From: Nocardia sp. NBC_00403
Lineage (GTDB): Bacteria; Actinomycetota; Actinomycetes; Mycobacteriales; Mycobacteriaceae
Length of the DNA stretch: 64,000 nucleotides
Assembly (NCBI RefSeq): GCF_036046055.1
Contig: NZ_CP107939.1
Coordinates: 930,001-994,000 of the forward strand
Direction of reading: 5' to 3'
Shown: in pieces, positions 1 to 64,000 of the stretch
How the letters are laid out: each line of letters begins with the position of its first letter
Position numbering within the stretch: the first letter of the stretch is position 1
Translations under genes and position numbers: made by a program
Notes under the pieces: generated by a model
Seen by the model: only the letters and a program-made list of their open reading frames with translations
Database searches by the model: none
Told to the model about the DNA's origin: nothing

Positions 1-2
1 AG

Positions 3-533
3 GCGGCGCCGAACCTTACCGCCGTTGCGGTCGGTCTCGGGTGGGACCTGCGGTCCACCACCGGCACCGACTTCGACCTCGATGCCAGCGCCATCGCGAC
101 CGGTGCGGACAAGAAGGTGCTGTCGGACCAGCACTTCGTGTTTTTCAACAACCTCAAGTCCCCCGAAGGCGCCATCGAGCACACCGGTGACAACAAGACC
201 GGTGAGGGCGAGGGCGACGACGAGGTGATCAACGTCGACCTGGCGGCCACCCCGCCGACGATCGAGAGCATCTTCTTCCCGGTTTCGATCTACGACGCGG
301 ACGGCCGTCAGCAGTCCTTCGGTCAGGTGCGCAACGCCTACATTCGCGTCGTCGACCGCAGCAACGGCTCCGAATTGGCCCGCTACGACCTCACCGAGGA
401 CGCCTCCACCGAGACCGCCATGGTCTTCGGTGAGCTGTACCGCAACGGGGCCGAGTGGAAGTTCCGCGCCATCGGCCAGGGCTACGCTTCGGGTCTGGCC
501 GGTATCGCCCGCGATTACGGCGTGAACGTCTAA
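3..533 (+). CDS. terD: TerD family stress/tellurium-resistance protein (5' truncated by window)
   Basis: The open frame enters from the left edge and ends at TAA 531-533, giving about 176 residues of C-terminal sequence. The visible part has TerD-family hallmarks: VGLGWD near the start, the FDLDASA segment, FFNNLKSP, an acidic GEGEGDDE stretch, the VNVDL strand, and the closing GLAGIARDYGVNV tail. TerD proteins are small cytosolic calcium-binding beta-sandwich proteins of the Ter stress system. A TerC-like membrane protein and a TerA-like protein follow on the same strand, which supports a ter-type gene group. Family assignment is firm; the start codon lies outside the window, and resistance to tellurite itself is not shown. 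Confidence 0.9.
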   Translation, partial: AAPNLTAVAVGLGWDLRSTTGTDFDLDASAIATGADKKVLSDQHFVFFNNLKSPEGAIEHTGDNKTGEGEGDDEVINVDLAATPPTIESIFFPVSIYDADGRQQSFGQVRNAYIRVVDRSNGSELARYDLTEDASTETAMVFGELYRNGAEWKFRAIGQGYASGLAGIARDYGVNV

Positions 534-549
534 GCACGACCTTGCTTGT

Positions 550-575
550 CAGGGGGCTCGGCGACGGGCCCCCTG
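550..575 (+). terminator. Stem-loop after terD
   Basis: CAGGGGGC (550-557) pairs perfectly with GCCCCCTG (568-575) around a 10-nt loop, 17 nt after the terD stop codon. There is no T tract, as is common for actinobacterial terminators. It probably ends the terD transcript. Confidence 0.55.
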
Positions 576-682
576 TTCGCGCGACAACGCGCCGAGACGC
601 ACGCAACACCGTTGGACAACCGCCGATTCAGCAGCCACGCTGGAACTAGCCGTCACCAACCCGGTCTCTTCATTCACACGTG

Positions 683-700
683 CTCGGACGAAAGTCCGAG
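683..700 (+). promoter_or_regulatory. GNRA-tetraloop hairpin in the leader of the TerC-like gene
   Basis: CTCGGAC-GAAA-GTCCGAG is a perfect 7-bp stem closed by a GAAA tetraloop, ending 10 nt before the AGGAAAGG ribosome binding site of the GTG at 725. It has no T tract and lies too close to the start to be an ordinary terminator, so it may act as an mRNA structure near the ribosome binding site. Function is inferred only. Confidence 0.35.
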
Positions 701-724
701 TCGCCGCATAGGAAAGGTCCCCGC

Positions 725-1828
725 GTGGTCCTGCGCATTTTCGGCATGTCCTTCATCGTCACGGTGGTCTCGCTTATCGTGGCGTTCCTGTACGGCGGAC
801 CGACCGCGTTCGCACTCGCCGCGATCCTCGGTATCCTCGAGGTCTCGCTGTCGTTCGACAACGCGGTCATCAATGCGACTGTGCTGGAACGAATGAGCGA
901 GTTCTGGCAGAAGATCTTCCTCACCATCGGTGTGGTGATCGCGGTGTTCGGTATGCGCCTGGTCTTCCCGCTGGCGATCGTGTGGATCACCGCGGGCCTC
1001 GACCCGGTGAAGGCCTTCGATCTGGCGCTGAACCCGCCCGCCGACGACGCCGCGACCTTCCCGGACGGCAGCAAGAGCTATGAGACGTTGCTCACCGACG
1101 CACACCCGCAGATCGCCGCGTTCGGCGGCATGTTCCTGCTGCTGCTGTTCCTGAACTTCATCTTCGAGGAACGCGACATCACCTGGCTGTCCTGGCTGGA
1201 GCGGCCGCTGGCCCGGCTCGGCAAGCTCGACATGCTCTCGGTGGTCGTCTCCGGTGTCGCACTGATCCTGACCGCGGAGTTCATCGCAACCGAAGAAGAG
1301 CGCGCCACCGTCCTGCTCGCCGGCTTGCTCGGCATGCTCACCTACATCGTGGTGGACGGACTCGGCTCGATGTTCCACACCGAGGAGGAGGACACCGACG
1401 GTCCTTCGGAACTCGCCAAGGCCGCGGGCAAGGCCGGGTTCTTCCTGTTCCTGTACCTGGAAGTGCTCGACGCGTCGTTCTCCTTCGACGGCGTGATCGG
1501 CGCCTTCGCCATCACCTCCGACCCGATCATCATCGCGCTCGGCCTCGGCCTGATCGGCGCCATGTTCGTCCGCTCCATCACGGTCTACCTGGTGCGCAAG
1601 GGCACGCTCTCGGAGTACGTGTATCTGGAGCACGGCGCACACTGGGCGATCGGTGCGCTGGCCATCATCCTGATGGTCTCGATCGGCGTACACATCAACG
1701 ACCTCGTCACCGGCCTTGTCGGTGTCGCGTTCATCGGTGCTGCCTTCATCACCAGCATCGTTCGCAACGGTCGCGAGGATGATGCCGAAGAAGTGAAGAG
1801 CGAACGGGAACCGACGCCGGTAGGCTGA
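725..1828 (+). CDS. TerC/DUF475 family integral membrane protein
   Basis: A 367-residue polytopic membrane protein. It has the paired acidic membrane motifs of the TerC/DUF475 group: EVSLSFDNAVINA near residue 38 and EVLDASFSFDGVIGAFAIT in the second half, each in a hydrophobic helix and suited to metal coordination. About nine hydrophobic segments are visible, followed by a charged C-terminal tail. TerC relatives are linked to tellurite resistance and metal (manganese) homeostasis. I chose GTG 725 because AGGAAAGG at 710-717 sits 7 nt upstream; an earlier in-frame ATG at 680 overlaps the leader hairpin. It lies between TerD and TerA-like genes, a typical ter context. The transported ion is not shown by the sequence. 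Confidence 0.85.
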   Translation: MVLRIFGMSFIVTVVSLIVAFLYGGPTAFALAAILGILEVSLSFDNAVINATVLERMSEFWQKIFLTIGVVIAVFGMRLVFPLAIVWITAGLDPVKAFDLALNPPADDAATFPDGSKSYETLLTDAHPQIAAFGGMFLLLLFLNFIFEERDITWLSWLERPLARLGKLDMLSVVVSGVALILTAEFIATEEERATVLLAGLLGMLTYIVVDGLGSMFHTEEEDTDGPSELAKAAGKAGFFLFLYLEVLDASFSFDGVIGAFAITSDPIIIALGLGLIGAMFVRSITVYLVRKGTLSEYVYLEHGAHWAIGALAIILMVSIGVHINDLVTGLVGVAFIGAAFITSIVRNGREDDAEEVKSEREPTPVG

Positions 1829-1855
1829 CATTCGGCAGACAGTCGACGAACTTCG

Positions 1856-1894
1856 AGCGGCAATGGCTGTATTTCAGCCATTGCCGCTTTCTTT
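1856..1894 (+). terminator. Strong rho-independent terminator after the TerC-like gene
   Basis: A perfect 13-bp stem (1856-1868 with 1876-1888) with a 7-nt loop is followed by TTCTTT. It starts 27 nt after the TerC-like stop and ends only 24 nt before the TerA-like ATG at 1918, leaving no room for a normal promoter between them. It may therefore act as an internal attenuator as well as a terminator. Confidence 0.8.
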
Positions 1895-1917
1895 GTGTAC
1901 GAGGGGGAATCGCTCCG

Positions 1918-2541
1918 ATGGCGAAGGACAACACTCCCGGCGGCGTCAACCAGTCGAAATTGACGCTGTCGAAAGCTACGCCGAGCACCACCCTCGTCAA
2001 ACCCGGTGACCAGCCCGGAGTCATGCGGGTGAACCTGAATTGGACCACCGGTTCGAAGGGTTTCTTCCGCAAGTCCAAGCCTGTCGAGCTGAAGCTCGGT
2101 TGCCTCTATGAGCTGTCCAACGGGGCCAAAGGTGTGATTGCGGCTATCGGAAACAATTTCGGCGCACTGGATTCCGAGCCGCACATCGTCCTCGACGGCG
2201 ACGATCGCAGCGATGCGGCGAACGCCGGCGCGAACCTGCACATCGATCTTGCGAGGCCAGAACTGTTTCGACGCGTCCTGATCTTCGCCGCCGGCTCCGA
2301 CGGCGTGCCGAACTGGGCCGCCGCCAATGGCGTTGTCACCCTGTTCCCCACATCCGGCCCGCAGATCGAGGTTCGCCTCGACGCCCCGGTGCGAGGCGCC
2401 GACTCGTGTGCTGTTGCGCTGCTGCAGCATCAGGGCACCGGCATCACTGTGCACCGGGAGGTCCACTATGTCGAGGGCGCCCAGCGCGCCATCGACGAGG
2501 CTTACCGGTGGGGCATGGACTGGCACAGCGCGAGCACGTAG
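1918..2541 (+). CDS. TerA-like tellurium-resistance/stress protein
   Basis: 207 residues. After a 35-residue lysine-rich leader comes a TerD-superfamily fold of the TerA kind: VNLNWTTGSKGF, a LGCLYELSNGAKGVIAAIG segment, IVLDGDDRSD with conserved acidic calcium-site residues, RRVLIFAAGSDGVPNW, and the C-terminal YRWGMDWHSA. TerA proteins are cytosolic stress proteins of the Ter system. ATG 1918 has GAGGGGGA at 1901-1908 as ribosome binding site. The gene is on the same strand as the TerC-like gene but behind a strong hairpin, so its expression may depend on read-through. It ends one nucleotide before the stop codon of the convergent DMT transporter. Confidence 0.8.
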   Translation: MAKDNTPGGVNQSKLTLSKATPSTTLVKPGDQPGVMRVNLNWTTGSKGFFRKSKPVELKLGCLYELSNGAKGVIAAIGNNFGALDSEPHIVLDGDDRSDAANAGANLHIDLARPELFRRVLIFAAGSDGVPNWAAANGVVTLFPTSGPQIEVRLDAPVRGADSCAVALLQHQGTGITVHREVHYVEGAQRAIDEAYRWGMDWHSAST

Positions 2542-2542
2542 C

Positions 2543-3442
2543 TCAGCGCGCCCCCACCGCCACCACGCGCGGCTGTTCGACCGCGGCAACAGGTCGCCGC
2601 GACGCGAGCACCATGCCGATCACGCCGACCGCGAGTCCGGCAACGGTCAAGGGCCGCAACGGTTGATCGACCAGCAGCCACGCGAGGGTCGCGGTCACCA
2701 CCGGCGTCGCGAAGAACAGTCGGCCGACCCGGGTCGCATCCCAGCGCTGCAGCATGTGGTTCAGCAGCAGGAACGCGACCATCGAGTTCATGAACACCAT
2801 CCAGGCCAGTGATTGCGCGAAGCGGCCCATATCCCAGATATGCAGTTGCCCACTGGCCCAAGCCGATACACCCGCGATCGGCGCGCTCGCCACCACGTGC
2901 ACGGCGGTCGCTGCGCGTGGATCAACCTGCGGGACGAACCGTTTCTGATACACCGTCCCGATGCTCAGGCCGAGCAATCCGACCACGCACAACAGTAGCC
3001 CGACCATCGACATGGCCGACTGGTCCAGCACGGCCAACCCCACACCGACGCCGCCGATCCCGAAGCCGAACCACTGCCGCACCGTGACGGTTTCGCCGAT
3101 GAACCCGGCGAACAACGCGATGACCACCGGATTCAACCCCTGCACCAGCGCGATCACAGCACCCGAAACATGGTGGCTCATCGCGGTATAGAACGCACCG
3201 AACTGCACGATCTGCATCAGCAGACCCGCAACGACCACATGCCGGAGCTCGGCACCCTGTGGCCATCGCGCCCCCACCGCTCGCGCGTACAGCGCGAGCA
3301 ACAGGCCCGCGATGGCGAACCGCCCGAACAACACCATCAGCGGCGGCGCGGCGCCGACTCCGATGATCCCCGCGATGAACGCACTGCTCCACAGCACAAC
3401 AAAGAGCGGCTGCATGGCCACCGTCGCGATGCGATCTTTCAC
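2543..3442 (-). CDS. EamA/DMT family exporter
   Basis: A 299-residue protein with about ten hydrophobic helices and the repeated EamA domain: SSAFIAGIIGVGAAPP in the first half and ATPVVTATLAWLLVDQPL near residue 255 in the second, the usual signature of drug/metabolite transporters. It should sit in the cytoplasmic membrane and export a small metabolite or drug; the substrate cannot be read from sequence. Start GTG 3442 has GGGAGGA a few bases upstream. It is divergent from the CGNR-domain regulator across an 83-bp gap with two similar dyads, so the regulator very likely controls it. Confidence 0.85.
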   Translation of the reverse strand: MKDRIATVAMQPLFVVLWSSAFIAGIIGVGAAPPLMVLFGRFAIAGLLLALYARAVGARWPQGAELRHVVVAGLLMQIVQFGAFYTAMSHHVSGAVIALVQGLNPVVIALFAGFIGETVTVRQWFGFGIGGVGVGLAVLDQSAMSMVGLLLCVVGLLGLSIGTVYQKRFVPQVDPRAATAVHVVASAPIAGVSAWASGQLHIWDMGRFAQSLAWMVFMNSMVAFLLLNHMLQRWDATRVGRLFFATPVVTATLAWLLVDQPLRPLTVAGLAVGVIGMVLASRRPVAAVEQPRVVAVGAR

Positions 3443-3457
3443 GAATCCTCCCGATGC

Positions 3458-3516
3458 AACCGGCTAAAGCGGTTACTACCGTCGCACCTGCTTTACTAAC
3501 CTGTCAAGGCGGTTAC
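3458..3516. promoter_or_regulatory. Two matching AACC-N9-GGTTAC operator-like dyads
   Basis: The short gap between the DMT exporter and the CGNR regulator holds two copies of AACC-N9-GGTTAC, at 3458-3476 and 3498-3516, 40 bp apart (about four helical turns). AACC and GGTT are inverted repeats and the 9-nt spacers also resemble each other (both end in AA-G-C: AAAGC and AAGGC). One copy lies next to each gene. This is the arrangement expected for an autoregulating repressor of a divergent pair. Confidence 0.65.
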
Positions 3517-3525
3517 CATGAAAGG

Positions 3526-4065
3526 GTGTTCGCCTTCGTAAGCGGTAACCTCGCCCTGGACTTCGCAGGCACGGTCAAAGCCCGAGCCACGACGTTCGAC
3601 GACTACCTCCGGACACCGGCCGACCTCGACGAATGGCTCGTCGCCGCCGATCTGCTCGACGGCGAACCACACTGCGACACAGCGATATTCGACCGTGCCG
3701 TGCGCCTGCGCGAAGCCGCCTACCGACTGGCCCTTGCCGCCGCCGAGGATGAACCGTTCGCCGAGACCGACCGCGGCATGGTCAACGAGCTGGCAGTCGG
3801 CGAACTGCCCCGTCTGACACTGCAATCCGATGCCACGTTGATCCGCACCGGAACTCCCGAGGCCGCCATCACGGCCATCGCCCGTGCCGCCGTCGAAATG
3901 CTCGGTGGACCCGAGCGGCAGCTGATCAAGGCATGCGGCCGCCCCGTGTGCACCCGCCTCTACGTGGACACCTCACGCGGCAAGTCGCGCCGCTGGTGCG
4001 ATATGACCCAGTGCGGCAATCGCGCCAAGAGCGCCGCATTCCGCGCCAGACACGCCGCGGACTGA
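3526..4065 (+). CDS. CGNR zinc-finger/ABATE-domain transcriptional regulator
   Basis: 179 residues. The N-terminal part (FVSGNLALDFAGTV, then helices) matches the ABATE (putative stress-responsive ligand-binding) domain; the C-terminus carries the CGNR zinc finger: C-GRPVC-TRLY, SRGKSRRWCDM and the signature CGNR followed by K-AAFRARH. Such proteins are DNA-binding regulators often placed next to a transporter. GTG 3526 gives the family N-terminus; the frame is open further upstream, but that DNA holds the operator-like dyads. It is divergent from the DMT exporter, its probable target. Confidence 0.85.
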   Translation: MFAFVSGNLALDFAGTVKARATTFDDYLRTPADLDEWLVAADLLDGEPHCDTAIFDRAVRLREAAYRLALAAAEDEPFAETDRGMVNELAVGELPRLTLQSDATLIRTGTPEAAITAIARAAVEMLGGPERQLIKACGRPVCTRLYVDTSRGKSRRWCDMTQCGNRAKSAAFRARHAAD

Positions 4066-4091
4066 GCAAACCCACCCGACTGCCCAACTAG

Positions 4092-4553
4092 GCGGCTGCC
4101 TCGCCTTCGCTCGACCCGGCGCGGCTATCGGCGGACCGCGTCCGACAGTGCCATTAAGCGGCTGCCTCGCCTTCGCTCGACCCGGCGCGACTGTCAGCGG
4201 ACCGCGTCCGACAGTGCCATTAAGCGGCTGCCTCGCCTTCGCTCGACCCGGCGCGGCTATCGGCGGACCGCGTCCGACAGTGCCATTAAGCGGCTGCCTC
4301 GCCTTCGCTCGACCCGGCGCGGCTATCGGCGGACCGCGTCCGACAGTGCCATTAAGCGGCTGCCTCGCCTTCGCTCGACCCGGCGCGGCTATCGGCGGAC
4401 CGCGTCCGACAGTGCCATTAAGCGGCTGCCTCGCCTTCGCTCGACCCGGCGCGACTGTCGGCGGACTGCGCCCGACAGTGCCATTAAGCGGCTGCCTCGC
4501 CTTCGCTCGACCCGGCGCGACTGTCGGCGGACTGCGCCCGACAGTGCCATTAA
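4092..4553. repeat. Seven-copy 66-bp tandem repeat (VNTR-like)
   Basis: Seven head-to-tail units of exactly 66 bp begin at 4092, 4158, 4224, 4290, 4356, 4422 and 4488, each starting GCGGCTGCCTCGCCTTCG. Units 3-5 look identical to one another, and units 6-7 share a variant second half. Each unit contains a dyad, perfect in units 6-7 (ACTGTCGG-N10-CCGACAGT). The array fills the gap between the CGNR gene and the convergent GT87 gene; its last bases supply the TAA stop of the GT87 gene. Because 66 is a multiple of three, one frame reads through as a 22-residue repeat, which I do not think is a real protein. Confidence 0.9.
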
Positions 4554-5941
4554 GCCACCGGCACCAAGTCGCCGCGGTCCAAACGCGAGATCGGCGGTGG
4601 CGCAGGTCGGAACCCGCGCGGCAGCGCCCGCGCGAACAGGAAGAAGAACACTACGAGCAGAACGGCGCGACCCCAGACACCGAACTGGACCACGTTCTCC
4701 ATCAGATCCACCGAGGTGCCGGAACCGATCGAATAGAAGTATCGGAACACCCCGATGCCGATAGCCGCGTCGGCCACCAGGTACGCGCCGATCGCCGACC
4801 ACGGCACTTCGAGCAACACCAGGAACGGAACAAGCCACAACGTGTACTGCGGCGAATGCACCTTGTGGAACAACAGGAATCCACACAGCATCGCGCCGCT
4901 GACCCCGATCCACGGGAAGGCGCCGGTCCTGGTGAATCGCTTCCAGCCCAACCACATCGCGAGCGCGAAGGACGCGAGCACCAGGGTGGGCGAGGCGATC
5001 GACACCGCATGCTGAAAGGCCGTCTCGCTGTCGGCGTCCTGCCCGAACAGCTGCCGAAGTCCCCAGTACCAAATGGAATTCGTGGTGATATCGGCCTGAC
5101 GCAACTGCTGGAAGGTGATCGACGCCCGCCAGCCCTCGTAACCGGCGAGTGCGAAAGGCAGATTCACCGCCACCACGGTGCCGACGGCAGCGGCAGCCGC
5201 CATCAATGCGCCGCGCACATCGAGCCGCGCCGGCTCGAGATCTGCCACCTCGCGCCGGCCACCGGTGAGCACATAGGCCAGCAACGGCAGCACGAAGATG
5301 CCCGGGTACAGCTTGAAACAGAAGCCGACGCCGAGCAGTACCGCGGCGAGTATTCCCCTGGTGCGCAATGAATATCGGGTCATCGCGGTGACCACGTACA
5401 CGGCAGCCACCGCCGTGCACACCACGGGGAGCTCCCAGTTGTGGAATGCGTACAGTACCAACGGCGGCCCCGCCGCCCACAGCAGCGCCGCACGTCCGGA
5501 CAGTCGAACGAGCAACCACGCGGTCAGCAGCGCGAACGGCGCCAGCAGCAGCGCGGAGTGCAGCAGAAATTCGGCGTCATTGTGGGCTCCGACCGCACCG
5601 AGCCACATCAGCACACCGCTGAGCACCGGATATTCGACCGCACCCCCGGTCAGCATGCCGTCCTCGGTGATGCCGCCGTCGATATACGGAAAAACATGGT
5701 TGTCGATGTCGCGCCCGAGCCACAGGAACTGGATATCGGAATAACAGACATCCGAATCCTTGAGCACGTCGAACACCGAGCTGCGACCGTCCTCGGCAAA
5801 CGGTGCACCCGCACAGCGCGCCTTGTTCAGGTAGGCGAGCGCCAGCGTGAGCCCGCACAGCAACACCACCACGGCGGAGAGCGCCGCAGTGCGCGTCACA
5901 CGGCCTGCGATCCTGTCGCTGGCGGCCAGTCCGGTCGGCAT
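4550..5941 (-). CDS. GT87 (DUF2029) family integral membrane glycosyltransferase
   Basis: A 463-residue membrane protein with about ten hydrophobic helices. Features of the GT87 alpha-mannosyltransferase-like family are visible: an early extracytoplasmic loop with DSDVCYSDIQFLW, GGAVEYPVLSG, FKLYPGIFVLP in the middle, and KVHSPQYTLWLVPF near residue 370. Members use polyprenyl-phosphate mannose to glycosylate envelope lipids. ATG 5941 has AGGGTGG just upstream; a GTG at 5950 is also possible. In mycobacteria a related membrane protein lies next to rpsF; here it is divergent from rpsF. Its stop codon is the first part of the 66-bp repeat array. Confidence 0.8.
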   Translation of the reverse strand: MPTGLAASDRIAGRVTRTAALSAVVVLLCGLTLALAYLNKARCAGAPFAEDGRSSVFDVLKDSDVCYSDIQFLWLGRDIDNHVFPYIDGGITEDGMLTGGAVEYPVLSGVLMWLGAVGAHNDAEFLLHSALLLAPFALLTAWLLVRLSGRAALLWAAGPPLVLYAFHNWELPVVCTAVAAVYVVTAMTRYSLRTRGILAAVLLGVGFCFKLYPGIFVLPLLAYVLTGGRREVADLEPARLDVRGALMAAAAAVGTVVAVNLPFALAGYEGWRASITFQQLRQADITTNSIWYWGLRQLFGQDADSETAFQHAVSIASPTLVLASFALAMWLGWKRFTRTGAFPWIGVSGAMLCGFLLFHKVHSPQYTLWLVPFLVLLEVPWSAIGAYLVADAAIGIGVFRYFYSIGSGTSVDLMENVVQFGVWGRAVLLVVFFFLFARALPRGFRPAPPPISRLDRGDLVPVA

Positions 5942-6080
5942 GACGACCACCCTAAGTGGCCGGGCCGGGCCACGTTTGGGTCCCCCGCGGATGCGATCGC
6001 CCGCGCACCACCCACACCAGGGCGAAATCAGCGGGAGCCAGGCAGCTGTGGGGGCGTTTCGGCGCTCAGCAGCTGCTCAT

Positions 6081-6166
6081 GTAGCCTTGTCGGGTTGCTG
6101 ACGCAACGACCCTCCTGCCACGGAAAGTCCGTGGCCGTTTCCTAGTCCACAGGAGGTGATTGGTCC
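6081..6166 (+). promoter_or_regulatory. Structured leader of the rpsF operon
   Basis: Between the divergent GT87 gene and rpsF there are two hairpins: GTTGC-TGAC-GCAAC (6094-6107) and a perfect 7-bp stem GCCACGG/CCGTGGC with a 5-nt loop (6117-6135), followed by AGGAGGTG ahead of the GTG start. rpsF operons in many bacteria carry an mRNA leader bound by the S6:S18 pair for feedback control. That this is such a leader is inferred from position and structure only. Confidence 0.4.
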
Positions 6167-6454
6167 GTGCGTCATTACGAAGTGATGGTTATCCTCGATC
6201 CGAGCCTGGACGAGCGCACCGTAGCCCCGTCCCTGGAGACCATGCTCGGCGTGGTTCGTACCGAAGGCGGCAAGGTCGACAAGGTCGACATCTGGGGCCG
6301 CCGCCGTCTCGCCTATGAAATCGCCAAGCAGGCCGAAGGCATCTACGCGGTGGTCGATCTGACCGCTGAGCCCGCCACGGTCAAGGAACTCGACCGCCAG
6401 CTGGGCCTCAACGAGTCGGTGCTGCGCACCAAGGTTCTGCGCCACGGCAAGTGA
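6167..6454 (+). CDS. rpsF: 30S ribosomal protein bS6
   Basis: 95 residues, with the full bS6 signature: [16 protein letters not shown] at the start, [20 protein letters not shown] in the middle and [13 protein letters not shown] at the end. It binds the central domain of 16S rRNA together with bS18, whose gene lies two positions downstream. The GTG start has a very strong AGGAGGTG ribosome binding site. It is the first gene of rpsF-ssb-rpsR-rplI, all on one strand with gaps of 17-83 nt, ending in one strong terminator. Confidence 0.97.
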
Positions 6455-6537
6455 CTCTCGATTGCGTCGGAGCCTGTCTCTAGGCTCTAGCGCAACAGCG
6501 AGTGCATTGCGGACTGCAACCGAGCAGGAGGAACCAC

Positions 6538-7089
6538 ATGGCAGGCGACACGGTCATCACCGTCATCGGAAACTTGACGGCCGACCCCGAGCTTCGATTC
6601 ACGCCCGCGGGCGCAGCGGTGGCGAATTTCACCGTCGCTTCGACTCCCCGCGTGTTCGACCGTAATTCGAACGAATGGAAAGACGGCGAAGCGCTCTTCC
6701 TGCGCTGCAACATCTGGCGTGAAGCTGCGGAAAATGTCGCTGAAAGCCTGACCCGTGGTTCCCGCGTCATCGTGAGCGGACGACTGAAGCAGCGCTCCTA
6801 TGAAACCCGCGAGGGTGAGAAGCGCACGGTCGTCGAGCTCGAGGTCGACGAGGTCGGTCCCTCGCTGCGTTACGCCACCGCGAAGGTCGCCAAGGCCAAT
6901 CGCGGCGGCGGCGGTGGCGGCGGATTCGGTTCCGGCGGCAGCGGTGGCGGCGGTGGCAACTTCGCCCCTGCCGGTGGCAGTGGTGGCGGAGGGCGTTCCG
7001 GCGGCGCCGAGGACGACCCTTGGGGCAGCGCACCTGCGGCAGGTTCCTTCGGGGGCAACAGCCGCGTAGACGACGAACCGCCGTTCTGA
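6538..7089 (+). CDS. ssb: Single-stranded DNA-binding protein
   Basis: 183 residues: an N-terminal OB fold ([59 protein letters not shown]), a glycine-rich flexible linker, then the acidic tip DDEPPF that recruits partner proteins. It coats single-stranded DNA in replication and repair. ATG 6538 has AGGAGG at 6526-6531; an upstream in-frame ATG at 6502 would add 12 residues that are not typical of the family. It sits between the genes for bS6 and bS18, the usual bacterial arrangement. Confidence 0.97.
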
Positions 7090-7145
7090 GAACGGCATTC
7101 ATCGGCCCGGATCCACTTGGGCCATCAATGATTACGGAGTAAGAC

Positions 7146-7397
7146 ATGCCTAAAGCGCCAGCGCGCGAGAAGGTGCTGAAGAAGAAGGCTTGCACCTTCT
7201 GCAAGGAAGCCAAGACCGGCACCGTCAATATCGATTACAAGGACACGCAGCTGCTGCGTAAGTACGTCAGTGATCGCGGCAAGATCCGCGCTCGCCGGGT
7301 GACCGGCAACTGCGTGCAGCACCAGCGCGATGTCGCCGTTGCCGTGAAGAACTCGCGTGAGGTTGCACTGCTGCCTTACGTGTCGACGGCTCGCTGA
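7146..7397 (+). CDS. rpsR: 30S ribosomal protein bS18, zinc-ribbon (C+) form
   Basis: 83 residues. The core [26 protein letters not shown] is diagnostic. The protein keeps the cysteines of the zinc-binding C+ form: CTFC near residue 17 and a further Cys with His in GNCVQHQRD. Actinobacteria often have both this form and a cysteine-free, zinc-independent paralogue used under zinc limitation; the C+ gene is normally the one in this operon, as here. It partners with bS6 on the ribosome. Confidence 0.95.
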
Positions 7398-7414
7398 GAC
7401 AGGGAGGCATCGCA

Positions 7415-7867
7415 ATGAAGTTGATTCTGACTGCTGATGTGGACAACCTCGGTGCTCCCGGCGACACCGTGGAAGTCAAGGACGGCTACGGCCGCAACTA
7501 CCTGCTGCCCCGCGGCCTGGCGATCGTTGCCAGCCGAGGCGCTCAGAAGCAGGTCGAGGGCATCCGCCGGGCGCAGGACGCCCGCAAGGTGCGCAACCTC
7601 GATCACGCCAACGAGCTGAAGCAGACCATCGAAGGCCTCGAGGCCGTGTCGCTGTCGGTGAAGACCGCGGGCACCGGCAAGCTGTTCGGCTCGGTGACCC
7701 AGGCGGATGTCGCCGCGGCCATCAAGTCGGCGGGCGGCCCTGTTGTCGACAAGCGCAGCATCGAGCTGCCGAAGTCGCACATCAAGTCGACTGGCAAGCA
7801 CGGCGTTGTGGTGCACCTGCACCCCGACGTGATCGCCAAGTTCGACCTTCAGGTCGCCGCGAACTGA
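7415..7867 (+). CDS. rplI: 50S ribosomal protein bL9
   Basis: 150 residues with the N-terminal bL9 motif [33 protein letters not shown], a long connecting helix, and the C-terminal 23S rRNA-binding domain ending [17 protein letters not shown]. It starts 17 nt after rpsR with an AGGGAGG-type ribosome binding site. It is the last gene of the operon, followed by a strong terminator. Confidence 0.97.
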
Positions 7868-7877
7868 GTTCGCTCCG

Positions 7878-7913
7878 AAGGCCACTCTCGTGTTCGGCAC
7901 GAGAGTGGCTTTC
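7878..7913 (+). terminator. Terminator of the rpsF-ssb-rpsR-rplI operon
   Basis: A perfect 12-bp stem GCCACTCTCGTG/CACGAGAGTGGC with a TTCGG loop lies 11 nt after the rplI stop and is followed by TTTC. A clear intrinsic terminator that separates the ribosomal operon from dnaB. Confidence 0.85.
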
Positions 7914-7931
7914 GACTGTAATAGCTAAATG

Positions 7932-8252
7932 TTTGCCATTCGGCAAAAGGGTGATCTGGGTCATTCTCGGCAAATCGCCGCAACGGTTCTACCTCCGGTT
8001 ATTCCACTTGTGGATCGTCGAGAAAACCAACCGTCCGCAATGTGACCTAGGCCATATCAGTAATCCACACTGTTTTACTCAACACGCCCGGCTGTTCAAC
8101 TGGACCGACACGCCGACCCGAGATTCATCCACACGTGGATAGATTCGGAAATCAATATCTATCAGCGCGTTTGAATGCAATGACCTGGGTTTTCCCCAAG
8201 TAGTACACAGGGGGTGCACACCGTTGGGTAAACAGTCCCCAACTTATCCACA
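7932..8252. promoter_or_regulatory. Upstream region of dnaB with DnaA-box-like sites
   Basis: About 580 bp separate the operon terminator from dnaB and hold no gene. The region is less GC-rich than its surroundings. It has an exact DnaA box TTATCCACA (8244-8252) and near matches TAATCCACA (8061-8069), TCATCCACA (8125-8133), CGTGGATAG (8134-8142, reverse) and TGTGGATCG (8009-8017, reverse). At 7932-7947 there is an inverted repeat TTTGCC-attc-GGCAAA. DnaA control of dnaB transcription is a reasonable inference; a chromosomal origin is not expected here because dnaA and dnaN are absent. Confidence 0.5.
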
Positions 8253-8496
8253 GATGTGTGCACAGTCCGGTTTGGTGACCGCCCCTCCGGTCGCCTAGGT
8301 TCGTCGCAATGTCATGAACAGACCAGCAGGAACGTCATGATTCGGTACCTTGCCGCAACGGTTGCTGGAACCCGCTGACGGCGCCCGCGAACGGTGGCAG
8401 CCGCACCCGCTGCTGCACGCCCAACGTGTCGGTACCCGGGAGTACAACGAGTCATCGATAGTGTGAATCCCGGTGGGGAAAGGACGGTCGAGTCTG

Positions 8497-11127
8497 GTGG
8501 CAGTCGTCGACGACCGCGGACACGCGGAATACTCCGAGCCGCCCGGCGAGGACTTCGGCAGGCAGCCTCCGCACGACCTCGCGGCCGAGCAGTCGGTGCT
8601 CGGCGGCATGCTGCTCAGCAAGGACGCCATCGCCGACGTCATCGAGGCGCTGCGGCCAGGAGATTTCTACCGTCCCGCCCACCAGGCCATCTTCGACACG
8701 ATCCTCGATCTATACGGCCGCGGCGAACCCGCCGACCCGGTGACCGTCGCCGCGGGCCTCGACCGCCGCGGCGAACTCAAGCGCATCGGCGGCGCCCCCT
8801 ACATCGTCACCCTCACCCAAACCGTCCCGACCGCCGCCAACGCCGGCTACTACGCCGAGATCGTCGCCGAGAAGGCCATCCTGCGCCGCCTCGTCGAGGC
8901 AGGTACCCGCATTGTCCAATACGGCTACGCGGGCGCCGACGGCCAGGACATCGCCGAGGTGGTCGACCGCGCCCAAGCCGAGGTCTACGAGGTCACCGAA
9001 CGCCGCACCACCGAAGACTTCCTCCCGCTCGAAGAACTCCTCCAGCCGACGATGGACGAAATCGACTCCATCGCCAGCCGCGGCGGCATCTCCCTCGGCG
9101 TCCCCACCGGCTTCACCGAACTCGACGAGGTCACCAACGGCCTGCACCCCGGCCAGATGATCATCGTCGCGGCTCGACCCGGCGTCGGTAAGGCACTCGC
9201 GCTCGACACCCCGCTGCCGACGCCCACTGGTTGGACCACAATGGGTGAAGTCCGTGTCGGTGACGAGCTCCTCGACGCCAAAGGCACTCCGACGCGCGTC
9301 GTCGCCGCAACCGACGTCATGTCCGACCGCCCCTGCTACGAGGTCGAATTCTCCGACGGCACAGTGATCGTCGCGGATGAGGAGCACCAGTGGCTCACCG
9401 AGACACGGGCATCTCGACGCTCTGCACAGCAGGCAGAGACCGGTCACAACGGATACCGCAATCAACGTACATTCGCAGCGGTTCGCACCACCGCGGACAT
9501 CGCGCGCACGTTGCGCTGCGAAACAGCCGACCGCAGGGTCAATCACTCGGTCGCCAACACGCGCGCTTTGCAACTGCCTGCACGCGAATTCCTGGTGCCG
9601 CCCTACACCCTCGGTGCCTGGCTCGGCGACAGAACGTCTGCTGCAGCACAGCTCACCACTGCGGATCCCGAAATCATCGCCTGCATCGAAGCAGAAGGGA
9701 TCGTTGCGATCCCGTCCCCATCGGCGTACTTGCGCTACCACCTGCAGCTACCCGCCGACGAGCCGATCATGCCCCGTGCGTGCGCAGTGTGTGGTAACGA
9801 GTTCGTCCCACACACCAGCGAGGTTCGTACCTGCGGTCGATCATGCGGCGGCAAAGCGCGCTTCCACTCCGCCCCTGTTGCGGCCCCGTCCTGTGCGCAT
9901 TGCGGTGGCCCCTCCATCGGACTTCGGCTGTGCCAGGCGTGCCGAAATAGTGTGGGTAGCGTGCAGGCTCGACTGCGGACCATCGGTGTGCTCGGCGACA
10001 AACACATCCCCATCGAATACCTGCGGTCTTCTGAGCACCAACGGCGGGCGCTGCTCGCGGGGCTGCTCGACACCGATGGAACCGTGACCAGCGGCGGCTC
10101 TGTTCAGTTCACGGTAACCAATGGGCGGCTATTCCTCGATGTGCAGGAGCTCGTGGTCAGTCTTGGATATCGCGGCCACGTTTCTACCAAGCGTGTCCAC
10201 GGCCGGTCCGAGAAATCATCAACCGCTTACACGATGACGTTCTCGACGGACGACGAAGTATTCGGGCTGTATCGAAAAGCGATACTGCACAAAGAGCGGC
10301 GTGCGAGTCGCAGTACGGCACGGTCCAGCTCGCGGTACATCGTGGACGTCCGCAGGATCGACAGCGTGCCGATGCGCTGCGTCGAGGTCGACAACGCCGA
10401 GCACTTATACCTGGCCGGACGAGCCATGGTGCCCACCCACAACTCCACGCTCGGCATGGATTTCATGCGCAGCTGCTCGATCAAGCACGGGCTGCCGAGC
10501 GTTATCTTTTCGCTGGAAATGAGCCGTACCGAGATTGTCATGCGTCTGCTCTCGGCCGAGGCGAAGATCAAGCTGGGCGATATGCGTTCCGGTCGGATGA
10601 GTGATGACGACTGGACCAAGTTGGCGCGGCGGATGAGTGAGATCAGTGAGGCGCCGTTGTTCGTCGACGATTCACCCAACCTCACCATGATGGAAATTCG
10701 AGCAAAGGCGCGTCGACTCAAGCAACGCCACGACCTGAAACTCGTTGTCGTCGACTACCTCCAGCTGATGACGTCCGGTAAAAAGGTCGAATCCCGACAG
10801 CAGGAAGTCTCGGATTTCTCGCGAAACCTGAAGCTGCTCGCCAAAGAACTCGAAGTACCCGTCGTCGCCATCAGTCAGCTGAACCGTGGTCCCGAACAGC
10901 GAACCGATAAGCGCCCCATGGTCTCTGACCTGCGCGAATCCGGCTCGCTCGAACAGGACGCCGATATGGTCATCCTGCTACATCGCCCCGATGCAATCGA
11001 ACGGGACGACCCACGGGGCGGCGAGGCCGATCTGATTCTCGGTAAGCACCGTAACGGCCCCACCGCAACCATCACTGTCGCGCACCAACTGCACCTGAGC
11101 CGGTTTGTGGATATGGCCCGCGGATAG
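8497..11127 (+). CDS. dnaB: Replicative DNA helicase DnaB precursor, containing an intein
   Basis: An 876-residue precursor; without the 417-residue intein DnaB has about 459 residues, the normal family length. The N-domain begins PPHDLAAEQSVLGGMLLSKDAI. The RecA-type ATPase has Walker A ARPGVGK-S (interrupted by the intein after K), the FSLEMS segment, Walker B LKLVVVDYLQLM, and the arginine-finger region near EQRTDKRPMVSDLRESG. It is the hexameric fork helicase that loads with primase. I chose GTG 8497 (AVVDDRGHAEYSE), which fits the mycobacterial N-terminus MAVVDD and has AAAGGA upstream; GTG 8473 would add 8 residues. Excision of the intein is required to make the Walker A loop. Confidence 0.95.
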   Translation: MAVVDDRGHAEYSEPPGEDFGRQPPHDLAAEQSVLGGMLLSKDAIADVIEALRPGDFYRPAHQAIFDTILDLYGRGEPADPVTVAAGLDRRGELKRIGGAPYIVTLTQTVPTAANAGYYAEIVAEKAILRRLVEAGTRIVQYGYAGADGQDIAEVVDRAQAEVYEVTERRTTEDFLPLEELLQPTMDEIDSIASRGGISLGVPTGFTELDEVTNGLHPGQMIIVAARPGVGKALALDTPLPTPTGWTTMGEVRVGDELLDAKGTPTRVVAATDVMSDRPCYEVEFSDGTVIVADEEHQWLTETRASRRSAQQAETGHNGYRNQRTFAAVRTTADIARTLRCETADRRVNHSVANTRALQLPAREFLVPPYTLGAWLGDRTSAAAQLTTADPEIIACIEAEGIVAIPSPSAYLRYHLQLPADEPIMPRACAVCGNEFVPHTSEVRTCGRSCGGKARFHSAPVAAPSCAHCGGPSIGLRLCQACRNSVGSVQARLRTIGVLGDKHIPIEYLRSSEHQRRALLAGLLDTDGTVTSGGSVQFTVTNGRLFLDVQELVVSLGYRGHVSTKRVHGRSEKSSTAYTMTFSTDDEVFGLYRKAILHKERRASRSTARSSSRYIVDVRRIDSVPMRCVEVDNAEHLYLAGRAMVPTHNSTLGMDFMRSCSIKHGLPSVIFSLEMSRTEIVMRLLSAEAKIKLGDMRSGRMSDDDWTKLARRMSEISEAPLFVDDSPNLTMMEIRAKARRLKQRHDLKLVVVDYLQLMTSGKKVESRQQEVSDFSRNLKLLAKELEVPVVAISQLNRGPEQRTDKRPMVSDLRESGSLEQDADMVILLHRPDAIERDDPRGGEADLILGKHRNGPTATITVAHQLHLSRFVDMARG
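9193..10443 (+). other. Class 3 intein with LAGLIDADG endonuclease and two zinc-finger-like motifs, in DnaB
   Basis: The inserted segment runs from GCA 9193 (Ala1, after GVGK) to AAC 10443 (Asn417), followed by Ser+1 (STLGMDF). It lacks the Cys1/Ser1 of standard inteins. It has the class 3 set: Trp67 in block B (EEHQWLTET), Cys396 in block F (MRCVEVDNAEHLYLAG) and Thr415 in VPTHN. The central part is a homing endonuclease: LGAWLGDRTS at 140-149 (Arg where Gly is usual) and LLAGLLDTDG at 287-296. Between them are C197-x2-C200-x13-C214-x3-C218 and C234-x2-C237-x8-C247-x2-C250, two probable zinc-binding modules. Splicing is inferred from motifs. Confidence 0.9.
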
Positions 11128-11135
11128 GTGCATTT

Positions 11136-11180
11136 TGTAGGGTCTCAATGAAAATGGCCAAATCTCAATGAATATGGCCA
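11136..11180 (+). repeat. Insertion-sequence-end-like repeat, copy 1
   Basis: TGTAGGG is followed by two 20-bp direct repeats with core TCTCAATGAA-ATGGCC (at 11143 and 11163). It begins 9 nt after the dnaB stop codon. The TG start and tandem sub-repeats resemble ends of IS21-type elements, but no transposase is present. The same start, TGTAGGGTCTCA, recurs exactly at 15486 and 24901, and nearly at 19299. The 240 bp from here to the LysR gene hold nothing I can support. Confidence 0.6.
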
Positions 11181-11421
11181 GTCAATAGCCTATTGGCTAT
11201 CTCTGTATGACGCGGCTACTCTGGCTCGCCGCAGCGGTCTCTGGCGCAGGCCCCTGCCAAGGGCGAGGAGGCGAGTGTTTGGCAGGCAAGAAGGGGTTCG
11301 ACTGCGCGGCAATGGATTCCGATGTCGCCGCCTGTGCCGAGATCGAGTTCCGGCCGGCGAGCCGCGAGCAAGAAGCTGTCGATCAGTTCCACTGGGTGCG
11401 AGTCGACCGGTAGTTGCAGAG

Positions 11422-12321
11422 TCAACTACCGTTCGACGGCGCCTGCTTGCTTGCGGTTCTGGTCTGTGCAGCGGCGAGCAGGCTCAGCGCGGAGGCGCGA
11501 GGTGTGGGGTCGGGTAGCGCGAGTGCGGCGGGAACGCGGATCGGAGGGTCGGGCTGGATGAGGGCGACGGCGGTGAAGTCTTGCGAGACGACGCCGGCGG
11601 GGAGCAGGGTCCAGCACCCTCCGGAGGCAACGGGTCCGGCAAGGAGGTCTTGGACTCGGGTCAGAGTCGGCCCCACGCGGGGGGTGAACCCGGCCGCTTG
11701 GCAGGCGGCCGTAAACAGGTCGTAGATGCCGGGGTTATCGGCGCGGGCGGATCGGGCCAGGGGGAGCTCGGCGAGCGTGGCGAGGTTGCTGGCGGTGCGG
11801 GCGTATGCGGCGGGGACGGCCAGGAGTAGCGGCTCGTCCCAGAGGTGATGAACTCGCACACCCGGGGTGTCCGGTGGCGCTGCCACGAATGCGGCATCGA
11901 GGTCGTTAGCGGCGAGGGCGGCGAGCTGACCGGTCGTTGAGGCGGAACTTGTCACCTGGAGCGTGATGCCGGGGTGGGCGTCACGGACAGCGGCAAGAGC
12001 AGCTTCGATACGAGGGCTGAATGCGACGCTGCTGCCGATCCGCAGTAAACCGGTGTTACCGGCGGCGATGTCGACGGCCGCAGCAGCGGCACCGTCGATG
12101 CCGCGTAGCGCGTGGCGCGCGTGGACAAGGAATGCCTGGCCGTCCGGCGTGAGCCGGGCGCGACGGTGGGACCGGTCGAACAAGGTCAGTCCGAGTTCGC
12201 GTTCCAGCCGCGCGACCTGCTTGCTTACCGCGGATTGAACGATGTGGAGGGCCTCCGCGGCCCGGCCGAAGTGTTCACATTCGGCGACGGTGACGAAATA
12301 GCGCAGCTGCCGGACCTCCAT
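11422..12321 (-). CDS. LysR family transcriptional regulator
   Basis: 299 residues. The N-terminal winged helix is complete (MEVRQLRYFVTVAECEHF, GRAAEALHIVQSAVSKQVAR, LGLTLFDR), followed by a periplasmic-binding-protein-like effector domain. I chose ATG 12321 because GAGGAGG lies about 10 nt upstream and it gives the family N-terminus; the frame is open for 9 more codons. It is divergent from the amidohydrolase gene at 12461 across 139 bp, the classical LysR layout, so that gene is its likely target. The effector is unknown. Confidence 0.9.
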   Translation of the reverse strand: MEVRQLRYFVTVAECEHFGRAAEALHIVQSAVSKQVARLERELGLTLFDRSHRRARLTPDGQAFLVHARHALRGIDGAAAAAVDIAAGNTGLLRIGSSVAFSPRIEAALAAVRDAHPGITLQVTSSASTTGQLAALAANDLDAAFVAAPPDTPGVRVHHLWDEPLLLAVPAAYARTASNLATLAELPLARSARADNPGIYDLFTAACQAAGFTPRVGPTLTRVQDLLAGPVASGGCWTLLPAGVVSQDFTAVALIQPDPPIRVPAALALPDPTPRASALSLLAAAQTRTASKQAPSNGS

Positions 12322-12460
12322 CGCCACTGCCCTCCTCGCCGCGATCAATTCCTCTTGGTGATTGTTTCATGGCTGTGGTTGGTCGTTGATCGGCCCTGGT
12401 GAGACCGGCTGGAATAGAGCGTGCAAGTAGACGTCATCAACCAGCGTGGAAGGAGTCAGC

Positions 12461-13786
12461 ATGGTGGAACCGGTACATGTCTCAGAGGGGCGCTGGCGGG
12501 CCGCGGCAACAACGATTGTGAACGCGAAGGTCTTCGACGGGACAAAGTCGCAGAACTGGACTTCGGTCCGGTTCGCTGACGGCCTGATCACCGAGTGCTC
12601 GGCCGCCTCGGCCGCCCAAGAAGGCGACGAAGTGATCGACGCGGGTGGCGGGACTGTGCTTCCCGGTCTGATCGACGCGCACGTGCACCTCGTTCCCGGC
12701 GCCCTCGCGCAATCGTTGACCTTCGGCGTTACCACCGTTCTCGACATGTTCAGCAAACTCGACCTGGTGGCCAGGGCCAAGGAGCAGGCCGGCTCCCGTC
12801 CGGACGTGGCCGATGTGCGTTCCTCGGGTGTCGGTGCCACCGCGCCCGGCGGGCACCCGTCGATGATGTACGCCCCGTTCCCGACGTTGACCGCCGCTGA
12901 CCAGGCCGAGCAGTTCGTCGCGGAACGGATCGCGGAGGGCTCGGACTATCTGAAGATCATCTCCGGCACCGGGGGTCTATGGCCGTCGCTGGACTCCGAA
13001 ACCATCAAGGCACTGGTCACTGCCGCGCACGCCCGCGGATTGGTCGTCGTCGCTCACGTGAGCTCGACGGCCGGTCTCGAGGAGGTCGTGTCCGCCGGTG
13101 TCGACGTGGTGGCACACGTCCCTGCGGACGCCGAGCTGGACAAGGACCTGGTCGAACGCATGGCCGAGGCCGGAATCGTGGTCGGTCCGACGCTGGCCAC
13201 CATCGAGAACACCCTCGGTGAACCGGGTGGCGCAGCAGTGGTAGGGGACCCGCGGCTCGCTGCGGCGCTCGGGGACGCCTGGGCACGCCGGTTGACCTCG
13301 GGTGCCTCGGGATGGCGTGGCCGGGAAATGCCGCCCTACTCGCGGGCCGAGGACAACGTGCGGCGACTGGCCGATGCGGGGGTCACTCTGCTGGCGGGCA
13401 CCGACGCCCCGAACCCAGGGACCGTGTTCGGAGCAAGCCTGCACCGGGAGCTGGAACTCCTTGTCCGGTGCGGCATCAGCCCGGCGCAGGCCCTGGCCGC
13501 TGCCACATCCGAACCGGCACGAGTGTTCGGCCTCGCCGACCGAGGACGTGTCGCGCCCGGGCAGCGCGCGGACCTGGTCCTCGTGTCCGGTAACCCGTTG
13601 ACGGACATCACCGCAACACGAGCGATCGAGCGGATATGGCGCGCGGGCACAGCCTGCGATCGACGCGCCTTCGTCGCGAGCACTGCCGAAGCTGAGCAGC
13701 TTGACGCTTTCGACGCCCAGGTCGCCAAGGTCGTGGCAGCCGTGCGCGAACGCTGGTCCGACTTCGGCCCGAGGAAGGCCCCCTGA
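12461..13786 (+). CDS. Amidohydrolase family metalloenzyme (imidazolonepropionase/prolidase-like)
   Basis: 441 residues with the composite-domain amidohydrolase layout: a beta-sandwich start (ATTIVNAKVFDG), then a TIM barrel with the metal ligands DAHVH (His74, His76), YLKII (Lys165, probably carboxylated), VVAHVSS (His199), VVAHVP (His219) and GTDAP (Asp315), then the closing GRVAPGQRADLVLVSGNPL. All binuclear-centre residues are present, so the enzyme should hydrolyse a cyclic amide or peptide-like bond; the substrate is unknown. ATG 12461 has AGGAG 5 nt upstream, better than GTG 12446. It is divergent from a LysR regulator. Confidence 0.88.
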   Translation: MVEPVHVSEGRWRAAATTIVNAKVFDGTKSQNWTSVRFADGLITECSAASAAQEGDEVIDAGGGTVLPGLIDAHVHLVPGALAQSLTFGVTTVLDMFSKLDLVARAKEQAGSRPDVADVRSSGVGATAPGGHPSMMYAPFPTLTAADQAEQFVAERIAEGSDYLKIISGTGGLWPSLDSETIKALVTAAHARGLVVVAHVSSTAGLEEVVSAGVDVVAHVPADAELDKDLVERMAEAGIVVGPTLATIENTLGEPGGAAVVGDPRLAAALGDAWARRLTSGASGWRGREMPPYSRAEDNVRRLADAGVTLLAGTDAPNPGTVFGASLHRELELLVRCGISPAQALAAATSEPARVFGLADRGRVAPGQRADLVLVSGNPLTDITATRAIERIWRAGTACDRRAFVASTAEAEQLDAFDAQVAKVVAAVRERWSDFGPRKAP

Positions 13787-13857
13787 ACGCAGGTCCCGTA
13801 GCTCATTGACCGCCCAGATGTGGCCGGCGGCAGCGCCGACGGAGGCAACGCCTCGGC

Positions 13858-13998
13858 GTACCCGCCCCCGAGACTCCGGCCGCACCCGCCACCGGATCGC
13901 CGCCCACCGCCGAAGCACGGGCATGGGCGCGCGCAACTGGCATCGTCGTCCCCGACCGCGGCAGAATGATTGGCCACGACTCGGCCAGTCGGCCATGA
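13858..13998 (+). pseudogene. Remnant of an Lsr2-like DNA-binding domain
   Basis: One frame reads a proline/alanine-rich linker followed by TAEARAWARATGIVVPDRGRM and ends at TGA 13996. This resembles the C-terminal helix-helix domain of Lsr2, an H-NS-like silencer: the x-RAWAR helix and the RGR minor-groove hook. No dimerisation domain or start precedes it, and the 3' end runs into a repeat shared with 15.5 kb, which probably cut the gene. Short match, so only moderate confidence. Confidence 0.4.
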
Positions 13999-14150
13999 TT
14001 TGAGATTCCGCTCCCGCCGCTGACCGGTAGGCGGATGGTCCTCGCCAGTTACGGTGCAGGGCAAGAGGATCCGGTGGTGAGCGTGGTGGCGCCGAGGGCA
14101 TCGAGGTCTCGGCGGTCGGCCACTGTCGATGCAGTCCAGGTCGCGTTCCG
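13965..14150 (+). repeat. Degenerate IS-associated repeat, copy B
   Basis: From TGATTGGCCACGACT onward this stretch aligns with 15527-15690: the GGCCACGAC-TGGCCA-T-GGCCA block, TTTTGAG/TTTGAG, TTCCGCT, G-TGGCGG or GTAGGCGG, TC-TCGCCAGTT and GACATCGAGGT or GGCATCGAGGT occur in the same order. It lacks the TGTAGGGTCTCA head. Together with the copy at 15.5 kb it flanks the racemase gene in direct orientation. Confidence 0.55.
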
Positions 14151-14217
14151 TTTCGGCATGCACGAGCGCCGGGCAGTCGTGAGTGCTGCTGTGGCTGACC
14201 ATTCGTCAAGGGATCCC

Positions 14218-14379
14218 CGCTGCGCTGGATCTACCTGACCATGATCGCGGTCGGCATCAGCGTCCATAACTTCCTGCCGCCTGGGCGACCCGCCGATGCT
14301 CGACTCGGCTCGCTACCTCGAGATCGGTCTGGCCCTTATCGCTCTCATCGGCGTGCTTACCGCGCCTGGCACCCCGTGA
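14218..14379 (+). pseudogene. Frameshifted remnant of a small membrane protein
   Basis: One frame reads LRWIYLTMIAVGISVHNFLP; one base shift later the neighbouring frame continues PPMLDSARYLEIGLALIALI and on to a TGA at 14377. Joined, they give two hydrophobic segments around a short loop. No intact start is visible. It looks like a decayed membrane protein gene; the family was not recognised. Confidence 0.4.
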
Positions 14380-14503
14380 CCCAGCACGAGACCACTGCTG
14401 GTTCGGTTGAGACGGGCGACCGACCGGTCTTGTCGAAACCGGCTCAGAATGGATGATCTCCGCCGAAGATGGACGGCATGAATCGGCGCGAACAAGGAGC
14501 AGC

Positions 14504-15232
14504 GTGATCAGGCATGTTGGTATCTTGGCGCACAGCATCGAAGGCGCGGCGCTGTGCTTGCGGACGCTGTCGCAGGAGGGTGCCCACGATCTCGGAACGC
14601 ACGAGCACGCCGATGTGACCCTGGATTGCATCGCGATGGGCCGCAGCATGCCCGCGTGGGAGGCCGGTGATCACGGCGCGATTCGAAAGACCCTGGCCAC
14701 CAGCGTCAATCGCCTCGCCAACGCCGGAGCCGAATTCTTCGTCTGCCCCGACAACACCGCGCATATGGCGCTGGAGTCCGATGGCGAAGACCTGGCTCTG
14801 CCGGGTCTGCACATCGCCGAAATCGTCGCGGAAAAGGCGGCCGCGGACGGTTATCGGCGGGTCGGCGTGCTGGGTACCAAGTACACGATGACCGGCCCGA
14901 TCTACCCGCGCGTCTTTGCGGCCAAGGGAATCGACGCCGAGATCCCGGACTCCGACGAGCGCCGCCTGATCAACGACATCATCTTCACCGAACTGTGCGA
15001 AGGAGTGTTCACGGCCGTATCCCGGCAGCGCTACCTCGATATCATCAACCGCCTGCACGGTCTAGGCTGTGACGCCGTCGCCCTGGTTTGTACCGAGATC
15101 CCACTGTTGGTGACGCCGGACGTATCGCCTTTGCCCACACTGGATTCCACTCGCCTGCTCGCTACGGCCGCCCACCAGGTCGCCATCGGGGCTCGCCCGC
15201 TTCCGACCTGGTATGGCGGCACCATCGACTGA
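14504..15232 (+). CDS. Aspartate/glutamate racemase family protein
   Basis: 242 residues of the two-domain Asp/Glu racemase fold. The second catalytic cysteine is present in ALVCTEIPLL (Cys196). In the first motif, usually CNTAH, the sequence is CPDNTAH (81-87), so Asp83 stands where the cysteine normally is and a Cys is two residues earlier. The enzyme may be an epimerase or isomerase of a variant subgroup rather than a standard racemase. GTG 14504 has AAGGAG at 14494-14499 and gives the family start MIRHVGILAH. It stands alone between two related repeats, so horizontal acquisition is possible. Confidence 0.85.
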   Translation: MIRHVGILAHSIEGAALCLRTLSQEGAHDLGTHEHADVTLDCIAMGRSMPAWEAGDHGAIRKTLATSVNRLANAGAEFFVCPDNTAHMALESDGEDLALPGLHIAEIVAEKAAADGYRRVGVLGTKYTMTGPIYPRVFAAKGIDAEIPDSDERRLINDIIFTELCEGVFTAVSRQRYLDIINRLHGLGCDAVALVCTEIPLLVTPDVSPLPTLDSTRLLATAAHQVAIGARPLPTWYGGTID

Positions 15233-15485
15233 GGTCGTTGTCCGCCAACGATTTCGACACGCCATGACATCCGCGGCAGGTCGTTCCATGCCACGGCCGT
15301 CACTCGATTCGGTTGGTGCTCATTGGTTTCCCTCGGCGCACCATCAACCGAATCACGCAACGCGGACCTCACGAAGGAAATGCCATCAGACTGAGACAAG
15401 CACCGCTCGCCGCTACGTCAGACAACCCGAAACAGCCAGGTCAGCCAGCCGATGGATGCCAAAATCCTTTGAGATCCTACAAGAC

Positions 15486-15690
15486 TGTAGGGTCTCAATG
15501 AACATGGCCGAGTCTCAGAATAATTGGCCACGACTTGGCCAATTGGCCACAATTTTGAGCTTCCGCTTCCCTTCGCTGGCCGGTTGGCGGGTGATCATCG
15601 CCAGTTGCGTTCCAGTGCAGAAGGATTCGATCGGTGACCGCTAAGGTGTCGCGGACATCGAGGTCTTCACCGACGACCCTTGCTGATGCG
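15486..15690 (+). repeat. Insertion-sequence-end-like repeat, copy 2 (longest)
   Basis: It begins with TGTAGGGTCTCAATGAACA, has a second TCTCA and several TTGGCC/TGGCCA sub-repeats, then TTTTGAG-TTCCGCTTCCC and a tail that matches 13965-14150. It is the only copy with both head and tail. No transposase follows; the permease gene comes next on the other strand. The 540 bp between the racemase and the permease hold no other feature I can support. Confidence 0.6.
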
Positions 15691-15777
15691 TGCAAGCCGT
15701 CCCGATCTGGCTCCGGCTCATGATCCGCCGAAGAGAACCTGTCTTCCTGGGCGAACCGAGCGAGATCCGGAGTCGTG

Positions 15778-17046
15778 TCAGGCATCGGCTCGCATGTGCT
15801 GCCGGGGGATGAGTAGTACTGCGATCGCGATGACGAGTGGGATCAGCAGGTGCCGGCCCGCGAACGGCACGGTCACGACCAGAAGCGCGACAGCGACGAC
15901 GGCGACCAAGCGTTGCCCTCCCGTGAACAGACGTGCTGCGGCAGCCGTGCCCAGCAGGTAGGTCGCGAGCACGAGGACAGCGGGGATGAAGACGATGTCG
16001 TCGGTGCCCCAGCCGAAGACGGCAGCACCGACCAACCCCGCACCGCCGATTGCCGCGACAGCCAGTATCGCGATGATCGGAGCGTCGTGCCGGTTGCGGC
16101 GGGTCAGGATCCGGGGTGCCCAGCCATCGCGTCCGAGAGCGAAGCCGAGCCGGGAGACCGAGGCGACGAAGGCGTTGCTCGTGCCGAGGCAGATGACGAC
16201 GGCGGCCCCAGCGACGACGCCGACCGCGGACAAGCCGAGCCCCTGCTCGATGATGACGCCGAGCGAAATGCGATCGAGCGCGCGACTGCCGTAGGACTCG
16301 GTTCCGACGACTGCGAAGGCCACACCGAGGTAGAGCACGGTGACGATCAGGATCGTCAGTAACGTCGCTCGCGGGAGGGTGTGCTCGACGTCGCGGAACT
16401 CGGCTGAGAGATGTGCGATCGCCTCCCATCCGGCGAAGGCGAAGAAGAGCACGACCACGGCTCGGCCGACCCCGTTGACGCCGTGCGGAGCGAACGGCGT
16501 GAAACTCCCGAACTGGATGTGTGGGAGCGCAACCAGGATCACCGTGATGAGGATTATCGCGACGCCGATCGCGAGGACGATCTGAACACGGGCACCAAGC
16601 TCGAGACCGACAAGATTGGCGATGACCGCGACCGCGAGCACGCCCGCGGCGATAGGCGGCTCCCAGCGCTGGGACAGGCCGAGCGCGTCCGCGACGTAGT
16701 AGCCGGCGGTCAGCGGCACGATGGTCTGCCCGACGGAGCCCGCAATGAAGTACCACCAGCCGGCCACCCCACCGGCGGAGGCTCCGAACGCCCGGGAAGC
16801 GAACGTCGCGACACCACCCGCGTCCGGGAATCGTGACGCCAGCGCAGCGAAGGTGAACGCGAGCGGCAGGCCCATCGCCGCGCTGAATGCCCAAGCGATC
16901 AACGACGCGGGCCCGGCCAGCGACGCAGCCTGACCGGGGAACACCAGAACTCCGGCACCGAGGATCGCGCACATATACAGTGCGACCCCCTGCGCCATCC
17001 CGATCGTGGTCGCAGAGTCGGTCACTGTCGTCTTTTCGCTCGTCAC
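15778..17046 (-). CDS. APC superfamily amino-acid permease/exporter
   Basis: 422 residues with twelve hydrophobic helices. The N-terminal GVALYMCAILGAGVLVFPGQAASLAGP is the glycine-rich TM1 motif of APC amino-acid transporters, and FFAFAGWEAIAHLSAEFRD matches TM6 of the YjeH-like exporter group. It probably moves an amino acid or amine across the cytoplasmic membrane. The GTG at 17046 has AGGAGA directly upstream with almost no spacer, so GTG 17025 remains an alternative start. It is divergent from the AraC-type regulator at 17100, which probably controls it. Confidence 0.85.
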   Translation of the reverse strand: MTSEKTTVTDSATTIGMAQGVALYMCAILGAGVLVFPGQAASLAGPASLIAWAFSAAMGLPLAFTFAALASRFPDAGGVATFASRAFGASAGGVAGWWYFIAGSVGQTIVPLTAGYYVADALGLSQRWEPPIAAGVLAVAVIANLVGLELGARVQIVLAIGVAIILITVILVALPHIQFGSFTPFAPHGVNGVGRAVVVLFFAFAGWEAIAHLSAEFRDVEHTLPRATLLTILIVTVLYLGVAFAVVGTESYGSRALDRISLGVIIEQGLGLSAVGVVAGAAVVICLGTSNAFVASVSRLGFALGRDGWAPRILTRRNRHDAPIIAILAVAAIGGAGLVGAAVFGWGTDDIVFIPAVLVLATYLLGTAAAARLFTGGQRLVAVVAVALLVVTVPFAGRHLLIPLVIAIAVLLIPRQHMRADA

Positions 17047-17083
17047 TCTCCTATCCCAGTCGATTCACCCCGGGCACGGTGAG

Positions 17084-17097
17084 TGTCATAGTTGACA
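17084..17097. promoter_or_regulatory. Dyad between permease and AraC-type regulator
   Basis: TGTCA-TAGT-TGACA is a perfect 5-4-5 inverted repeat in the 53-bp gap of this divergent pair, ending three bases before the regulator's ATG. Its position fits an operator that also covers the regulator's own start region. Confidence 0.4.
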
Positions 17098-17099
17098 AC

Positions 17100-18059
17100 A
17101 TGCGCAAGAGAACAGACACCCATCGGGTGGCGCTCGCGGTGATGCCGGGTGCTCCGATCTTCGAACTCGCGGTTCCCTGCGAGGTGTTCGGGATCTCTCG
17201 CCCGGAAATCGTCGACCCCTGGTACGAGTTCCGGGTCTGCGCTGCCGAACCCGGAGTGGTGGTCGCTGCCGGATTCGCCGCGACCACACCGCACGGGCTC
17301 GACGATCTCGTCACCTCGGACACGGTGATCGTGCCCGCCTGCACGAACATTCATGTTCAACAGCCCACCGAACTGGTCGACGCGGTCCGCGAGGCACATC
17401 GGCGCGGTGCACGGGTCGCGGCGATCTGTACCGGCGCGTTCGTGCTCGCCCAAGCCGGACTTCTCGACGGCCGTCGCGCCACGACCCATTGGATGCACGC
17501 CGACGACCTGCACCGCCGCTACCCGCACGTCGACCTCGACGCGAACGTGATCTACGCCCAGGACGACCGCGTCCACACCTCAGCGGGAACTGCCGCGGGT
17601 ATCGATCTCTGTCTCGAGCTGGTCCGCCAGGACCACGGCACCGCGGTCGCCAACGCCCTCGCACGCCGCATGGTGACCCCGCCACACCGACCCGCGGACC
17701 AAGCTCAGTACATGCTCGCCCCGGTCCGGTCGCCCAGCGCCCCACCCCTGAGCGAACTCACCGAATGGGCCATGCAGAATCTTGCCGAACCGATCCGGCT
17801 TCGTGACCTCGCGGCACGCATACACCTCAGCGAGCGGCAACTCACGCGCCAATTCCTCAAAGCGTTCGGCCGAACTCCAGGCAGCTGGCTCGCTCGTGAA
17901 CGCCTACGACACGCGCAGACGCTCCTCGAGACCACCGACCTCACGATCGCCGCCGTCGCGAGTGAGAGCGGATTCAGCACCGCGGCCGGGCTCCGTGCGG
18001 CATTCGCGAAACACCTCCAGACCTCACCAAGCGACTATCGTTCGACCTGGGCAGCCTGA
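17100..18059 (+). CDS. GATase1-like/AraC (FtrA/GlxA-type) transcriptional regulator
   Basis: 319 residues. Residues 10-185 form a DJ-1/PfpI-like domain (VALAVMPGAPIFELAVPCEVF; AAICTGAFVLAQAGLLDGRR with the conserved Cys; THW). The C-terminus is an AraC double helix-turn-helix: IRLRDLAARIHLSERQLTRQF and TTDLTIAAVASESGFS. Such proteins are activators of small-molecule catabolism or transport; the ligand is unknown. I chose ATG 17100; the frame is open far upstream only because it runs antisense over the permease. No good ribosome binding site is seen, so the mRNA may have a very short leader. Divergent from the APC permease. Confidence 0.88.
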   Translation: MRKRTDTHRVALAVMPGAPIFELAVPCEVFGISRPEIVDPWYEFRVCAAEPGVVVAAGFAATTPHGLDDLVTSDTVIVPACTNIHVQQPTELVDAVREAHRRGARVAAICTGAFVLAQAGLLDGRRATTHWMHADDLHRRYPHVDLDANVIYAQDDRVHTSAGTAAGIDLCLELVRQDHGTAVANALARRMVTPPHRPADQAQYMLAPVRSPSAPPLSELTEWAMQNLAEPIRLRDLAARIHLSERQLTRQFLKAFGRTPGSWLARERLRHAQTLLETTDLTIAAVASESGFSTAAGLRAAFAKHLQTSPSDYRSTWAA

Positions 18060-18475
18060 ATCGACAGTAAGCCACCAACCATGGGTGCCACAGACCGTCA
18101 CTGGCCCACTCCCGGCGCTCGCCCACCACGGCCGATGACCCTCACGCCACTCGGCCGAGCTGTCCTCGACGCTGCACGCATCTCATTGACGAGTCCTGCT
18201 CGGAACTAGCTCGGCTGCTCTTCGCGGACTTCGATTCGAATGTTAATCACATTGTGGCGCAACCATTTCTACTCAGCACTGAAGTCGATGATCGGCCCCG
18301 AAAGCACATCCCGAGTCGAACACCGGAATCCACGCGATAGTGACCGCTGAGACCGCCGACCTGAAGGCGATCTCGGGTCGAACTCCTCGCAGCACCAAAT
18401 ACAGAGGGGGCCGTGACATCCGGCAAAACGACGCGGCCGGAGCCAAAGGGGAAGCGCGCGCGGGGATCGACCGTG

Positions 18476-18530
18476 AGATGGATCCGAGAACCGCTGGTCA
18501 AAGGCTGTGCGAAATGATGTCGAAAATGAG
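18476..18530 (+). repeat. Short dispersed repeat, copy 1 (partner at 24.83 kb), in a gene-free stretch
   Basis: TGAGATGGATCCGAGAACCGC and the following 30 bases match 24832-24885 with a few substitutions and one-base gaps; both contain CTGTGCGA and GTCGAAA-TGA. This may be the end of another insertion element. The whole stretch 18060-18631 has no gene I can support: open frames on both strands have no homology I recognise and no ribosome binding sites. Confidence 0.4.
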
Positions 18531-18631
18531 AACGTCCAGGTCGGTTTGTTTGCGTCTGCAATGATCACGGATTACTAGTGACCGCCTGGTCCCACTGGGA
18601 TAGGGCGGCGACCTCGACGATCAGGGTTTCG

Positions 18632-19270
18632 ATGATAAGAAGAAGCTTCGCCGCTGGTTGCCTGGTGATGAGTGCGACGACGCTGGTCGCCTGTGCTGGT
18701 AGTTCCACCGATCAGGGTGCGAACACGGTGGTTTCGGCGACGGCCTCGCCCGCGACGTCTGCCCGGCCGACCGCCTCCGTGCAGGTGAGCGTTCCACCGG
18801 CGCCGGTGCAGACCGGCGCCGCACAGGTTCGGTTCGATCCATGCGTGAGTGTGGGCGACGACCTGGTGACCCGGGCCGGATTCGCCCCGGCGACTCGCGA
18901 AAGATCCACAGCCGAAGGCGTTTCCGGGCTTCTCACGACTATCGGCTGCCAATTCTGGCGTGAGACCCTTGTCGATGGTGAGAAGTACCCCACTGGCGGG
19001 GTGTCGGTGACGTCGAGCGATTTGACTCTTGACGATATCCGGAAGAGCCCCAGCTACAACATATTCAACTCCGACCCGATCGGCGAGCGCGAGGCCGTGC
19101 TGTACCGGACGCCGCAGGTTGGCGGCGGTTGCTGGGCGTCGATCAAATCATCCGACGGGACTTTCACGGTTGGCCTGATTGTGCCCCCCGGTCCGGTTGC
19201 CGTGCCGTCGGCATGTGACCAGATCCGCCAGATCACCGAAACCTTCAGCGAATCACTCGGCACCAACTAG
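18632..19270 (+). CDS. DUF3558 domain lipoprotein
   Basis: 212 residues. MIRRSFAAGCLVMSATTLVAC is a lipoprotein signal peptide with lipobox LVAC; lipidation at the Cys would anchor it to the outer face of the membrane. After a threonine/serine/proline-rich linker the mature domain (FDPCVSVGDDLVTRAGF, GCQFWRE, the SPSYN segment, GGGCWASI, CDQIRQI) matches the DUF3558 family found in mycolic-acid actinobacteria. Four paired cysteines are present. ATG 18632 is the start that begins the signal peptide; the upstream 18 codons are not signal-like. Function is unknown. Confidence 0.85.
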   Translation: MIRRSFAAGCLVMSATTLVACAGSSTDQGANTVVSATASPATSARPTASVQVSVPPAPVQTGAAQVRFDPCVSVGDDLVTRAGFAPATRERSTAEGVSGLLTTIGCQFWRETLVDGEKYPTGGVSVTSSDLTLDDIRKSPSYNIFNSDPIGEREAVLYRTPQVGGGCWASIKSSDGTFTVGLIVPPGPVAVPSACDQIRQITETFSESLGTN

Positions 19271-19298
19271 TAACTCCATTTGACGGACCATGCCCGCA

Positions 19299-19380
19299 CG
19301 TAGGGTCTCAAAAATCGTGTCCAAATCTCAAAAGATTTGGCCACTTGATGGTCACTTGGCCATGGTTTTGAGATTCCTCG
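19299..19380 (+). repeat. Insertion-sequence-end-like repeat, copy 3
   Basis: CGTAGGGTCTCAAAAATCGTG, a second AAATCTCAAAAG, then TTTGGCCACTTGATGGTCAC, TTGGCCATGG and TTTTGAGATTCC. Head and tail parts match the copies at 11.1, 15.5 and 14.0 kb in the same orientation. It lies directly after the lipoprotein gene. Confidence 0.55.
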
Positions 19381-19398
19381 GTCTGCTCGCCCTCATTG

Positions 19399-19740
19399 AT
19401 GCATGCCAACGTGGAGTTCACCTTCGCGTGGACGGAGGCACAGATGAAGGCTCGCGGCCGGCGCTACAAGGTCTGGAGTGAGCCTGATCCGGTTGAGCTG
19501 GGCAACATCCGGTTCCTAGCGGGATATCGGCGCGACTGACTGTTCGATCCGGAAGTCCGTGAGGTGCTGCGGAATTCGGTGTCGGATGGGATGACTGCTG
19601 GCGAAGCGTTCCGGTCCGCACCTGCGTTGCCTGCACCGACTGCGCGGGCAGAGGTGCTGCATCGTCAAGATGAATATGTCCGATCGATTGAGGCCAACAA
19701 GCGTCATGATGACGGTGTGATGTCCAGAGCTGCCGCATGA
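19399..19740 (+). pseudogene. Small ORF interrupted by an in-frame TGA
   Basis: ATG 19399 opens a frame MHANVEFTFAWTEAQMKARG to YRRD and TGA at 19537-19539. The same frame continues without break, LFDPEVREVLRNSVSDGM to SRAAA, and ends at TGA 19738. Both halves are charged, soluble-looking and use GC-rich third positions, so this reads as one gene of about 112 codons broken at codon 47. A point mutation is the simple explanation. The product family was not recognised. Confidence 0.5.
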
Positions 19741-19764
19741 TTCGGTTTCAGGACTCTCATCAGA

Positions 19765-19813
19765 GATCGCCACTCGGTGGCCAGTTGGCCAATTTCGGTG
19801 AGATTGTCTCGGC
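19765..19813 (+). repeat. Fragment of the IS-associated repeat, in a gene-free stretch
   Basis: GGTGGCCAGTTGGCCAATTT and GTGAGATTG resemble the internal TGGCCA blocks of the copies at 14.0, 15.5 and 19.3 kb. The stretch 19741-20189 carries no gene I can support; the frame open from 19887 only runs into the secreted protein downstream. Confidence 0.35.
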
Positions 19814-20189
19814 ATGACTGCGTGGTTCGAACGAGCTTCCGGGTGAAACACATCGTCGCTCAACCGTTTCGGTTGCGGTTTCCCTGTTGACGGCAAGGAA
19901 CGCAGGCACATTCCGACTGCCTGCTGCGACAGACGATGAGGCCACACCGTTGCGACAACCCGGACAGCCACTCGTCGTAGCTTCGGGAGATGCCAAGGGT
20001 GGTGAGAACCTACAGCTCTTCGTACGGGGGACACCGCAGGCGGCCGACACCGGACCGCGGGCAGGTAACCCCTTCACCGGCGGGCACGTCCTCGCGGGGG
20101 TGCCGGATCGACACCCGAGGGTGCCTAGGTACCTCAACCGATTTGGCCAAGACTCGAGGGGACACACACACACCAAACGAAGGACGAGT

Positions 20190-20501
20190 TTGAGTACACG
20201 CCGCGTAATGAAGGCCCTGACCGCCTCCCTGCTCATCGCCGGTGGCCTGATCGGCGCCTCGGCCGGAGTTGCCCACACAGACCAAAGAACGAATCCGGGC
20301 GGGACTGGCGCCTACTTCTGTACGTCGAGCGGAACCACCTACGACGTCGGCGGCAAGATCCACCATCCCGACGGCTCCGACCAGGTCTGCCAATCCGACG
20401 GCACCTGGAAGCGGATCGCGCCGCCAATCAACAGCGGCCCAGGGCAGGTCAGCCCCGGCTACGGCTCCTCGATTCCCGGTATCACCCCGGGGTTTAGATG
20501 A
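20190..20501 (+). CDS. Small secreted protein of unknown function
   Basis: 103 residues from TTG 20190 (AAGGACGAG 2-10 nt upstream) or 97 from ATG 20208. MKALTASLLIAGGLIGASAG is a signal peptide with likely cleavage after VAH or AGVA. The mature part is short: YFCTSSGTTYDVGGKIHHPD, VCQSDGTWKRI with two cysteines that could pair, then a glycine/proline-rich tail. Similar small exported proteins of unknown function occur in mycolata. No operon partner is visible. Confidence 0.65.
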   Translation: MSTRRVMKALTASLLIAGGLIGASAGVAHTDQRTNPGGTGAYFCTSSGTTYDVGGKIHHPDGSDQVCQSDGTWKRIAPPINSGPGQVSPGYGSSIPGITPGFR

Positions 20502-21021
20502 CCCTGCCCGACCCCGTGTAAGCAGGACACCCCCGCTGGCCTGGCGCGTCACCCTGGCCGGGTGGACGATCCCGGTGGTGTGCGAGCGCAGCGATCAGAA
20601 GCTGCCTGCTGCCTGCGGCATCCTCGGGAAACGAGTCTCGGCGGAGCAGGCGGGACGATCACGCGACCGACCGCCGACTAACGACTGACGCGCCGCCAAA
20701 AGCCTTTCCGGACTGAGGAAAATGCGGATTGTTCTGGCCGGCGGCGACGGCGTCCTACTGTGCGGTGCTCGCCGCGCCGATGGTTGCCCTGTCCATGGGC
20801 TACTTCCCGATCGCCCTGTTGCGGCGGAGCCACGCGGACAAAGCCCCTAGCGCCGTCCGTCCTGTTGGAATGGCTTCGACAGTCCTGTTCGACGGATCCT
20901 CTCGCGATGTCTTACGGGAGCAACCCCGGCCCGCATCGTGATGTCGGCCGCGGAAATGCCGGGGAATTGAGACAGATTGCGGTGGCCACACTGTGCGTGA
21001 CCGCCGCTCAGCGAAGGATCA
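20502..21021. other. Gene-free stretch
   Basis: Between the small secreted protein and the MarR-type regulator I see no supported gene. A hydrophobic frame from 20729 (FWPAATASYCAVLAAPMVAL) could be a scrap of a membrane protein, but it has no ribosome binding site and degenerates after about 40 residues. Confidence 0.4.
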
Positions 21022-21747
21022 TTACTGTTGCTCGGTGCTGCGGGCGGCCAGGCTCTGCCGCCACTGCTCCATGGCCTGTCGGTAGGCCTCGCTCACGAGG
21101 AGCAGGAGTTCGGCGGAGGATTCGAAGCGGGCGCCCGCCGGGGTTGTGGGTCCGAGAATCTCGGCTGCGCGCTGCGATGCGGCCGCCAGGGCGCTGTTCA
21201 TCTGCAGAGCTGCGAGGAGGCTCCGGAGCCAGATCTCATCGTCGATGACGTAACGTTCGCGACGCCCGCCGGGAACTCGTTCCCGCCTGAGCATTCCCTG
21301 CTGTTCGAGGAAAGCGACGGCGTGCGAGACAGAGGCAGGGCTGACGCGAAGCCGCCCGACCAGCTCAGCGGCGGTGAGAGCGCCCGAGTCGGTGATGTAT
21401 AGGCAGGTCAGCACCCTGGCCTCCATCCGGGGCAGCCCCTGCTGCACGAGGAGGGCGGTGAAGGATTCCGTGAAGTCCTGGACCGCTTGGGGGTCGCGCC
21501 CATGGCCGCTATCGGGGATCGGCGGCGGCGGAGGCTGAGCCTGCTTGTGCCGGCGCGCACGCTGACGTGTGGCCTTGTGCGCCTGGTCCGCCCGGTAATC
21601 GTCGGGTCCGCCGTTGCGGGTGACCTCCCGCATGATCGTCGACGCAGGCCGCTCCAGACGCCGACCGATTTCCGCGTACCCGAGCCCCTCCGCCAACCCC
21701 GCAGCGATATACCGACGGTCCTCATCGGTGAGTCTGCCTCCAGGCAT
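21022..21747 (-). CDS. MarR-type regulator with an N-terminal IS30-like helix-turn-helix
   Basis: 241 residues with two DNA-binding modules. Residues 1-60 (GRLTDEDRRYIAAGLAEGLG, YAEIGRRLERPASTIMREVT) form a helix-turn-helix of the kind found in IS30 transposases. After a proline-rich linker the C-terminal half is a MarR winged helix (LPRMEARVLTCLYITDSGAL, TAAELVGRLRVSPASVSHAV, FLEQQGMLRRERVPGGRRERY). ATG 21747 has GGGAG 9 nt upstream; ATG 21774 has none. It is divergent from an alpha/beta hydrolase, its probable target. Confidence 0.85.
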   Translation of the reverse strand: MPGGRLTDEDRRYIAAGLAEGLGYAEIGRRLERPASTIMREVTRNGGPDDYRADQAHKATRQRARRHKQAQPPPPPIPDSGHGRDPQAVQDFTESFTALLVQQGLPRMEARVLTCLYITDSGALTAAELVGRLRVSPASVSHAVAFLEQQGMLRRERVPGGRRERYVIDDEIWLRSLLAALQMNSALAAASQRAAEILGPTTPAGARFESSAELLLLVSEAYRQAMEQWRQSLAARSTEQQ

Positions 21748-21819
21748 CGGTACCGATCTCCCATCTATCGACATGCGCGGCGCCCGCACACTCGCAGCCA
21801 GTATGCATTCACACCAACC

Positions 21820-21874
21820 CCATTGCAAAGAAAGAACCAATACAACCATTGCATTCACCATCACAACCATTGCA
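21820..21874. promoter_or_regulatory. Three direct repeats CCATTGCA
   Basis: CCATTGCA occurs at 21820, 21846 and 21867, the last two 21 bp apart. The repeats lie in the gap between the MarR-type regulator and the hydrolase, on the regulator side, in an AT-richer stretch. They could be binding sites for the regulator's extra helix-turn-helix; this is inference. Confidence 0.4.
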
Positions 21875-21924
21875 AAGGCGGTCAGTATGCCGCGCAGAGC
21901 TGGGAGAAAATGCCAATTCATATG

Positions 21925-21968
21925 TTGACGAAACTCTGAACGCAATGTAACTTTGCAGTCGTTCAGAG
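21925..21968 (+). promoter_or_regulatory. Promoter of the hydrolase gene with overlapping inverted repeat
   Basis: TTGACG (21925-21930), a 17-bp spacer and TAACTT (21948-21953) form a sigma-70-type promoter. A perfect 9-bp inverted repeat CTCTGAACG (21934-21942) and CGTTCAGAG (21960-21968) brackets the -10 element. A repressor bound here would block the promoter; the divergent MarR-type protein is the obvious candidate. Confidence 0.6.
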
Positions 21969-22021
21969 ATCCCCAAACATTGCCGGGTCTCGCAGACCGA
22001 ACACCACACAGGAGATCGACA

Positions 22022-22831
22022 ATGGGAAACCCGACTACGTCCAACTCCACCCACTCGACCTGGTCGGGCATGGTGCCGGTCGATGACACCGCGCTGGCCG
22101 TCACCGACACCGGCGGCCCCGGCCGCCCGATCGTCTACCTCAACGGCTCCTACGCCGACCAGAAGCACTGGCGACACGTCATCACCGAACTCGGCACCGA
22201 ATACCGGCACATCACCTACGACGAGCGAGCCCGCGGCAAATCCAAGAAATCGACCGACTACTCCTTCGAAGCGTGCCTGCGAGATATCGATGCCGTCCTC
22301 GCATCGACCGGAGCACAGCAACCAATTCTCGTGGGCTGGTCCTACGGTGCACTGCTCGCAGCACACTGGGCCGACCGCAACCCCGACCGCATCACCGCGG
22401 TGGTATCCGTGGACGGCGCCATGCCCTACGGCATCACCGGCGAGGAAGCCCGCGAACGAATCCGGAACCTGTTCCACAAAATGCGATGGCTGATGCCGGT
22501 AGCACGCCCGCTGGGCCTGGCCGCGCGAATGACCGCCGACCAACACGCCGAAATCAACATCGAAGCCAACGAACTCCACGCCGCCCTCGCACCGGTCCTC
22601 GACCGCGTGAGCTGCCCGATGCGCTACGTCCTGGCCACCGGCGGCAACCTCGGCGGCAGCCAAGAGGAAATGGAAGCCGTGCGCGCCTCACTCGATCCGA
22701 TCCTCGCCGCCAACCCGAACATCCAGGTCAGCGCGCAAGTCGCGAGCAACCACTCCCACATCCTGCGCAAGGACTTCCGAGCCGTCGCCGACGCCGTCCG
22801 CCAGACCGCCGCAGCCCTCGACGCCGCCTGA
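22022..22831 (+). CDS. Alpha/beta hydrolase
   Basis: 269 residues. The alpha/beta hydrolase fold is clear: IVYLNGSYADQKHW (oxyanion-loop region), YDERARGKSKK, the nucleophile elbow GWSYGA, and a C-terminal His in SNHSHILRKD. The acid is probably an Asp in the VSVDGAMP or later region. Substrate unknown. ATG 22022 has AGGAGA upstream; the frame is open from 21953 across the promoter. It is divergent from a MarR-type regulator, with an operator over its promoter, and followed by a strong terminator, so it is a single-gene unit. Confidence 0.85.
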   Translation: MGNPTTSNSTHSTWSGMVPVDDTALAVTDTGGPGRPIVYLNGSYADQKHWRHVITELGTEYRHITYDERARGKSKKSTDYSFEACLRDIDAVLASTGAQQPILVGWSYGALLAAHWADRNPDRITAVVSVDGAMPYGITGEEARERIRNLFHKMRWLMPVARPLGLAARMTADQHAEINIEANELHAALAPVLDRVSCPMRYVLATGGNLGGSQEEMEAVRASLDPILAANPNIQVSAQVASNHSHILRKDFRAVADAVRQTAAALDAA

Positions 22832-22857
22832 TGCGATCTCGACCCACCCAGCCCCAG

Positions 22858-22895
22858 CGGGTCACGGGGTCCCCCTTTCCGGCCCCCGTGACCCG
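22858..22895 (+). terminator. Terminator of the alpha/beta hydrolase
   Basis: CGGGTCACGGGG (22858-22869) pairs perfectly with CCCCGTGACCCG (22884-22895) across a 14-nt loop, 27 nt after the hydrolase stop. Very stable stem, no T tract. Confidence 0.65.
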
Positions 22896-23077
22896 GCAGC
22901 GTGGCGGGTCTTCCACGTGACGTCGGTCTGACACAGCGCCGACAATGCTTGGATCCGAACCCGCCGCTTGACCTCGGCTGCACTGACGTGCCACTTATCG
23001 CGCGTCCAGACAACTTGCTCAATTCGGCGATCGCTGTGCTCGAGCTCCCAGATGACACCGGCCGCCGAGCCCAACAT
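22862..23077 (-). CDS. Doubtful small hypothetical protein
   Basis: A 71-codon frame, MLGSAAGVIWELEHSDRRIE to KWHVSAAEVKRRVRIQALSA, looks globular and uses GC-rich third positions, unlike neighbouring shadow frames. However, it has no ribosome binding site, its 3' end runs through the hydrolase terminator, and no family was recognised. The frame continues open upstream (SATKFGIY), so it may be a decayed fragment. The stretch 22896-23178 has no other candidate. Confidence 0.25.
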   Translation of the reverse strand: MLGSAAGVIWELEHSDRRIEQVVWTRDKWHVSAAEVKRRVRIQALSALCQTDVTWKTRHAAGSRGPERGTP

Positions 23078-23178
23078 GTAGATTCCGAATTTCGTGGCGG
23101 AATCTCATCGGCAAGGCCGGATCCCACGGAGGTCGTGCCCGACTGAGCTGCGACCACGATCGAGCTGTCGGTGCCTCG

Positions 23179-24459
23179 TTACTCGGCGTCCTGCGAAACG
23201 TCTGCTGCCTGTCGGTGGACACGGGCTGTTGCGAGCTCGAGCTCGGGTCCGAGTGCAGGATCCTCGCGGCGGGGTAGCAGCAGCGGGCTGGCGAGGATCA
23301 GCAGTCCTGCGACCGTGATAGCCGTGCGCGGGCTGGTGGCGGCGGCAAGCAGTCCGCCGAGCGCGCTGAGGACGGCGATGGCGGCGCTGCTGCTGATCGA
23401 CCAGGCCGACAGGGTGCGAGCGATGCGGTCTTTGGGTGTGTGCTCGAGTCGATAGGTGGCCAGTACCGGGTTGTACAGGCTCATGCTGATGATGATCGCG
23501 AGCTCGACAGCGATCACCGTCGCGAGGCCGGCGACACCGGGCTGGACGAAGGCCAGGCCGATCAGCCAGACCGCGCGCAGCGTGCCGACTGCACGGAGGA
23601 TCCGGTGTCGGCCATACCGCGCCACGACACGGCTGGCAAGACGTGAGCCGATGAGTCCGCCGACGCAGGGGGCGGCGAAGGCGAGGCCGTACTGCCAGGG
23701 CGGGAACCCGAGCTGGCGGAGCAGCAGCACGGCCAACAGCGGCTCGGTGGCCATGATCAGTCCGCTGACGAGCAGGTGGTTGAGGTAGAGCGCCCGTAGG
23801 CCGGGATGGGCCAGCAGGTGCCGCCAGCCGTCGAGCAACTCGCCGGCCCGGATCCGGCGCTTGTCGGTTCGCTGCGGGTGTTCTTCTCGGCCGCGAATCG
23901 CCGTGACCCCCAGCGCGGAGAGCAGGTAACTCAGCGCGTCGGCCACCACAGTGGTGACCGGCCCGAACAGGCCGATCGCCGCCCCGCCCAGCGGCGGCCC
24001 GACGGCGATGGAACTCCACATCGTCGACTCGAACCGCGCGTTGGCCGCGAGCAGGTCCTCGGGCCGGACCAGGGCCTTCAGGTAGGCGCCGCTCGCCGCG
24101 CCGAAGGCGATCTTGGCCGCCGCGGCGACGGCCGAGACGACCAGCAACTGGACGAAACTGAGCCGACCGAAGGCGTAGGCGACCGGGATCGTCATCATGA
24201 CCGCGAACCGCGCCAGGTCCATCGCAATCATCACCGGCCGCTTGCGGCGAAACTCCACCCACGGCCCGAGCGGCAACGCGATCAGCGCACCCACTGCCGG
24301 CCCCACCGCCGACAACGTGGACACCTGCACGGGTCCGGCGTGCAACACCAGCACGGCGATCAGCGGGAACGCACCGAATCCCACCCCCGAGCCATAGGCG
24401 CTGACTGCGTACGCCGTCCACAGCCATCCGAACTGCCGACCCAAGGATCCTCTGGCCAC
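23179..24459 (-). CDS. MFS family exporter
   Basis: 426 residues with twelve hydrophobic helices and the layout of the MFS_3/EntS-type efflux group: FGWLWTAYAVSAYGSGVGF in TM1, PLGPWVEFRRKRPVMIAMD as the loop 2-3 motif, and FESTMWSSIAVGPPLGGAAI in TM5. It probably exports a drug or siderophore-like compound from the cytoplasm. I prefer a start at GTG 24459 or TTG 24462 because GGGAGG lies 8-11 nt upstream; GTG 24492 is possible but abuts a perfect palindrome. It is divergent from a truncated LysR gene. Confidence 0.85.
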   Translation of the reverse strand: MARGSLGRQFGWLWTAYAVSAYGSGVGFGAFPLIAVLVLHAGPVQVSTLSAVGPAVGALIALPLGPWVEFRRKRPVMIAMDLARFAVMMTIPVAYAFGRLSFVQLLVVSAVAAAAKIAFGAASGAYLKALVRPEDLLAANARFESTMWSSIAVGPPLGGAAIGLFGPVTTVVADALSYLLSALGVTAIRGREEHPQRTDKRRIRAGELLDGWRHLLAHPGLRALYLNHLLVSGLIMATEPLLAVLLLRQLGFPPWQYGLAFAAPCVGGLIGSRLASRVVARYGRHRILRAVGTLRAVWLIGLAFVQPGVAGLATVIAVELAIIISMSLYNPVLATYRLEHTPKDRIARTLSAWSISSSAAIAVLSALGGLLAAATSPRTAITVAGLLILASPLLLPRREDPALGPELELATARVHRQAADVSQDAE

Positions 24460-24494
24460 CAAGCTCCGCACCTCCCGCTTCGAACAACTCACTG

Positions 24495-24574
24495 TTGATC
24501 GCTGCGATCAAAGCAAGGCCGAAGGGGCGTAATCAAACAACTGAGCCGACGGCGAGCCACAACCTTAGGTTGTG
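24495..24574. promoter_or_regulatory. Two perfect 17-bp palindromes between the MFS gene and the LysR remnant
   Basis: TTGATCGCTGCGATCAA (24495-24511) and CACAACCTTAGGTTGTG (24558-24574) are both perfect 8-1-8 palindromes. The first is next to the MFS gene; the second lies 18 bp before the LysR start codon. They look like operators of a divergent regulator/exporter pair in which the regulator gene is now broken. Confidence 0.6.
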
Positions 24575-24591
24575 TGAGTAGGGTTTGCTGC

Positions 24592-24789
24592 GTGGATCTC
24601 GACGCCGTGCGCACCTTCGTCGCCGCTGCGGACGCCGGCCAGTTCCAGGAAACTGCCGCAGCGCCGTCGATCACCCAGCAGGCGGTCTCCACGAAATGGG
24701 AGCAGCGATCCGCCTCGAGGTCAGTAGTCGATGACGAGATCGACAACCCGCCACACCACGAGGCTCCGGAATCCCTTCGCCGAACGTAG
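24592..24789 (+). pseudogene. Truncated LysR family regulator
   Basis: GTG 24592 begins DLDAVRTFVAAADAGQFQET and ITQQAVS, the N-terminal helix-turn-helix of a LysR protein. After about 40 residues the similarity stops and the frame runs on as KWEQRSASRS to a TAG, 65 codons in all. The winged-helix end and the whole effector domain are missing, so the gene was cut by a deletion or insertion. It faces the MFS exporter, whose regulator it presumably once was. Confidence 0.7.
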
Positions 24790-24831
24790 GGAAGGACATC
24801 GACTTTGAGACTGAACGCCTATGACACTGCG

Positions 24832-24890
24832 TGAGACAGATGCGAGCACCGCTGGTCGAAACTGTGCGAGATCACGTCGAAATGAAGAAC
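24832..24890 (+). repeat. Short dispersed repeat, copy 2
   Basis: TGAGACAGATGCGAGCACCGC and the following bases match 18476-18530 with some substitutions and two small gaps. It ends ten bases before the TGTAGGGTCTCA motif at 24901. Confidence 0.4.
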
Positions 24891-24900
24891 TACAGCAATT

Positions 24901-24912
24901 TGTAGGGTCTCA
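24901..24912 (+). repeat. Insertion-sequence-end-like motif, copy 4 (right border)
   Basis: TGTAGGGTCTCA is identical to the heads of the copies at 11136 and 15486, but what follows (TCCGCGC) is unrelated. It marks the right-hand edge of the accessory region, just downstream of rpoB2. Confidence 0.5.
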
Positions 24913-24958
24913 TCCGCGCTTCACTGTGACAGCTACACCCGCGCATGTCTCGCAGCGC

Positions 24959-24982
24959 CGCGCACCGAGGATCTGGTGCGCG
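24959..24982 (-). terminator. Probable rpoB2 terminator
   Basis: CGCGCACC (24959-24966) pairs with GGTGCGCG (24975-24982) around an 8-nt loop, 15 nt beyond the rpoB2 stop codon on its strand. GC-rich stem without T tract. Confidence 0.5.
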
Positions 24983-24997
24983 ACTCTGCAAGGCTGA

Positions 24998-27900
24998 TCA
25001 GCTCGGGAGGTCGTCGGCTGATGCGGATTCGTTGCGGGACAGTGTGATTCCGAGATTGGCGGCGGTGCGATCGAGCTCGTCCTCGTCGCCATGGTGCAAT
25101 TCGATGGCGGAGCCGGCAGAGAGGACCTCGACGTTGAGGCACAGGGACTGGAGTTCCTTGAGCAGCACCTTGAACGACTCCGGGATGCCCGGCTCCGGAA
25201 TGTTCTCGCCCTTGACGATCGCCTCGTAGACCTTCACGCGGCCGACGACGTCATCGGACTTGATGGTGAGCAGCTCCTGCAGCGTGTAGGCGGCGCCGTA
25301 GGCCTGCATGGCCCAGCACTCCATTTCGCCGAAGCGCTGGCCACCGAACTGCGCCTTACCACCCAGCGGCTGCTGGGTGATCATCGAGTACGGGCCGGTC
25401 GAACGGGCGTGGATCTTGTCGTCGACCAAGTGGTGCAGCTTCAGGATGTACATGTAGCCGACCGCGACCGGGTACGGGAACGGCTCGCCGGAGCGGCCGT
25501 CGAATAATGTTGCCTTACCGTCTGCCCCGACCATGACCTCGCCGTCGCGGTTGGGCAGTGTGGACGCCAGCAACCCGGCGAGTTCTTCCTCACGGGCACC
25601 GTCGAAAACCGGTGTCGCGAGATTCGTATCCGGACCCGCCGACAACAACTCCCCGGGCAAACGCTTCGCCCAGTCCGGACGATCACCGTCGGTGAGCTGA
25701 ATGTTCCAGCCTGCCTTGCCGATCCACCCCAGATGGGTCTCCAAGATCTGACCGATATTCATACGACGCGGCACACCATGGGTGTTCAAAATGATGTCGA
25801 CCGGGGTGCCGTCGGGCATGAACGGCATGTCCTCGGTGGGGAGGATCTTGCCGATAACACCCTTGTTGCCGTGCCGACCCGCGAGCTTGTCACCATCCTG
25901 GATCTTGCGCTTCTGCGCCACATACACGCGCACCAACTCGTTGACACCAGGAGGCAAATCGTCGTCGTCCTCACGCGAGAGCACCCGGATACCGATGACC
26001 TTGCCGGACTCACCGTGGGGCACCTTCAACGAGGTGTCACGCACCTCGCGGGCCTTCTCACCGAAAATCGCGCGCAGCAGCCGCTCCTCCGGGGTCAGCT
26101 CGGTCTCACCCTTCGGGGTGACCTTCCCGACCAGGATGTCGCCGTCACGAACCTCCGCACCGATGCGGATGATGCCACGATCATCGAGATCGGCCAGCAC
26201 CTCATCGGAGACGTTCGGGATATCCCGCGTGATCTCCTCGGCACCCAACTTCGTATCACGAGCATCGATCTCGTGCTCCTCGATGTGGATCGAGGTGAGG
26301 ACGTCCTCTTCCACGAGACGCTGCGACAGAATGATCGCGTCCTCGTAGTTGTGGCCCTCCCACGGCATGATCGCGACGAGCAGGTTCTTGCCCAGCGCCA
26401 TCTCACCGTTCTCGGTGCACGGACCATCAGCGAGCACATGCCCCTGCTCGACCCGCTGACCCTCATCGACGATCGGCCGCTGGTTGGCACACGTGCCCTG
26501 GTTCGAACGCGCGAACTTCCGCATCCGGTAGGACTTGCGAGTGCCGTCATCGGCCATCACGGTGATGTAATCGGCCGAAACTTCCTCGACCACACCGGAC
26601 TTCTCATTGACGACGACGTCGCCCGCGTCGACGGCGGCACGCAACTCCATACCGGTGCCCACGATCGGGGACTCCGACCGGATCAACGGCACCGCCTGAC
26701 GCTGCATGTTCGCACCCATCAGGGCACGGTTGGCGTCATCGTGCTCGAGGAACGGGATCATCGCGGTCGCCACCGACACCATCTGACGCGGCGACACATC
26801 CATGTAATCGACCTCAGCAGCCGAAACGAACTCGACCTCGGAGTTCTTGCGACGCACCGCGATTCGCGCAGCAACCAAGCGTCCCTCGGCATCGAGCGGC
26901 TCGTTCGCCTGCGCCACCACATGCAGGTCTTCCTGGTCGGCGGACAGGTAGTCGACCTCGTCGGTTGCCTTGCCCTCGATCACTTTTCGGTACGGCGTCT
27001 CGATGAAACCGAACGGGTTGACCCGCGCGTACACCGACAGACAACCCATCAGCCCGATACTCGGACCTTCGGGCGTCTCGATCGGACACATTCGGCCGTA
27101 ATGGCTGTAATGCACATCGCGGACCTCGAGACTGGCGCGTTCCCGACTCAGACCACCCGGCCCGAGCGCCGACAGGCGACGTTTGTTGGTCAGACTCGCG
27201 AGCGGGTTCCGCTCATCCATGAACTGCGAGAGCTGGGAGGTTCCGAAGAACTCCTTGATCGCGGCGACCACCGGGCGGATATTCATCAGCGTCTGCGGCG
27301 TGATCGCCTCGACGTCCTGAGTCGTCATCCGCTCGCGGACCACGCGCTCCATGCGCGACAGTCCCACCCGCATCTGGTTCTGGATCAACTCGCCGACGGT
27401 GCGCACCCGACGATTACCGAAGTGGTCGATGTCGTCGACCTCGACCCGAACCTCGATGCCACCCGGCGCGGTCATCACCCGATCACCCGCGTGCAGACGC
27501 AGCAGATATTCGATGATCGTGACGATGTCTTCCTCGGTGAGCACCGGTGACCCGATGACTTCGTCGGTATGGATGCCGAGCTTCTTGTTGATCTTGTAGC
27601 GACCGACGCGCGCCAGGTCGTAGCGCTTCTCCTTGAAGAACAGGTTCTCCAGCAAGGTCTGCGCGGACTCCTTGGTCGGCGGCTCACCCGGGCGCAGTTT
27701 GCGATGGATATCGAGCAGCGCCTCATCGGTGCCCGGTGTGTTGTCCTTCGCCAGGGACGTCGTCATGATCTCGGAGAAACCGAACCGCTCGGTGATCTGT
27801 GCACCGGTCCAGCCGAGCGCCTTGAGCAGGACTGTCACGGGTTGACGGCGTTTGCGGTCGATGCGAACGCCGACGGTGTCGCGCTTATCGATGTCGATTT

Positions 27901-28495
27901 CCAGCCACGCGCCACGCGACGGGATGACGCGCACGCTGTGCAGACTTTTTTCCGTGGCCTTGTCGACGGTGCGATCGAAGTAGACACCCGGCGAACGCAC
28001 CAACTGCGAGACAATGACGCGCTCCGTGCCATTGACGACAAAGGTGCCTTTGTCGGTCATCATCGGAAAATCACCCATGAAGACCGTCTGACTCTTGATC
28101 TCACCGGTGTTGTTGTTCATGAACTCAGCGGTGACGAACAGCGGCGCCGCGTAGGTCATGTCCTTGTCTTTACATTCCTCGATCGAGGCCTTGACCTCCT
28201 CGAAACGGGGCTCGGAGAGCGTCAAAGACATCGTTGCGGCGAAATCCTCGATCGGGCTGAGCTCCTCGAGCACCTCCGCCAATCCGCCGACGAGTGAGCT
28301 GCCGCGCGCCGCTGCCCGTTCGCGCCAGGCCGGCGCCCCGATCAACCATTCGAACGAATCGGTCTGGACATCCAACAACCCCGGAATATCGAGGGGCTCA
28401 CGGAGTTTGGCGAACGAGACCCGCTTCGGCACCCCGGAGATTCCGGTATCGACGGGTTTTCCGGCATTGACCTTGGTCTGACTCGAGACTGCCAA
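24998..28495 (-). CDS. rpoB2: RNA polymerase beta subunit, rifampicin-resistant paralogue (RpoB2 type)
   Basis: 1165 residues, full length, with all beta-subunit regions in order: [11 protein letters not shown], the fork and rifampicin pocket, [34 protein letters not shown], and the C-terminal [19 protein letters not shown]. The rifampicin region differs from the sensitive actinobacterial form: (E. coli numbering) Q517E, N518R, S522A, H526N, G544S, P552Y, N568S, I572M and S574C. His526 is a drug-contact residue whose change gives resistance (Asn codon at 27185-27187). No rpoC follows, so this is a second copy, as known in Nocardia. TTG 28495 has GGAAGGA upstream and matches the mycobacterial start. 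It would replace the normal subunit in RNA polymerase. Confidence 0.93.
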
Positions 28496-28741
28496 GATGC
28501 GTCCTTCCAGCACCTCGCGCCGCCCACGCGTTCGCGCGGTCGTCACGGTATCTGCTTGTCCTGTGGGCTGTATTTCACATTGCGCACCGTGTCGGCCGCT
28601 GCCCGAACATGACTCGACAACAACGGGTAGAAAATGACACGCAGACAGTGCCACTTTCTACAGTCATTTCGTATTTCGAGAGTTGGACAGCACGCGCCCC
28701 GGCGCGAAGTCCCAAATTACACCCGAATTCGACCGATGTCG

Positions 28742-28778
28742 AGGGCGAAAGAAAATAGACACACGATTTCCTCGTGTC
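28742..28778 (-). terminator. Terminator-like hairpin in the rpoB2 leader (possible attenuator)
   Basis: On the minus strand ACACGA-GGAAA-TCGTGT forms a stem-loop followed by GTCTATTTTCTTT. It lies shortly after the proposed rpoB2 promoter and about 250 nt before the start codon. No other gene ends nearby on this strand, so it looks like an attenuator rather than an ordinary terminator. Confidence 0.5.
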
Positions 28779-28789
28779 TTCCCCTATTA

Positions 28790-28819
28790 ATAATGGCATC
28801 CCAATATGCCATTCGTCAA
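28790..28819 (-). promoter_or_regulatory. Proposed rpoB2 promoter with a dyad in its spacer
   Basis: On the minus strand TTGACG (28819-28814), an 18-bp spacer and CATTAT (28795-28790) resemble a sigma-70-type promoter. The perfect inverted repeat AATGGCAT-N6-ATGCCATT (28792-28813) fills the spacer and overlaps the -10. This suggests that rpoB2 is not constitutive but controlled by a repressor or a spacer-remodelling activator. Confidence 0.55.
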
Positions 28820-29047
28820 GTCTATTAGCGGTAATTCTCCAACGCATTCACGCGGGCAGGAGAAAAGCCCGGCCCACAAGCGAGCGCGCTGCGTTCAGCG
28901 TCATGGTTCCCGAGCTGCAGCGAAGGCGCCCACGCGAGAAAACCGGGTCCCGCGCCTGCTCACCTGTCATCGGCTCCGGGCGGGCTCAGAGCGCGGCCGA
29001 CGAGATCGCGGCAGCTACTTGTCGAAGACGGCTTCGAGGTGATCCTG

Positions 29048-29068
29048 GAGGTGCTTCAAAAGCACCTC
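29048..29068. promoter_or_regulatory. Perfect hairpin/dyad between rpoB2 and the cutinase gene
   Basis: GAGGTGCTT-CAA-AAGCACCTC is a perfect 9-3-9 inverted repeat in the 700-bp gap between the two divergent genes. A second small one, CCGAG-TAACG-CTCGG, is at 29102-29116. Either could be an operator or a stem-loop in the cutinase leader. The rest of 28820-29202 holds no gene I can support. Confidence 0.4.
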
Positions 29069-29202
29069 GCGACGCCCGAAACAAGATCGACAACCGATTG
29101 CCCGAGTAACGCTCGGCGCCCCGACCACGACGTTCTTGGTGACGCATGGCCCGTCGGGGGGCTTGTCCGTCCACTTGTTGGTAATTGAATGGGGATCAGG
29201 AC

Positions 29203-30927
29203 ATGGCTTTTCGCGAGTTCATCGCGCGACATCGCATCGCTTCGGCCGTTGCCGGACCGGCGGTATTGGGGGTGGCGGCGGTCGTCGCCGCCTCCTGGGC
29301 ACTGACATCGACGCCACAAACCAGGGATACGCAGCTCACCACGTCGGTGACCGAATGCCACGACATGGTGACCATCTCGGTGGCAGGCCGCGGCGACACT
29401 CCGGTCGCGGGGACCACGAAGCTGCTCGTCGGGGCCAACGGTGAGGAATTGCCCGCCGCGCTGTCCGGTGACCATTCCAGCGAGTGGGTCGATCCGGTCG
29501 TCAACGCACCGGCCGGTGCGGTCGACCCGGGCTCGTACGCCGCCGTCTACATCGCGTATCCCGCGAACATGGCCAGCTATGAAGATGCCGTCAACACCGG
29601 TGTTGCGAATACCGAACAGGTGATGCAGGAGATCACGAGGGCCTGCCCCGACACCAAGTTCTCGATCGTCGGATACAGCGAGGGCGCCGACGTCGTTCGT
29701 CGCGTCGCGATGCAGATCGGACACCAGGAGGCCGACAAGGACGGTGGCTACGGGATCGTCGATCCGGGCGACGTCGTCGGTGTCGTCATCCTCGCCGATG
29801 CGGGTCGCTCGGCGGGCGACGGGCCGTTCCCCGGCGCGAAGGACCCGTTCGGCAATCCCGACGGCTTCGACCAGCAATATCAGAACGGCACGAAACCGGC
29901 ACCGGGCAGCGGTGCGGTGCCGGGCACCCGCGGTGACTTCGGTGCGCTGAACGGCAAAATCGCCTCGTTCTGCTCCGAAGGCGATCTCACCTGTGCGGCG
30001 CCGGAGAACATTTCCCTGCTGCAGCTGGTGGCCAATGTGGGCAGGCAGTTGAACGTCGACGCACTCGAACGAGAAGGGCTGACGCCCGCGACAGGGCAGG
30101 ACGTTGCTGTCGTCCTCGGCCAGATCGCGCTTGCGGCGTTCGCCGACATTCAGTCGCAGCCGAACTGGATGCAGAGCGACGAGACGTTTCTCCAGGTACT
30201 GCTGAAGGTGTCGGATCCGGCGTACAAGCCAGGTGCGCCGAAGGCGCCGGCGAAGGCGGACTCGATCTCGACCAACCAGATGTCGCCGCTGGCCTACCTG
30301 CCGCAGAAGGTGCTGAACGAGATCATCGGTCTCATCGTGACCAATCAGAACACGATCCCCGTGGTCATGAGCGACCCGTACCAGCTCACGCTGGGGCCGA
30401 ACCACACCGGTCACCACTTCGACTACTGGCGTGACGCCAACGCTGCCGACGGCAAGCCGCTGACATCTGCCGAGTATGCGGCCGCCTGGCTCACGCACCT
30501 GGCAAAGCAGGCACAGGCGGGTCAGCCGGTCGATACGACCGCCAAGCCGCAAGCGGCGGACCTCGACGCGGTGTACAAGGCGGTGGCGGTCACCTCGGCG
30601 GCGCCGACGACCGAACCGACCAAGACCCCGTCTACGTCGACGTCGACATCCACGTCACCGTCCGCATCAGCGACGACCACGCCTACTTCGCCCGCGAAGA
30701 CCGATGTCAGCAGCACCACGACGACTCCAGCGCCGACGACTTCCGCGCCGCCGTCCGAGACCGCGAGCACGACAACCCCACCGGCTCCGACTTCGGTCGC
30801 GGCGCCCGTCGAGACCACGAAGCCGACCACAACACCCACCGAGACCACCAAGCCGACCACAACAACGGAATCCGCGGTGGTGACCACTACCACCAGTGCG
30901 CCCCCGGCGGCAGGCACCGGCGGCTAG
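29203..30927 (+). CDS. Secreted cutinase-family hydrolase with a Thr/Ser/Pro-rich tail
   Basis: 574 residues. An N-terminal membrane/signal segment (AVAGPAVLGVAAVVAASWAL) is followed by a cutinase-type alpha/beta hydrolase: VTECHDMVTISVAGRGDTP, the nucleophile elbow GYSEGADVV, and FCSEGDLTCA, where the catalytic Asp sits between two cysteines as in cutinases. The His is probably in the NHTGHHFDYW segment. The last 110 residues are mostly Thr, Ser and Pro, a likely glycosylated wall-spanning tail. It is over twice the usual cutinase length. It should act outside the cell on lipid esters. ATG 29203 has GGGGATCAGG upstream; a good terminator follows. Confidence 0.85.
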   Translation: MAFREFIARHRIASAVAGPAVLGVAAVVAASWALTSTPQTRDTQLTTSVTECHDMVTISVAGRGDTPVAGTTKLLVGANGEELPAALSGDHSSEWVDPVVNAPAGAVDPGSYAAVYIAYPANMASYEDAVNTGVANTEQVMQEITRACPDTKFSIVGYSEGADVVRRVAMQIGHQEADKDGGYGIVDPGDVVGVVILADAGRSAGDGPFPGAKDPFGNPDGFDQQYQNGTKPAPGSGAVPGTRGDFGALNGKIASFCSEGDLTCAAPENISLLQLVANVGRQLNVDALEREGLTPATGQDVAVVLGQIALAAFADIQSQPNWMQSDETFLQVLLKVSDPAYKPGAPKAPAKADSISTNQMSPLAYLPQKVLNEIIGLIVTNQNTIPVVMSDPYQLTLGPNHTGHHFDYWRDANAADGKPLTSAEYAAAWLTHLAKQAQAGQPVDTTAKPQAADLDAVYKAVAVTSAAPTTEPTKTPSTSTSTSTSPSASATTTPTSPAKTDVSSTTTTPAPTTSAPPSETASTTTPPAPTSVAAPVETTKPTTTPTETTKPTTTTESAVVTTTTSAPPAAGTGG

Positions 30928-30937
30928 CCGAATTCTG

Positions 30938-30978
30938 GACCCTGCCCGACTCACTACGCGTCGGGCAGGGTCTTTTTT
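30938..30978 (+). terminator. Intrinsic terminator of the cutinase gene
   Basis: A perfect 12-bp stem GACCCTGCCCGA/TCGGGCAGGGTC with an 11-nt loop and a run of six T, 11 nt after the stop codon. Textbook form. Confidence 0.9.
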
Positions 30979-31029
30979 GATCAGGCACCGAGCGCCGTGG
31001 CTCGAAGTGAATGCGCCGCGAAATCCGGA

Positions 31030-31209
31030 TCAGGTCTGGTCGTCGAATTGCGCGACCGGTGCGTTCTTCTGGACCGATTCGATGCCGTTCAAGGCGGCGG
31101 CTTTGCTTTCGTAGGCCTGGCCGGCGGCGATGGTTTCGCCGTCCGCGGCGTTGAGTCGCCAGCGGAACTTCGCGTCCTTGTCCTTGTACAGCTCGAACTT
31201 TGCAGCCAT
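31030..31209 (-). CDS. UPF0339/DUF1508 (YegP-like) protein
   Basis: 59 residues: AAKFELYKDKDAKFRWRLNA, ADGETIAAGQAYESKAAAL, NGIESVQKNA. This is one complete DUF1508 repeat (F-x-W-R-L-x-A-x-N/D-G-E-x-I-x-x-(G/S)-E-x-Y). The family is small, cytosolic and of unknown function. ATG 31209 has GAGGTGA upstream. It stands alone between the cutinase terminator and the DUF1460 gene. Confidence 0.85.
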   Translation of the reverse strand: MAAKFELYKDKDAKFRWRLNAADGETIAAGQAYESKAAALNGIESVQKNAPVAQFDDQT

Positions 31210-31272
31210 TGCGGTCACCTCGTCTCGAAACGGGGATAGCACCTGGTCGGTGCAGAATACCGCTGCGGTCGG

Positions 31273-32076
31273 CTACTGCGGACGAAGTACGACTATGCCC
31301 GGGGTGGACCGCACATAGTCGGCGAAGGAGGAGTCGACGACTTTATTGTCGGCGGCGAGGGAGGACGCGTTGCGGAAAATCGGGCCGTTGGGCGTGCTGA
31401 CGAAGATGCCGACGTGAGTGACATCCAGGCCGGGCAGGTCGGCGTAGGCGCCGATATAGTCGCCGGTGCGGAGTCGGCCGACGACGTTCTCGTCTACGGC
31501 CGCGCCGGGAATGTAGGTGATCGCGCGATCGACCACCGGCAGTCCGGGGAGATAGGTTGCCCCGTCGGCTTTCGCATTGAGGTGTTTGGTGACGGTCAGT
31601 GCGGCACCGCTCAGGGTTGCGGTGACGTCGGTAGCGGCGATTCTCGGCGTGTGCGCCCAATCGCTGAAGAAATGTTTGCGCTGTAGATAGTCGACTCTGC
31701 CGTCGGTATAGCGCGTCTCGATCAGATTCGTCACGAACTGGCTCCGGTCTGTTGACCTGCTCAGCGCTTCGACATAGTCGAGATAGGTGAAGCAATCCAC
31801 GCGCCGGAAGTCGATGACGAGCTGTTCTGGCTTGCTCGCCGAGCCGACGAGCATATCCGCGCCGTACGGCGTGCCGAGGAATTGGCGAGACAGCACCTCG
31901 ATCTGCTCGCCCTTGCTGTGCCCGCCGGTGCCCAACGCCAGCAATTCGTCGATCTTCCCGGCCGTAGCGTCATCGATCCCGGCAGCGCTCGGTGCGCCGA
32001 GCGCGATGGGCAGCATCGGCGCGACGCCGCAGACCATGGCCACGATGACGAACAGTAAGCGGGTGATGGTGCGCAA
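31273..32076 (-). CDS. DUF1460 family secreted protein (amidase/peptidase-like)
   Basis: 267 residues. LRTITRLLFVIVAMVCGVAP with LGAPSAAG is a signal peptide. The mature protein carries LGTPYGADMLVGSASKPEQL, DFRRVDCFTYLDYVEAL (candidate catalytic Cys) and GLDVTHVGIFV (candidate His), the hallmarks of DUF1460, an NlpC/P60-like group annotated as N-acetylmuramoyl-L-alanine amidase-like. It may act on peptidoglycan. TTG 32076 has GGAGG 4-8 nt upstream and starts the signal peptide; the frame is open to 32208. Confidence 0.75.
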   Translation of the reverse strand: MRTITRLLFVIVAMVCGVAPMLPIALGAPSAAGIDDATAGKIDELLALGTGGHSKGEQIEVLSRQFLGTPYGADMLVGSASKPEQLVIDFRRVDCFTYLDYVEALSRSTDRSQFVTNLIETRYTDGRVDYLQRKHFFSDWAHTPRIAATDVTATLSGAALTVTKHLNAKADGATYLPGLPVVDRAITYIPGAAVDENVVGRLRTGDYIGAYADLPGLDVTHVGIFVSTPNGPIFRNASSLAADNKVVDSSFADYVRSTPGIVVLRPQ

Positions 32077-32214
32077 GACGCCTCCAGAGGTGAACCGGTG
32101 CACAAACCGACACCCACGGTAGTCCGGGCACTCCGGCGGCGTAGCCGGTTGCTCGGCACCGACGTGCGCGGGCCGAGCTGGTTTGCTCGGTCCGCGCACT
32201 GTAACCATCTCGCG

Positions 32215-33486
32215 CTACAGGGTTTTCAGGTCGATCGCGGCGGCCATTGCCGCATAGCCTGCGGCATTGGGGTGCTTGTGGTCGCCCGAGTCGAAGGCGG
32301 GTGCCAGACGTTCGGGGTCGGCCGGGTCTGCCAGTGCGGCATTGAAGTCGACGACGGCGTCGTACTCGCCGCTGGTGCGGATCCACTCATTGAGCAGGCG
32401 GATCTTCGCGGCGGATGTGTCGGTGTAGTACTCGGCACCCTGCATCGGCAGCAGGGTCGCGCCGATCGCCGAGATCCCGGCCTGGTGTGCCTTCGCGATC
32501 AGCTCCCGGTAGCCCTTGATCAGTTCGTCGACGGACACCGCCGGATTGGGCTTGTAGGTCGGCAAGTCGATCTCGGAGAAGCCGACGTCGTTGAGGCCGG
32601 CCAGTATGACCACCGAGGACACGCCGGGCTTGGCGATCACGTCACGCGCGAACCGCTTCAGCGCGCTGTCGCCGAACCAGGGTGAGTCGTTGCGGACCAG
32701 GTTGCCGCCGATGCCGGAGTTGAGGACAACGCGGGGTGCACCGGCCTCGGCCAGGCGGTCGGCCAGCAGGTCCGGGTAACGGTGGTTGGTGTCGTTGCCC
32801 GCACCGTAACCGTCGGTGATGGAATCGCCGAAGGCTACGACCGTGCCGACCGGTTTCCTACCGCCGGTGACCTGGAGGTCGGACAGGTAGTACCAGGAGT
32901 GAGTGGTCTCGGTGAAAGCCGCGCCGCCGGTGTCACCGGCGTGGTCGCCGCCCGCGCGGTAGCTGGTTGCGTAGCCCTGGGCATGGAAGGTCGCGGGTCC
33001 GGTGCGTGCCGGGAGGTACAGCGTCACCGTCGCCGACTCGAAGGGTGCCAGGCGCAGCTCGGCTGCGTCGCTGGTGGCCGCTTCGCCGGGCGCGATCGTC
33101 ACCGATTCCGCGCCGCCGAACCGCAGCGGCCGAATCGTCTCCGGCGCCACTGCGGCGGCCTGGCTCGTCCGGGCGATCGTGGCGGCGTTGATCTGTAATC
33201 TGTCCGCGCCGTAGCGATTGGACAGGGTGATCCGTGCCTCGGTGCCGCCGCCGGTCACTCTGACCACCTGCCGCACTGTCTGGTCGGCGAAACCGTCGGT
33301 GGACCAGTTCGGTTCGAAACCCTCGCTGGGCAACTGCATCGGCACCGCCCACGCGGCGCGCCAGTCAGATGTTTCGGCAGGGCCGTCCGAGTGCGCGATT
33401 CCGACGGCGCCCGCAGCGGCGATTCCCACGGCCGTGGCCGCCAGCAGTTTCTTCCAGTTACGCACTACAGCGCTTGTGATCGTCAT
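32215..33486 (-). CDS. Secreted SGNH/GDSL-family hydrolase
   Basis: 423 residues. The N-terminus has a signal peptide (KKLLAATAVGIAAAGAVGIA). Residues 40-200 form a beta-sandwich accessory domain; the SGNH hydrolase follows: VVAFGDSITDGYGAG (block I, nucleophile Ser), NSGIGGN (block II), VVILAGLNDVGF (block III) and DSGDHKHPNAAGY (block V, Asp-x-x-His). All catalytic blocks are present. It probably deacylates an extracellular ester. ATG 33486 has GGGGT upstream. The upstream DUF1460 gene begins 139 nt downstream on the same strand. Confidence 0.88.
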   Translation of the reverse strand: MTITSAVVRNWKKLLAATAVGIAAAGAVGIAHSDGPAETSDWRAAWAVPMQLPSEGFEPNWSTDGFADQTVRQVVRVTGGGTEARITLSNRYGADRLQINAATIARTSQAAAVAPETIRPLRFGGAESVTIAPGEAATSDAAELRLAPFESATVTLYLPARTGPATFHAQGYATSYRAGGDHAGDTGGAAFTETTHSWYYLSDLQVTGGRKPVGTVVAFGDSITDGYGAGNDTNHRYPDLLADRLAEAGAPRVVLNSGIGGNLVRNDSPWFGDSALKRFARDVIAKPGVSSVVILAGLNDVGFSEIDLPTYKPNPAVSVDELIKGYRELIAKAHQAGISAIGATLLPMQGAEYYTDTSAAKIRLLNEWIRTSGEYDAVVDFNAALADPADPERLAPAFDSGDHKHPNAAGYAAMAAAIDLKTL

Positions 33487-33624
33487 GTCGTACCCCACTA
33501 TCGGGAATGCCGTTCCGTTAAGACAACCCAGACCGTAGCACGACTCGAGTCATTAACGAAACCCCAGTTCCATTAGATCTGCCCGTCCGGGTAGCGAACT
33601 GGACCGAAGCACGCCGTCGGACGC

Positions 33625-33674
33625 AAACGGGCGCTGCCACGAGCTGTGCGAACAGCTCGTAGCGACGCCCGTTT
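33625..33674 (-). terminator. Large two-part hairpin downstream of the mycolyltransferase remnant
   Basis: AAACGGGCG/CGCCCGTTT (outer 9 bp) and ACGAGCTGT/ACAGCTCGT (inner 9 bp, GCGA loop) form a long stem with a small internal loop. It lies 22 nt past the stop codon of the antigen-85-like remnant on that strand, so it is probably that gene's surviving terminator. Confidence 0.6.
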
Positions 33675-33695
33675 CGGCTTCGGATTTCGTCCCCG

Positions 33696-33793
33696 CTACG
33701 GAGCGGAGAACAACCCCTTCCCGAGCACCGGCCACGACGCCTTCAGGTCGTCCTGCCAGTAGCCCCAGGAGTGAGTGCCGCTGTCCGGTCCGA
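33696..33793 (-). pseudogene. C-terminal remnant of an antigen-85-type mycolyltransferase
   Basis: On the minus strand DSGTHSWGYWQDDLKASWPV and LGKGLFSAP end at TAG 33696-33698. GTHSWGYWQ carries the catalytic His of antigen-85/mycolyltransferase esterases. An in-frame stop lies a few codons upstream and no further sequence matches, so only about 30 residues survive. The rest of 33490-33855 holds nothing else. Confidence 0.65.
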
Positions 33794-33858
33794 CCCGGCC
33801 TCGTTACCGCACCGGCCCGAATTGCTACCCGGTCGAATCCGGTTGTCCAGCAGGCATA

Positions 33859-34362
33859 TCAGTCGACACGCAGCACGCCGACGGTCTCGCCGCCACCTCG
33901 AACATAGGTCGAGCCCGCCCCGCCGATGATCTTCACAAGCACCTCACGCAACCGAACGACCTCGGCCGCACCGACTATCGCGTCGAGATGGGCATCGAAC
34001 CGGGCAACCACATCGAGACCCGCCTCGAGCACCGACCACCCGAGCGCGGTGAGGCGCACCAGGCGCGCCCGCCCGTCGGTCGGATCGGGCAGCACCTCGA
34101 CATAGCCGCGAGTTTCCAAGTGCCGGACGAGTTCTCCCATTGCCTGCTTCGTCATTCCCGCCCTGGCGGCGAGGTCGATCAGCCGCGTGCCTTCGGGATC
34201 GATCACCTGGAAGACCGGCGCGTGTGCGGCGCGCAGGTCGGTGAATCCGGCCGCCGCCAGACCGGCATCCAGCTCCGCGGCGAGCGTCCGCGCCGCCGCG
34301 CTCAGCAGGTTCCCGAGCGGCACCGGCCGGGCGGCCAGCGGATTAGTAAGGCCCTTGACCAT
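33859..34362 (-). CDS. MarR family transcriptional regulator
   Basis: 167 residues with the MarR winged helix: LRAAHAPVFQVIDPEGTRLI, DLAARAGMTKQAMGELVRHL, ETRGYVEVLPDPTDGRARLV. ATG 34362 has GGAGG and GAGGA upstream. It is divergent from the DoxX-like gene at 34419 over 56 bp, with an imperfect palindrome in between, and most likely represses itself and that gene. Confidence 0.88.
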   Translation of the reverse strand: MVKGLTNPLAARPVPLGNLLSAAARTLAAELDAGLAAAGFTDLRAAHAPVFQVIDPEGTRLIDLAARAGMTKQAMGELVRHLETRGYVEVLPDPTDGRARLVRLTALGWSVLEAGLDVVARFDAHLDAIVGAAEVVRLREVLVKIIGGAGSTYVRGGGETVGVLRVD

Positions 34363-34383
34363 TCCTCGCCTCCTTCGTATCTT

Positions 34384-34401
34384 TAGTCAGGCACCTTACT
34401 A
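34384..34401. promoter_or_regulatory. Probable MarR operator
   Basis: TAGTCAGGCACCTTACTA is an 18-bp imperfect palindrome (14 of 18 positions symmetric) in the centre of the gap between the MarR gene and the DoxX-like gene. Size and position are typical for a MarR site. Confidence 0.6.
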
Positions 34402-34418
34402 CTTTGAATGAGGCGGAT

Positions 34419-35030
34419 ATGACCAGGCACGTTGCGCTAGGACTTGCGGCAATCGCCCTGCTGACCGAACTCGGGTGGCTGGCCTGCACCGACGGAACGG
34501 TCGGACCGATCACCGCGGCGATCCTGGCGAGCATCGCGGTGTTGACGATCACCGCCGCACGCATCGTCGCCATCAATACCGTGACGCGAATCCTGGTGGG
34601 CGCCTTGTTCGCCGGCTCGGTCGCCGATCGGTTCGGACTGTTCGGCACACCGGACGCGCCGGGAGTCTCCTGGGGCAGCTACTCGCGATTCATCGACTAC
34701 ACCCGCACACTGATGCCCTCGACATTGGACTGGGCCGCGCCGACGGTGGGGACCATCGCGACCGTCCTCGAGGCAGCCATCGCAGTCGGACTGCTGCTCG
34801 GCATCGCGACGAGCAGCACCGCACGGGCAGCGACCGCCCTCCTGATCGCGTTCGCCACAGCGATGTGGACATCTGTCGGGTTCGGCGAAATGTCTTCCTA
34901 CGGCGTCCTTGTCGTCGCCGGTGGCACGGCCGTCCTCGGGACCTGTGACACGGCTGTGCACCTCGATCGACTGTTCCAGCGATCGGCGACCCCCGATGGG
35001 GTGGGGTCGGTCGCGGAAAACCCGCGCTGA
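34419..35030 (+). CDS. DoxX-like integral membrane protein
   Basis: 203 residues with about six hydrophobic helices. The second half (FGLFGTPDAPGVSWGSYSRF, LDWAAPTVGTIATVLEAAIA, VGLLLGIATSSTARAATALL) resembles DoxX-type proteins, which are membrane partners of oxidoreductases or lipid-related enzymes; the assignment is tentative. ATG 34419 is preceded by GAGGCGG. Controlled, by context, through the divergent MarR regulator. Confidence 0.6.
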   Translation: MTRHVALGLAAIALLTELGWLACTDGTVGPITAAILASIAVLTITAARIVAINTVTRILVGALFAGSVADRFGLFGTPDAPGVSWGSYSRFIDYTRTLMPSTLDWAAPTVGTIATVLEAAIAVGLLLGIATSSTARAATALLIAFATAMWTSVGFGEMSSYGVLVVAGGTAVLGTCDTAVHLDRLFQRSATPDGVGSVAENPR

Positions 35031-35119
35031 ACGGGGTGTCGGATGATGGGATCTTCCGGATAGGCTCCCCGCTGGAACGAAAGTGAGCGGGAGATGTCCG
35101 AGAAAGAAACGGTCGCACG

Positions 35120-36025
35120 ATGACCAGGCGTGGGTGGGTGCTTTTCCTGGCCATGGGCGTCATCTGGGGCGTGCCCTACGCAATGATCCGCGTCGCGGTG
35201 CAGGACCTCGATCCGACCGTGGTCGCCTTCGGCCGGACGCTGATCGGGGCGACGATTCTGTTGCCGATCGCGTTGTACAGCAAGACTCTTGCACCGGTGT
35301 TCCGGCGATGGCGACCGCTGCTGTTGTACACGCTCGTCGAGATCACCGGGCCGTGGTTCTTGATCGGATACGCGGAGACCACGTTGAACAGCTCGACCGT
35401 CGGTCTGCTGATCGCCGCCGTGCCGCTGATCGCGGTGGTGATCGTGACGAAGCTGGGCCACGACCGCTTCGACGCCCGGCGCACCATCGGACTCGTCATC
35501 GGTTTCGCGGGTGTCGCCGCCCTTGTCGGTCTGGACGTCGACCTCTCACAGCCGGCCGCCATCGGCGCGATCGCGCTGACCACGCTCGGCTATGCGATCG
35601 GTCCGATCATCATCAACCGTGCGCTCGCGGATCTGCCGCCGCTCGGCGTGGTCACCGCATCACTGATCCTGGCCGCGGTGATCTACGCGCCGTTCGCCGG
35701 TCTGCGCTGGCCCGCCCACATCACCGCCGACGCCGCATGGTCGGTACTCGGGCTTGCCGTGATCTGCACGGCCGCCGCGTTCCTGGTGTTCTTCGCGCTG
35801 ATCAGCGAGGTCGGCCCGGCCCGAGCGACCGTGATCACCTACATCAACCCCGCGGTGGCCATCCTGCTCGGCGTGACCCTGCTCGACGAACCACTGACCA
35901 TCGGAATGGCAATCGGCTTCCCCCTCGTCATTCTCGGATCCGTGCTCGGCACCGCACGCACGCGCACCACACCGGACCAGGATCTGGTGCACGCGGCTTC
36001 CGCCGCGCCTTTACCTGACAAGTAA
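35120..36025 (+). CDS. EamA/DMT family transporter
   Basis: 301 residues, ten hydrophobic helices in two EamA repeats: GVIWGVPYAMIRVAVQDLDP and AFGRTLIGATILLP in the first, YINPAVAILLGVTLLDEPLT in the second, where the proline and the D/E-E-P motif are diagnostic. A cytoplasmic-membrane exporter of unknown substrate. Start ATG 35120 follows a weak site; an upstream frame overlaps in another phase. It shows the same general fold as the exporter at 2.5 kb but is not closely similar. Confidence 0.85.
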   Translation: MTRRGWVLFLAMGVIWGVPYAMIRVAVQDLDPTVVAFGRTLIGATILLPIALYSKTLAPVFRRWRPLLLYTLVEITGPWFLIGYAETTLNSSTVGLLIAAVPLIAVVIVTKLGHDRFDARRTIGLVIGFAGVAALVGLDVDLSQPAAIGAIALTTLGYAIGPIIINRALADLPPLGVVTASLILAAVIYAPFAGLRWPAHITADAAWSVLGLAVICTAAAFLVFFALISEVGPARATVITYINPAVAILLGVTLLDEPLTIGMAIGFPLVILGSVLGTARTRTTPDQDLVHAASAAPLPDK

Positions 36026-36105
36026 TCGCCAAGGGCCGCAGGCCCCGACAAGGATGGCGGTCGGCACCCGTCGCCGAACGCGGTGCGGATCGGAGGACAC
36101 CTGTC

Positions 36106-36525
36106 ATGACCACTCGCGCCGTAGTAGAGGATTTGCTGGGACGCATCGGGTCCGGCGATCCCGAACGAATTGCCGAGCTGTATGCCGACGGTGCGGACTG
36201 GAAGCTGGATTGGCCGCAGGACGAGCACGGGCGCACCGCGACCCCGTGGATTCGGCACAAATCGACCCGCTCCGAGGCCGCCGCGCATTTCCGTGAGATC
36301 GCCGAGCATCACGTGCCGGAGCAAGCCGACACCCGGATCGAGCAGATCCTGATCGACGGTGCGCACGCAGTGGTGCTCGGCGAGATCCGGCAGACCGCCC
36401 GCGCGACCGGTCGTGCGTACCGCTCGCGGTTCGCGCTGCACCTCACCGTCGAGCACGGCCTCATCACCCGCCACCATGTCTACGAAGACAGCCTCGCGGT
36501 TGCGAAGGCTTTCGACCCCGCATAG
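36106..36525 (+). CDS. SnoaL-like (NTF2 superfamily) protein
   Basis: 139 residues: VVEDLLGRIGSGDPERIAEL, YADGADWKLDWP, then beta strands RIEQILIDGAHAVVLGEI and RSRFALHLTVEHGLITRHHV. This is the cone-shaped SnoaL/NTF2 fold with a His and Asp near the pocket. Members are cyclases, isomerases or ligand-binding proteins. ATG 36106 has GGAGGA upstream. The methyltransferase gene starts 14 nt after its stop, so the two may be co-transcribed. Confidence 0.75.
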   Translation: MTTRAVVEDLLGRIGSGDPERIAELYADGADWKLDWPQDEHGRTATPWIRHKSTRSEAAAHFREIAEHHVPEQADTRIEQILIDGAHAVVLGEIRQTARATGRAYRSRFALHLTVEHGLITRHHVYEDSLAVAKAFDPA

Positions 36526-36539
36526 GTACTCTGCACAGG

Positions 36540-37184
36540 GTGTTGGATTCGAGAGCCGATACGGCCGCCACCCGAGCCGCCTACGACGACATCGCGGAGC
36601 TCTACGCGGACTTCGTCAAGGATCACCTCGCAGCGAGCACGTTCGATCGCGCCATGCTCGCGGCGTTCGCGGAACGGGTGCAGGCCATGGGTTCCGGCGT
36701 GGTTGCCGATATCGGATGTGGACCCGGACGGGTGACAGCGCATCTGACCGATCTCGGGTTGGACACATTCGGGATCGATCTGTCGCCGGAGATGATCCGG
36801 CTGGCGCGGCAGAATTATCCGCAGCTGCGGTTCGACGAGGGATCAATGGAGCGGCTCGCGCTGGGCGCGGGCACCCTCGCGGGCATCGTGGCCTGGTATT
36901 CGATCATCCATCTGCCGCCGGAGCGGGTCCCCGAGGTGTTGACCGAGTTTCATCGGGTACTCGCGGTAGAAGGGCACGCGCTGCTGGCATTTCAGGCGTC
37001 GGACGCGGCCGATGTGGTGGAACCGTTCGACCACAAGGTGATTCGCGCCTACCGCTGGTCACCGCGACGACTTGCCGGACTACTACAGGCGGCCGGGTTC
37101 GTGACTGTCGCGCAGCTGGTTCGGGAACCGGAGCCCGGTGAGCGTTTTCAGCAGGCTTACCTGCTGGTAGTCAAGGATCGATGA
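36540..37184 (+). CDS. Class I SAM-dependent methyltransferase
   Basis: 214 residues. Motif I VVADIGCGPGRVTAHL, an acidic post-I residue at FGIDLSPEMI, and motif II-like GIVAWYSIIHLPPERVPEVL show a class I methyltransferase. Substrate unknown. The GTG start 36540 is 14 nt after the SnoaL-like gene, with only a weak ribosome binding site (CACAGG), consistent with translation from a shared mRNA. Confidence 0.82.
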   Translation: MLDSRADTAATRAAYDDIAELYADFVKDHLAASTFDRAMLAAFAERVQAMGSGVVADIGCGPGRVTAHLTDLGLDTFGIDLSPEMIRLARQNYPQLRFDEGSMERLALGAGTLAGIVAWYSIIHLPPERVPEVLTEFHRVLAVEGHALLAFQASDAADVVEPFDHKVIRAYRWSPRRLAGLLQAAGFVTVAQLVREPEPGERFQQAYLLVVKDR

Positions 37185-37319
37185 TTCGGCGAACGCGAAC
37201 CACTCGGGCCGGGTAAGTTCGAGGCGTCGCGCAGGGGATTTCATGGCCGCGCGGACCCGTACGACAACGTGGTCGAGCACCGAAAACACCGCACTGCTGT
37301 CGTCAGGGGGCGACCCACC

Positions 37320-38681
37320 ATGGAACTCATTTCACCGATCGATGCCGTCTTCCTGCTCGCCGAATCGCGTGAGCACCCGATGCATGTCGGCTCCTTGCAA
37401 TTGTTCGAGGCACCCGAGGACGCCGGTCCGGATTTCGCACAGCTGACCTACGAGAAGCTCTCGGCGGACAGGGAATTCCACCCGACCTTCCGCAAACGCC
37501 CCGCGACGTGGCTCGGCGCGCCACAAGTGGGCTGGACCCAGGAAGGCGACGTCGAGCTCGAATACCACCTCCGACGAGCCGCCCTACCTGCCCCGGGGCG
37601 ATTCGACCAGCTGCTCGACCTGGCCTCCCGCCTGCACAGCACACTGCTCGACCGCCATCGTCCGCTGTGGGAGATCCATCTCGTGGAGGGCCTCGGTGAC
37701 GGCCGCTTCGCGATCTATTCCAAGATGCACCACGCGCTGATCGACGGCGTCGCGGCACAGCGTGTGCTGGCGCGGACGCTGACCAACGACCCGAACTCCG
37801 CCGAGACCCGGGTGCCCTGGCACCTGCCGCGCTCGACGCGCCCACCCAAGGCCGCCGCTGCCGGGTCCGGGCTGGGCAATGCGGCACGAAATCTGTTGTC
37901 GGCGGCAGGTTCCGTGCCTGCCGCCGTGCGGGTTGCCCGTGCCGCACTTGTTGAGCAGCAGTTGACGCTACCGTTCGATGCGCCGCGCTCGATGTTCAAT
38001 GTGCCCATCGGTGGCGCCCGCCGGTGTGCGGTCCGATCGTGGCCGCTGGAGCGGGTCAAGCAGGTCAAGAAGGCGACCGGCTCGACCATCAACGATGTCG
38101 TGCTCACCATGTCCGCCGGCGCTCTTCGCTCCTATCTGATCGAGCGAAATGCCTTGCCGGACAAGCCGTTGATCGCGATGGTCCCGATGTCGCTGCGGGC
38201 CACCGACGAGGACGAGGACACCAACGGCAACAAGATCGGCGCGATCCTGTGCAACCTGGCCACCGATGTCGAGGACCCGATCGAACGACTCCGGGTGGTG
38301 AGCGAGTCGATGCGCCGCAGCAAAGAGGTCTACAACTCGCTGTCGAGCGCCCAGGCCATGGCGCTGTCCGCGGTGATGCTCAGTCCGCTCGCGCTGACCC
38401 TGCTGCCCGGCGTCGTCTCCTGGACCAATCCCCCGTTCAATATCGTCATCTCCAATGTCCCCGGCGCGCGCGAACCGCAGTACTGGAACGGCGCCCGCCT
38501 CGATGCCACCTATCCGATGTCGATTCCGATGGACGGCCAGGCGGTGAACATCACCCTCACCACCAATGCCGACAATCTCGACTTCGGCCTGGTCGGCTGC
38601 CGCCGCAGTGTGCCGCAGTTACACCGCCTGCTCGACCACCTGGAGGACGCGCTGACCGGCCTGGAGCAAGCCGCTCGATAG
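37320..38681 (+). CDS. Wax ester synthase/acyl-CoA:diacylglycerol acyltransferase (WS/DGAT)
   Basis: 453 residues. The active-site motif HHxxxDG is intact (KMHHALIDGVAA), the N-terminus MELISPIDAVFLLAESREHP MHVGS is typical, and the later PPFNIVISNVPG and GQAVNITLTTNADNLDFGLV motifs of the family are present. It joins acyl-CoA to diacylglycerol or a fatty alcohol to make storage triacylglycerol or wax at the membrane. ATG 37320 has GGGGG upstream. Multiple WS/DGAT copies are usual in mycolata, so this may be one paralogue. Confidence 0.92.
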   Translation: MELISPIDAVFLLAESREHPMHVGSLQLFEAPEDAGPDFAQLTYEKLSADREFHPTFRKRPATWLGAPQVGWTQEGDVELEYHLRRAALPAPGRFDQLLDLASRLHSTLLDRHRPLWEIHLVEGLGDGRFAIYSKMHHALIDGVAAQRVLARTLTNDPNSAETRVPWHLPRSTRPPKAAAAGSGLGNAARNLLSAAGSVPAAVRVARAALVEQQLTLPFDAPRSMFNVPIGGARRCAVRSWPLERVKQVKKATGSTINDVVLTMSAGALRSYLIERNALPDKPLIAMVPMSLRATDEDEDTNGNKIGAILCNLATDVEDPIERLRVVSESMRRSKEVYNSLSSAQAMALSAVMLSPLALTLLPGVVSWTNPPFNIVISNVPGAREPQYWNGARLDATYPMSIPMDGQAVNITLTTNADNLDFGLVGCRRSVPQLHRLLDHLEDALTGLEQAAR

Positions 38682-38700
38682 CAGGTCTATCCGAGCAAAA

Positions 38701-38860
38701 CTAGAACGTGTTACTGTCGAATTATGGTGCACTCGCCAGTCGACGGGGCCGCTGCCGCGCCATGGCGATACTCGCGGTATGCGGCCCATTCGGCCGGTTC
38801 AGGGAATCACCCGCCCTGCCGGACTGGAACACGGCAGAGCAACTATGTAACCCGTTCTAG
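38701..38860 (+). promoter_or_regulatory. Two KstR-like boxes upstream of the NMO gene
   Basis: TGTAACCCGTTCTA (38846-38859) matches TNNAACNNGTTNNA, the consensus I recall for KstR, at every fixed base. A near match TAGAACGTGTTACT lies at 38702-38715; written as CTAGAACGTGTTAC and, in reverse, CTAGAACGGGTTAC, the two differ at one base. The downstream copy ends 25 bp before the NMO start codon. KstR is the TetR repressor of steroid catabolism in mycolata. Confidence 0.55.
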
Positions 38861-38884
38861 AGCCACTAGGGAGACCAGCACGCC

Positions 38885-40009
38885 ATGCGTACCGAAATCT
38901 GCGATCGGCTGGGGATCGAGTTCCCCATCTTCGCCTTCACCCATTGCCGCGACGTGGCGGCCGCGGTCAGCAATGCAGGCGGGCTCGGCGTGCTCGGCGC
39001 GGTGGGCTTCACCGCCGAGGAGCTGGAAGTAGAACTGGCGTGGCTCGATGAGCACGTGAACGGCGTCTACGGCGTCGACCTGGTCATCCCCTCCAAGTAC
39101 GAGGGTAAGGGCATCGACGGGCTGAGCCCCGAGGAGCTGGAAGCCAAACTAGCGGAACTGGTTCCGCAGGGACACCGCGATTTCGCCGAGCAGATCCTTG
39201 CCGACCACAATGTTCCGCACCTGCCCGACAGCGAACACCACAACCAGCTGCTCGGTTGGACCGCGACCACGGTGGCACCGCAGATCGAAGTGATCCTGCG
39301 CCATCCCAAGGCCAAGCTGGTAGCCAACGCACTCGGCACGCCGCCGCCGGACGTCGTGCGTCAGATCCAGGACTCGGGCCGCCTGATCGGCGCGCTGTGC
39401 GGCTCGGTGAAGCACGCGCTCAACCACAAGAAGGCCGGCCTGGATTTCGTGGTCTGCCAGGGCACCGAGGGCGGCGGACACTGCGGCGAGATCGCGTCGA
39501 TGGTGTTGTGGCCGCAGGTCGTGGACGCCATCGGCGATATGCCGATGCTGGCCGCGGGTGGCATCGGCAACGGCCGCCAGGTCGCCGCGGCCATGGCGAT
39601 GGGCGCGGCGGGCGCGTGGACCGGCTCGCTGTGGCTGACCGTCGAGGAGGCCAATGTGCCGCCCGCGCAGATGCAGACCTACATCGACGCCACCAGCCAT
39701 GACACCGTGCGCTCGCGGTCGTGGACCGGTAAGCCCTGCCGCATGCTGAAGAACGACTGGACCGAAGCATGGGAGCAGGCCGACAATCCCGACCCGCTGC
39801 CTATGCCGCTGCAGATGATGGTGGCGCTGGACGGCGTCAAGCGCGGGCACCGCTACCCCGAGGCCGCCAAGGACGTGAACTTCAACCCCGTCGGCCAGGT
39901 GGTCGGCCAGCTGAACAAGGTGGAGCGCTCCGCGGACGTGGTCGGCCGCCTGATCCAGGAGTACGTGGAGGCGTGCGACCGCCTCAACAAACTCAACGAC
40001 GCACTCTGA
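38885..40009 (+). CDS. Nitronate monooxygenase-family FMN protein
   Basis: 374 residues with the NMO/2-nitropropane dioxygenase TIM barrel: the start RTEICDRLGIEFPIFAFTHC, AVSNAGGLGVLGAVGF, the FMN-phosphate motifs VVCQGTEGGGHCGE and PMLAAGGIGNGRQVAAAMAM. FMN-dependent oxidation of nitronates is the type reaction, but relatives act as reductases in lipid and steroid breakdown. Two KstR-like boxes upstream point towards steroid or lipid metabolism. ATG 38885 is clear, with GGGAGA upstream. A second, different family member is at 59.8 kb. Confidence 0.85.
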   Translation: MRTEICDRLGIEFPIFAFTHCRDVAAAVSNAGGLGVLGAVGFTAEELEVELAWLDEHVNGVYGVDLVIPSKYEGKGIDGLSPEELEAKLAELVPQGHRDFAEQILADHNVPHLPDSEHHNQLLGWTATTVAPQIEVILRHPKAKLVANALGTPPPDVVRQIQDSGRLIGALCGSVKHALNHKKAGLDFVVCQGTEGGGHCGEIASMVLWPQVVDAIGDMPMLAAGGIGNGRQVAAAMAMGAAGAWTGSLWLTVEEANVPPAQMQTYIDATSHDTVRSRSWTGKPCRMLKNDWTEAWEQADNPDPLPMPLQMMVALDGVKRGHRYPEAAKDVNFNPVGQVVGQLNKVERSADVVGRLIQEYVEACDRLNKLNDAL

Positions 40010-40026
40010 CATTCACCGCAGGGCCA

Positions 40027-40995
40027 TCACTCCGGCCATTCCGGCCATGAGTGCTTCGCCTCGAGCACCGGGTCGGTGATGCCGCCCCAGCAGGCCAGCT
40101 GGGCGGCATCCCATCCGGCGAGCTCGGATCCGGCCGCGTAGACGGACTGGAAGAACTCGAGCGCGGCGCCGACCGGATCCGGGGACAGACGGGCTTTGTC
40201 GTAGGGGTAGTACGCGGCGTGCCCCGCACCGGACGGCACCCACAGCGCACCCGCGGGCAGCAGGCGATCGGTGAGCCCGGCGGGCTCGGGTGCGATGTAG
40301 GAATAGAACGTCGGCTCGGGCACCTTGGCGTCGCCGAACCAGAATCCAGCGCTGATGACCTCGCGCGAGTACGCTTCGCGCGTCACCGAGTCGACCGTCG
40401 CAGGCATATCGATCTGCCGCTCGGAGAATCGCTGCACCGCGAGATCGAATGTGTGCCAGAACAATTGCACCGGGCTGATCTTGCCGGAATAGGTGGCGCT
40501 GAACTCCTCGAGTATCCGCCCGACCTGGCTGTGCACCCGAAACGCCCGCTGCGCCAACTCCGGGTCGTAAGCGGCGTGGTCGGTGTCGTCCTCGAACGGG
40601 CGCGCCGCGTCCGGCAGATCGAAGGGATGTGGGTGCGGCAGTACGACATCGATACCGAGATCACGCAGACCAGTCATGACGTCGCCGTAGAAGGTGGCGA
40701 CAGACTGCATCGGCAGATCGATCTCGACCTCGATGCCACGATCGGTCGCTATCCGCAGCACATGATCGAAAAAGTCGAAGGTGCAGGCGAATACCGGTCC
40801 GTTGCGAGCAGAACCGAGCGGGACCGTGGTCCAGCCGCGCGCAGTGAGCCGATAGGTCATATGCCACCAGTGGTTGCGCCGGATGCCCTTGGCAAGGGCA
40901 ACCTTGCCGACGATCTGGGCGAACCGGTGCAGTGTCTCCTTGGTGGGGCGCCAGGATTCCAACGGCAGGGCGGGCAGCGGCTCGACAGCGTCCAT
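40027..40995 (-). CDS. DUF5996 family protein
   Basis: 322 residues, soluble, without signal peptide. Recognisable segments are LPLESWRPTKETLHRFAQIV GKVALA, NHWWHMTYRLTARGWTT, FDFFDHVL, LPMQSVATFYGDVM and the C-terminal GFWFGDAKVPEPTFYSYIAP. This fits the DUF5996 family of unknown function. ATG 40995 has no ribosome binding site, so the transcript may be leaderless. It converges with the NMO gene (18 nt apart). Confidence 0.75.
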   Translation of the reverse strand: MDAVEPLPALPLESWRPTKETLHRFAQIVGKVALAKGIRRNHWWHMTYRLTARGWTTVPLGSARNGPVFACTFDFFDHVLRIATDRGIEVEIDLPMQSVATFYGDVMTGLRDLGIDVVLPHPHPFDLPDAARPFEDDTDHAAYDPELAQRAFRVHSQVGRILEEFSATYSGKISPVQLFWHTFDLAVQRFSERQIDMPATVDSVTREAYSREVISAGFWFGDAKVPEPTFYSYIAPEPAGLTDRLLPAGALWVPSGAGHAAYYPYDKARLSPDPVGAALEFFQSVYAAGSELAGWDAAQLACWGGITDPVLEAKHSWPEWPE

Positions 40996-41414
40996 ATCGA
41001 AACGGTACGACCGATCGAGTGACTACGCCAGAAGATTGCCATTTCTCCCGTCTGTCTCAGATAATCGCCACTGATCTGCCAAAATGCGGTACCCGAAGCG
41101 TTGCCGAACAATCGCTGTGAATTGTTTCGCGGTATAAGACCCTCCGGAGCGACCTGGTTGCGCACCCTGCTGCCTGCCAACGATCGCGTCAGTGAGCTCA
41201 CCCGTCGGCGTGGGCCCCGGTCGGCTACCGCGCAGTCGGCTGCCACACGCCGGACCGACCCGGACGGTGCCGCCGGTCCGCCACCGACACCAGGCCGGGC
41301 CCGTGGCGCAACGGCCTGACTGCTGCGCCTGCCGCACCGATCCCCATACTGGAAGCCGCGCTCCTGCATGCCGGGTAGCGAGTGCTCGATTGTGAAGATC
41401 GTTGAGAGGTCGAT

Positions 41415-41588
41415 ATGTCTTTGTGCACCAATCCCGATTGCGCAGGCGCAAGCCATGATTCGCAAGTCTGTCCGCATCGGGACAGCACAGATGCGCCGCG
41501 CGGCAGGAATCTGGCGATACTCGGCGTTCTCGCCCTGATGATCATCACCGCGCTCGTGCTGGCCGCAGGCGCGGTGGCCGAACGGTAA
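41415..41588 (+). CDS. Small single-span membrane protein with a Cys/His cluster
   Basis: 57 residues. The N-terminus carries SLCTNPDCAGASHDSQVCPH, with Cys at 4, 9 and 19 and His at 14 and 21, spaced like a zinc-binding knuckle. Residues 33-55 (NLAILGVLALMIITALVLAA) form one membrane helix; only a few residues follow. ATG 41415 has GAGAGG 5-6 nt upstream. The 390 bp before it hold no gene I can support. The family was not recognised. Confidence 0.6.
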   Translation: MSLCTNPDCAGASHDSQVCPHRDSTDAPRGRNLAILGVLALMIITALVLAAGAVAER

Positions 41589-41624
41589 ACGCCGGCGGCG
41601 CTGCGATCGTGCACTAGTGCAGTG

Positions 41625-42596
41625 TTATTCGACCGTCCCCTGCGCGGCCGAATCCCAGTCGTAGTGCACGCCGGTCAGCTTTTCACTCAGTCGCCACATC
41701 CTCCTGGACGCCGAGCGGCTGTAGGCCATCGGGTGTCGCAACGCACGCCGCGGATACCCCGCGAATTCGAATCCCGGTCCCAGATAGGCGTTTCCGGGCA
41801 GATCCGGGACAGTGGCCGCGTACAGCTGCGGCAGCGCACCCATCCGGTCGGACTGGGCGAGTGCGAACAGAATGGCCTGTGGGATGGCAGCAAACATGCC
41901 CGCAGCGCCCTTTTCGCCGTTCAGGTCGTAGAGATGAGTTGCCGACAGGCCCGGGTGCGCGGCCACCGCGCGCAACCCGGTGCCCGCGGCGCGGGCCCGG
42001 CGATCGAGTTCGGCGGTGAACAGCAGGTTGGCCAGTTTCGACTGGCTATAGGCGGGCCAGCGCAGGTAGAACCACCGCCAGTTCGGGTCCAGCCAGTTGA
42101 TCAGACCGCCCCAGGCGGCCACCGACGATACGGTCACCACCCGCGGTCGCTGCGCCCGCAGTAGCGCGGGCAGTACGGCGCCGGTGAACGCGAAGTGGCC
42201 GAGATGATTGGTGCCGAACTGGGCATCGAAGCCGTCGGCCGTCTGCCCGCGTGGTGTCGCCATCACCCCCGCGTTGTTCACCAGCAGATCCAGCCGTTCG
42301 ACCGTATCGTCGAGCTGTCCGCCCGCCCGCCGCACCGAGGCGAGATCGGCCAGATCCAGCGGCAGCACTTCGGGTTTCGGCCCGGTGGCCACCGCGGTCA
42401 CTTCGTCCAACGCCACGGCGGCCTTCCGCTGGTTGCGACAGGCCAGCAGGACTCGGGCGCCCTTGCTCGCCAATGCTTCCGCGGTGCGCAGGCCGAGACC
42501 GCTGTTGGCGCCGGTGATCACGACGGTCTTTCCCGACTGGTCAGGGATATCGGCGACGGTCCAGCGGCGCGGGAGAATGGTGTTGTACACCGACAT
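41625..42596 (-). CDS. Short-chain dehydrogenase/reductase (retinol-dehydrogenase-like)
   Basis: 323 residues of classical-extended SDR type: TGANSGLG cofactor motif, NNAGVM, the VSSVAAW strand with catalytic Ser, and YSQSK (Tyr and Lys). The ACRNQRKA segment with an Arg after strand beta2 suggests NADP(H). The closing part GVHYDWDSAAQG is typical for oxidoreductases acting on lipid-like alcohols or ketones. ATG 42596 is the only good start, with a weak ribosome binding site. Confidence 0.85.
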   Translation of the reverse strand: MSVYNTILPRRWTVADIPDQSGKTVVITGANSGLGLRTAEALASKGARVLLACRNQRKAAVALDEVTAVATGPKPEVLPLDLADLASVRRAGGQLDDTVERLDLLVNNAGVMATPRGQTADGFDAQFGTNHLGHFAFTGAVLPALLRAQRPRVVTVSSVAAWGGLINWLDPNWRWFYLRWPAYSQSKLANLLFTAELDRRARAAGTGLRAVAAHPGLSATHLYDLNGEKGAAGMFAAIPQAILFALAQSDRMGALPQLYAATVPDLPGNAYLGPGFEFAGYPRRALRHPMAYSRSASRRMWRLSEKLTGVHYDWDSAAQGTVE

Positions 42597-42655
42597 TTCA
42601 GGTGATCAATTCTGGCTCAGACAGTTGACCGGACAGCATTCGTCGAGCAGGGGCG

Positions 42656-43441
42656 TCAAGCCGTCGCCGCGTGCGCGTCATCCACATGACCGGCGTCCGC
42701 CGCGGCGCCGTCGAGCAGTTCCTCGAACTTGGCGGTCACCTTCTCGTGGTACATCCCGAACAGATCCTCGAACAGCGCAAGCTGCGCTTCCGACGGCCCG
42801 GAACCGGAGTCCCACACCGCGACCAGCGCCCGCCAGACCAGTACGTGCAGGTCCGCGGCACCCGCGAAGTAGGCCGCGATCGCCTCGGGCACCTCGAGCA
42901 CCATTTCGCCGATGGAGTTCAGAATGGCCCGCTGCATGCTCAGCCCGAGCGCCGTCAGCAACTTGCGCACCAGTGCGACCTCGATCGCAAGAATCTGGCG
43001 GAAATCCGGAACCTCCAGCCGGGCAAGCGCTTCCAGCCGGTCGATATCGGCCTTCAATTCGGCCGGATCGATCTGTTGTTCGCTGCCGGTGTAGGCGAGC
43101 AGCGCCTCCATCACGATCCCGCGCTCCACCTCGACGATGTCGCGGAACATTTCGATCGCGGTATCGGGCATCGGGATGGAGAAGCGGAACAAGTGCCGGT
43201 ACACATCTATGCCGCCCGCCTCCCGGACGTCACGGATGGTGAACCCCTTACCCCGCCGTGCTTCGACGAATCCGTACGACTCCAACCGACCCAGCGTCAG
43301 CTGCGCGGTCGCGCGATTCATGTCGAATTCCTCCGCGACCTGACGGACCGACGACATCAAATCCCCTGGCTGATATTCCCCCGCGGCAACCCGGCGTGCC
43401 AGCTCATCGGCAACGTCGGCGACTACCGTCTGGGATCCCAT
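42656..43441 (-). CDS. GntR/FadR-family transcriptional regulator
   Basis: 261 residues. The N-terminal winged helix is of GntR type (DELARRVAAGEYQPGDLMSS, VRQVAEEFDMNRATAQLTLG, RLESYGFVEARRGKGFTI); the C-terminal helical bundle is FadR/FCD-like. ATG 43441 has AAAGGTGG upstream and removes 30 codons of open frame without similarity. It lies between an SDR on the same strand (59 nt downstream) and the divergent ABC1 kinase; either could be its target. Confidence 0.85.
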   Translation of the reverse strand: MGSQTVVADVADELARRVAAGEYQPGDLMSSVRQVAEEFDMNRATAQLTLGRLESYGFVEARRGKGFTIRDVREAGGIDVYRHLFRFSIPMPDTAIEMFRDIVEVERGIVMEALLAYTGSEQQIDPAELKADIDRLEALARLEVPDFRQILAIEVALVRKLLTALGLSMQRAILNSIGEMVLEVPEAIAAYFAGAADLHVLVWRALVAVWDSGSGPSEAQLALFEDLFGMYHEKVTAKFEELLDGAAADAGHVDDAHAATA

Positions 43442-43548
43442 CGAATGCCACCTTTCGACTCGGTTCCAATACGTCCCAGACAGTCTAAGCCCTCCTCTGC
43501 CGGACTGCACGTGTGTAAGACTGATCTGCACACAGTGTGAGGTGAGTC

Positions 43549-45033
43549 ATGACCATTCGACAAGGCAACGGTCCGCAGGACAGCGAATCCGCCGGTAGGC
43601 GCACACACCTTTTCGCGGCAGGGTCGAATGGCAAACCCCCAGTTCGCAAGGCGGTTCGCAGCGCGAAACTCGCGATGCTGCCGGTGGCCTTCGCCGGCAG
43701 GCAGGCGGCGGGCGTCGGCAAGCGCGCACTCGGCAGGTCGGCGAGTGAAGTGAACCGGGACATCCAGTTGCGCACGGCCCAGCACATTTTCGAGGTGCTG
43801 GGCGAGCTGAAAGGCTGCGCCGCCAAACTCGGTCAGCTGCTGGCGATCTACGAGCTGGCCCTGCCGCCGGAGATCGCCGAGCCGTACCGCATCGCATTGA
43901 GCAGGTTGCAGGATTCCGCGCCCGCGATGCTGCCGTCGAGCGTGCACGCGGCGATGGCGGCGAGCATGGGCGAGAACTGGCGGTGGTATTTCCGGGAATT
44001 CGACGACCGGCGCGCGGCCGCCGCATCGCTCGGCCAGGTTCATCACGCGGTGTGGCGCGACGGCAAGCCGGTTGCGGTCAAGGTGATGTATCCCGGCGGC
44101 CGGCAGGCGATCGAGAATGATCTGGAGCAGTTGCGCCGAATCTCCACTCTGGCAGGCGTTTTCCTGCCCGGCGCCGATGTCGAGGCGGTTACCGAGGCGA
44201 TATGCGCCTGCGTCCGTGCGGAACTCGACTATGCGGCGGAGGCCGAGAATCAGCGCGTGTTCGCCGCGGCGTACGCCGACGATCCGGACATCTACATTCC
44301 GCAGGTGATCGAGCAGTGCGGCGATGTGCTCATCACCGAATGGCTCGACGGCACTCCGGTTCCGCGCGTCATCGCCTCCGGCGCGCAGGCCGAGCGCGAC
44401 CGAGTCGGCATGCTGATGGTGCGATTCGTGGCTTCCGGGGCGCTGCGCACCGGCCTGCTCTATGGCGATCCCCATCCGGGAAATTTCCGCGTCCTGCCCG
44501 ACGGCCGGCTCGGAGTCGTCGATTTCGGAGCCTGCTCGGCGTGGCCGCCCGACGGCTTCGAGGAGCTGGCGGCGGACTATTGCCACGCCCTGTTCAACGG
44601 CGGCCCGCCGGAGTTGGAGGCGGCGGCCCGACGCCACGGATTCGTCCAGGCCGGCCGCGAATTCGACGTCGAGGCCCTCTATGCCCTTGTCGTGCCGTGC
44701 ACCGAACCGTTCAAACACTCGACCTATCGAATGACCACACCGTGGCTGCGCAAGCAGGTGCTGCGGGTGACGAATCCCCGGCTGTCCAACAGCGTTCGGC
44801 AAACGACCATGCCGCCGTATTTCACGCCGTTCGCGCGGTCGGCGCTCACGTTGATCGGCGTGCTGTGCCAGCTCGGCACCGAAGGACCCTTCCGCGACGA
44901 GGTCGGACGCTGGATGCCGGGGTTGCTGGCGGCATTCGTCTCGCCCGCGACCGACGACGGGCTGCCGGTGGACCTGGCCGCGGTGCGCAGGCAACGGGCC
45001 GACACGGCTGTTCCGCGTCGGTCCGTCGGCTGA
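43549..45033 (+). CDS. ABC1/UbiB-family atypical kinase (AarF-like)
   Basis: 494 residues. The ABC1 signature KLGQLLA is present (KxGQ motif), then ASLGQVHHAVWRDGKPVAVK with the Ala-rich loop and the catalytic-site Lys, LDYAAEAENQ, ITEWLDG, YGDPHPGNF (catalytic loop) and GVVDFGACS (metal-binding DFG). Such atypical kinases act as ATPases in lipid or quinone biosynthesis and transport. ATG 43549 is clear. No operon partner is obvious. Confidence 0.88.
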   Translation: MTIRQGNGPQDSESAGRRTHLFAAGSNGKPPVRKAVRSAKLAMLPVAFAGRQAAGVGKRALGRSASEVNRDIQLRTAQHIFEVLGELKGCAAKLGQLLAIYELALPPEIAEPYRIALSRLQDSAPAMLPSSVHAAMAASMGENWRWYFREFDDRRAAAASLGQVHHAVWRDGKPVAVKVMYPGGRQAIENDLEQLRRISTLAGVFLPGADVEAVTEAICACVRAELDYAAEAENQRVFAAAYADDPDIYIPQVIEQCGDVLITEWLDGTPVPRVIASGAQAERDRVGMLMVRFVASGALRTGLLYGDPHPGNFRVLPDGRLGVVDFGACSAWPPDGFEELAADYCHALFNGGPPELEAAARRHGFVQAGREFDVEALYALVVPCTEPFKHSTYRMTTPWLRKQVLRVTNPRLSNSVRQTTMPPYFTPFARSALTLIGVLCQLGTEGPFRDEVGRWMPGLLAAFVSPATDDGLPVDLAAVRRQRADTAVPRRSVG

Positions 45034-45199
45034 CTCGGGACCTCCCCGACTCGATCGAAGACCCGATCAGCCACCGCTCGCAACGTCTCAGACAGCGGAG
45101 TTATCGTCGTGGTACCGCGATGTGGGTCGATTCGCCGTATCCGCACACCCGCCCTATGACCAACCGGCCGACTCCCATCGAGACCGACCAGCGGATCAC

Positions 45200-45799
45200 T
45201 CAGCGGGACAACCACTCCCGCCACTGCGGAGCAACCGCCGCGGCCAGCTCGTCGTAGCCTGCCGCCCCGGGGTGCGCGCCGTCGCCCTCCCGGACTTCAC
45301 GCATCCACACCGCGTTCTCGCGCAGCTGGTGATGGATCCGGACATACGGGATCCCCTCGGCCGCACAGATTTCCGCGAATCGCTCGTCGAGTGCGGCGGT
45401 GCGGGCATTGTGTTCGACGTCGTCGATCGGCGGCGGCGCGACCATCAGCACCGGCCAGCCGTGCTCGGCGGCCTGCCGCACGAGCACACCGAGGTTGGCG
45501 ACAGACTGGTCCGACGTCACTCTGCACTGCCCGTCCACCTGCATGGTGTCGTTGACGCCGAAGGACAGCACGATCCTGGCGTCGGTGCCCGCCGGCAGTC
45601 GCTGGATGCACTCGGCCAGGAAGCGCGCACGGATATCCGTGGATGTCTGCCGGCGGACGCCCAGGTTGTAGCCGACGATCGGGATTCCGTCGGTGTAGGC
45701 CTGCGCGGCGAGACGGCCCACCCACCCCAGGCACCGCGGGTCACCGACCCCGGCGACGAGCGAATCACCGACGAAACACACACGGAGGTCACGACTCAC
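45200..45799 (-). CDS. SGNH/GDSL-family hydrolase
   Basis: 199 residues, no signal peptide. Block I VCFVGDSLVAGVGDPRCLGW, block II YNLGVRRQTS, block III VLSFGVNDTMQ and block V GDGAHPGAAGY are all present, so Ser-Asp-His chemistry should be intact. A cytosolic esterase or thioesterase. GTG 45799 has GAGGA upstream. It is divergent from the 2OG oxygenase gene at 45889. Confidence 0.87.
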   Translation of the reverse strand: MSRDLRVCFVGDSLVAGVGDPRCLGWVGRLAAQAYTDGIPIVGYNLGVRRQTSTDIRARFLAECIQRLPAGTDARIVLSFGVNDTMQVDGQCRVTSDQSVANLGVLVRQAAEHGWPVLMVAPPPIDDVEHNARTAALDERFAEICAAEGIPYVRIHHQLRENAVWMREVREGDGAHPGAAGYDELAAAVAPQWREWLSR

Positions 45800-45888
45800 G
45801 GCGCGATCCTCGCAATGCCCGACCGACCAGCGCGCACCGGGGCACCGGCAGGCAATAGGATCGCGGGTGGTTCATCAGGGAGGGATTG

Positions 45889-46680
45889 ATGTCGACAGGG
45901 GAAGCACTGCGCGCAGCGCCGACGGCGCCGCCATGGTTCGTGGAGCTGTTCGCCCACCGGCGCTGGATTCGCCGCGCTGGACCGTTTCCGCATGTGTATG
46001 CGCGGGATGTGTTCGTCCCTGAATTCTTCCAGCGGCTGACCGAGGAATTCCAACGGGTGCTTCGGCAGCAATCAGAGGCGTTCACACAGGTCACCGACGG
46101 ATACAGCGCGAGCGGAGTGCCGCTGACAACACTGCGCGATGGACCGCTCGCGCTGTTCCTTTCGCGGGAGTGGCACGACCTGATCGCCGGGGTCGCCGGC
46201 GTCGCAACGACCGGAGACGTGGAGGGGTCGCTGCACCATCACCCGGTAGGCAGTCCCTCGGGGTGGCCGCACAACGACCTGAATCCGGCCTGGTTCGCCG
46301 GCCCGGCGCCGGGACCCGGCGAAATACGGACGCCCGACGGCACGGTCGACCTGAAGACCGGCGCCAGGGATTCGGCGATCACCGCCCGGGAAACCGTGCG
46401 CGCGGTGGCGGTGCTGTTCTACCTCGGCAACCCGGGGTGGACCGTGGGCGACGGCGGGGAGACGGCGTTGTACGAGCACATCGCGGGCAGCAGCCCGGTG
46501 CCTGCGCTGACCGTTCCGCCGCTGGACAATTCCATGGTGCTTTTCGAATGCACGCCGCGGTCGTGGCACACCTTCGTCGGCAACAATGCCGCCGCCCGCA
46601 ACAGCGTGGTGATGTGGCTGCATCGGCCGAAAAGCGATGCCGTGCAACGGTGGGGAGGAGACCGCATTGCGCAGTGGTGA
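45889..46680 (+). CDS. 2-oxoglutarate/Fe(II)-dependent oxygenase family protein
   Basis: 263 residues. The cupin-like double-stranded helix core shows GWPHNDLNPAWF (HxD iron ligands), DGGETALYEH, and TPRSWHTFVGNNAAARNSVV, where the His is the third ligand and the Arg could bind 2-oxoglutarate. This resembles prolyl-hydroxylase-type oxygenases. The substrate is unknown. ATG 45889 has GGGAGGG upstream. The next gene (SDR) overlaps its end by 14 nt, so the two enzymes are translationally coupled and probably act in one pathway. Confidence 0.75.
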   Translation: MSTGEALRAAPTAPPWFVELFAHRRWIRRAGPFPHVYARDVFVPEFFQRLTEEFQRVLRQQSEAFTQVTDGYSASGVPLTTLRDGPLALFLSREWHDLIAGVAGVATTGDVEGSLHHHPVGSPSGWPHNDLNPAWFAGPAPGPGEIRTPDGTVDLKTGARDSAITARETVRAVAVLFYLGNPGWTVGDGGETALYEHIAGSSPVPALTVPPLDNSMVLFECTPRSWHTFVGNNAAARNSVVMWLHRPKSDAVQRWGGDRIAQW

Positions 46681-47458
46681 TTTCGCACGCGAGGAACGCA
46701 GGGTATGCCTGCTGACCGGCGCCGGCGGCAGGCTCGGTGACGCCTTCTGCCAGGCGGCCTACACCGAATACGACATCGTCGCGGTGTGCCGCAACCGGAT
46801 TCCGGCCGCGCCCTCGCAGCACGAATGGTTCGTCGACCCGTTCGCACCGGAAATACCGGTGCCGGAGAATGATTCGCGGATCTTCATGATCCGCGCCGAT
46901 CTGACCGAAAAGGGTGAGGTCGAGCGGGTCGTCGACCTCGCGGTTGCCCGGTTCGGGCGGGTCGACCTGCTTGTCAACAATGCGGCCCACATCGGATTGC
47001 AGCCCCGTGGCATCGTCGACGGCGATGCCACGCTGGATGAATTCGAGCCGCACTTCGCGGTCAATGTCGGGGTGCCGTTGCGATTGTCGGCACGACTGGC
47101 GCAGCGGTCCTGGGTGCACGACAGGGACGAGAACCGCAGGCGCAACCGTAATATCGTCAATGTCTCCAGCATCTCGGGATCCGAGGTGTTCCCGGGTGGG
47201 CAGGCGCTCTACGCGTCGTCCAAGGCCGCGCTCAATCAGCTGACTCGCCACCTCTCCGCCGAGTTCGACGAGTTCGGCGTCCGGGCGAATGCGATCGCGC
47301 CCGATAGCTTTCCCTCGGCCGTGCCGACCGAGCAGGTCGTGCAAGCGATCGTCGAGCTCGACAGGGGCACCATGACCGGCGGCGTGTTCGGGGTCGGCGG
47401 CGCGCCCGAGAGCTCGGCCGGCGGCAGGCACTCGCGTGCCGGCGACCGGCCGAGCTGA
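46667..47458 (+). CDS. Short-chain dehydrogenase/reductase coupled to the 2OG oxygenase
   Basis: 263 residues. LLTGAGGRLGDAFCQAAY is the Rossmann motif, then LLVNNAAH, IVNVSSISGSEVFPGG with catalytic Ser, and YASSK with Tyr and Lys. TTG 46667 is preceded at good spacing by GGGGAGGAG (46652-46660), which lies inside the oxygenase gene; ATG candidates have no such site. The 14-nt overlap with the oxygenase argues for coupled translation. Confidence 0.82.
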   Translation: MRSGDFAREERRVCLLTGAGGRLGDAFCQAAYTEYDIVAVCRNRIPAAPSQHEWFVDPFAPEIPVPENDSRIFMIRADLTEKGEVERVVDLAVARFGRVDLLVNNAAHIGLQPRGIVDGDATLDEFEPHFAVNVGVPLRLSARLAQRSWVHDRDENRRRNRNIVNVSSISGSEVFPGGQALYASSKAALNQLTRHLSAEFDEFGVRANAIAPDSFPSAVPTEQVVQAIVELDRGTMTGGVFGVGGAPESSAGGRHSRAGDRPS

Positions 47459-47473
47459 GGCCCGATTCGACTG

Positions 47474-48337
47474 CTACTCGGTCGAATTCGACGCCAGGCC
47501 GGTGATCTGCTCCGACATAGTCCACAGCCGCTGTGCGAAGTCCAGGTCCACCGCTTGCTTGTTGCTCGGCGCTTCTTCTTTGAAGCGATGGAAGTACTTG
47601 CCGTTGATCGACTCGCCGTCCGCGACCGTCGCCAAGTGCACCAGGGGATCCGCGCCCTTGTCCGGTCGGATGAAGAAGGGCCGCGACAGCGGAGAACGGA
47701 TCAGCGCGCCGAGGCCGAGCGGCGCGTTGTCGTACACGTGGGTCGCCACGGCACCGGGATGGAAAGCCGCGGTGACCAGGCCGGTGCCCTCGGTGCGGCG
47801 AGCGAGTTCCCTGGTGAACAGGATGTTCGCGAGCTTCGACGCGGCGTAGGCACTCATCTGGTTGAACGAGCCGGTCGCCGCGTTGACGGTGTCGAGGTTC
47901 AGCTTCGCCATCCGGTAGGTCATGCTCGAAGTGTTGATCACCCGGGCCCGCGATTGCCCGAGGCGCTCGCGCAGCAGAGCGGTCAGCAGGAACGGTGACA
48001 GATGGTTGACCTGGAAGGTCAGCTCGTTGCCGTCGTCGGTGACGGTCCGCTTCGCCCAGGCACCGCCGGCATTGTTGGCGAGTACATCGATGCGTTCGTA
48101 GCGGTCGAGCAGTTGCTCGGCGAGCTTGCGCACCTCGTCGAACCTGGCGAAGTCGGCGAGGAACGCTTCCGCGCCGACCCGCTGCGCCACTTCGGCGGTT
48201 CGCTCGGGTGAGCGACCGACGACCGCGACGGTGGCGCCGCGCGCCACCAGCTTCGCGGCCGCCTCGGCGCCGATGCCGGAGCTCGCGCCCGTCACCACCA
48301 CGGTCTTACCTGCTAGATCCTGTTCCTGCCCTGCCAT
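47474..48337 (-). CDS. Short-chain dehydrogenase/reductase
   Basis: 287 residues: VVVTGASSGIGAEAAAKLVA, LANNAGGAW, VINTSSMTYRMAKLNLDTVN and YAASKLANILFT with the catalytic Tyr and Lys. It resembles the retinol-dehydrogenase-like SDR at 41.6 kb. ATG 48337 has GGAGGG upstream; the frame is open 43 codons further without similarity. It converges with the SDR at 46667-47458, 15 nt apart. Confidence 0.87.
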   Translation of the reverse strand: MAGQEQDLAGKTVVVTGASSGIGAEAAAKLVARGATVAVVGRSPERTAEVAQRVGAEAFLADFARFDEVRKLAEQLLDRYERIDVLANNAGGAWAKRTVTDDGNELTFQVNHLSPFLLTALLRERLGQSRARVINTSSMTYRMAKLNLDTVNAATGSFNQMSAYAASKLANILFTRELARRTEGTGLVTAAFHPGAVATHVYDNAPLGLGALIRSPLSRPFFIRPDKGADPLVHLATVADGESINGKYFHRFKEEAPSNKQAVDLDFAQRLWTMSEQITGLASNSTE

Positions 48338-48389
48338 CGCTGCCCTCCGAGCGTCGGGTGCGGCGCCCGGACGAGCGTCCGGCTGCCGT

Positions 48390-49289
48390 CTAACCGACCT
48401 GATCGTCTTCGGATCGGGCGGATTCGGCAAGACCCGACGCGCCGGAGTAGTGCGCGGCGATCTCATCGCTGGTGGTCAGCCACACCCCGGGGTGGTTCAC
48501 CACGTACTCGAGCGCCTGGTCCAGGTACTTGCTGCGAAACGCCTGGCCGATGACGAACGGATGCAACGCCAACGCCATCACCCGACCACTGGTTGCCGAG
48601 TCGGCGTAGAGCTGGTCGAGCTGATCGGTGACGATCTGCACGAATTCGGGCCCCGTCGTGCTCTTGCTGACGAACAGATTGATGTCATTGAGTTCCACCG
48701 AATACGGCACGTTCAACAAGCCGGGCACCTTGGTCTGATACGGCTGATCGTCATTGGTCCAGTCCAGCGCGTAGCTCAGCCCGAGTTCGGTGAGCAGCTC
48801 CGGAGTGCGGAAGGTCTGGGTCAGCGCGGGCCCCATCCAGCCCTGCGGCCTACGGCCCGTTGCCTTTTCGATGGTCTGTACAACCTCGGTCAGGTATGCA
48901 CGCTCCTCGTCGACCGACATGTCGGCCTGGAAGATCGAATTATTCTTGCCGTGTGCGAGCCATGCCCAATCCCTGGCCAGCCCCGCCGCGATGATCTGCG
49001 GATTATGTTCGGCGACATCAGAATTGAGTAGCACACTGGCGCGGATTCCGTGGCGATCGAGGGTCTCGAGCATCCGCCAGAACCCGACACGCGGCCCATA
49101 GTCGCGCCATCCGTAGTTCAGCGGATCGGGTGCCAGCCCGGCCGTCCCGGCGAAGATACTGGTCGAAGGCCGATCGACTTGGTAGTGCTCGACATTCAGG
49201 CCGACATAGAAAGCGACACGCGCATCGCCCGGCCAGTGCATCGGCGCACGGTCGACGATCGGGCTGTAGTCGAAGAGTTCGTTGTCCAT
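48390..49289 (-). CDS. Polysaccharide deacetylase-like (NodB-homology) protein
   Basis: 299 residues. VAFYVGLNVEHYQVDRPSTS, a RVGFWRMLETLDRHGIRASV LLNSDVAEHNP core, HGKNNSIFQADMSVDEERAY and the GWMGPALTQTFRTPELLTEL segment fit the NodB-homology barrel as found in allantoinase/peptidoglycan-deacetylase relatives. Not all metal ligands can be named, so the reaction is uncertain. No signal peptide. ATG 49289 fits the family start; an open frame upstream to 49619 has no similarity. Confidence 0.75.
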   Translation of the reverse strand: MDNELFDYSPIVDRAPMHWPGDARVAFYVGLNVEHYQVDRPSTSIFAGTAGLAPDPLNYGWRDYGPRVGFWRMLETLDRHGIRASVLLNSDVAEHNPQIIAAGLARDWAWLAHGKNNSIFQADMSVDEERAYLTEVVQTIEKATGRRPQGWMGPALTQTFRTPELLTELGLSYALDWTNDDQPYQTKVPGLLNVPYSVELNDINLFVSKSTTGPEFVQIVTDQLDQLYADSATSGRVMALALHPFVIGQAFRSKYLDQALEYVVNHPGVWLTTSDEIAAHYSGASGLAESARSEDDQVG

Positions 49290-49559
49290 GCGTCCATGCT
49301 CGAACTTCACACCAATGTGAGATTCAACCCGAAATCCAGTGAGCTGGCCCACACGATGCGGCGGCAGCCCCGGATAAGCGCGAAAACCGCAATGGACGGG
49401 TGTGTATCGTGCGGCGAGCGCACCAGCCGACCTCGTAAGTACTTGGGTAACTTGCCGGGTACGCCCAGAACTCAGCCTGTCGTTAACCGCCGGCCCGCAA
49501 CGGTAGGTTAAGCGCACCCCACGACCGGCAAAAGACGCGGAGAGGCGGACGAGCGGAGC

Positions 49560-51932
49560 ATGCGAGTCGACGGGCGGGATATCCCGGTCACGGGCAGCTT
49601 GCTGCAACCACTGACCCAACGAACCAGTGACATCATCCGTGTCGTACTCGCGACACTGTGGGTCGGTGTTGTCGTCGCCGCCTCGGTGATCACCCGGCCG
49701 GAATGGCTGGCTCTGGAACGTTCGGTGTCGAACATCGTCGGATTCCTCAACCCCGACCAGTCGAATCTGGTGTACCTGGTCTATGGCATGGCCATCCTGG
49801 CGCTGCCGTTCGCGATCCTCATCGAGTTGATCATCAGCAGGCAGTGGAAGCTGTTGGCCGGCTATGCCGCAGCGGGTCTCGTTGCCGGACTGCTGCTATC
49901 GATCACCGGCACGGGCCTTTCGGCGCCGAGATGGCACCTACAGGTGTCCGACCGGCTCGATACCTTCCTCTCCCAGTTCCTGGACGACCCGCGCTGGATC
50001 GCCATGCTGGCAGCGGTACTGACCGTATCCAGTCCCTGGCTGCCGACCCGGCCGCGGCGCTGGTTGTGGTTGCTGCTGTTGGCCTTCGCGCCGATCCATC
50101 TTGTGGTCAGCACCGTCGTGCCCGCACGGGCGATGTTCGGGCTTGCGGTCGGCTGGCTGGTCGGCGCGGTGATCGTGCTTGTCGTCGGTACCCCCGCGCT
50201 GGAAGTTCCGCTCGAGGCCGCGGCACGGGTGCTGGCCAAGCGTGGGCACACGGTCACCGCATTCACCGTGGTGCACCCGGCCGGGCAGGGTCCGCTGGTG
50301 CTCGCCGCCGCAGTCGAGGGCCCAGAGCGCGAACTGATCGTCGAGATGTATGGCAAAAACCAGCGCAGCTTCGGGGCGTTGCGCCAGCTATGGCGCTGGC
50401 TCACCTTCCGCACCAGCGAAACCGCGGCATTACACGGATCCATGCACCGGGCTGTCGAGCATCGCGCACTGATGGCGATCGCGGCGGGAGACCTCGAATT
50501 GTCCTCGGTCACACCGGTGGCTGTGACCGCACTCGACCGCGGCTGGATGTTGTACTCGCATACCGTTCCTCGCGGCACACCGATTGCCGAACTCTCCGGC
50601 GATGTGCTCGCGTCGGTGTGGAATTCGCTCGACACGCTGCACCGCGGGCAGATCTCGCACGGCGACCTGCGGCCCGCCGAGATCCGCATCGACAACGACA
50701 GCGCCCTGTTCAGCGGATTCGCCAACGCCGAATTCGGCGCCTCCGAGAAACAGCGGCAATCCGATGTCGCGCAACTGCTGGTATCGACGACCGCGATCTT
50801 CGGCAGGGAACCCGCGGTGCGGGCCGCCATCGATACCCTCGGCGAACAAGAGGTTGTGACCGCCGCCAGCCGATTGACCAGGTCCGCCATGCCATCCGGG
50901 ATCAAGAAGTCGGTACCGGACTGGAAGGAGGCCATGTCCTCGGCGCGCGACGAGGTGCGCAAGCAGACCGGGCACGACAAGATCGAGGCCGAGCAGATCA
51001 CCCGGTTCAGCCGCAACCAGATCATCCAGCTCGCGCTGCTGATCGCGCTGGTGTACGTCGCCTACCCGTTCATCAGTGCGGTACCCACGTTCTTCACGCA
51101 GCTGACAACGGCCAATTGGTGGTGGGCGCTGCTCGGGTTGGCCACCTCGACCCTGACCTACCTCGGCGCTGCGGGGGCCCTGTGGGCTTGCGCCTCCCGG
51201 CTGGTCAGCTACCGCAACCTGGTGATCATGCAGATTGCCAACACCTTTGCCGCGACAACAACGCCCGCCAGGGTGGGCGGCCTCGCGCTGAGCGTGCGGT
51301 TCCTGCAGAAGGGCGGACTCGGCGCGGTACGTGCCACCGCCGCGGTCGCTTTGCAGCAGGCGGTGCAGGTGATCACCCACATCAGCCTGCTCACCATCTT
51401 CAGCATCGCGGCCGGGACCTCGGCGAACCTCTCCCATTTCGTACCGAGCGCCACGGTGTTGTATCTGATCGCCGGCGTCGCTATCGGCATCGCGGGCACC
51501 TTCATGTTCGTGCCGAAACTGCGGCACTGGCTCAATACTTCGGCGCGCCCGCAAGTGCTGGAGGTGCTCGGCGAGCTCGCTGCCCTGGCTCGCGACCCGA
51601 AGCGGTTCTCGGTGATCATTCTCGGTTCCGCCGCGATCACGCTCGGTCAAGCGGGAGCACTGTGGGCCAGCGTCGAGGCCTTCGGCGGCGGTGCCAGCTT
51701 CGTGGCAGTCACCATCGTGACGATGATCGGCGGCACGCTCGCCTCGGCGGCGCCGACTCCCGGTGGTGTCGGCGCGGTGGAGGCCGCGCTGATCGTCGGC
51801 CTCCAGGCATTCGGCCTGCCCGCGAGCATCGCGGTTCCCTCGGTGCTGCTCTACCGCGTGCTGACCTGCTGGCTTCCGGTGTTCTGCGGCTGGCCCACCA
51901 TGCGCTGGCTGGCCGCGAAAGACATGATCTGA
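49560..51932 (+). CDS. Large membrane protein: kinase-like domain plus MprF/AglD-type flippase domain
   Basis: 790 residues in three parts. Residues 1-200 hold about six membrane helices. Residues 210-450 form a soluble kinase-like domain with ISHGDLRPAEIRIDNDSALF as catalytic-loop-like sequence. The C-terminal 320 residues are a lysylphosphatidylglycerol synthase transmembrane (UPF0104) domain with NTFAATTTPARVGGLALSVR and APTPGGVGAVEAAL, the diagnostic motif. It probably moves or modifies a lipid in the cytoplasmic membrane. The kinase-like part has HGD but no clear DFG, so activity is doubtful. ATG 49560 is assigned. Confidence 0.8.
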   Translation: MRVDGRDIPVTGSLLQPLTQRTSDIIRVVLATLWVGVVVAASVITRPEWLALERSVSNIVGFLNPDQSNLVYLVYGMAILALPFAILIELIISRQWKLLAGYAAAGLVAGLLLSITGTGLSAPRWHLQVSDRLDTFLSQFLDDPRWIAMLAAVLTVSSPWLPTRPRRWLWLLLLAFAPIHLVVSTVVPARAMFGLAVGWLVGAVIVLVVGTPALEVPLEAAARVLAKRGHTVTAFTVVHPAGQGPLVLAAAVEGPERELIVEMYGKNQRSFGALRQLWRWLTFRTSETAALHGSMHRAVEHRALMAIAAGDLELSSVTPVAVTALDRGWMLYSHTVPRGTPIAELSGDVLASVWNSLDTLHRGQISHGDLRPAEIRIDNDSALFSGFANAEFGASEKQRQSDVAQLLVSTTAIFGREPAVRAAIDTLGEQEVVTAASRLTRSAMPSGIKKSVPDWKEAMSSARDEVRKQTGHDKIEAEQITRFSRNQIIQLALLIALVYVAYPFISAVPTFFTQLTTANWWWALLGLATSTLTYLGAAGALWACASRLVSYRNLVIMQIANTFAATTTPARVGGLALSVRFLQKGGLGAVRATAAVALQQAVQVITHISLLTIFSIAAGTSANLSHFVPSATVLYLIAGVAIGIAGTFMFVPKLRHWLNTSARPQVLEVLGELAALARDPKRFSVIILGSAAITLGQAGALWASVEAFGGGASFVAVTIVTMIGGTLASAAPTPGGVGAVEAALIVGLQAFGLPASIAVPSVLLYRVLTCWLPVFCGWPTMRWLAAKDMI

Positions 51933-52060
51933 ATTCGTGACCTGCACTGCCAAAAGATGGCAGTCGGTGAACAGCTTTCGGCGATCTTGCCTAGCCTGAT
52001 CAATGTATTGCACTGCACGACAGCATGTCTCACAGCTCATCTCACGGAGGGGGAATATAA

Positions 52061-52399
52061 ATGCTTCGTAATCTCGTGATCGGCGCTACCGCTGCCGCAG
52101 GCCTGATGATCGGACTTGCACCCGGCACGAATGCCTCGCCGATTGGAAATTACAGCCCTTCAATTAATTCAGGATTCCAAGCGGTCGACCTCCCGTGTGG
52201 ACAATCCGAGTACAACTACAGTGGATATAACTTCACCAGGTGGAACAACTGCACCAGTGGCGGCCAAAAATTGCTGGTACACGTCAGGCAGTTCCCGGAT
52301 GTCGAACGGTGCATCCCCGCGGGTACCGCCGAAGACATCGGCGGAGCGGGAGACGGGCCGGGCACTGTTTCGGGTGTCGAAATAATCGGGGGCTGCTGA
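52061..52399 (+). CDS. Small secreted cysteine-containing protein (DUF6355-like)
   Basis: 112 residues. MLRNLVIGATAAAGLMIGLA is a signal peptide, cleaved probably after NAS. The mature part has four cysteines (LPCGQSEYN, WNNCTSGG, ERCIPAGT, IIGGC) in a pattern that resembles DUF6355 secreted proteins of actinobacteria; the match is from memory and tentative. ATG 52061 has GGAGGGGG upstream. It lies alone between two MprF-type genes on the same strand. Confidence 0.65.
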   Translation: MLRNLVIGATAAAGLMIGLAPGTNASPIGNYSPSINSGFQAVDLPCGQSEYNYSGYNFTRWNNCTSGGQKLLVHVRQFPDVERCIPAGTAEDIGGAGDGPGTVSGVEIIGGC

Positions 52400-52602
52400 A
52401 CCGGCCTTTTGCCCGGTAGCAGACCGGTCTCAGCATCCGGGCACCTAAAGGGTATGAGCGGGTGCTGCACAGTCGGCGTCGTCACCGGCGGCCAATGAAC
52501 AATGGTCGCCGGTGACGGCTTTCCGCCCGCGCCGACCGGAGGAGAATCAGACCCGCTGCCACCTCTTGGCCACGTACCGCGGATCCGGGCTAGGCTGAGC
52601 CC

Positions 52603-53700
52603 GTGGTGGACGCAGAACCCGACGCTAGACCGGAGTCCCCGCGGCGACGGGGGTACTCGAGATGGATAAAGTGGCTGCTCGGCACCGCGCTTGTAGCGAT
52701 CCTGGTCGCCGAGGGCGTCATTCTTTGGCCCAGCCTGCATGACTCGTGGCAGCAGCTCATCGGCGTGAAATGGTATTGGGTAGCGTCCGCGATCTGGGCA
52801 GAAGCGGTGTCTTTCAGCGGATTCGCCCGGGTCCAGAAGCAACTACTCCACTCTGCCGGAGTCGAGGTCAGCCAGCGCAAATCTTTGGCCGTCACTTACA
52901 CGGCGAATTCTATATCGGCAACACTTCCCGCCGGTCCGATCTTCTCGATGGCTTTCATCTACCGGAACACTCGACGCTGGGGCGCAAGTCCATTGGTAGC
53001 GTCGTGGCAGCTGGCAATTTCGGGCGTAGTCGCTGCGGCAGGCTTGGGCTTACTCGGGCTCGGCGGCGCCCTGCTGGGTTTCGGTTCCATCAGTCTCGTC
53101 ACCTTGACATTTTCGCTTGCGAGTGTGGTCGCCCTGGTCTGGGCCGGGCATTATGCCGCCACCCATACTGATGCACTCGAAAACACGCTCAGGCGAATTG
53201 TTGGGAAAATCAACAAAATACGCAAAAAACCCGAAGACAGGAGCATGGCCAGAGTCCGTGAGATTCTCGGCCAGCTGGAATCGGTAGACCTGAATCGACG
53301 AGACGGGCTGCTGACACTGGCCTGGGCCATACTCCACCGCACCGGTGATGTCGTTTGTCTGGCCTTCTGCTGTTATGCCGTCGGCGCAAATCCGAACTGG
53401 GCCGGACTGATGGTCGCTTTTGCGGCCGGCAAAGCCGTCGGCACCGTACCGTTCATACCGGCAGGCATCGGATACGTTGAGGCAACCTTGATTTGGGCTC
53501 TCACAGCCGCAGGTATGCCACTGTCCCAAGCGGTACCCGCAGCGATTATCTACCGGATGATCAGCTTGATTCTGGCGGCGGTTCTCGGCTGGATCATCTT
53601 CCTCGTATCGTTCCGCACGCTTCATGAACAAGCCGACCTCGATACCGAGATCGACGCGGAATTGGGTGTCGGCACCCCAGCCCCGCGTGATCTCGAATAA
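52603..53700 (+). CDS. UPF0104/lysylphosphatidylglycerol synthase-type transmembrane protein
   Basis: 365 residues with eight or so hydrophobic helices. TYTANSISATLPAGPIFSMA F and the loop GKAVGTVPFIPAGIGYVEAT L carry the UPF0104 signature (P-x-G-x-G-x-x-E). The family acts as lipid flippase or membrane part of lipid-modifying enzymes; no synthase domain is present. GTG 52603 is assigned; GTG 52606 is equivalent. It converges with the methyltransferase at 53703, with only 2 nt between their stops. Confidence 0.82.
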   Translation: MVDAEPDARPESPRRRGYSRWIKWLLGTALVAILVAEGVILWPSLHDSWQQLIGVKWYWVASAIWAEAVSFSGFARVQKQLLHSAGVEVSQRKSLAVTYTANSISATLPAGPIFSMAFIYRNTRRWGASPLVASWQLAISGVVAAAGLGLLGLGGALLGFGSISLVTLTFSLASVVALVWAGHYAATHTDALENTLRRIVGKINKIRKKPEDRSMARVREILGQLESVDLNRRDGLLTLAWAILHRTGDVVCLAFCCYAVGANPNWAGLMVAFAAGKAVGTVPFIPAGIGYVEATLIWALTAAGMPLSQAVPAAIIYRMISLILAAVLGWIIFLVSFRTLHEQADLDTEIDAELGVGTPAPRDLE

Positions 53701-53702
53701 CC

Positions 53703-54413
53703 TCACACGTCTTTGACGGCGAGCAGCGCTCCGGTCGCCGGTTTGACCTCGGCGAAATCAACGGTCCGAAATCCGGCCGCCAGCAGAGTTTCCCGGTAGC
53801 GCCGAATATCAATGGCCGCCAATGGATCTGCCTGGTGCCCAACCGCGGCGTCGTCGTGGGTGCGGTGCCCGGCATACCGGGACATGCTCTTGACTACCGC
53901 GCGCAACATGCGGCCGTTGGTGTCCGTATCGGCAAGCAGCAGTCGGCCGCCGGGCCGCAGGACGCGGAACATGTGCGCGATCGCGGCATCGCGTTGCGCC
54001 TCCGGGATGTGGTGCATCACGAAAGTGCAGGTCACCACGTCGACCGAAGCGTCGGCCAGCCCTAGCGACTGAGCGGGGCCGAGTTCGAATCGACAGTTCG
54101 AATCTCCGCGGGTGCGTCCGATCGCGTAAGCGATCATCTGCGGCGATGGGTCGACGCCGATCACTCGGCCGCTGTTGCCGACCCGAGCCGCAAGGGCACG
54201 AGCGAGATCGCCCGGCCCGCTACCGATATCGAGTGCATGCTCACCGGTAGCAGCACCGGTCAGTGCGACAAGGCGGGCATTGAGCGCCCTGCTCCTGCCG
54301 AGCATGAATGCGGTCTTGAAGGCACGATAGCTACGCGGCTTGGTGAGCAGGACGCCGACTTCGTTGTCATCGCGAGAATGGGTAATGGCAAACTGTTGTT
54401 CGTTTCGGGTCAT
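53703..54413 (-). CDS. Class I SAM-dependent methyltransferase (UbiE-like)
   Basis: 236 residues. HALDIGSGPGDLARALAARV (motif I), VIGVDPSPQMIAYA (post-I acid), VVTCTFVMHHIPEAQRDAAI (motif II) and LRPGGRLLLADTD (motif III) show a UbiE-type methyltransferase. Substrate unknown. I chose ATG 54413 because the frame upstream has no similarity; its ribosome binding site is weak. It is divergent from a TetR regulator with a long dyad between. Confidence 0.83.
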   Translation of the reverse strand: MTRNEQQFAITHSRDDNEVGVLLTKPRSYRAFKTAFMLGRSRALNARLVALTGAATGEHALDIGSGPGDLARALAARVGNSGRVIGVDPSPQMIAYAIGRTRGDSNCRFELGPAQSLGLADASVDVVTCTFVMHHIPEAQRDAAIAHMFRVLRPGGRLLLADTDTNGRMLRAVVKSMSRYAGHRTHDDAAVGHQADPLAAIDIRRYRETLLAAGFRTVDFAEVKPATGALLAVKDV

Positions 54414-54461
54414 GTGTTCATGATCTGAAGGAACTGCCAGATCGACCAGAAGCAAATCGGC

Positions 54462-54489
54462 GGAATCGGTTCCGTTCGGGACGGATTCC
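54462..54489. promoter_or_regulatory. Probable TetR operator
   Basis: A 28-bp imperfect palindrome (22 of 28 positions symmetric) starting GGAATC and ending GATTCC lies midway between the methyltransferase and the TetR gene. Length and position are typical of TetR-family sites. Confidence 0.5.
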
Positions 54490-54544
54490 TGCCTTCTGTT
54501 CGGAAGGCCACGCCATCGGGAGGCCCCATGCACGGAACGAAGCT

Positions 54545-55186
54545 ATGAGCGACAGCAAGGATCGCCGGGTCAGGCGCACCAAGAGCCAGCTACATCGCGC
54601 CCTGATCGAGCTGATGCTGGAACAAGGCTACGACCGGATCTCCGTGCGGGACATCTTGCAGCGCGCCGACGTCGGGCGGTCCACGTTCTATGCCCACTTC
54701 CGCGACAAGGACGATCTGCTGCTGGTGAGCAGCACCGAATACCTGCGTGCGGCGGTGGCGGCCTGTCGCACCGGACGCGACACCGCGCCGCTGGCGCCGG
54801 TCTTCACGCTTTTCCGTCTTGCTGCCGAGAACCCCGAGGTGTACGAAGCGATGCTCGGGCGTAAAAGCAGCGCGGTGCTGCTGCATACGACCCGGCGCAT
54901 GGTCGCGGCCATTCTCACCGAGCAGCTGTCCAAACGGCTGGATATGGACGACAGAGAGCTCACCACCACCGTGACATTCATGTCCTGGGGCGTGGTCGGC
55001 CTGCTCGGCGCGATTGCCGATACCGAATCGCCACTTTCGGCGACCGAGGCCTATCAGCGCTTCGAGCAACTGATCGGCCCCGGCCTCGTCGGCCGAGTGC
55101 GAGTGGTGCCGCCGGTCGACGACTCGAAGGTCACCGACCTGGAGTCAGTTGCCGTACTGCGCAGTCTCGGGGCGCTCGATCAATAG
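54545..55186 (+). CDS. TetR family transcriptional regulator
   Basis: 213 residues. The N-terminal helix-turn-helix is complete: RRTKSQLHRALIELMLEQGY, DRISVRDILQRADVGRSTFY, AHFRDKDDLL. The C-terminal ligand domain is of the TetR_C type. ATG 54545 is the only good start. It is divergent from the UbiE-like methyltransferase and overlaps the 3' end of the convergent cupin gene by 42 nt. Confidence 0.9.
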   Translation: MSDSKDRRVRRTKSQLHRALIELMLEQGYDRISVRDILQRADVGRSTFYAHFRDKDDLLLVSSTEYLRAAVAACRTGRDTAPLAPVFTLFRLAAENPEVYEAMLGRKSSAVLLHTTRRMVAAILTEQLSKRLDMDDRELTTTVTFMSWGVVGLLGAIADTESPLSATEAYQRFEQLIGPGLVGRVRVVPPVDDSKVTDLESVAVLRSLGALDQ

Positions 55187-55483
55187 CGTGTGCGCGATCC
55201 CATCGGCCACCGGGCGGTGGCTGATGCCCTTGGGCACAACAAACATTTCACCGGCGTGCAGCGTGACGGGCTCCTGTCCCGCCAATTCGATGCGGAAAGA
55301 CCCGTCCCAACACAGGAAGAGTTCGTCCTCCTCGTGGTGGTGCCACGGAAACTCGCCCGCCAACTGAGCGACCCGGACCACGGTGTCGTTGACGATGGCC
55401 AACTCGCGCTGTTGAAACGGTCCGGGCAGGCCCGCGATGGCCGCGATGATCGAAACGGGTCCGGTGGTGCTTGCTGCTGTCAT
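55145..55483 (-). CDS. Cupin domain protein
   Basis: 112 residues. The cupin motifs are clear: FPWHHHEEDELFLCWDGSFR (G-x5-H-x-H-x3,4-E-x6-G, here HHHEEDE) and LHAGEMFVVPKGISHRPVAD. Single-domain metal-binding beta barrel, function unknown. ATG 55483 or ATG 55492 could be used; both are preceded by weak sites. Its last 42 nt overlap the end of the TetR gene on the other strand. It is divergent from the MocR-type regulator. Confidence 0.83.
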   Translation of the reverse strand: MTAASTTGPVSIIAAIAGLPGPFQQRELAIVNDTVVRVAQLAGEFPWHHHEEDELFLCWDGSFRIELAGQEPVTLHAGEMFVVPKGISHRPVADGIAHTLLIERPETAQYGN

Positions 55484-55547
55484 GGGAACCATCGTCGAGC
55501 CGTCGGGCAACCCGATCCAGCGCCAATCCGGCATAATTGGTTTGCCT

Positions 55548-56972
55548 ATGGATCCAATCAATGTGACGGAGCTACTCGGCCGCTGGTCGGCGGGCCGCGG
55601 CCCGTTGTACGCGCTGCTCGCCGCGGGACTGCGCCGTCTGATCGATGACGGCGAACTGTCCCCCGGCACGCCTCTGCCGCCGGACCGGGCCCTCGCCGCC
55701 GCACTGGCGGTCGGGCGTAGCACCGTGGTCGCGGCCTACGACTTGTTGCACGACGAAGGACGGATCGTGCGACGACAGGGCAGCGGCACCCGGGTAGCCG
55801 GGACACCACAGGTGAACCCGCCGGGAACCACGAGCGAGCCGATGTTCCTCGACCTGCTCGAACCGCGATCGGAGGTCATCTCGCTTGCCTGCGCGGCACC
55901 GGACCGGCCACCCGCCGAGCTGACCGAGTCCTATGCGGTGATGCTGCCCGCACTGGCCGCGACCACCGAAGACATCGGCTACTACCCCGCCGGTCATCCT
56001 GTGCTGCGCCGCGCAGTCGCGGAGTACTACCGCGGACGCGGCGTGCCGACCGAGCCCGCACACATCCTGGTCACCACCGGTGGCCAACAAGCGCTTTCGC
56101 TGCTCGCGAGGGCATACCTCCGGCCGGGCGATCGAGTGCTCGTGGAAGCGCCCACCTATCCCGGCGCGTTGGAGACATTCCGGGAGCAGGCGGCAGTCCT
56201 GTCCGGGTTGCCGCCCGGGCTGGACGGTTTCGCGGCCGCAGTGCGCGAACACCGTCCGGCAATCGCTTACGTGATCCCCACCTTTCACAACCCGACCGGC
56301 TCGGTGCTGTCCGCGCTCGCGCGTCGCCGACTCGCGGAAACCGCTGCCGCCGTGGGAATTCCGCTGATCGATGATGAAGTCCTCGCCGAACTCGGCTTCC
56401 CCGGTCACCAGACACCCCCACCGCTCGCCGCCTTCGCGGACACCGTGATCACCATCGGCTCGTTGAGCAAAAGCGTGTGGGGCGGACTGCGTGTCGGATG
56501 GATACGCGCGGCCGCACCCGTCATTTCCAAACTGGCCAGGATCCGTGCGGTACACGACCTCGGCGGCAATCTACCTGCCCAGCTCGCCGCCGCCGAACTG
56601 CTGCCCCGCCTCGATGACCTGCTGCGCAGGCAGGCGCCCGAGCGCAAGATGCGCCACGACCATCTGCGCGCCGAACTGGCCCGCCGCCTCCCCGACTGGG
56701 CAGCGCCCCCGGTCGAGGGCGGCCAGACCCTCTGGATCCGCCTGCCCTACGGCGACGGCGCCTCTTTCGCGCAAGCCGCACTGCGCCACCGTGTTTCGAT
56801 CCTGGCAGGCAGCGGACTCGACTCGTCCGGCGGCTCCGAGAGCTCGGTACGAATCCACTTCCTGCACCCACCGGAAACCCTCAGCACTGCCGTCGATCGC
56901 CTGGCCGAGGCCTGGCGCACCTACCGTCCACCGTCCCGGCCCGCCACCGCGCCACCCGCACTCGCCATGTAG
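55548..56972 (+). CDS. MocR/PdxR-type transcriptional regulator (GntR HTH plus aminotransferase domain)
   Basis: 474 residues. The N-terminal winged helix (LYALLAAGLRRLIDDGELSP, LPPDRALAAALAVGRSTVVA, AYDLLHDEGRIVRRQGSGT) is followed by a fold-type I aminotransferase domain with GYYPAGHPVLRRAVAEYY, IPTFHNPTG and the PLP lysine in GSLSKSVWGGLRVGW. MocR proteins use PLP as ligand or cofactor to control vitamin B6 or amino-acid genes. ATG 55548 follows CATAAT by 10 nt, so the mRNA may be leaderless; an inverted repeat CCAAT-N8-ATTGG overlaps that -10. Divergent from the cupin gene, a possible target. Confidence 0.88.
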   Translation: MDPINVTELLGRWSAGRGPLYALLAAGLRRLIDDGELSPGTPLPPDRALAAALAVGRSTVVAAYDLLHDEGRIVRRQGSGTRVAGTPQVNPPGTTSEPMFLDLLEPRSEVISLACAAPDRPPAELTESYAVMLPALAATTEDIGYYPAGHPVLRRAVAEYYRGRGVPTEPAHILVTTGGQQALSLLARAYLRPGDRVLVEAPTYPGALETFREQAAVLSGLPPGLDGFAAAVREHRPAIAYVIPTFHNPTGSVLSALARRRLAETAAAVGIPLIDDEVLAELGFPGHQTPPPLAAFADTVITIGSLSKSVWGGLRVGWIRAAAPVISKLARIRAVHDLGGNLPAQLAAAELLPRLDDLLRRQAPERKMRHDHLRAELARRLPDWAAPPVEGGQTLWIRLPYGDGASFAQAALRHRVSILAGSGLDSSGGSESSVRIHFLHPPETLSTAVDRLAEAWRTYRPPSRPATAPPALAM

Positions 56973-57206
56973 CGACGGCGGCAGGCCCGATCCGCGTCGG
57001 TTCGCGCACAGCCCGATTACCAAGCCGTCCTTCGAACAGATCGAGGGCGTCGCCGCGTCGGACTGGGCATTGCACCCCCGGCCCTCGACGGTCATAACGT
57101 CCGAATCGCTGACCGTTCGACTGCACGTATGCTGCATTGTTGCCAGCGCCACGAAGCGCAGCAGCGACCGCTCGTTCGCCTTTCGAGGGAGGAGACCCGG
57201 AGAGAA

Positions 57207-57812
57207 TCAGCGCGGATCTATCAGTGCCAGTGCCTGGTCCGCGGTGCGGCACCCCGCCGTGGTCAGTTCGAGATTTGCCAGCGAGGCCGCGCCTGCTTCC
57301 GCGGTCGGCGCCGCGGCACAGTCCGCGATCGGATAGACGGTGAAGCCCAGATCGGTGCCGTGGCGCGCGGTTTGCTCGACCGTGAGGTTGGTGGCGACGC
57401 CGGTGATGAACAGGGTGTCGATCCCTTGATCGGCGAGCCAGTCGGCCAGCTTGTTGCCCGCGAGGCCGGAGAGCTTCTGGTTGTCGAAGACGATGGTCGG
57501 CTGTTCGATCATCTCCGGAATGAGCTGGCTACCAGGAGAATCCGGACGAAAGTCGGTCTGCGCCGCGCCGACCGAGCGCATGAACCCGGTATTTCGCACC
57601 AGCTCGCCCTCCCCGATCGGAATGGTGAACCGGGTGAAGACCACCGGCAGGCCGCGCTCGGCGGCCGCCTCATGGAAGCTCCGCGCACGCGGCACGACGC
57701 CACTGGCAGCGACCGGACCCGACAGCATCGGTCCGAAAAACCCTTCGGGCCGAATCACATTCACTTGCCAGTGCAGCGCGAGAACGGCCGCGCGGATGCG
57801 TGGGATAGCCAT
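57207..57812 (-). CDS. Isochorismatase-fold protein lacking the catalytic cysteine
   Basis: 201 residues with the isochorismatase/cysteine-hydrolase fold: strand AAVLALHWQVNVI, a lysine region VFDNQKLSGLAGNKLADWL, and LFITGVATNLTVEQTARHG. In active members the first motif has Asp (here His14), and the last has Cys after GV-TN- (here Thr144); only a lysine (Lys113) is in place. Isochorismatases proper lack the Cys but keep Asp and Lys, so this is probably inactive or does different chemistry. ATG 57812 has AAGGATCGG upstream. The gap 56973-57206 is empty. Confidence 0.8.
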   Translation of the reverse strand: MAIPRIRAAVLALHWQVNVIRPEGFFGPMLSGPVAASGVVPRARSFHEAAAERGLPVVFTRFTIPIGEGELVRNTGFMRSVGAAQTDFRPDSPGSQLIPEMIEQPTIVFDNQKLSGLAGNKLADWLADQGIDTLFITGVATNLTVEQTARHGTDLGFTVYPIADCAAAPTAEAGAASLANLELTTAGCRTADQALALIDPR

Positions 57813-57877
57813 ATCCGATCCTTACGCATACGCGCCGCCGTTGTCCACCGAACAGACGAGACCGATCCGACCGGGGA

Positions 57878-59449
57878 TCAGGACGAATAGTCTTTGCGCA
57901 GTTGACCTTTCACAACCTTGCCACTCGCATTGCGGGGCAGCTCGGCCACGACGACCAGATCCTTCGGATGCTTGTAGCGCGCCAGATTATCGTTGAGGAA
58001 GGGCGCCAACTCCGCCAGCGTGAGCTCGGTGTCGGCATCGACAAGGGCGACGATGGCGACCGGGACCTCGCCCCACTTCTCGTGTGCCCGCCCGACCACC
58101 GCCGCCTCGCGGATCTTGGGGTGCGCGAACAGCACGTTCTCCACCTCCGCACAGTAGATGTTCTCACCGCCGGAGATGATCATGTCCTTCTTGCGGTCCA
58201 CGACGTAGAGGAAGCCCTCCTCGTCGGCGCGAACCAGGTCACCGGAATGGAACCAGCCGCCCGCGAAGGCATCCGCCGTCGCCTCCGGCTTGTTCCAGTA
58301 GCCGGACATGAGAGTCGGTCCGCGGTAAACGATTTCACCGACCTCGCCGGGGGCGACATCGTTCATCTCGTCATCGACGATGCGAGCCTGGATGGTAGGG
58401 ATGGGCTTGCCGACCGAACCGAGCTTGCGGATCGCGTCCTTGCCCTCGAGTACACAGGTAATGGGCGACATCTCGGTCTGGCCGAACACCGCGACATTGG
58501 CGGCGTTCGGGAAGCAGTCGGCCATCGCCCGCAGCACCGTGTCGGAGGCGGGGGCCGCGCCCCAGCTGAGCATCGTCAGCGCGAGTTTGCGGTCCTTGAC
58601 CGTCGGCTCCGCACAGATCATCTGCCACTGCGCGGGCACGCAGAACGCCGCGGTGGCTTGCTCGCGCTCGACCGCGTCGAGGAAGTCGGTCGCGTCGAAG
58701 GCGCCGAGCGGGTGCAGGACCGTCTTGCCGCCGAGCAGGAAATACGGTGCGAGACTACCGATTCCGGCGATGTGGAACAGCGGCGAAGTACAGAAGCCGA
58801 CGGAATCGGGACCGAGGTCCATGGCTCGAATGCAGGTCAGCGACTGGGCATTCATATTCGCGTGCGAGAGCACCGCGCCCTTGGGGCTGCCGGTGGTGCC
58901 CGAGGTGTACATGATCAGCGCCGGAGTGTCCTCCGGGATGTCGAGCGGAGTGTGCGGCGCACCGCCCTCGACGAGCACGTCGTCGTAGCCGACTACGCCG
59001 TCGGCGGTTTTGCCGCCGATCACGATGCAGCTCTCCAGCGCGGGCGCTTGCCCCTGCACGGCGGCGGCCAGCGGCTGCAGCATGGTGTCGGTGACGATCG
59101 CCTTGGCGCCGCTGTCGCCGACGATGTAGGCGACCTCGGGCGGGGTGAGGCGGAAGTTCACCGGCACCGCGATGGCGCCGATGGCGGTGATACCGAAGAT
59201 CGCTTCGAGGTACTCGGGGTAATTCAGCGCGAGGATGAGCACCCGATCGCCGAACCCGACGCCACGCCGGGCGAGGGCGTCGGCGAATTTCAGCGAGCGG
59301 TCGTTGAGCTGCTGCCACGTGGTATCCACCTCACGGAACCGAATCGCGACCGCGTCCGGGCGCATCTGCGCGTGTGCCGCGATCTGGTTGTTCCAGTGGT
59401 TGCGCCGCGACCTGATCGGCTCGTCGAGCGGCTTCACACCAGTGGTCAT
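57878..59449 (-). CDS. Acyl-CoA synthetase (FadD family)
   Basis: 523 residues of the adenylate-forming superfamily: core motif A3 IMYTSGTTGSPKGAVLSHAN, A5 AVFGQTEMSPITC, A7 GWFHSGDLVRADEEGFLYVV, A8 DRKKDMIISGGENI and A10 PRNASGKVVKGQLRKD with the catalytic Lys. It activates a fatty or related acid to its CoA thioester. ATG 59449 is assigned. A possible promoter TTGATA-N17-TTATTC lies 80-110 bp upstream. It is divergent from a nitronate monooxygenase-type gene. Confidence 0.9.
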   Translation of the reverse strand: MTTGVKPLDEPIRSRRNHWNNQIAAHAQMRPDAVAIRFREVDTTWQQLNDRSLKFADALARRGVGFGDRVLILALNYPEYLEAIFGITAIGAIAVPVNFRLTPPEVAYIVGDSGAKAIVTDTMLQPLAAAVQGQAPALESCIVIGGKTADGVVGYDDVLVEGGAPHTPLDIPEDTPALIMYTSGTTGSPKGAVLSHANMNAQSLTCIRAMDLGPDSVGFCTSPLFHIAGIGSLAPYFLLGGKTVLHPLGAFDATDFLDAVEREQATAAFCVPAQWQMICAEPTVKDRKLALTMLSWGAAPASDTVLRAMADCFPNAANVAVFGQTEMSPITCVLEGKDAIRKLGSVGKPIPTIQARIVDDEMNDVAPGEVGEIVYRGPTLMSGYWNKPEATADAFAGGWFHSGDLVRADEEGFLYVVDRKKDMIISGGENIYCAEVENVLFAHPKIREAAVVGRAHEKWGEVPVAIVALVDADTELTLAELAPFLNDNLARYKHPKDLVVVAELPRNASGKVVKGQLRKDYSS

Positions 59450-59541
59450 GCCACGAACTCCTCTCGGACCGTCGTGTGTCCGCCGGAGAGTCCGGTAGCG
59501 CTGACGGGCTGAACTGAAGCCAGAATAACAACTAACTTACC

Positions 59542-59630
59542 GGTCTATCAAGAGACCAAGATATGAATCCTCGTTAATCGCCTCAGCGTGAGCCTCGGTG
59601 CACATAAATATCCCTTAGCTGCACATATAT
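59542..59630. promoter_or_regulatory. Operator-like repeats between fadD and the NMO gene
   Basis: GGTCT-ATCAAG-AGACC (59542-59557) is a short dyad over the proposed fadD -35. Further right, TGCACATAAAT (59599-59609) and TGCACATATAT (59620-59630) are direct repeats exactly 21 bp (two turns) apart. The rest of the 390-bp gap holds no gene. Confidence 0.4.
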
Positions 59631-59748
59631 CGAGAGCACCGACGCGACAGCGAGGACCTCGGTCGAACGAACCGTAGGCAAGTATGCGAATGTCGGCTCA
59701 CTTAGGAGTTGAACGTGAGGCGATTCTCGTGTCACCATCAGTGCCTGA

Positions 59749-60816
<1,068 letters not shown>

Positions 60817-60889
60817 CCCGACGCGGAAAACCCTTCGACCGCCCAGCTATCCGGAACGTAGGCTCGGCGGACGAAGAAGGGGGTTTCCT

Positions 60890-61981
60890 ATGTCGACGTT
60901 GCAGGTCACCGCGGAGCGGCTGGTCGTCCATCCACATCCGAATGCCGAGCGGCTCGAGCTCGCTCAGGTCGGGCTCTATCGTGCGGTAATCGCCAAGGGG
61001 CAGTTCGCCACCGGGGACTACGCGCTGTATATCCCCGAGCAGGCCATCCTGCCCGATGGGCTGATCGAGGAACTCGGACTGACCGGAAAGCTGGCAGGCG
61101 GCGCGCGCAATCGGGTGAAGACGGTGCGGTTGCGCGGCGAGGTTTCGCAAGGGATCGTCTGCCTTCCCGGTGTGATCGGCACGGTGGATCTCGCGCAGGC
61201 CGAGGCCGCCCGAACCGATTTCGCCGAGCTGCTCGGGGTGACCAAATGGGTGCCCCCGGTGCCGGTTTCGATGTCGGGACAGGTGGAATCCGCACCGGAT
61301 CTGATTCGGTGGATCGATGTCGAGAACATCAAGCGATACCCGGACATTTTTGTGGCCGGCGAAGCGGTGGTCGCGACGGAGAAGGTCCACGGCAGCGCGT
61401 GCCTGATGACCTATGTCCGCAACGACGACCGGGTTCATGTGTCGTCCAAGGGAATCGGCGGGCAGTCCTTGGCACTGACCGCCGCCGACGGCAACCTGTA
61501 CTGGCGGGCCGTGCGGCGGTACGGGCTGATCGAGGCCGCGCGGAAAATCTCCGAGGCACTCGATCTTTCGCGGATCGGCCTGTTCGGCGAGGTGTTCGGC
61601 GCCGGGGTGCAGGATCTGCACTACGGCGCGGTCGCGAGCCGGGACGAGACGCTGGGATACGCGGTATTCGACATCGCGGTCGAGCCGGTGGGTCCCCCGC
61701 TGCGCTGGCTCGGGCATCACGAGATCGGTGCGCTGCTCGATGAACTCGGCATCACTCTGCCGCGTGTCCCGGTGCTATATGACGGGCCTTACGACATCGA
61801 TCTGCTGCTCGAACTCGCCGAGGGCACCGAGACCGTCACCGGCTCCGGAACCAATATTCGCGAGGGCCTCGTGGTTCGGCCTGCGGTGGAACGCTATTCG
61901 ACGGTGCTCGGTGGGCGCGCCATCGGCAAGGTCGTGTCGAACGCGTACCTGCTGCGCGACGGCGGCACCGAATACGAGTAA
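60890..61981 (+). CDS. RNA ligase, DRB0094 (Rnl5) type
   Basis: 363 residues. The N-terminal domain (STLQVTAERLVVHPHPNAER, YALYIPEQAILPDGL) is the extra module of the DRB0094 family. The nucleotidyltransferase domain follows: motif I VATEKVHGSACLM with the AMP-accepting Lys165, motif III region GLFGEVFGAGVQDLHYG, motif IV REGLVVRP and motif V IGKVVSNAYL. It should seal 3'-OH/5'-phosphate RNA nicks using ATP in the cytosol. ATG 60890 follows AAGGGGG. No RNA-repair partner gene is adjacent. The stop codon is directly followed by a small tandem repeat. Confidence 0.85.
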   Translation: MSTLQVTAERLVVHPHPNAERLELAQVGLYRAVIAKGQFATGDYALYIPEQAILPDGLIEELGLTGKLAGGARNRVKTVRLRGEVSQGIVCLPGVIGTVDLAQAEAARTDFAELLGVTKWVPPVPVSMSGQVESAPDLIRWIDVENIKRYPDIFVAGEAVVATEKVHGSACLMTYVRNDDRVHVSSKGIGGQSLALTAADGNLYWRAVRRYGLIEAARKISEALDLSRIGLFGEVFGAGVQDLHYGAVASRDETLGYAVFDIAVEPVGPPLRWLGHHEIGALLDELGITLPRVPVLYDGPYDIDLLLELAEGTETVTGSGTNIREGLVVRPAVERYSTVLGGRAIGKVVSNAYLLRDGGTEYE

Positions 61982-62062
61982 GCGGTGGCCTCGCCTTCGT
62001 TCTAGCCGAGCACACCAGCGGCGGCGGCGCCTTCACTCGAGCCAAGCGCACCAGCGGCGGCG
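61982..62062. repeat. 36-bp tandem repeat related to the 4-kb array
   Basis: Two full 36-bp units (61982-62017 and 62018-62053) and the start of a third follow the RNA ligase stop codon. The first unit begins GCGGTGGCCTCGCCTTCG, differing at two positions from the head GCGGCTGCCTCGCCTTCG of the 66-bp array at 4.1 kb. The remaining sequence up to 62328 shows no gene. Confidence 0.6.
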
Positions 62063-62328
62063 TCGCGGGGGTCGAGGAACATCGTTGAGTCGGTGCACTC
62101 GCCGCTGGCCCGGGCAGCCTCGGCGTGGTCACCGCCGACACGATCCCGAGCTCGGTGGTGCTGAGACCGCCCGCCGTGCCGTGTGATTCGTCGGCGGGCC
62201 TGCCCTCCATCGCGGCGAGGCGCCAATTCGTCATCGGAGTGTCAGTAAATCCGTCTTCCGCGGCCGCGCCGCCGACCCGTCGTAGGCTGGTCGGGCCACG
62301 GGGAACACGTTCGCGAGGGGATCACGAA

Positions 62329-62439
62329 ATGTGCAGTCTGCAAGAACGTTTCAGCGACACCATCACCGAGGTCAAAAGGCTGGACAACGAGCCGAGCATC
62401 GAACTGCGGACCACCACGCACGAGCCCGCCGCACGCTAA
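62329..62439 (+). CDS. Possible 36-residue small protein
   Basis: MCSLQERFSDTITEVKRLDN then EPSIELRTTTHEPAAR, from ATG 62329 with GAGGGG 7-8 nt upstream, to TAA 62437. It is hydrophilic, partly helical and high in GC at third positions. No family recognised; too short to be sure. Confidence 0.4.
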   Translation: MCSLQERFSDTITEVKRLDNEPSIELRTTTHEPAAR

Positions 62440-62574
62440 CGGGAAAATGGGGGTTTACCCGGAGGCGGTAGTGGACCGTCCTTGATACCTTCGCTGCACA
62501 GAACGTTTCGATGTGCTGTGCGGACCCTGCGGTGGGGTTCCGTTCGAGTAGGAAGCCGACCCTTGCTGACAAGA

Positions 62575-63018
62575 ATGAATCCGGGCCGCGCGCGGGTGAC
62601 GGTGGCGCGAGCCGTCGTGATCACGACAATGGCGCTGGCTCCCGCAGCCGCGGCGGTGCCCGCGCTCGCCGCTCCCTGTACGACGGTTCTGACCGTCGGC
62701 TGCCAGTCCGACGGCTACGACACCTTCGGTTACGACAGCTTCGGCCGGGACCGCTTCGGCCGCGACCGATCCGGTTACGACAGTTTCGGCCGCGACCGCT
62801 TCGGTCGGGACCGATCTGGTTACGACAGTTTCGGTTACGACAGCTTCGGTCGGGACCGCTTCGGCCGGGACCGCTTCGGTTACGACAGCTTCGGTCGGGA
62901 CCGCTTCGGTTACAACCGACAGGGTTGCGCTCGAAACGGCGAGGACAAGCCCGAGGCCGACCATGCCGCATGCGAGAGTGCGCGTCAGGCGCTTCCGCCG
63001 ACCGGCAGCGCTTCTTGA
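62575..63018 (+). CDS. Secreted pentapeptide-repeat protein (G-Y/R-D-S/R-F type) with C-terminal LPPTG
   Basis: 147 residues from ATG 62575; TTG 62563, with AGGAAG upstream, would add 4. MNPGRARVTVARAVVITTMA begins a signal peptide ending near VPALAA. After PCTTVLTVGC come 14 perfect-register pentapeptides at 62713-62922, built from GYDSF, GRDRF and GRDRS (DNA period 15 bp). A tail with Cys pairs (GCARNGEDK, HAACESARQ) ends in ALPPTGSAS. LPPTG looks like a sortase signal, but no hydrophobic anchor or basic tail follows. Function unknown; the family was not recognised and this is not the A-D/N-L-x-x pentapeptide class. Confidence 0.6.
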   Translation: MNPGRARVTVARAVVITTMALAPAAAAVPALAAPCTTVLTVGCQSDGYDTFGYDSFGRDRFGRDRSGYDSFGRDRFGRDRSGYDSFGYDSFGRDRFGRDRFGYDSFGRDRFGYNRQGCARNGEDKPEADHAACESARQALPPTGSAS

Positions 63019-63044
63019 GTTGAGCGGATCGGGCGCGGTTCAGC

Positions 63045-63218
63045 GTGCGCGAGCTTGTCGACGCCAGTAACCCCCTGGACTCGGCGTGTCGGATCATGAT
63101 CCTCGAAGACCAGCTCGCCGAAGCCGAACGCATCAACACCGACTTGCAGCGCGCCCTCGACGACCGGCCGCCCGGAAACCCCTCTTCGAGCTCAGTGATC
63201 CCGACCGCCGGGCTGTAG
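63045..63218 (+). CDS. Possible small coiled-coil protein
   Basis: 57 residues from GTG 63045 to TAG 63216: VRELVDASNPLDSACRIMIL then EDQLAEAERINTDLQRALDD, a heptad-like amphipathic helix, and a Ser/Pro tail. The frame is open for 7 codons before the GTG. No ribosome binding site and no family; it may be a fragment. Confidence 0.35.
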   Translation: MRELVDASNPLDSACRIMILEDQLAEAERINTDLQRALDDRPPGNPSSSSVIPTAGL

Positions 63219-63344
63219 AGGCGGTATCGCCTACGACGCGGCCAGACTCAACGGGTATGTGAACCGAATCGCTGGCCCGTCAGCAGCCACTAGCCTGGCC
63301 CCCGGAATCCCGAAGCTGACCCGATCCGCAAAGTAGCTTCGCGC

Positions 63345-63527
63345 TCAGGGCAGTCCTGGAGCGGCTTCCGTCGCCGCTGGGTTCGCAAGAGGTGCGTCAG
63401 CTGAGCCGCCCGAGCCAGTTGGTACGGCGCCTGCTTGGTTCAGTGCGGTGGCGATGATCGACCCAAAGTGCTTGTATCTCGCGTCTTCTGGCAGTTGGAC
63501 CGCGAGTCGTTCCGCCTTTGAAGACAT
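63345..63527 (-). CDS. Possible 60-residue hypothetical protein
   Basis: MSSKAERLAVQLPEDARYKH then FGSIIATALNQAGAVPTG and an Ala/Pro tail. The first 35 residues look like a real soluble helix; GAGG lies one base before the ATG, which is too close for a good ribosome binding site. It faces away from the recombinase gene. Unrecognised. Confidence 0.35.
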   Translation of the reverse strand: MSSKAERLAVQLPEDARYKHFGSIIATALNQAGAVPTGSGGSADAPLANPAATEAAPGLP

Positions 63528-63674
63528 GCCTCGGAGACTGCTTCCGCGCCGACCGAATTATGCGGAACCGACGCACCCGATCCAATGGGATCCGTTCCCG
63601 ATTGACGACAGGGTTTAACGACAGACAGTAGGGTGAACCGAAACCCACCGGGCCGAGGCGAAATAAACACTGCG

Positions 63675-64000
63675 ATGGCCGAACTCGTCTACACCCGCGT
63701 ATCCACCGACGAGCAAAGCACCCTGCGCCAGACCCACCTCATCACCGAGTCCGGTCTCCTCGACGGCACCCACGGCGTGCGGCTGTTCGCCGACCCGGCC
63801 ACCTCATCCAAGATCCCCGGACTCGAACGCGAGGGATTCCGTCAGTTGGCTGAATACGCACGAGCTGGGGACCGGCTGACGGTGTCCGAGCTGTACCGAC
63901 TCTGCCGCGACCTCGCCGACATCCTCGCCGTGCGCGACTGGTGCCAACAACACGGCGTGAAGCTGCGGGTGCTGTCCGGCATCACCGACCTCGCCGCGGC
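63675..64000 (+). CDS. Serine recombinase/resolvase, N-terminal part (truncated by window)
   Basis: 108 residues visible: AELVYTRVSTDEQSTLRQTH, with the catalytic Ser in RVST, then FADPATSSKIPGLEREGFRQ, ARAGDRLTVSELYRLCRDLA and IL. This is the catalytic domain of a resolvase/invertase-type serine recombinase; the C-terminal DNA-binding part lies beyond the right edge. The protein would cut and rejoin DNA at res- or att-like sites, so it probably belongs to a transposon or integrated element. Confidence 0.85.
   Translation, partial: MAELVYTRVSTDEQSTLRQTHLITESGLLDGTHGVRLFADPATSSKIPGLEREGFRQLAEYARAGDRLTVSELYRLCRDLADILAVRDWCQQHGVKLRVLSGITDLAA

Follow-up and report, generated by a model that had tools for sequence, protein, structure and literature searches.

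The dnaB gene of Nocardia sp. NBC_00403 is interrupted at its P-loop codons by an insert that is probably a class 3 intein, full-length and potentially mobile, in which a protein-splicing domain would be combined with a LAGLIDADG endonuclease carrying a zinc-type module. Within the window, the 64,000-nucleotide stretch of DNA that was analysed, the dnaB reading frame including the insert extends from 8473 to 11127 on the plus strand, which also carries the features of the insert described below, and encodes 884 amino acids from a provisional start codon. Its match to the NCBIfam DnaB model TIGR00665 (E 2.6e-155) spans the insert, and genome-wide searches returned a single match to the DnaB C-extein and a single match to the intein. 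The last base of the P-loop sequence GVGK is 9192, followed from 9193 to 10443 by 417 in-frame, stop-free codons, which start with ALALDTPLP and finish with MVPTHN before the protein resumes as STLGMDF. In the sister genome G047 (locus L128) the P-loop is uninterrupted, and the C-extein protein is 100% identical to that of the window. Frame, coordinates and this empty site bear out the initial annotation, which had described a DnaB Walker A motif split by a 417-codon insert with an Ala start and a THN end. Its view of the insert as a splicing element holds for the splicing residues but had overlooked the LAGLIDADG endonuclease, the eight-cysteine module and Cys48. A chance or misread frame is ruled out by the stop-free 417 codons, a phmmer match to the PDB chain 6rix_A (E 8.4e-45) and the empty-site sister.

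The best phmmer matches in the PDB were DnaB inteins throughout (6rix, E 8.4e-45; 6riy, 4.1e-44; 6bs8, 8.6e-42). The alignment to 6rix_A covers residues 1–79 and 383–417 of the query, and the comparison with other class 3 inteins proposed at the outset has thereby been run, the solved DnaB inteins aligning at both ends of the insert. The entries 6rix and 6riy we take to be the M. chimaera DnaB1 intein. The solved chains of this best match (145–146 amino acids) are devoid of an endonuclease and a zinc module, in contrast to the window copy; its active site has been described as Cys-His-Thr-Trp (PMC7664689).

The N-terminal splicing part (residues 1–75; 9193–9417), which phmmer aligned to 6rix, 6riy and 6bs8, contains Ala1, Cys48 (9334–9336), Asp62, His65 and Trp67 (9391–9393), and the C-terminal part (residues 373–417; 10309–10443), likewise recovered by phmmer, contains Cys396 (10378–10380), Thr415 (10435–10437), His416 and Asn417. 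Each of these nine residues is present in 79/79 distinct full-length copies from the taxonomic class of the window, a set that includes the window copy, counts identical proteins once and leaves out L189 and L209, two of 29 class loci. The first residue of the C-extein, Ser+1 (10444–10446), would act both as second nucleophile and, after splicing, as the P-loop serine, roles taken from PMC7360933 and PMC8557812.

Class 3 inteins are defined by the triplet Trp B:12, Cys F:4 and Thr G:5 (PMC5222942), and the same source reports that the block F Cys is required in three class 3 mini-inteins, of which two sit at the DnaB P-loop site. In the window copy the triplet consists of Trp67, Cys396 and Thr415, at the positions where the initial annotation had placed them, in alignment with solved class 3 inteins and in 79/79 copies. 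Residue 1 offers no nucleophile (Ala1 in 79/79), and the block B His, penultimate His, terminal Asn and the +1 residue, for which Ser, Cys or Thr is expected, are found as His65, His416, Asn417 and Ser+1. With Ala at residue 1 and a complete triplet, the sequence rules out a class 1 or class 2 intein. The insertion point (GVGK/S) is that of DnaBi1-type P-loop inteins, in keeping with the phmmer kinship and the empty-site comparison. Judged by these residues, all of them kept among relatives, the insert is a class 3 intein of the DnaB P-loop group, as had been proposed. Splicing of class 3 at this site is already known. Over 122 parsed loci, full and mini forms with duplicates counted and L013, L031, L085, L124 and L126 left out, the triplet is in position at 121; the exception, L125, is a second dnaB gene, and at another second dnaB gene, L123, the intein ends in RN instead of HN.

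The splicing chemistry is inferred from the intein family. Cys396 would attack the Lys–Ala1 peptide bond and receive the N-extein, which would then pass to Ser+1; cyclisation of Asn417 would release the intein, and an acyl shift would join GVGK to STLG and restore the P-loop. Unspliced DnaB would presumably be without a normal ATP site, and that a P-loop intein blocks ATP binding until its removal is an assumption made also in PMC6195587. Residues ~80–370 would form a LAGLIDADG endonuclease cutting intein-free dnaB at the P-loop codons, upon which repair of the cut gene would copy the intein in.

Two LAGLIDADG motifs, each with a catalytic-type acid, are present: motif 1 (YTLGAWLGDRTS; residues 137–152, 9601–9648) with Asp146 and motif 2 (LLAGLLDTDGT; residues 287–297, 10051–10083) with Asp295. 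The second half scores above the Pfam cut-offs, with 28.4 bits for LAGLIDADG_3 (cut-off 22.5) and 24 bits for Hom_end (cut-off 21.1) over intein residues 276–371, and a profile made from 23 copies finds PI-SceI (E 1.7e-9; residues 264–411). Asp146 is kept in 76/79 and Asp295 in 78/79 full-length copies. The residue following Asp146 is Gly in 77/79 copies and Arg in two, the window copy and L075, and this Gly147Arg exchange may weaken the endonuclease of the window copy.

Between the two motifs lies a double zinc-ribbon-like module (residues 197–250; 9781–9942) with the spacing C-x2-C-x13-C-x3-C-x15-C-x2-C-x9-C-x2-C, comprising eight of the 12 cysteines of the window intein. In the first set all eight were found in 53/53 distinct copies of at least 404 amino acids, and after 28 more distant copies from the class had joined, these evenly spaced cysteines were kept in 631 of 632 cells (79 copies); the final spacing and all three within the first finger have the same length in 79/79. 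The sole loss, Cys247, occurs in L212, a copy that is also devoid of Asp146. The best profile matches of the module include phrog_1333 (function unknown, E 8.7e-8) and phrog_1271 (HNH endonuclease, E 1.1e-4). The Pfam DZR_2 cut-off of 27 bits is not reached (module alone 23.1, whole intein 16.6), and the module is thus regarded as resembling a double zinc ribbon in its working while standing outside the listing of that family. The zinc-ribbon matches of the module alone fall below curated cut-offs and a PDB search with it yielded nothing firm (best E 0.0032, composed of weak pieces), so that zinc binding is putative; most likely the module binds two zinc ions as part of the endonuclease, for stability of its fold or for DNA contacts. 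Across 246 genomes of the class, all 30 module-profile matches with E up to 1.2e-11 are located dnaB inteins, and the weaker ones comprise two dnaB inteins with the second finger and scattered short matches elsewhere.

We compared selection on the parts of the intein using 62 close pairs out of 1035 from 46 Nocardia copies. The splicing parts had dN/dS values of 0.096 and 0.100, compared with 0.083 and 0.115 in the endonuclease parts; the module stood at 0.131 and the linker at 0.164, and the exteins of the same pairs gave 0.028 and 0.014. Splicing domain, endonuclease and module are all under purifying selection, and the comparable values indicate that selection preserves endonuclease and module as it does the splicing domain. 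These rates bear on a rather doubtful alternative, in which the window copy is a decaying, immobile relic whose endonuclease has been killed by Gly147Arg and whose remainder is heading towards a mini-intein. Such a fate would suit the rarity of Arg147 and the 29 mini forms among 84 parsed Nocardia copies, which mark decay as common, but in the window copy neither catalytic acid is lost, motif 2 and the eight module cysteines are intact, and its dN/dS against the six nearest copies is 0.093–0.110 for endonuclease and module, like the 0.085–0.108 of the splicing parts.

The module varies across relatives. Among 113 distinct inteins with an endonuclease region, three of them from phages or prophages, both fingers are present in 79, only the second in 6 and none in 28, including the three phage copies; identical proteins were counted once here, in the 53- and 79-copy sets and in the catalytic-acid comparison below. 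On a tree calculated without the module columns, the three module states need 20 changes against a shuffled mean of 30.9, module-less copies turn up repeatedly within groups that have the module, and copies with the module are also found among the deepest bacterial branches. One gain followed by many losses is the simplest reading of these counts, which do not separate gain from loss on a tree with long phage branches. The C-x2-C pattern is absent from the 10 phage and plasmid intein copies read (L240 left out), so these copies are without the zinc module. One clade carries an extra stretch of ~80 amino acids preceding motif 1 (8 copies read, 486–501 amino acids).

A catalytic acid is lost in 9/25 module-less and 4/79 module-bearing copies (Fisher p 0.0003), and the endonuclease dN/dS is 0.23 in module-less copies (15 pairs) versus 0.118 in module bearers (503 pairs). 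Together, the higher dN/dS and more frequent acid loss without the module suggest that it belongs to the endonuclease. Both acids are kept in 16/25 module-less copies, so cutting may not depend on the module. Among phylogenetically independent pairs comparing module loss with catalytic loss, the catalytic state differs in about one of 8, which leaves no power. It is quite improbable that the module acts on splicing and not on homing, as a structural or sensing domain that would make splicing responsive to metal or redox conditions. In its favour, copies that have the module hardly ever lack one of its cysteines (631/632 kept), and three of the four copies without a catalytic acid retain all eight; yet the fourth is L212, the sole loser of a module cysteine, and minis and module-less forms retain the splicing residues, which argues that the module is not needed for splicing.

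The main dnaB intein was found in 85 of 148 Nocardia genomes, as 46 full forms, 9 without a complete module, 29 minis and one at a contig edge, while 63 genomes have no intein at the P-loop site (G026, G056 and G079 were judged by frame lengths, and L085 was not parsed). The intein proteins of several genus-mates are identical to named Nocardia records, e.g. L039 and L002 to N. colli. On an extein tree of 144 genomes, from which the second dnaB genes L123 and L125 were left out, observed and shuffled numbers of changes were 51 and 46.2 for the intein-free state, 40 and 39.2 for the full form, and 26 and 26.7 for the mini form; the distribution of full, module-less and mini forms over the dnaB tree looks random. 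The intein-free G047 is the nearest neighbour of the window on this tree (99% SH-aLRT, 91% identity), and G007 and G117 differ at 21 of 1140 flank bases plus one whole 1212-nt intein, sister genomes showing precise empty sites. Intein distances nevertheless track extein distances (r 0.52–0.63, 46 full copies). Transfer among near relatives combined with frequent loss fits both the scatter and the distance correlation, on a tree made from dnaB itself that exchange within dnaB could blur.

A test for long-flank co-conversion found no footprint over 90 nt on each side (p 0.38). Within 24 nt of the site, an exploratory interval picked after inspecting the pairs, intein-discordant close pairs diverge more (permutation p 0.024, 0.001 and 0.018 at three distance cut-offs). 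In the 0–15 nt bin alone the effect vanishes at the loosest cut-off (p 0.39), and in the 30 nt upstream it is null at the tightest (p 0.28).

For the M. smegmatis DnaBi1 intein, H2O2 has been reported to cause a Cys48–Cys118 disulfide that inhibits splicing, and all Cys48 substitutions tried abolished splicing (PMC6195587). The expectation that a mycobacterial DnaB intein at the P-loop responds to oxidation of its cysteine is in line with this disulfide. Zinc is described as bound by Cys118, with Cys118, Val119 and Tyr128 as ligands (PMC7360933), and reactive chlorine is reported to inhibit splicing of mycobacterial DnaB inteins, in a paper that terms Cys48 non-conserved (PMC8557812). In the DnaB P-loop family analysed here, Cys48 is invariant and occurs together with the catalytic Cys in 79/79 copies, and it is present in 5/7 phage and plasmid copies read; the equivalents of the zinc ligands are Cys396, Val397 and Tyr406 (Tyr in 70/79, Phe in 9/79). 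The published redox tests concern mini-inteins, whereas the window copy is full-length with a zinc-type module.

Redox control of the window DnaB is therefore possible by sequence comparison, and a far-reaching version of it holds that the intein is mainly a stress sensor, in which a Cys48–Cys396 disulfide or zinc at Cys396 keeps DnaB unspliced and replication paused, and for which the host retains it. Consistent with this are the invariance of both cysteines, the match of the M. smegmatis zinc ligands by Cys396, Val397 and Tyr406, the inhibition of mycobacterial relatives by H2O2, zinc and reactive chlorine and, for redox coupling in general, the single DnaB match in the genome. Against it, the site is empty in 63/148 Nocardia genomes and close sisters differ, so the intein is not needed for stress control; a pure sensor would not need an endonuclease that is selected like the splicing parts; and conservation of Cys48 requires no redox role, because its substitution abolishes splicing itself in M. 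smegmatis. We consider this sensor function unlikely and rank redox as main function below mobility. With the mobile, full-length intein as the preferred reading, stress or zinc could still delay splicing via Cys396 by analogy with M. smegmatis, secondary to mobility here. A long shot for the family is one polypeptide with one cysteine set and two clocks, where the zinc module would govern when the endonuclease is folded and active, and free zinc or oxidant at Cys396 and Cys48 would govern when DnaB is spliced; if so, metal and redox state would jointly decide host replication and movement of the element.

Among known systems, the M. smegmatis DnaBi1 and M. leprae DnaB inteins are alike to the window intein in gene, site, splicing residues, Cys48 and Ser+1. 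The match to 6bs8 (E 8.6e-42) involves a chain sequence common to 6own, the M. smegmatis DnaBi1 structure (PMC7360933). Both mycobacterial inteins are described as minis without endonuclease (PMC6195587, PMC8557812), unlike the window copy with its LAGLIDADG domain and module, and mycobacterial DnaB-b inteins have been reported without endonucleases (PMC5050341). Class 3 inteins of phage terminase and phage DnaB have the block residues and a LAGLIDADG endonuclease in common with the window intein, and differ by the absence of C-x2-C from the phage and plasmid copies read; 491 phage records match the intein, all below 60% identity. The intein-derived yeast LAGLIDADG proteins HO and WHO need zinc-finger units for cutting and are presented as the only intein–zinc finger fusions known as of 2020 (PMC7282813). 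As described there, their fingers are C-terminal and they have neither splicing nor exteins, whereas the window module lies between the LAGLIDADG motifs of an intein with complete splicing residues. Zinc-finger phage HNH endonucleases are touched by the phrog_1271 match; the window intein has no HNH, its catalytic domain being LAGLIDADG.

Titles and abstract openings in the open-licence literature yielded no zinc finger inside an intein, which does not prove absence, and no title on a window-type intein among open-licence papers on intein, Nocardia and DnaB. Within the literature searched, the zinc module within an intein appears to be a new variant, and if it binds zinc, zinc fingers would occur within the endonuclease of inteins whose splicing residues are complete. 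The class 3 DnaB minis studied as stress sensors are described as having lost an endonuclease, and the Nocardia family shows how a full-length ancestor of theirs may have looked. The range of alleles at this one Nocardia site, from full through partly stripped and mini to empty, lets one count directly how often an intein is gained, decays or is lost, and compare the stress responses of mini and full-length forms.

Nocardia dnaB also has a second intein site, 168 codons downstream of the P-loop site. The second intein is present in 22/29 genomes with a mini versus 9/55 with endonuclease-bearing forms (p 1.4e-7). Of 17 independent sister pairs contrasting mini with none, 9.6 have the second intein changing in the same direction and 0.4 in the opposite one (median p 0.004); among intein bearers the figures are 7.5 and 1.3 of 14 (median p 0.07). 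With N-extein distance controlled for, a partial Mantel test found no significant correlation between first- and second-intein distances (r 0.154, p 0.14). The DNA between both sites shows excess divergence in pairs of mini-plus-second versus empty genomes (p 0.002), as it also does in mini-plus-second pairs among themselves. Transfer or loss of minis may occur jointly with that of the neighbouring second intein.

Across dnaB loci L094–L122 and others, the second intein site, located 168 codons downstream in the same dnaB gene, was occupied next to 22 of the 29 mini forms of the DnaB P-loop intein, i.e. those devoid of the LAGLIDADG endonuclease, and next to 9 of the 55 endonuclease-bearing forms. 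The endonuclease-less P-loop intein may be a hitchhiker on its neighbouring intein. Mini forms were also observed in L123 and L125, divergent second dnaB genes of the Nocardia genomes G026 and G079. The main dnaB of both genomes lacks the intein, as judged from the frame lengths.

In one clade of the DnaB inteins (L241, L243, L244, L247, L249, L253, L256 and L257), a segment of about 80 additional residues separates block B from LAGLIDADG motif 1, and the inteins are 486–501 residues long. Within motif 1 itself, GDR replaces GDG in two of the 79 distinct full-length copies, namely that of the window (9623–9643) and L075. An additional linker cysteine, Cys109 (9517–9519), is conserved in 71 of these 79 copies.

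Besides dnaB, class 3-like inteins were detected in two Nocardia genomes within apparently terminase-like genes on the minus strand, at 1380–4079 of locus L124 (G056) and 1729–4338 of locus L126 (G036). A further Nocardia gene with an intein-like insert, presumably PhoH-like, resides at 1206–3386 on the minus strand of L127 (genome G083).

Directly 3' of dnaB, the window contains a tandem repeat (11143–11180) of the 18-nt word TCTCAATGAAAATGGCCA, with 94% identity and a spacing of 20 nt. Further downstream, the minus strand encodes an RNA polymerase beta subunit of 1218 residues (24998–28654) exhibiting six Pfam Rpb2 domains; a second rpoB is known in Nocardia.
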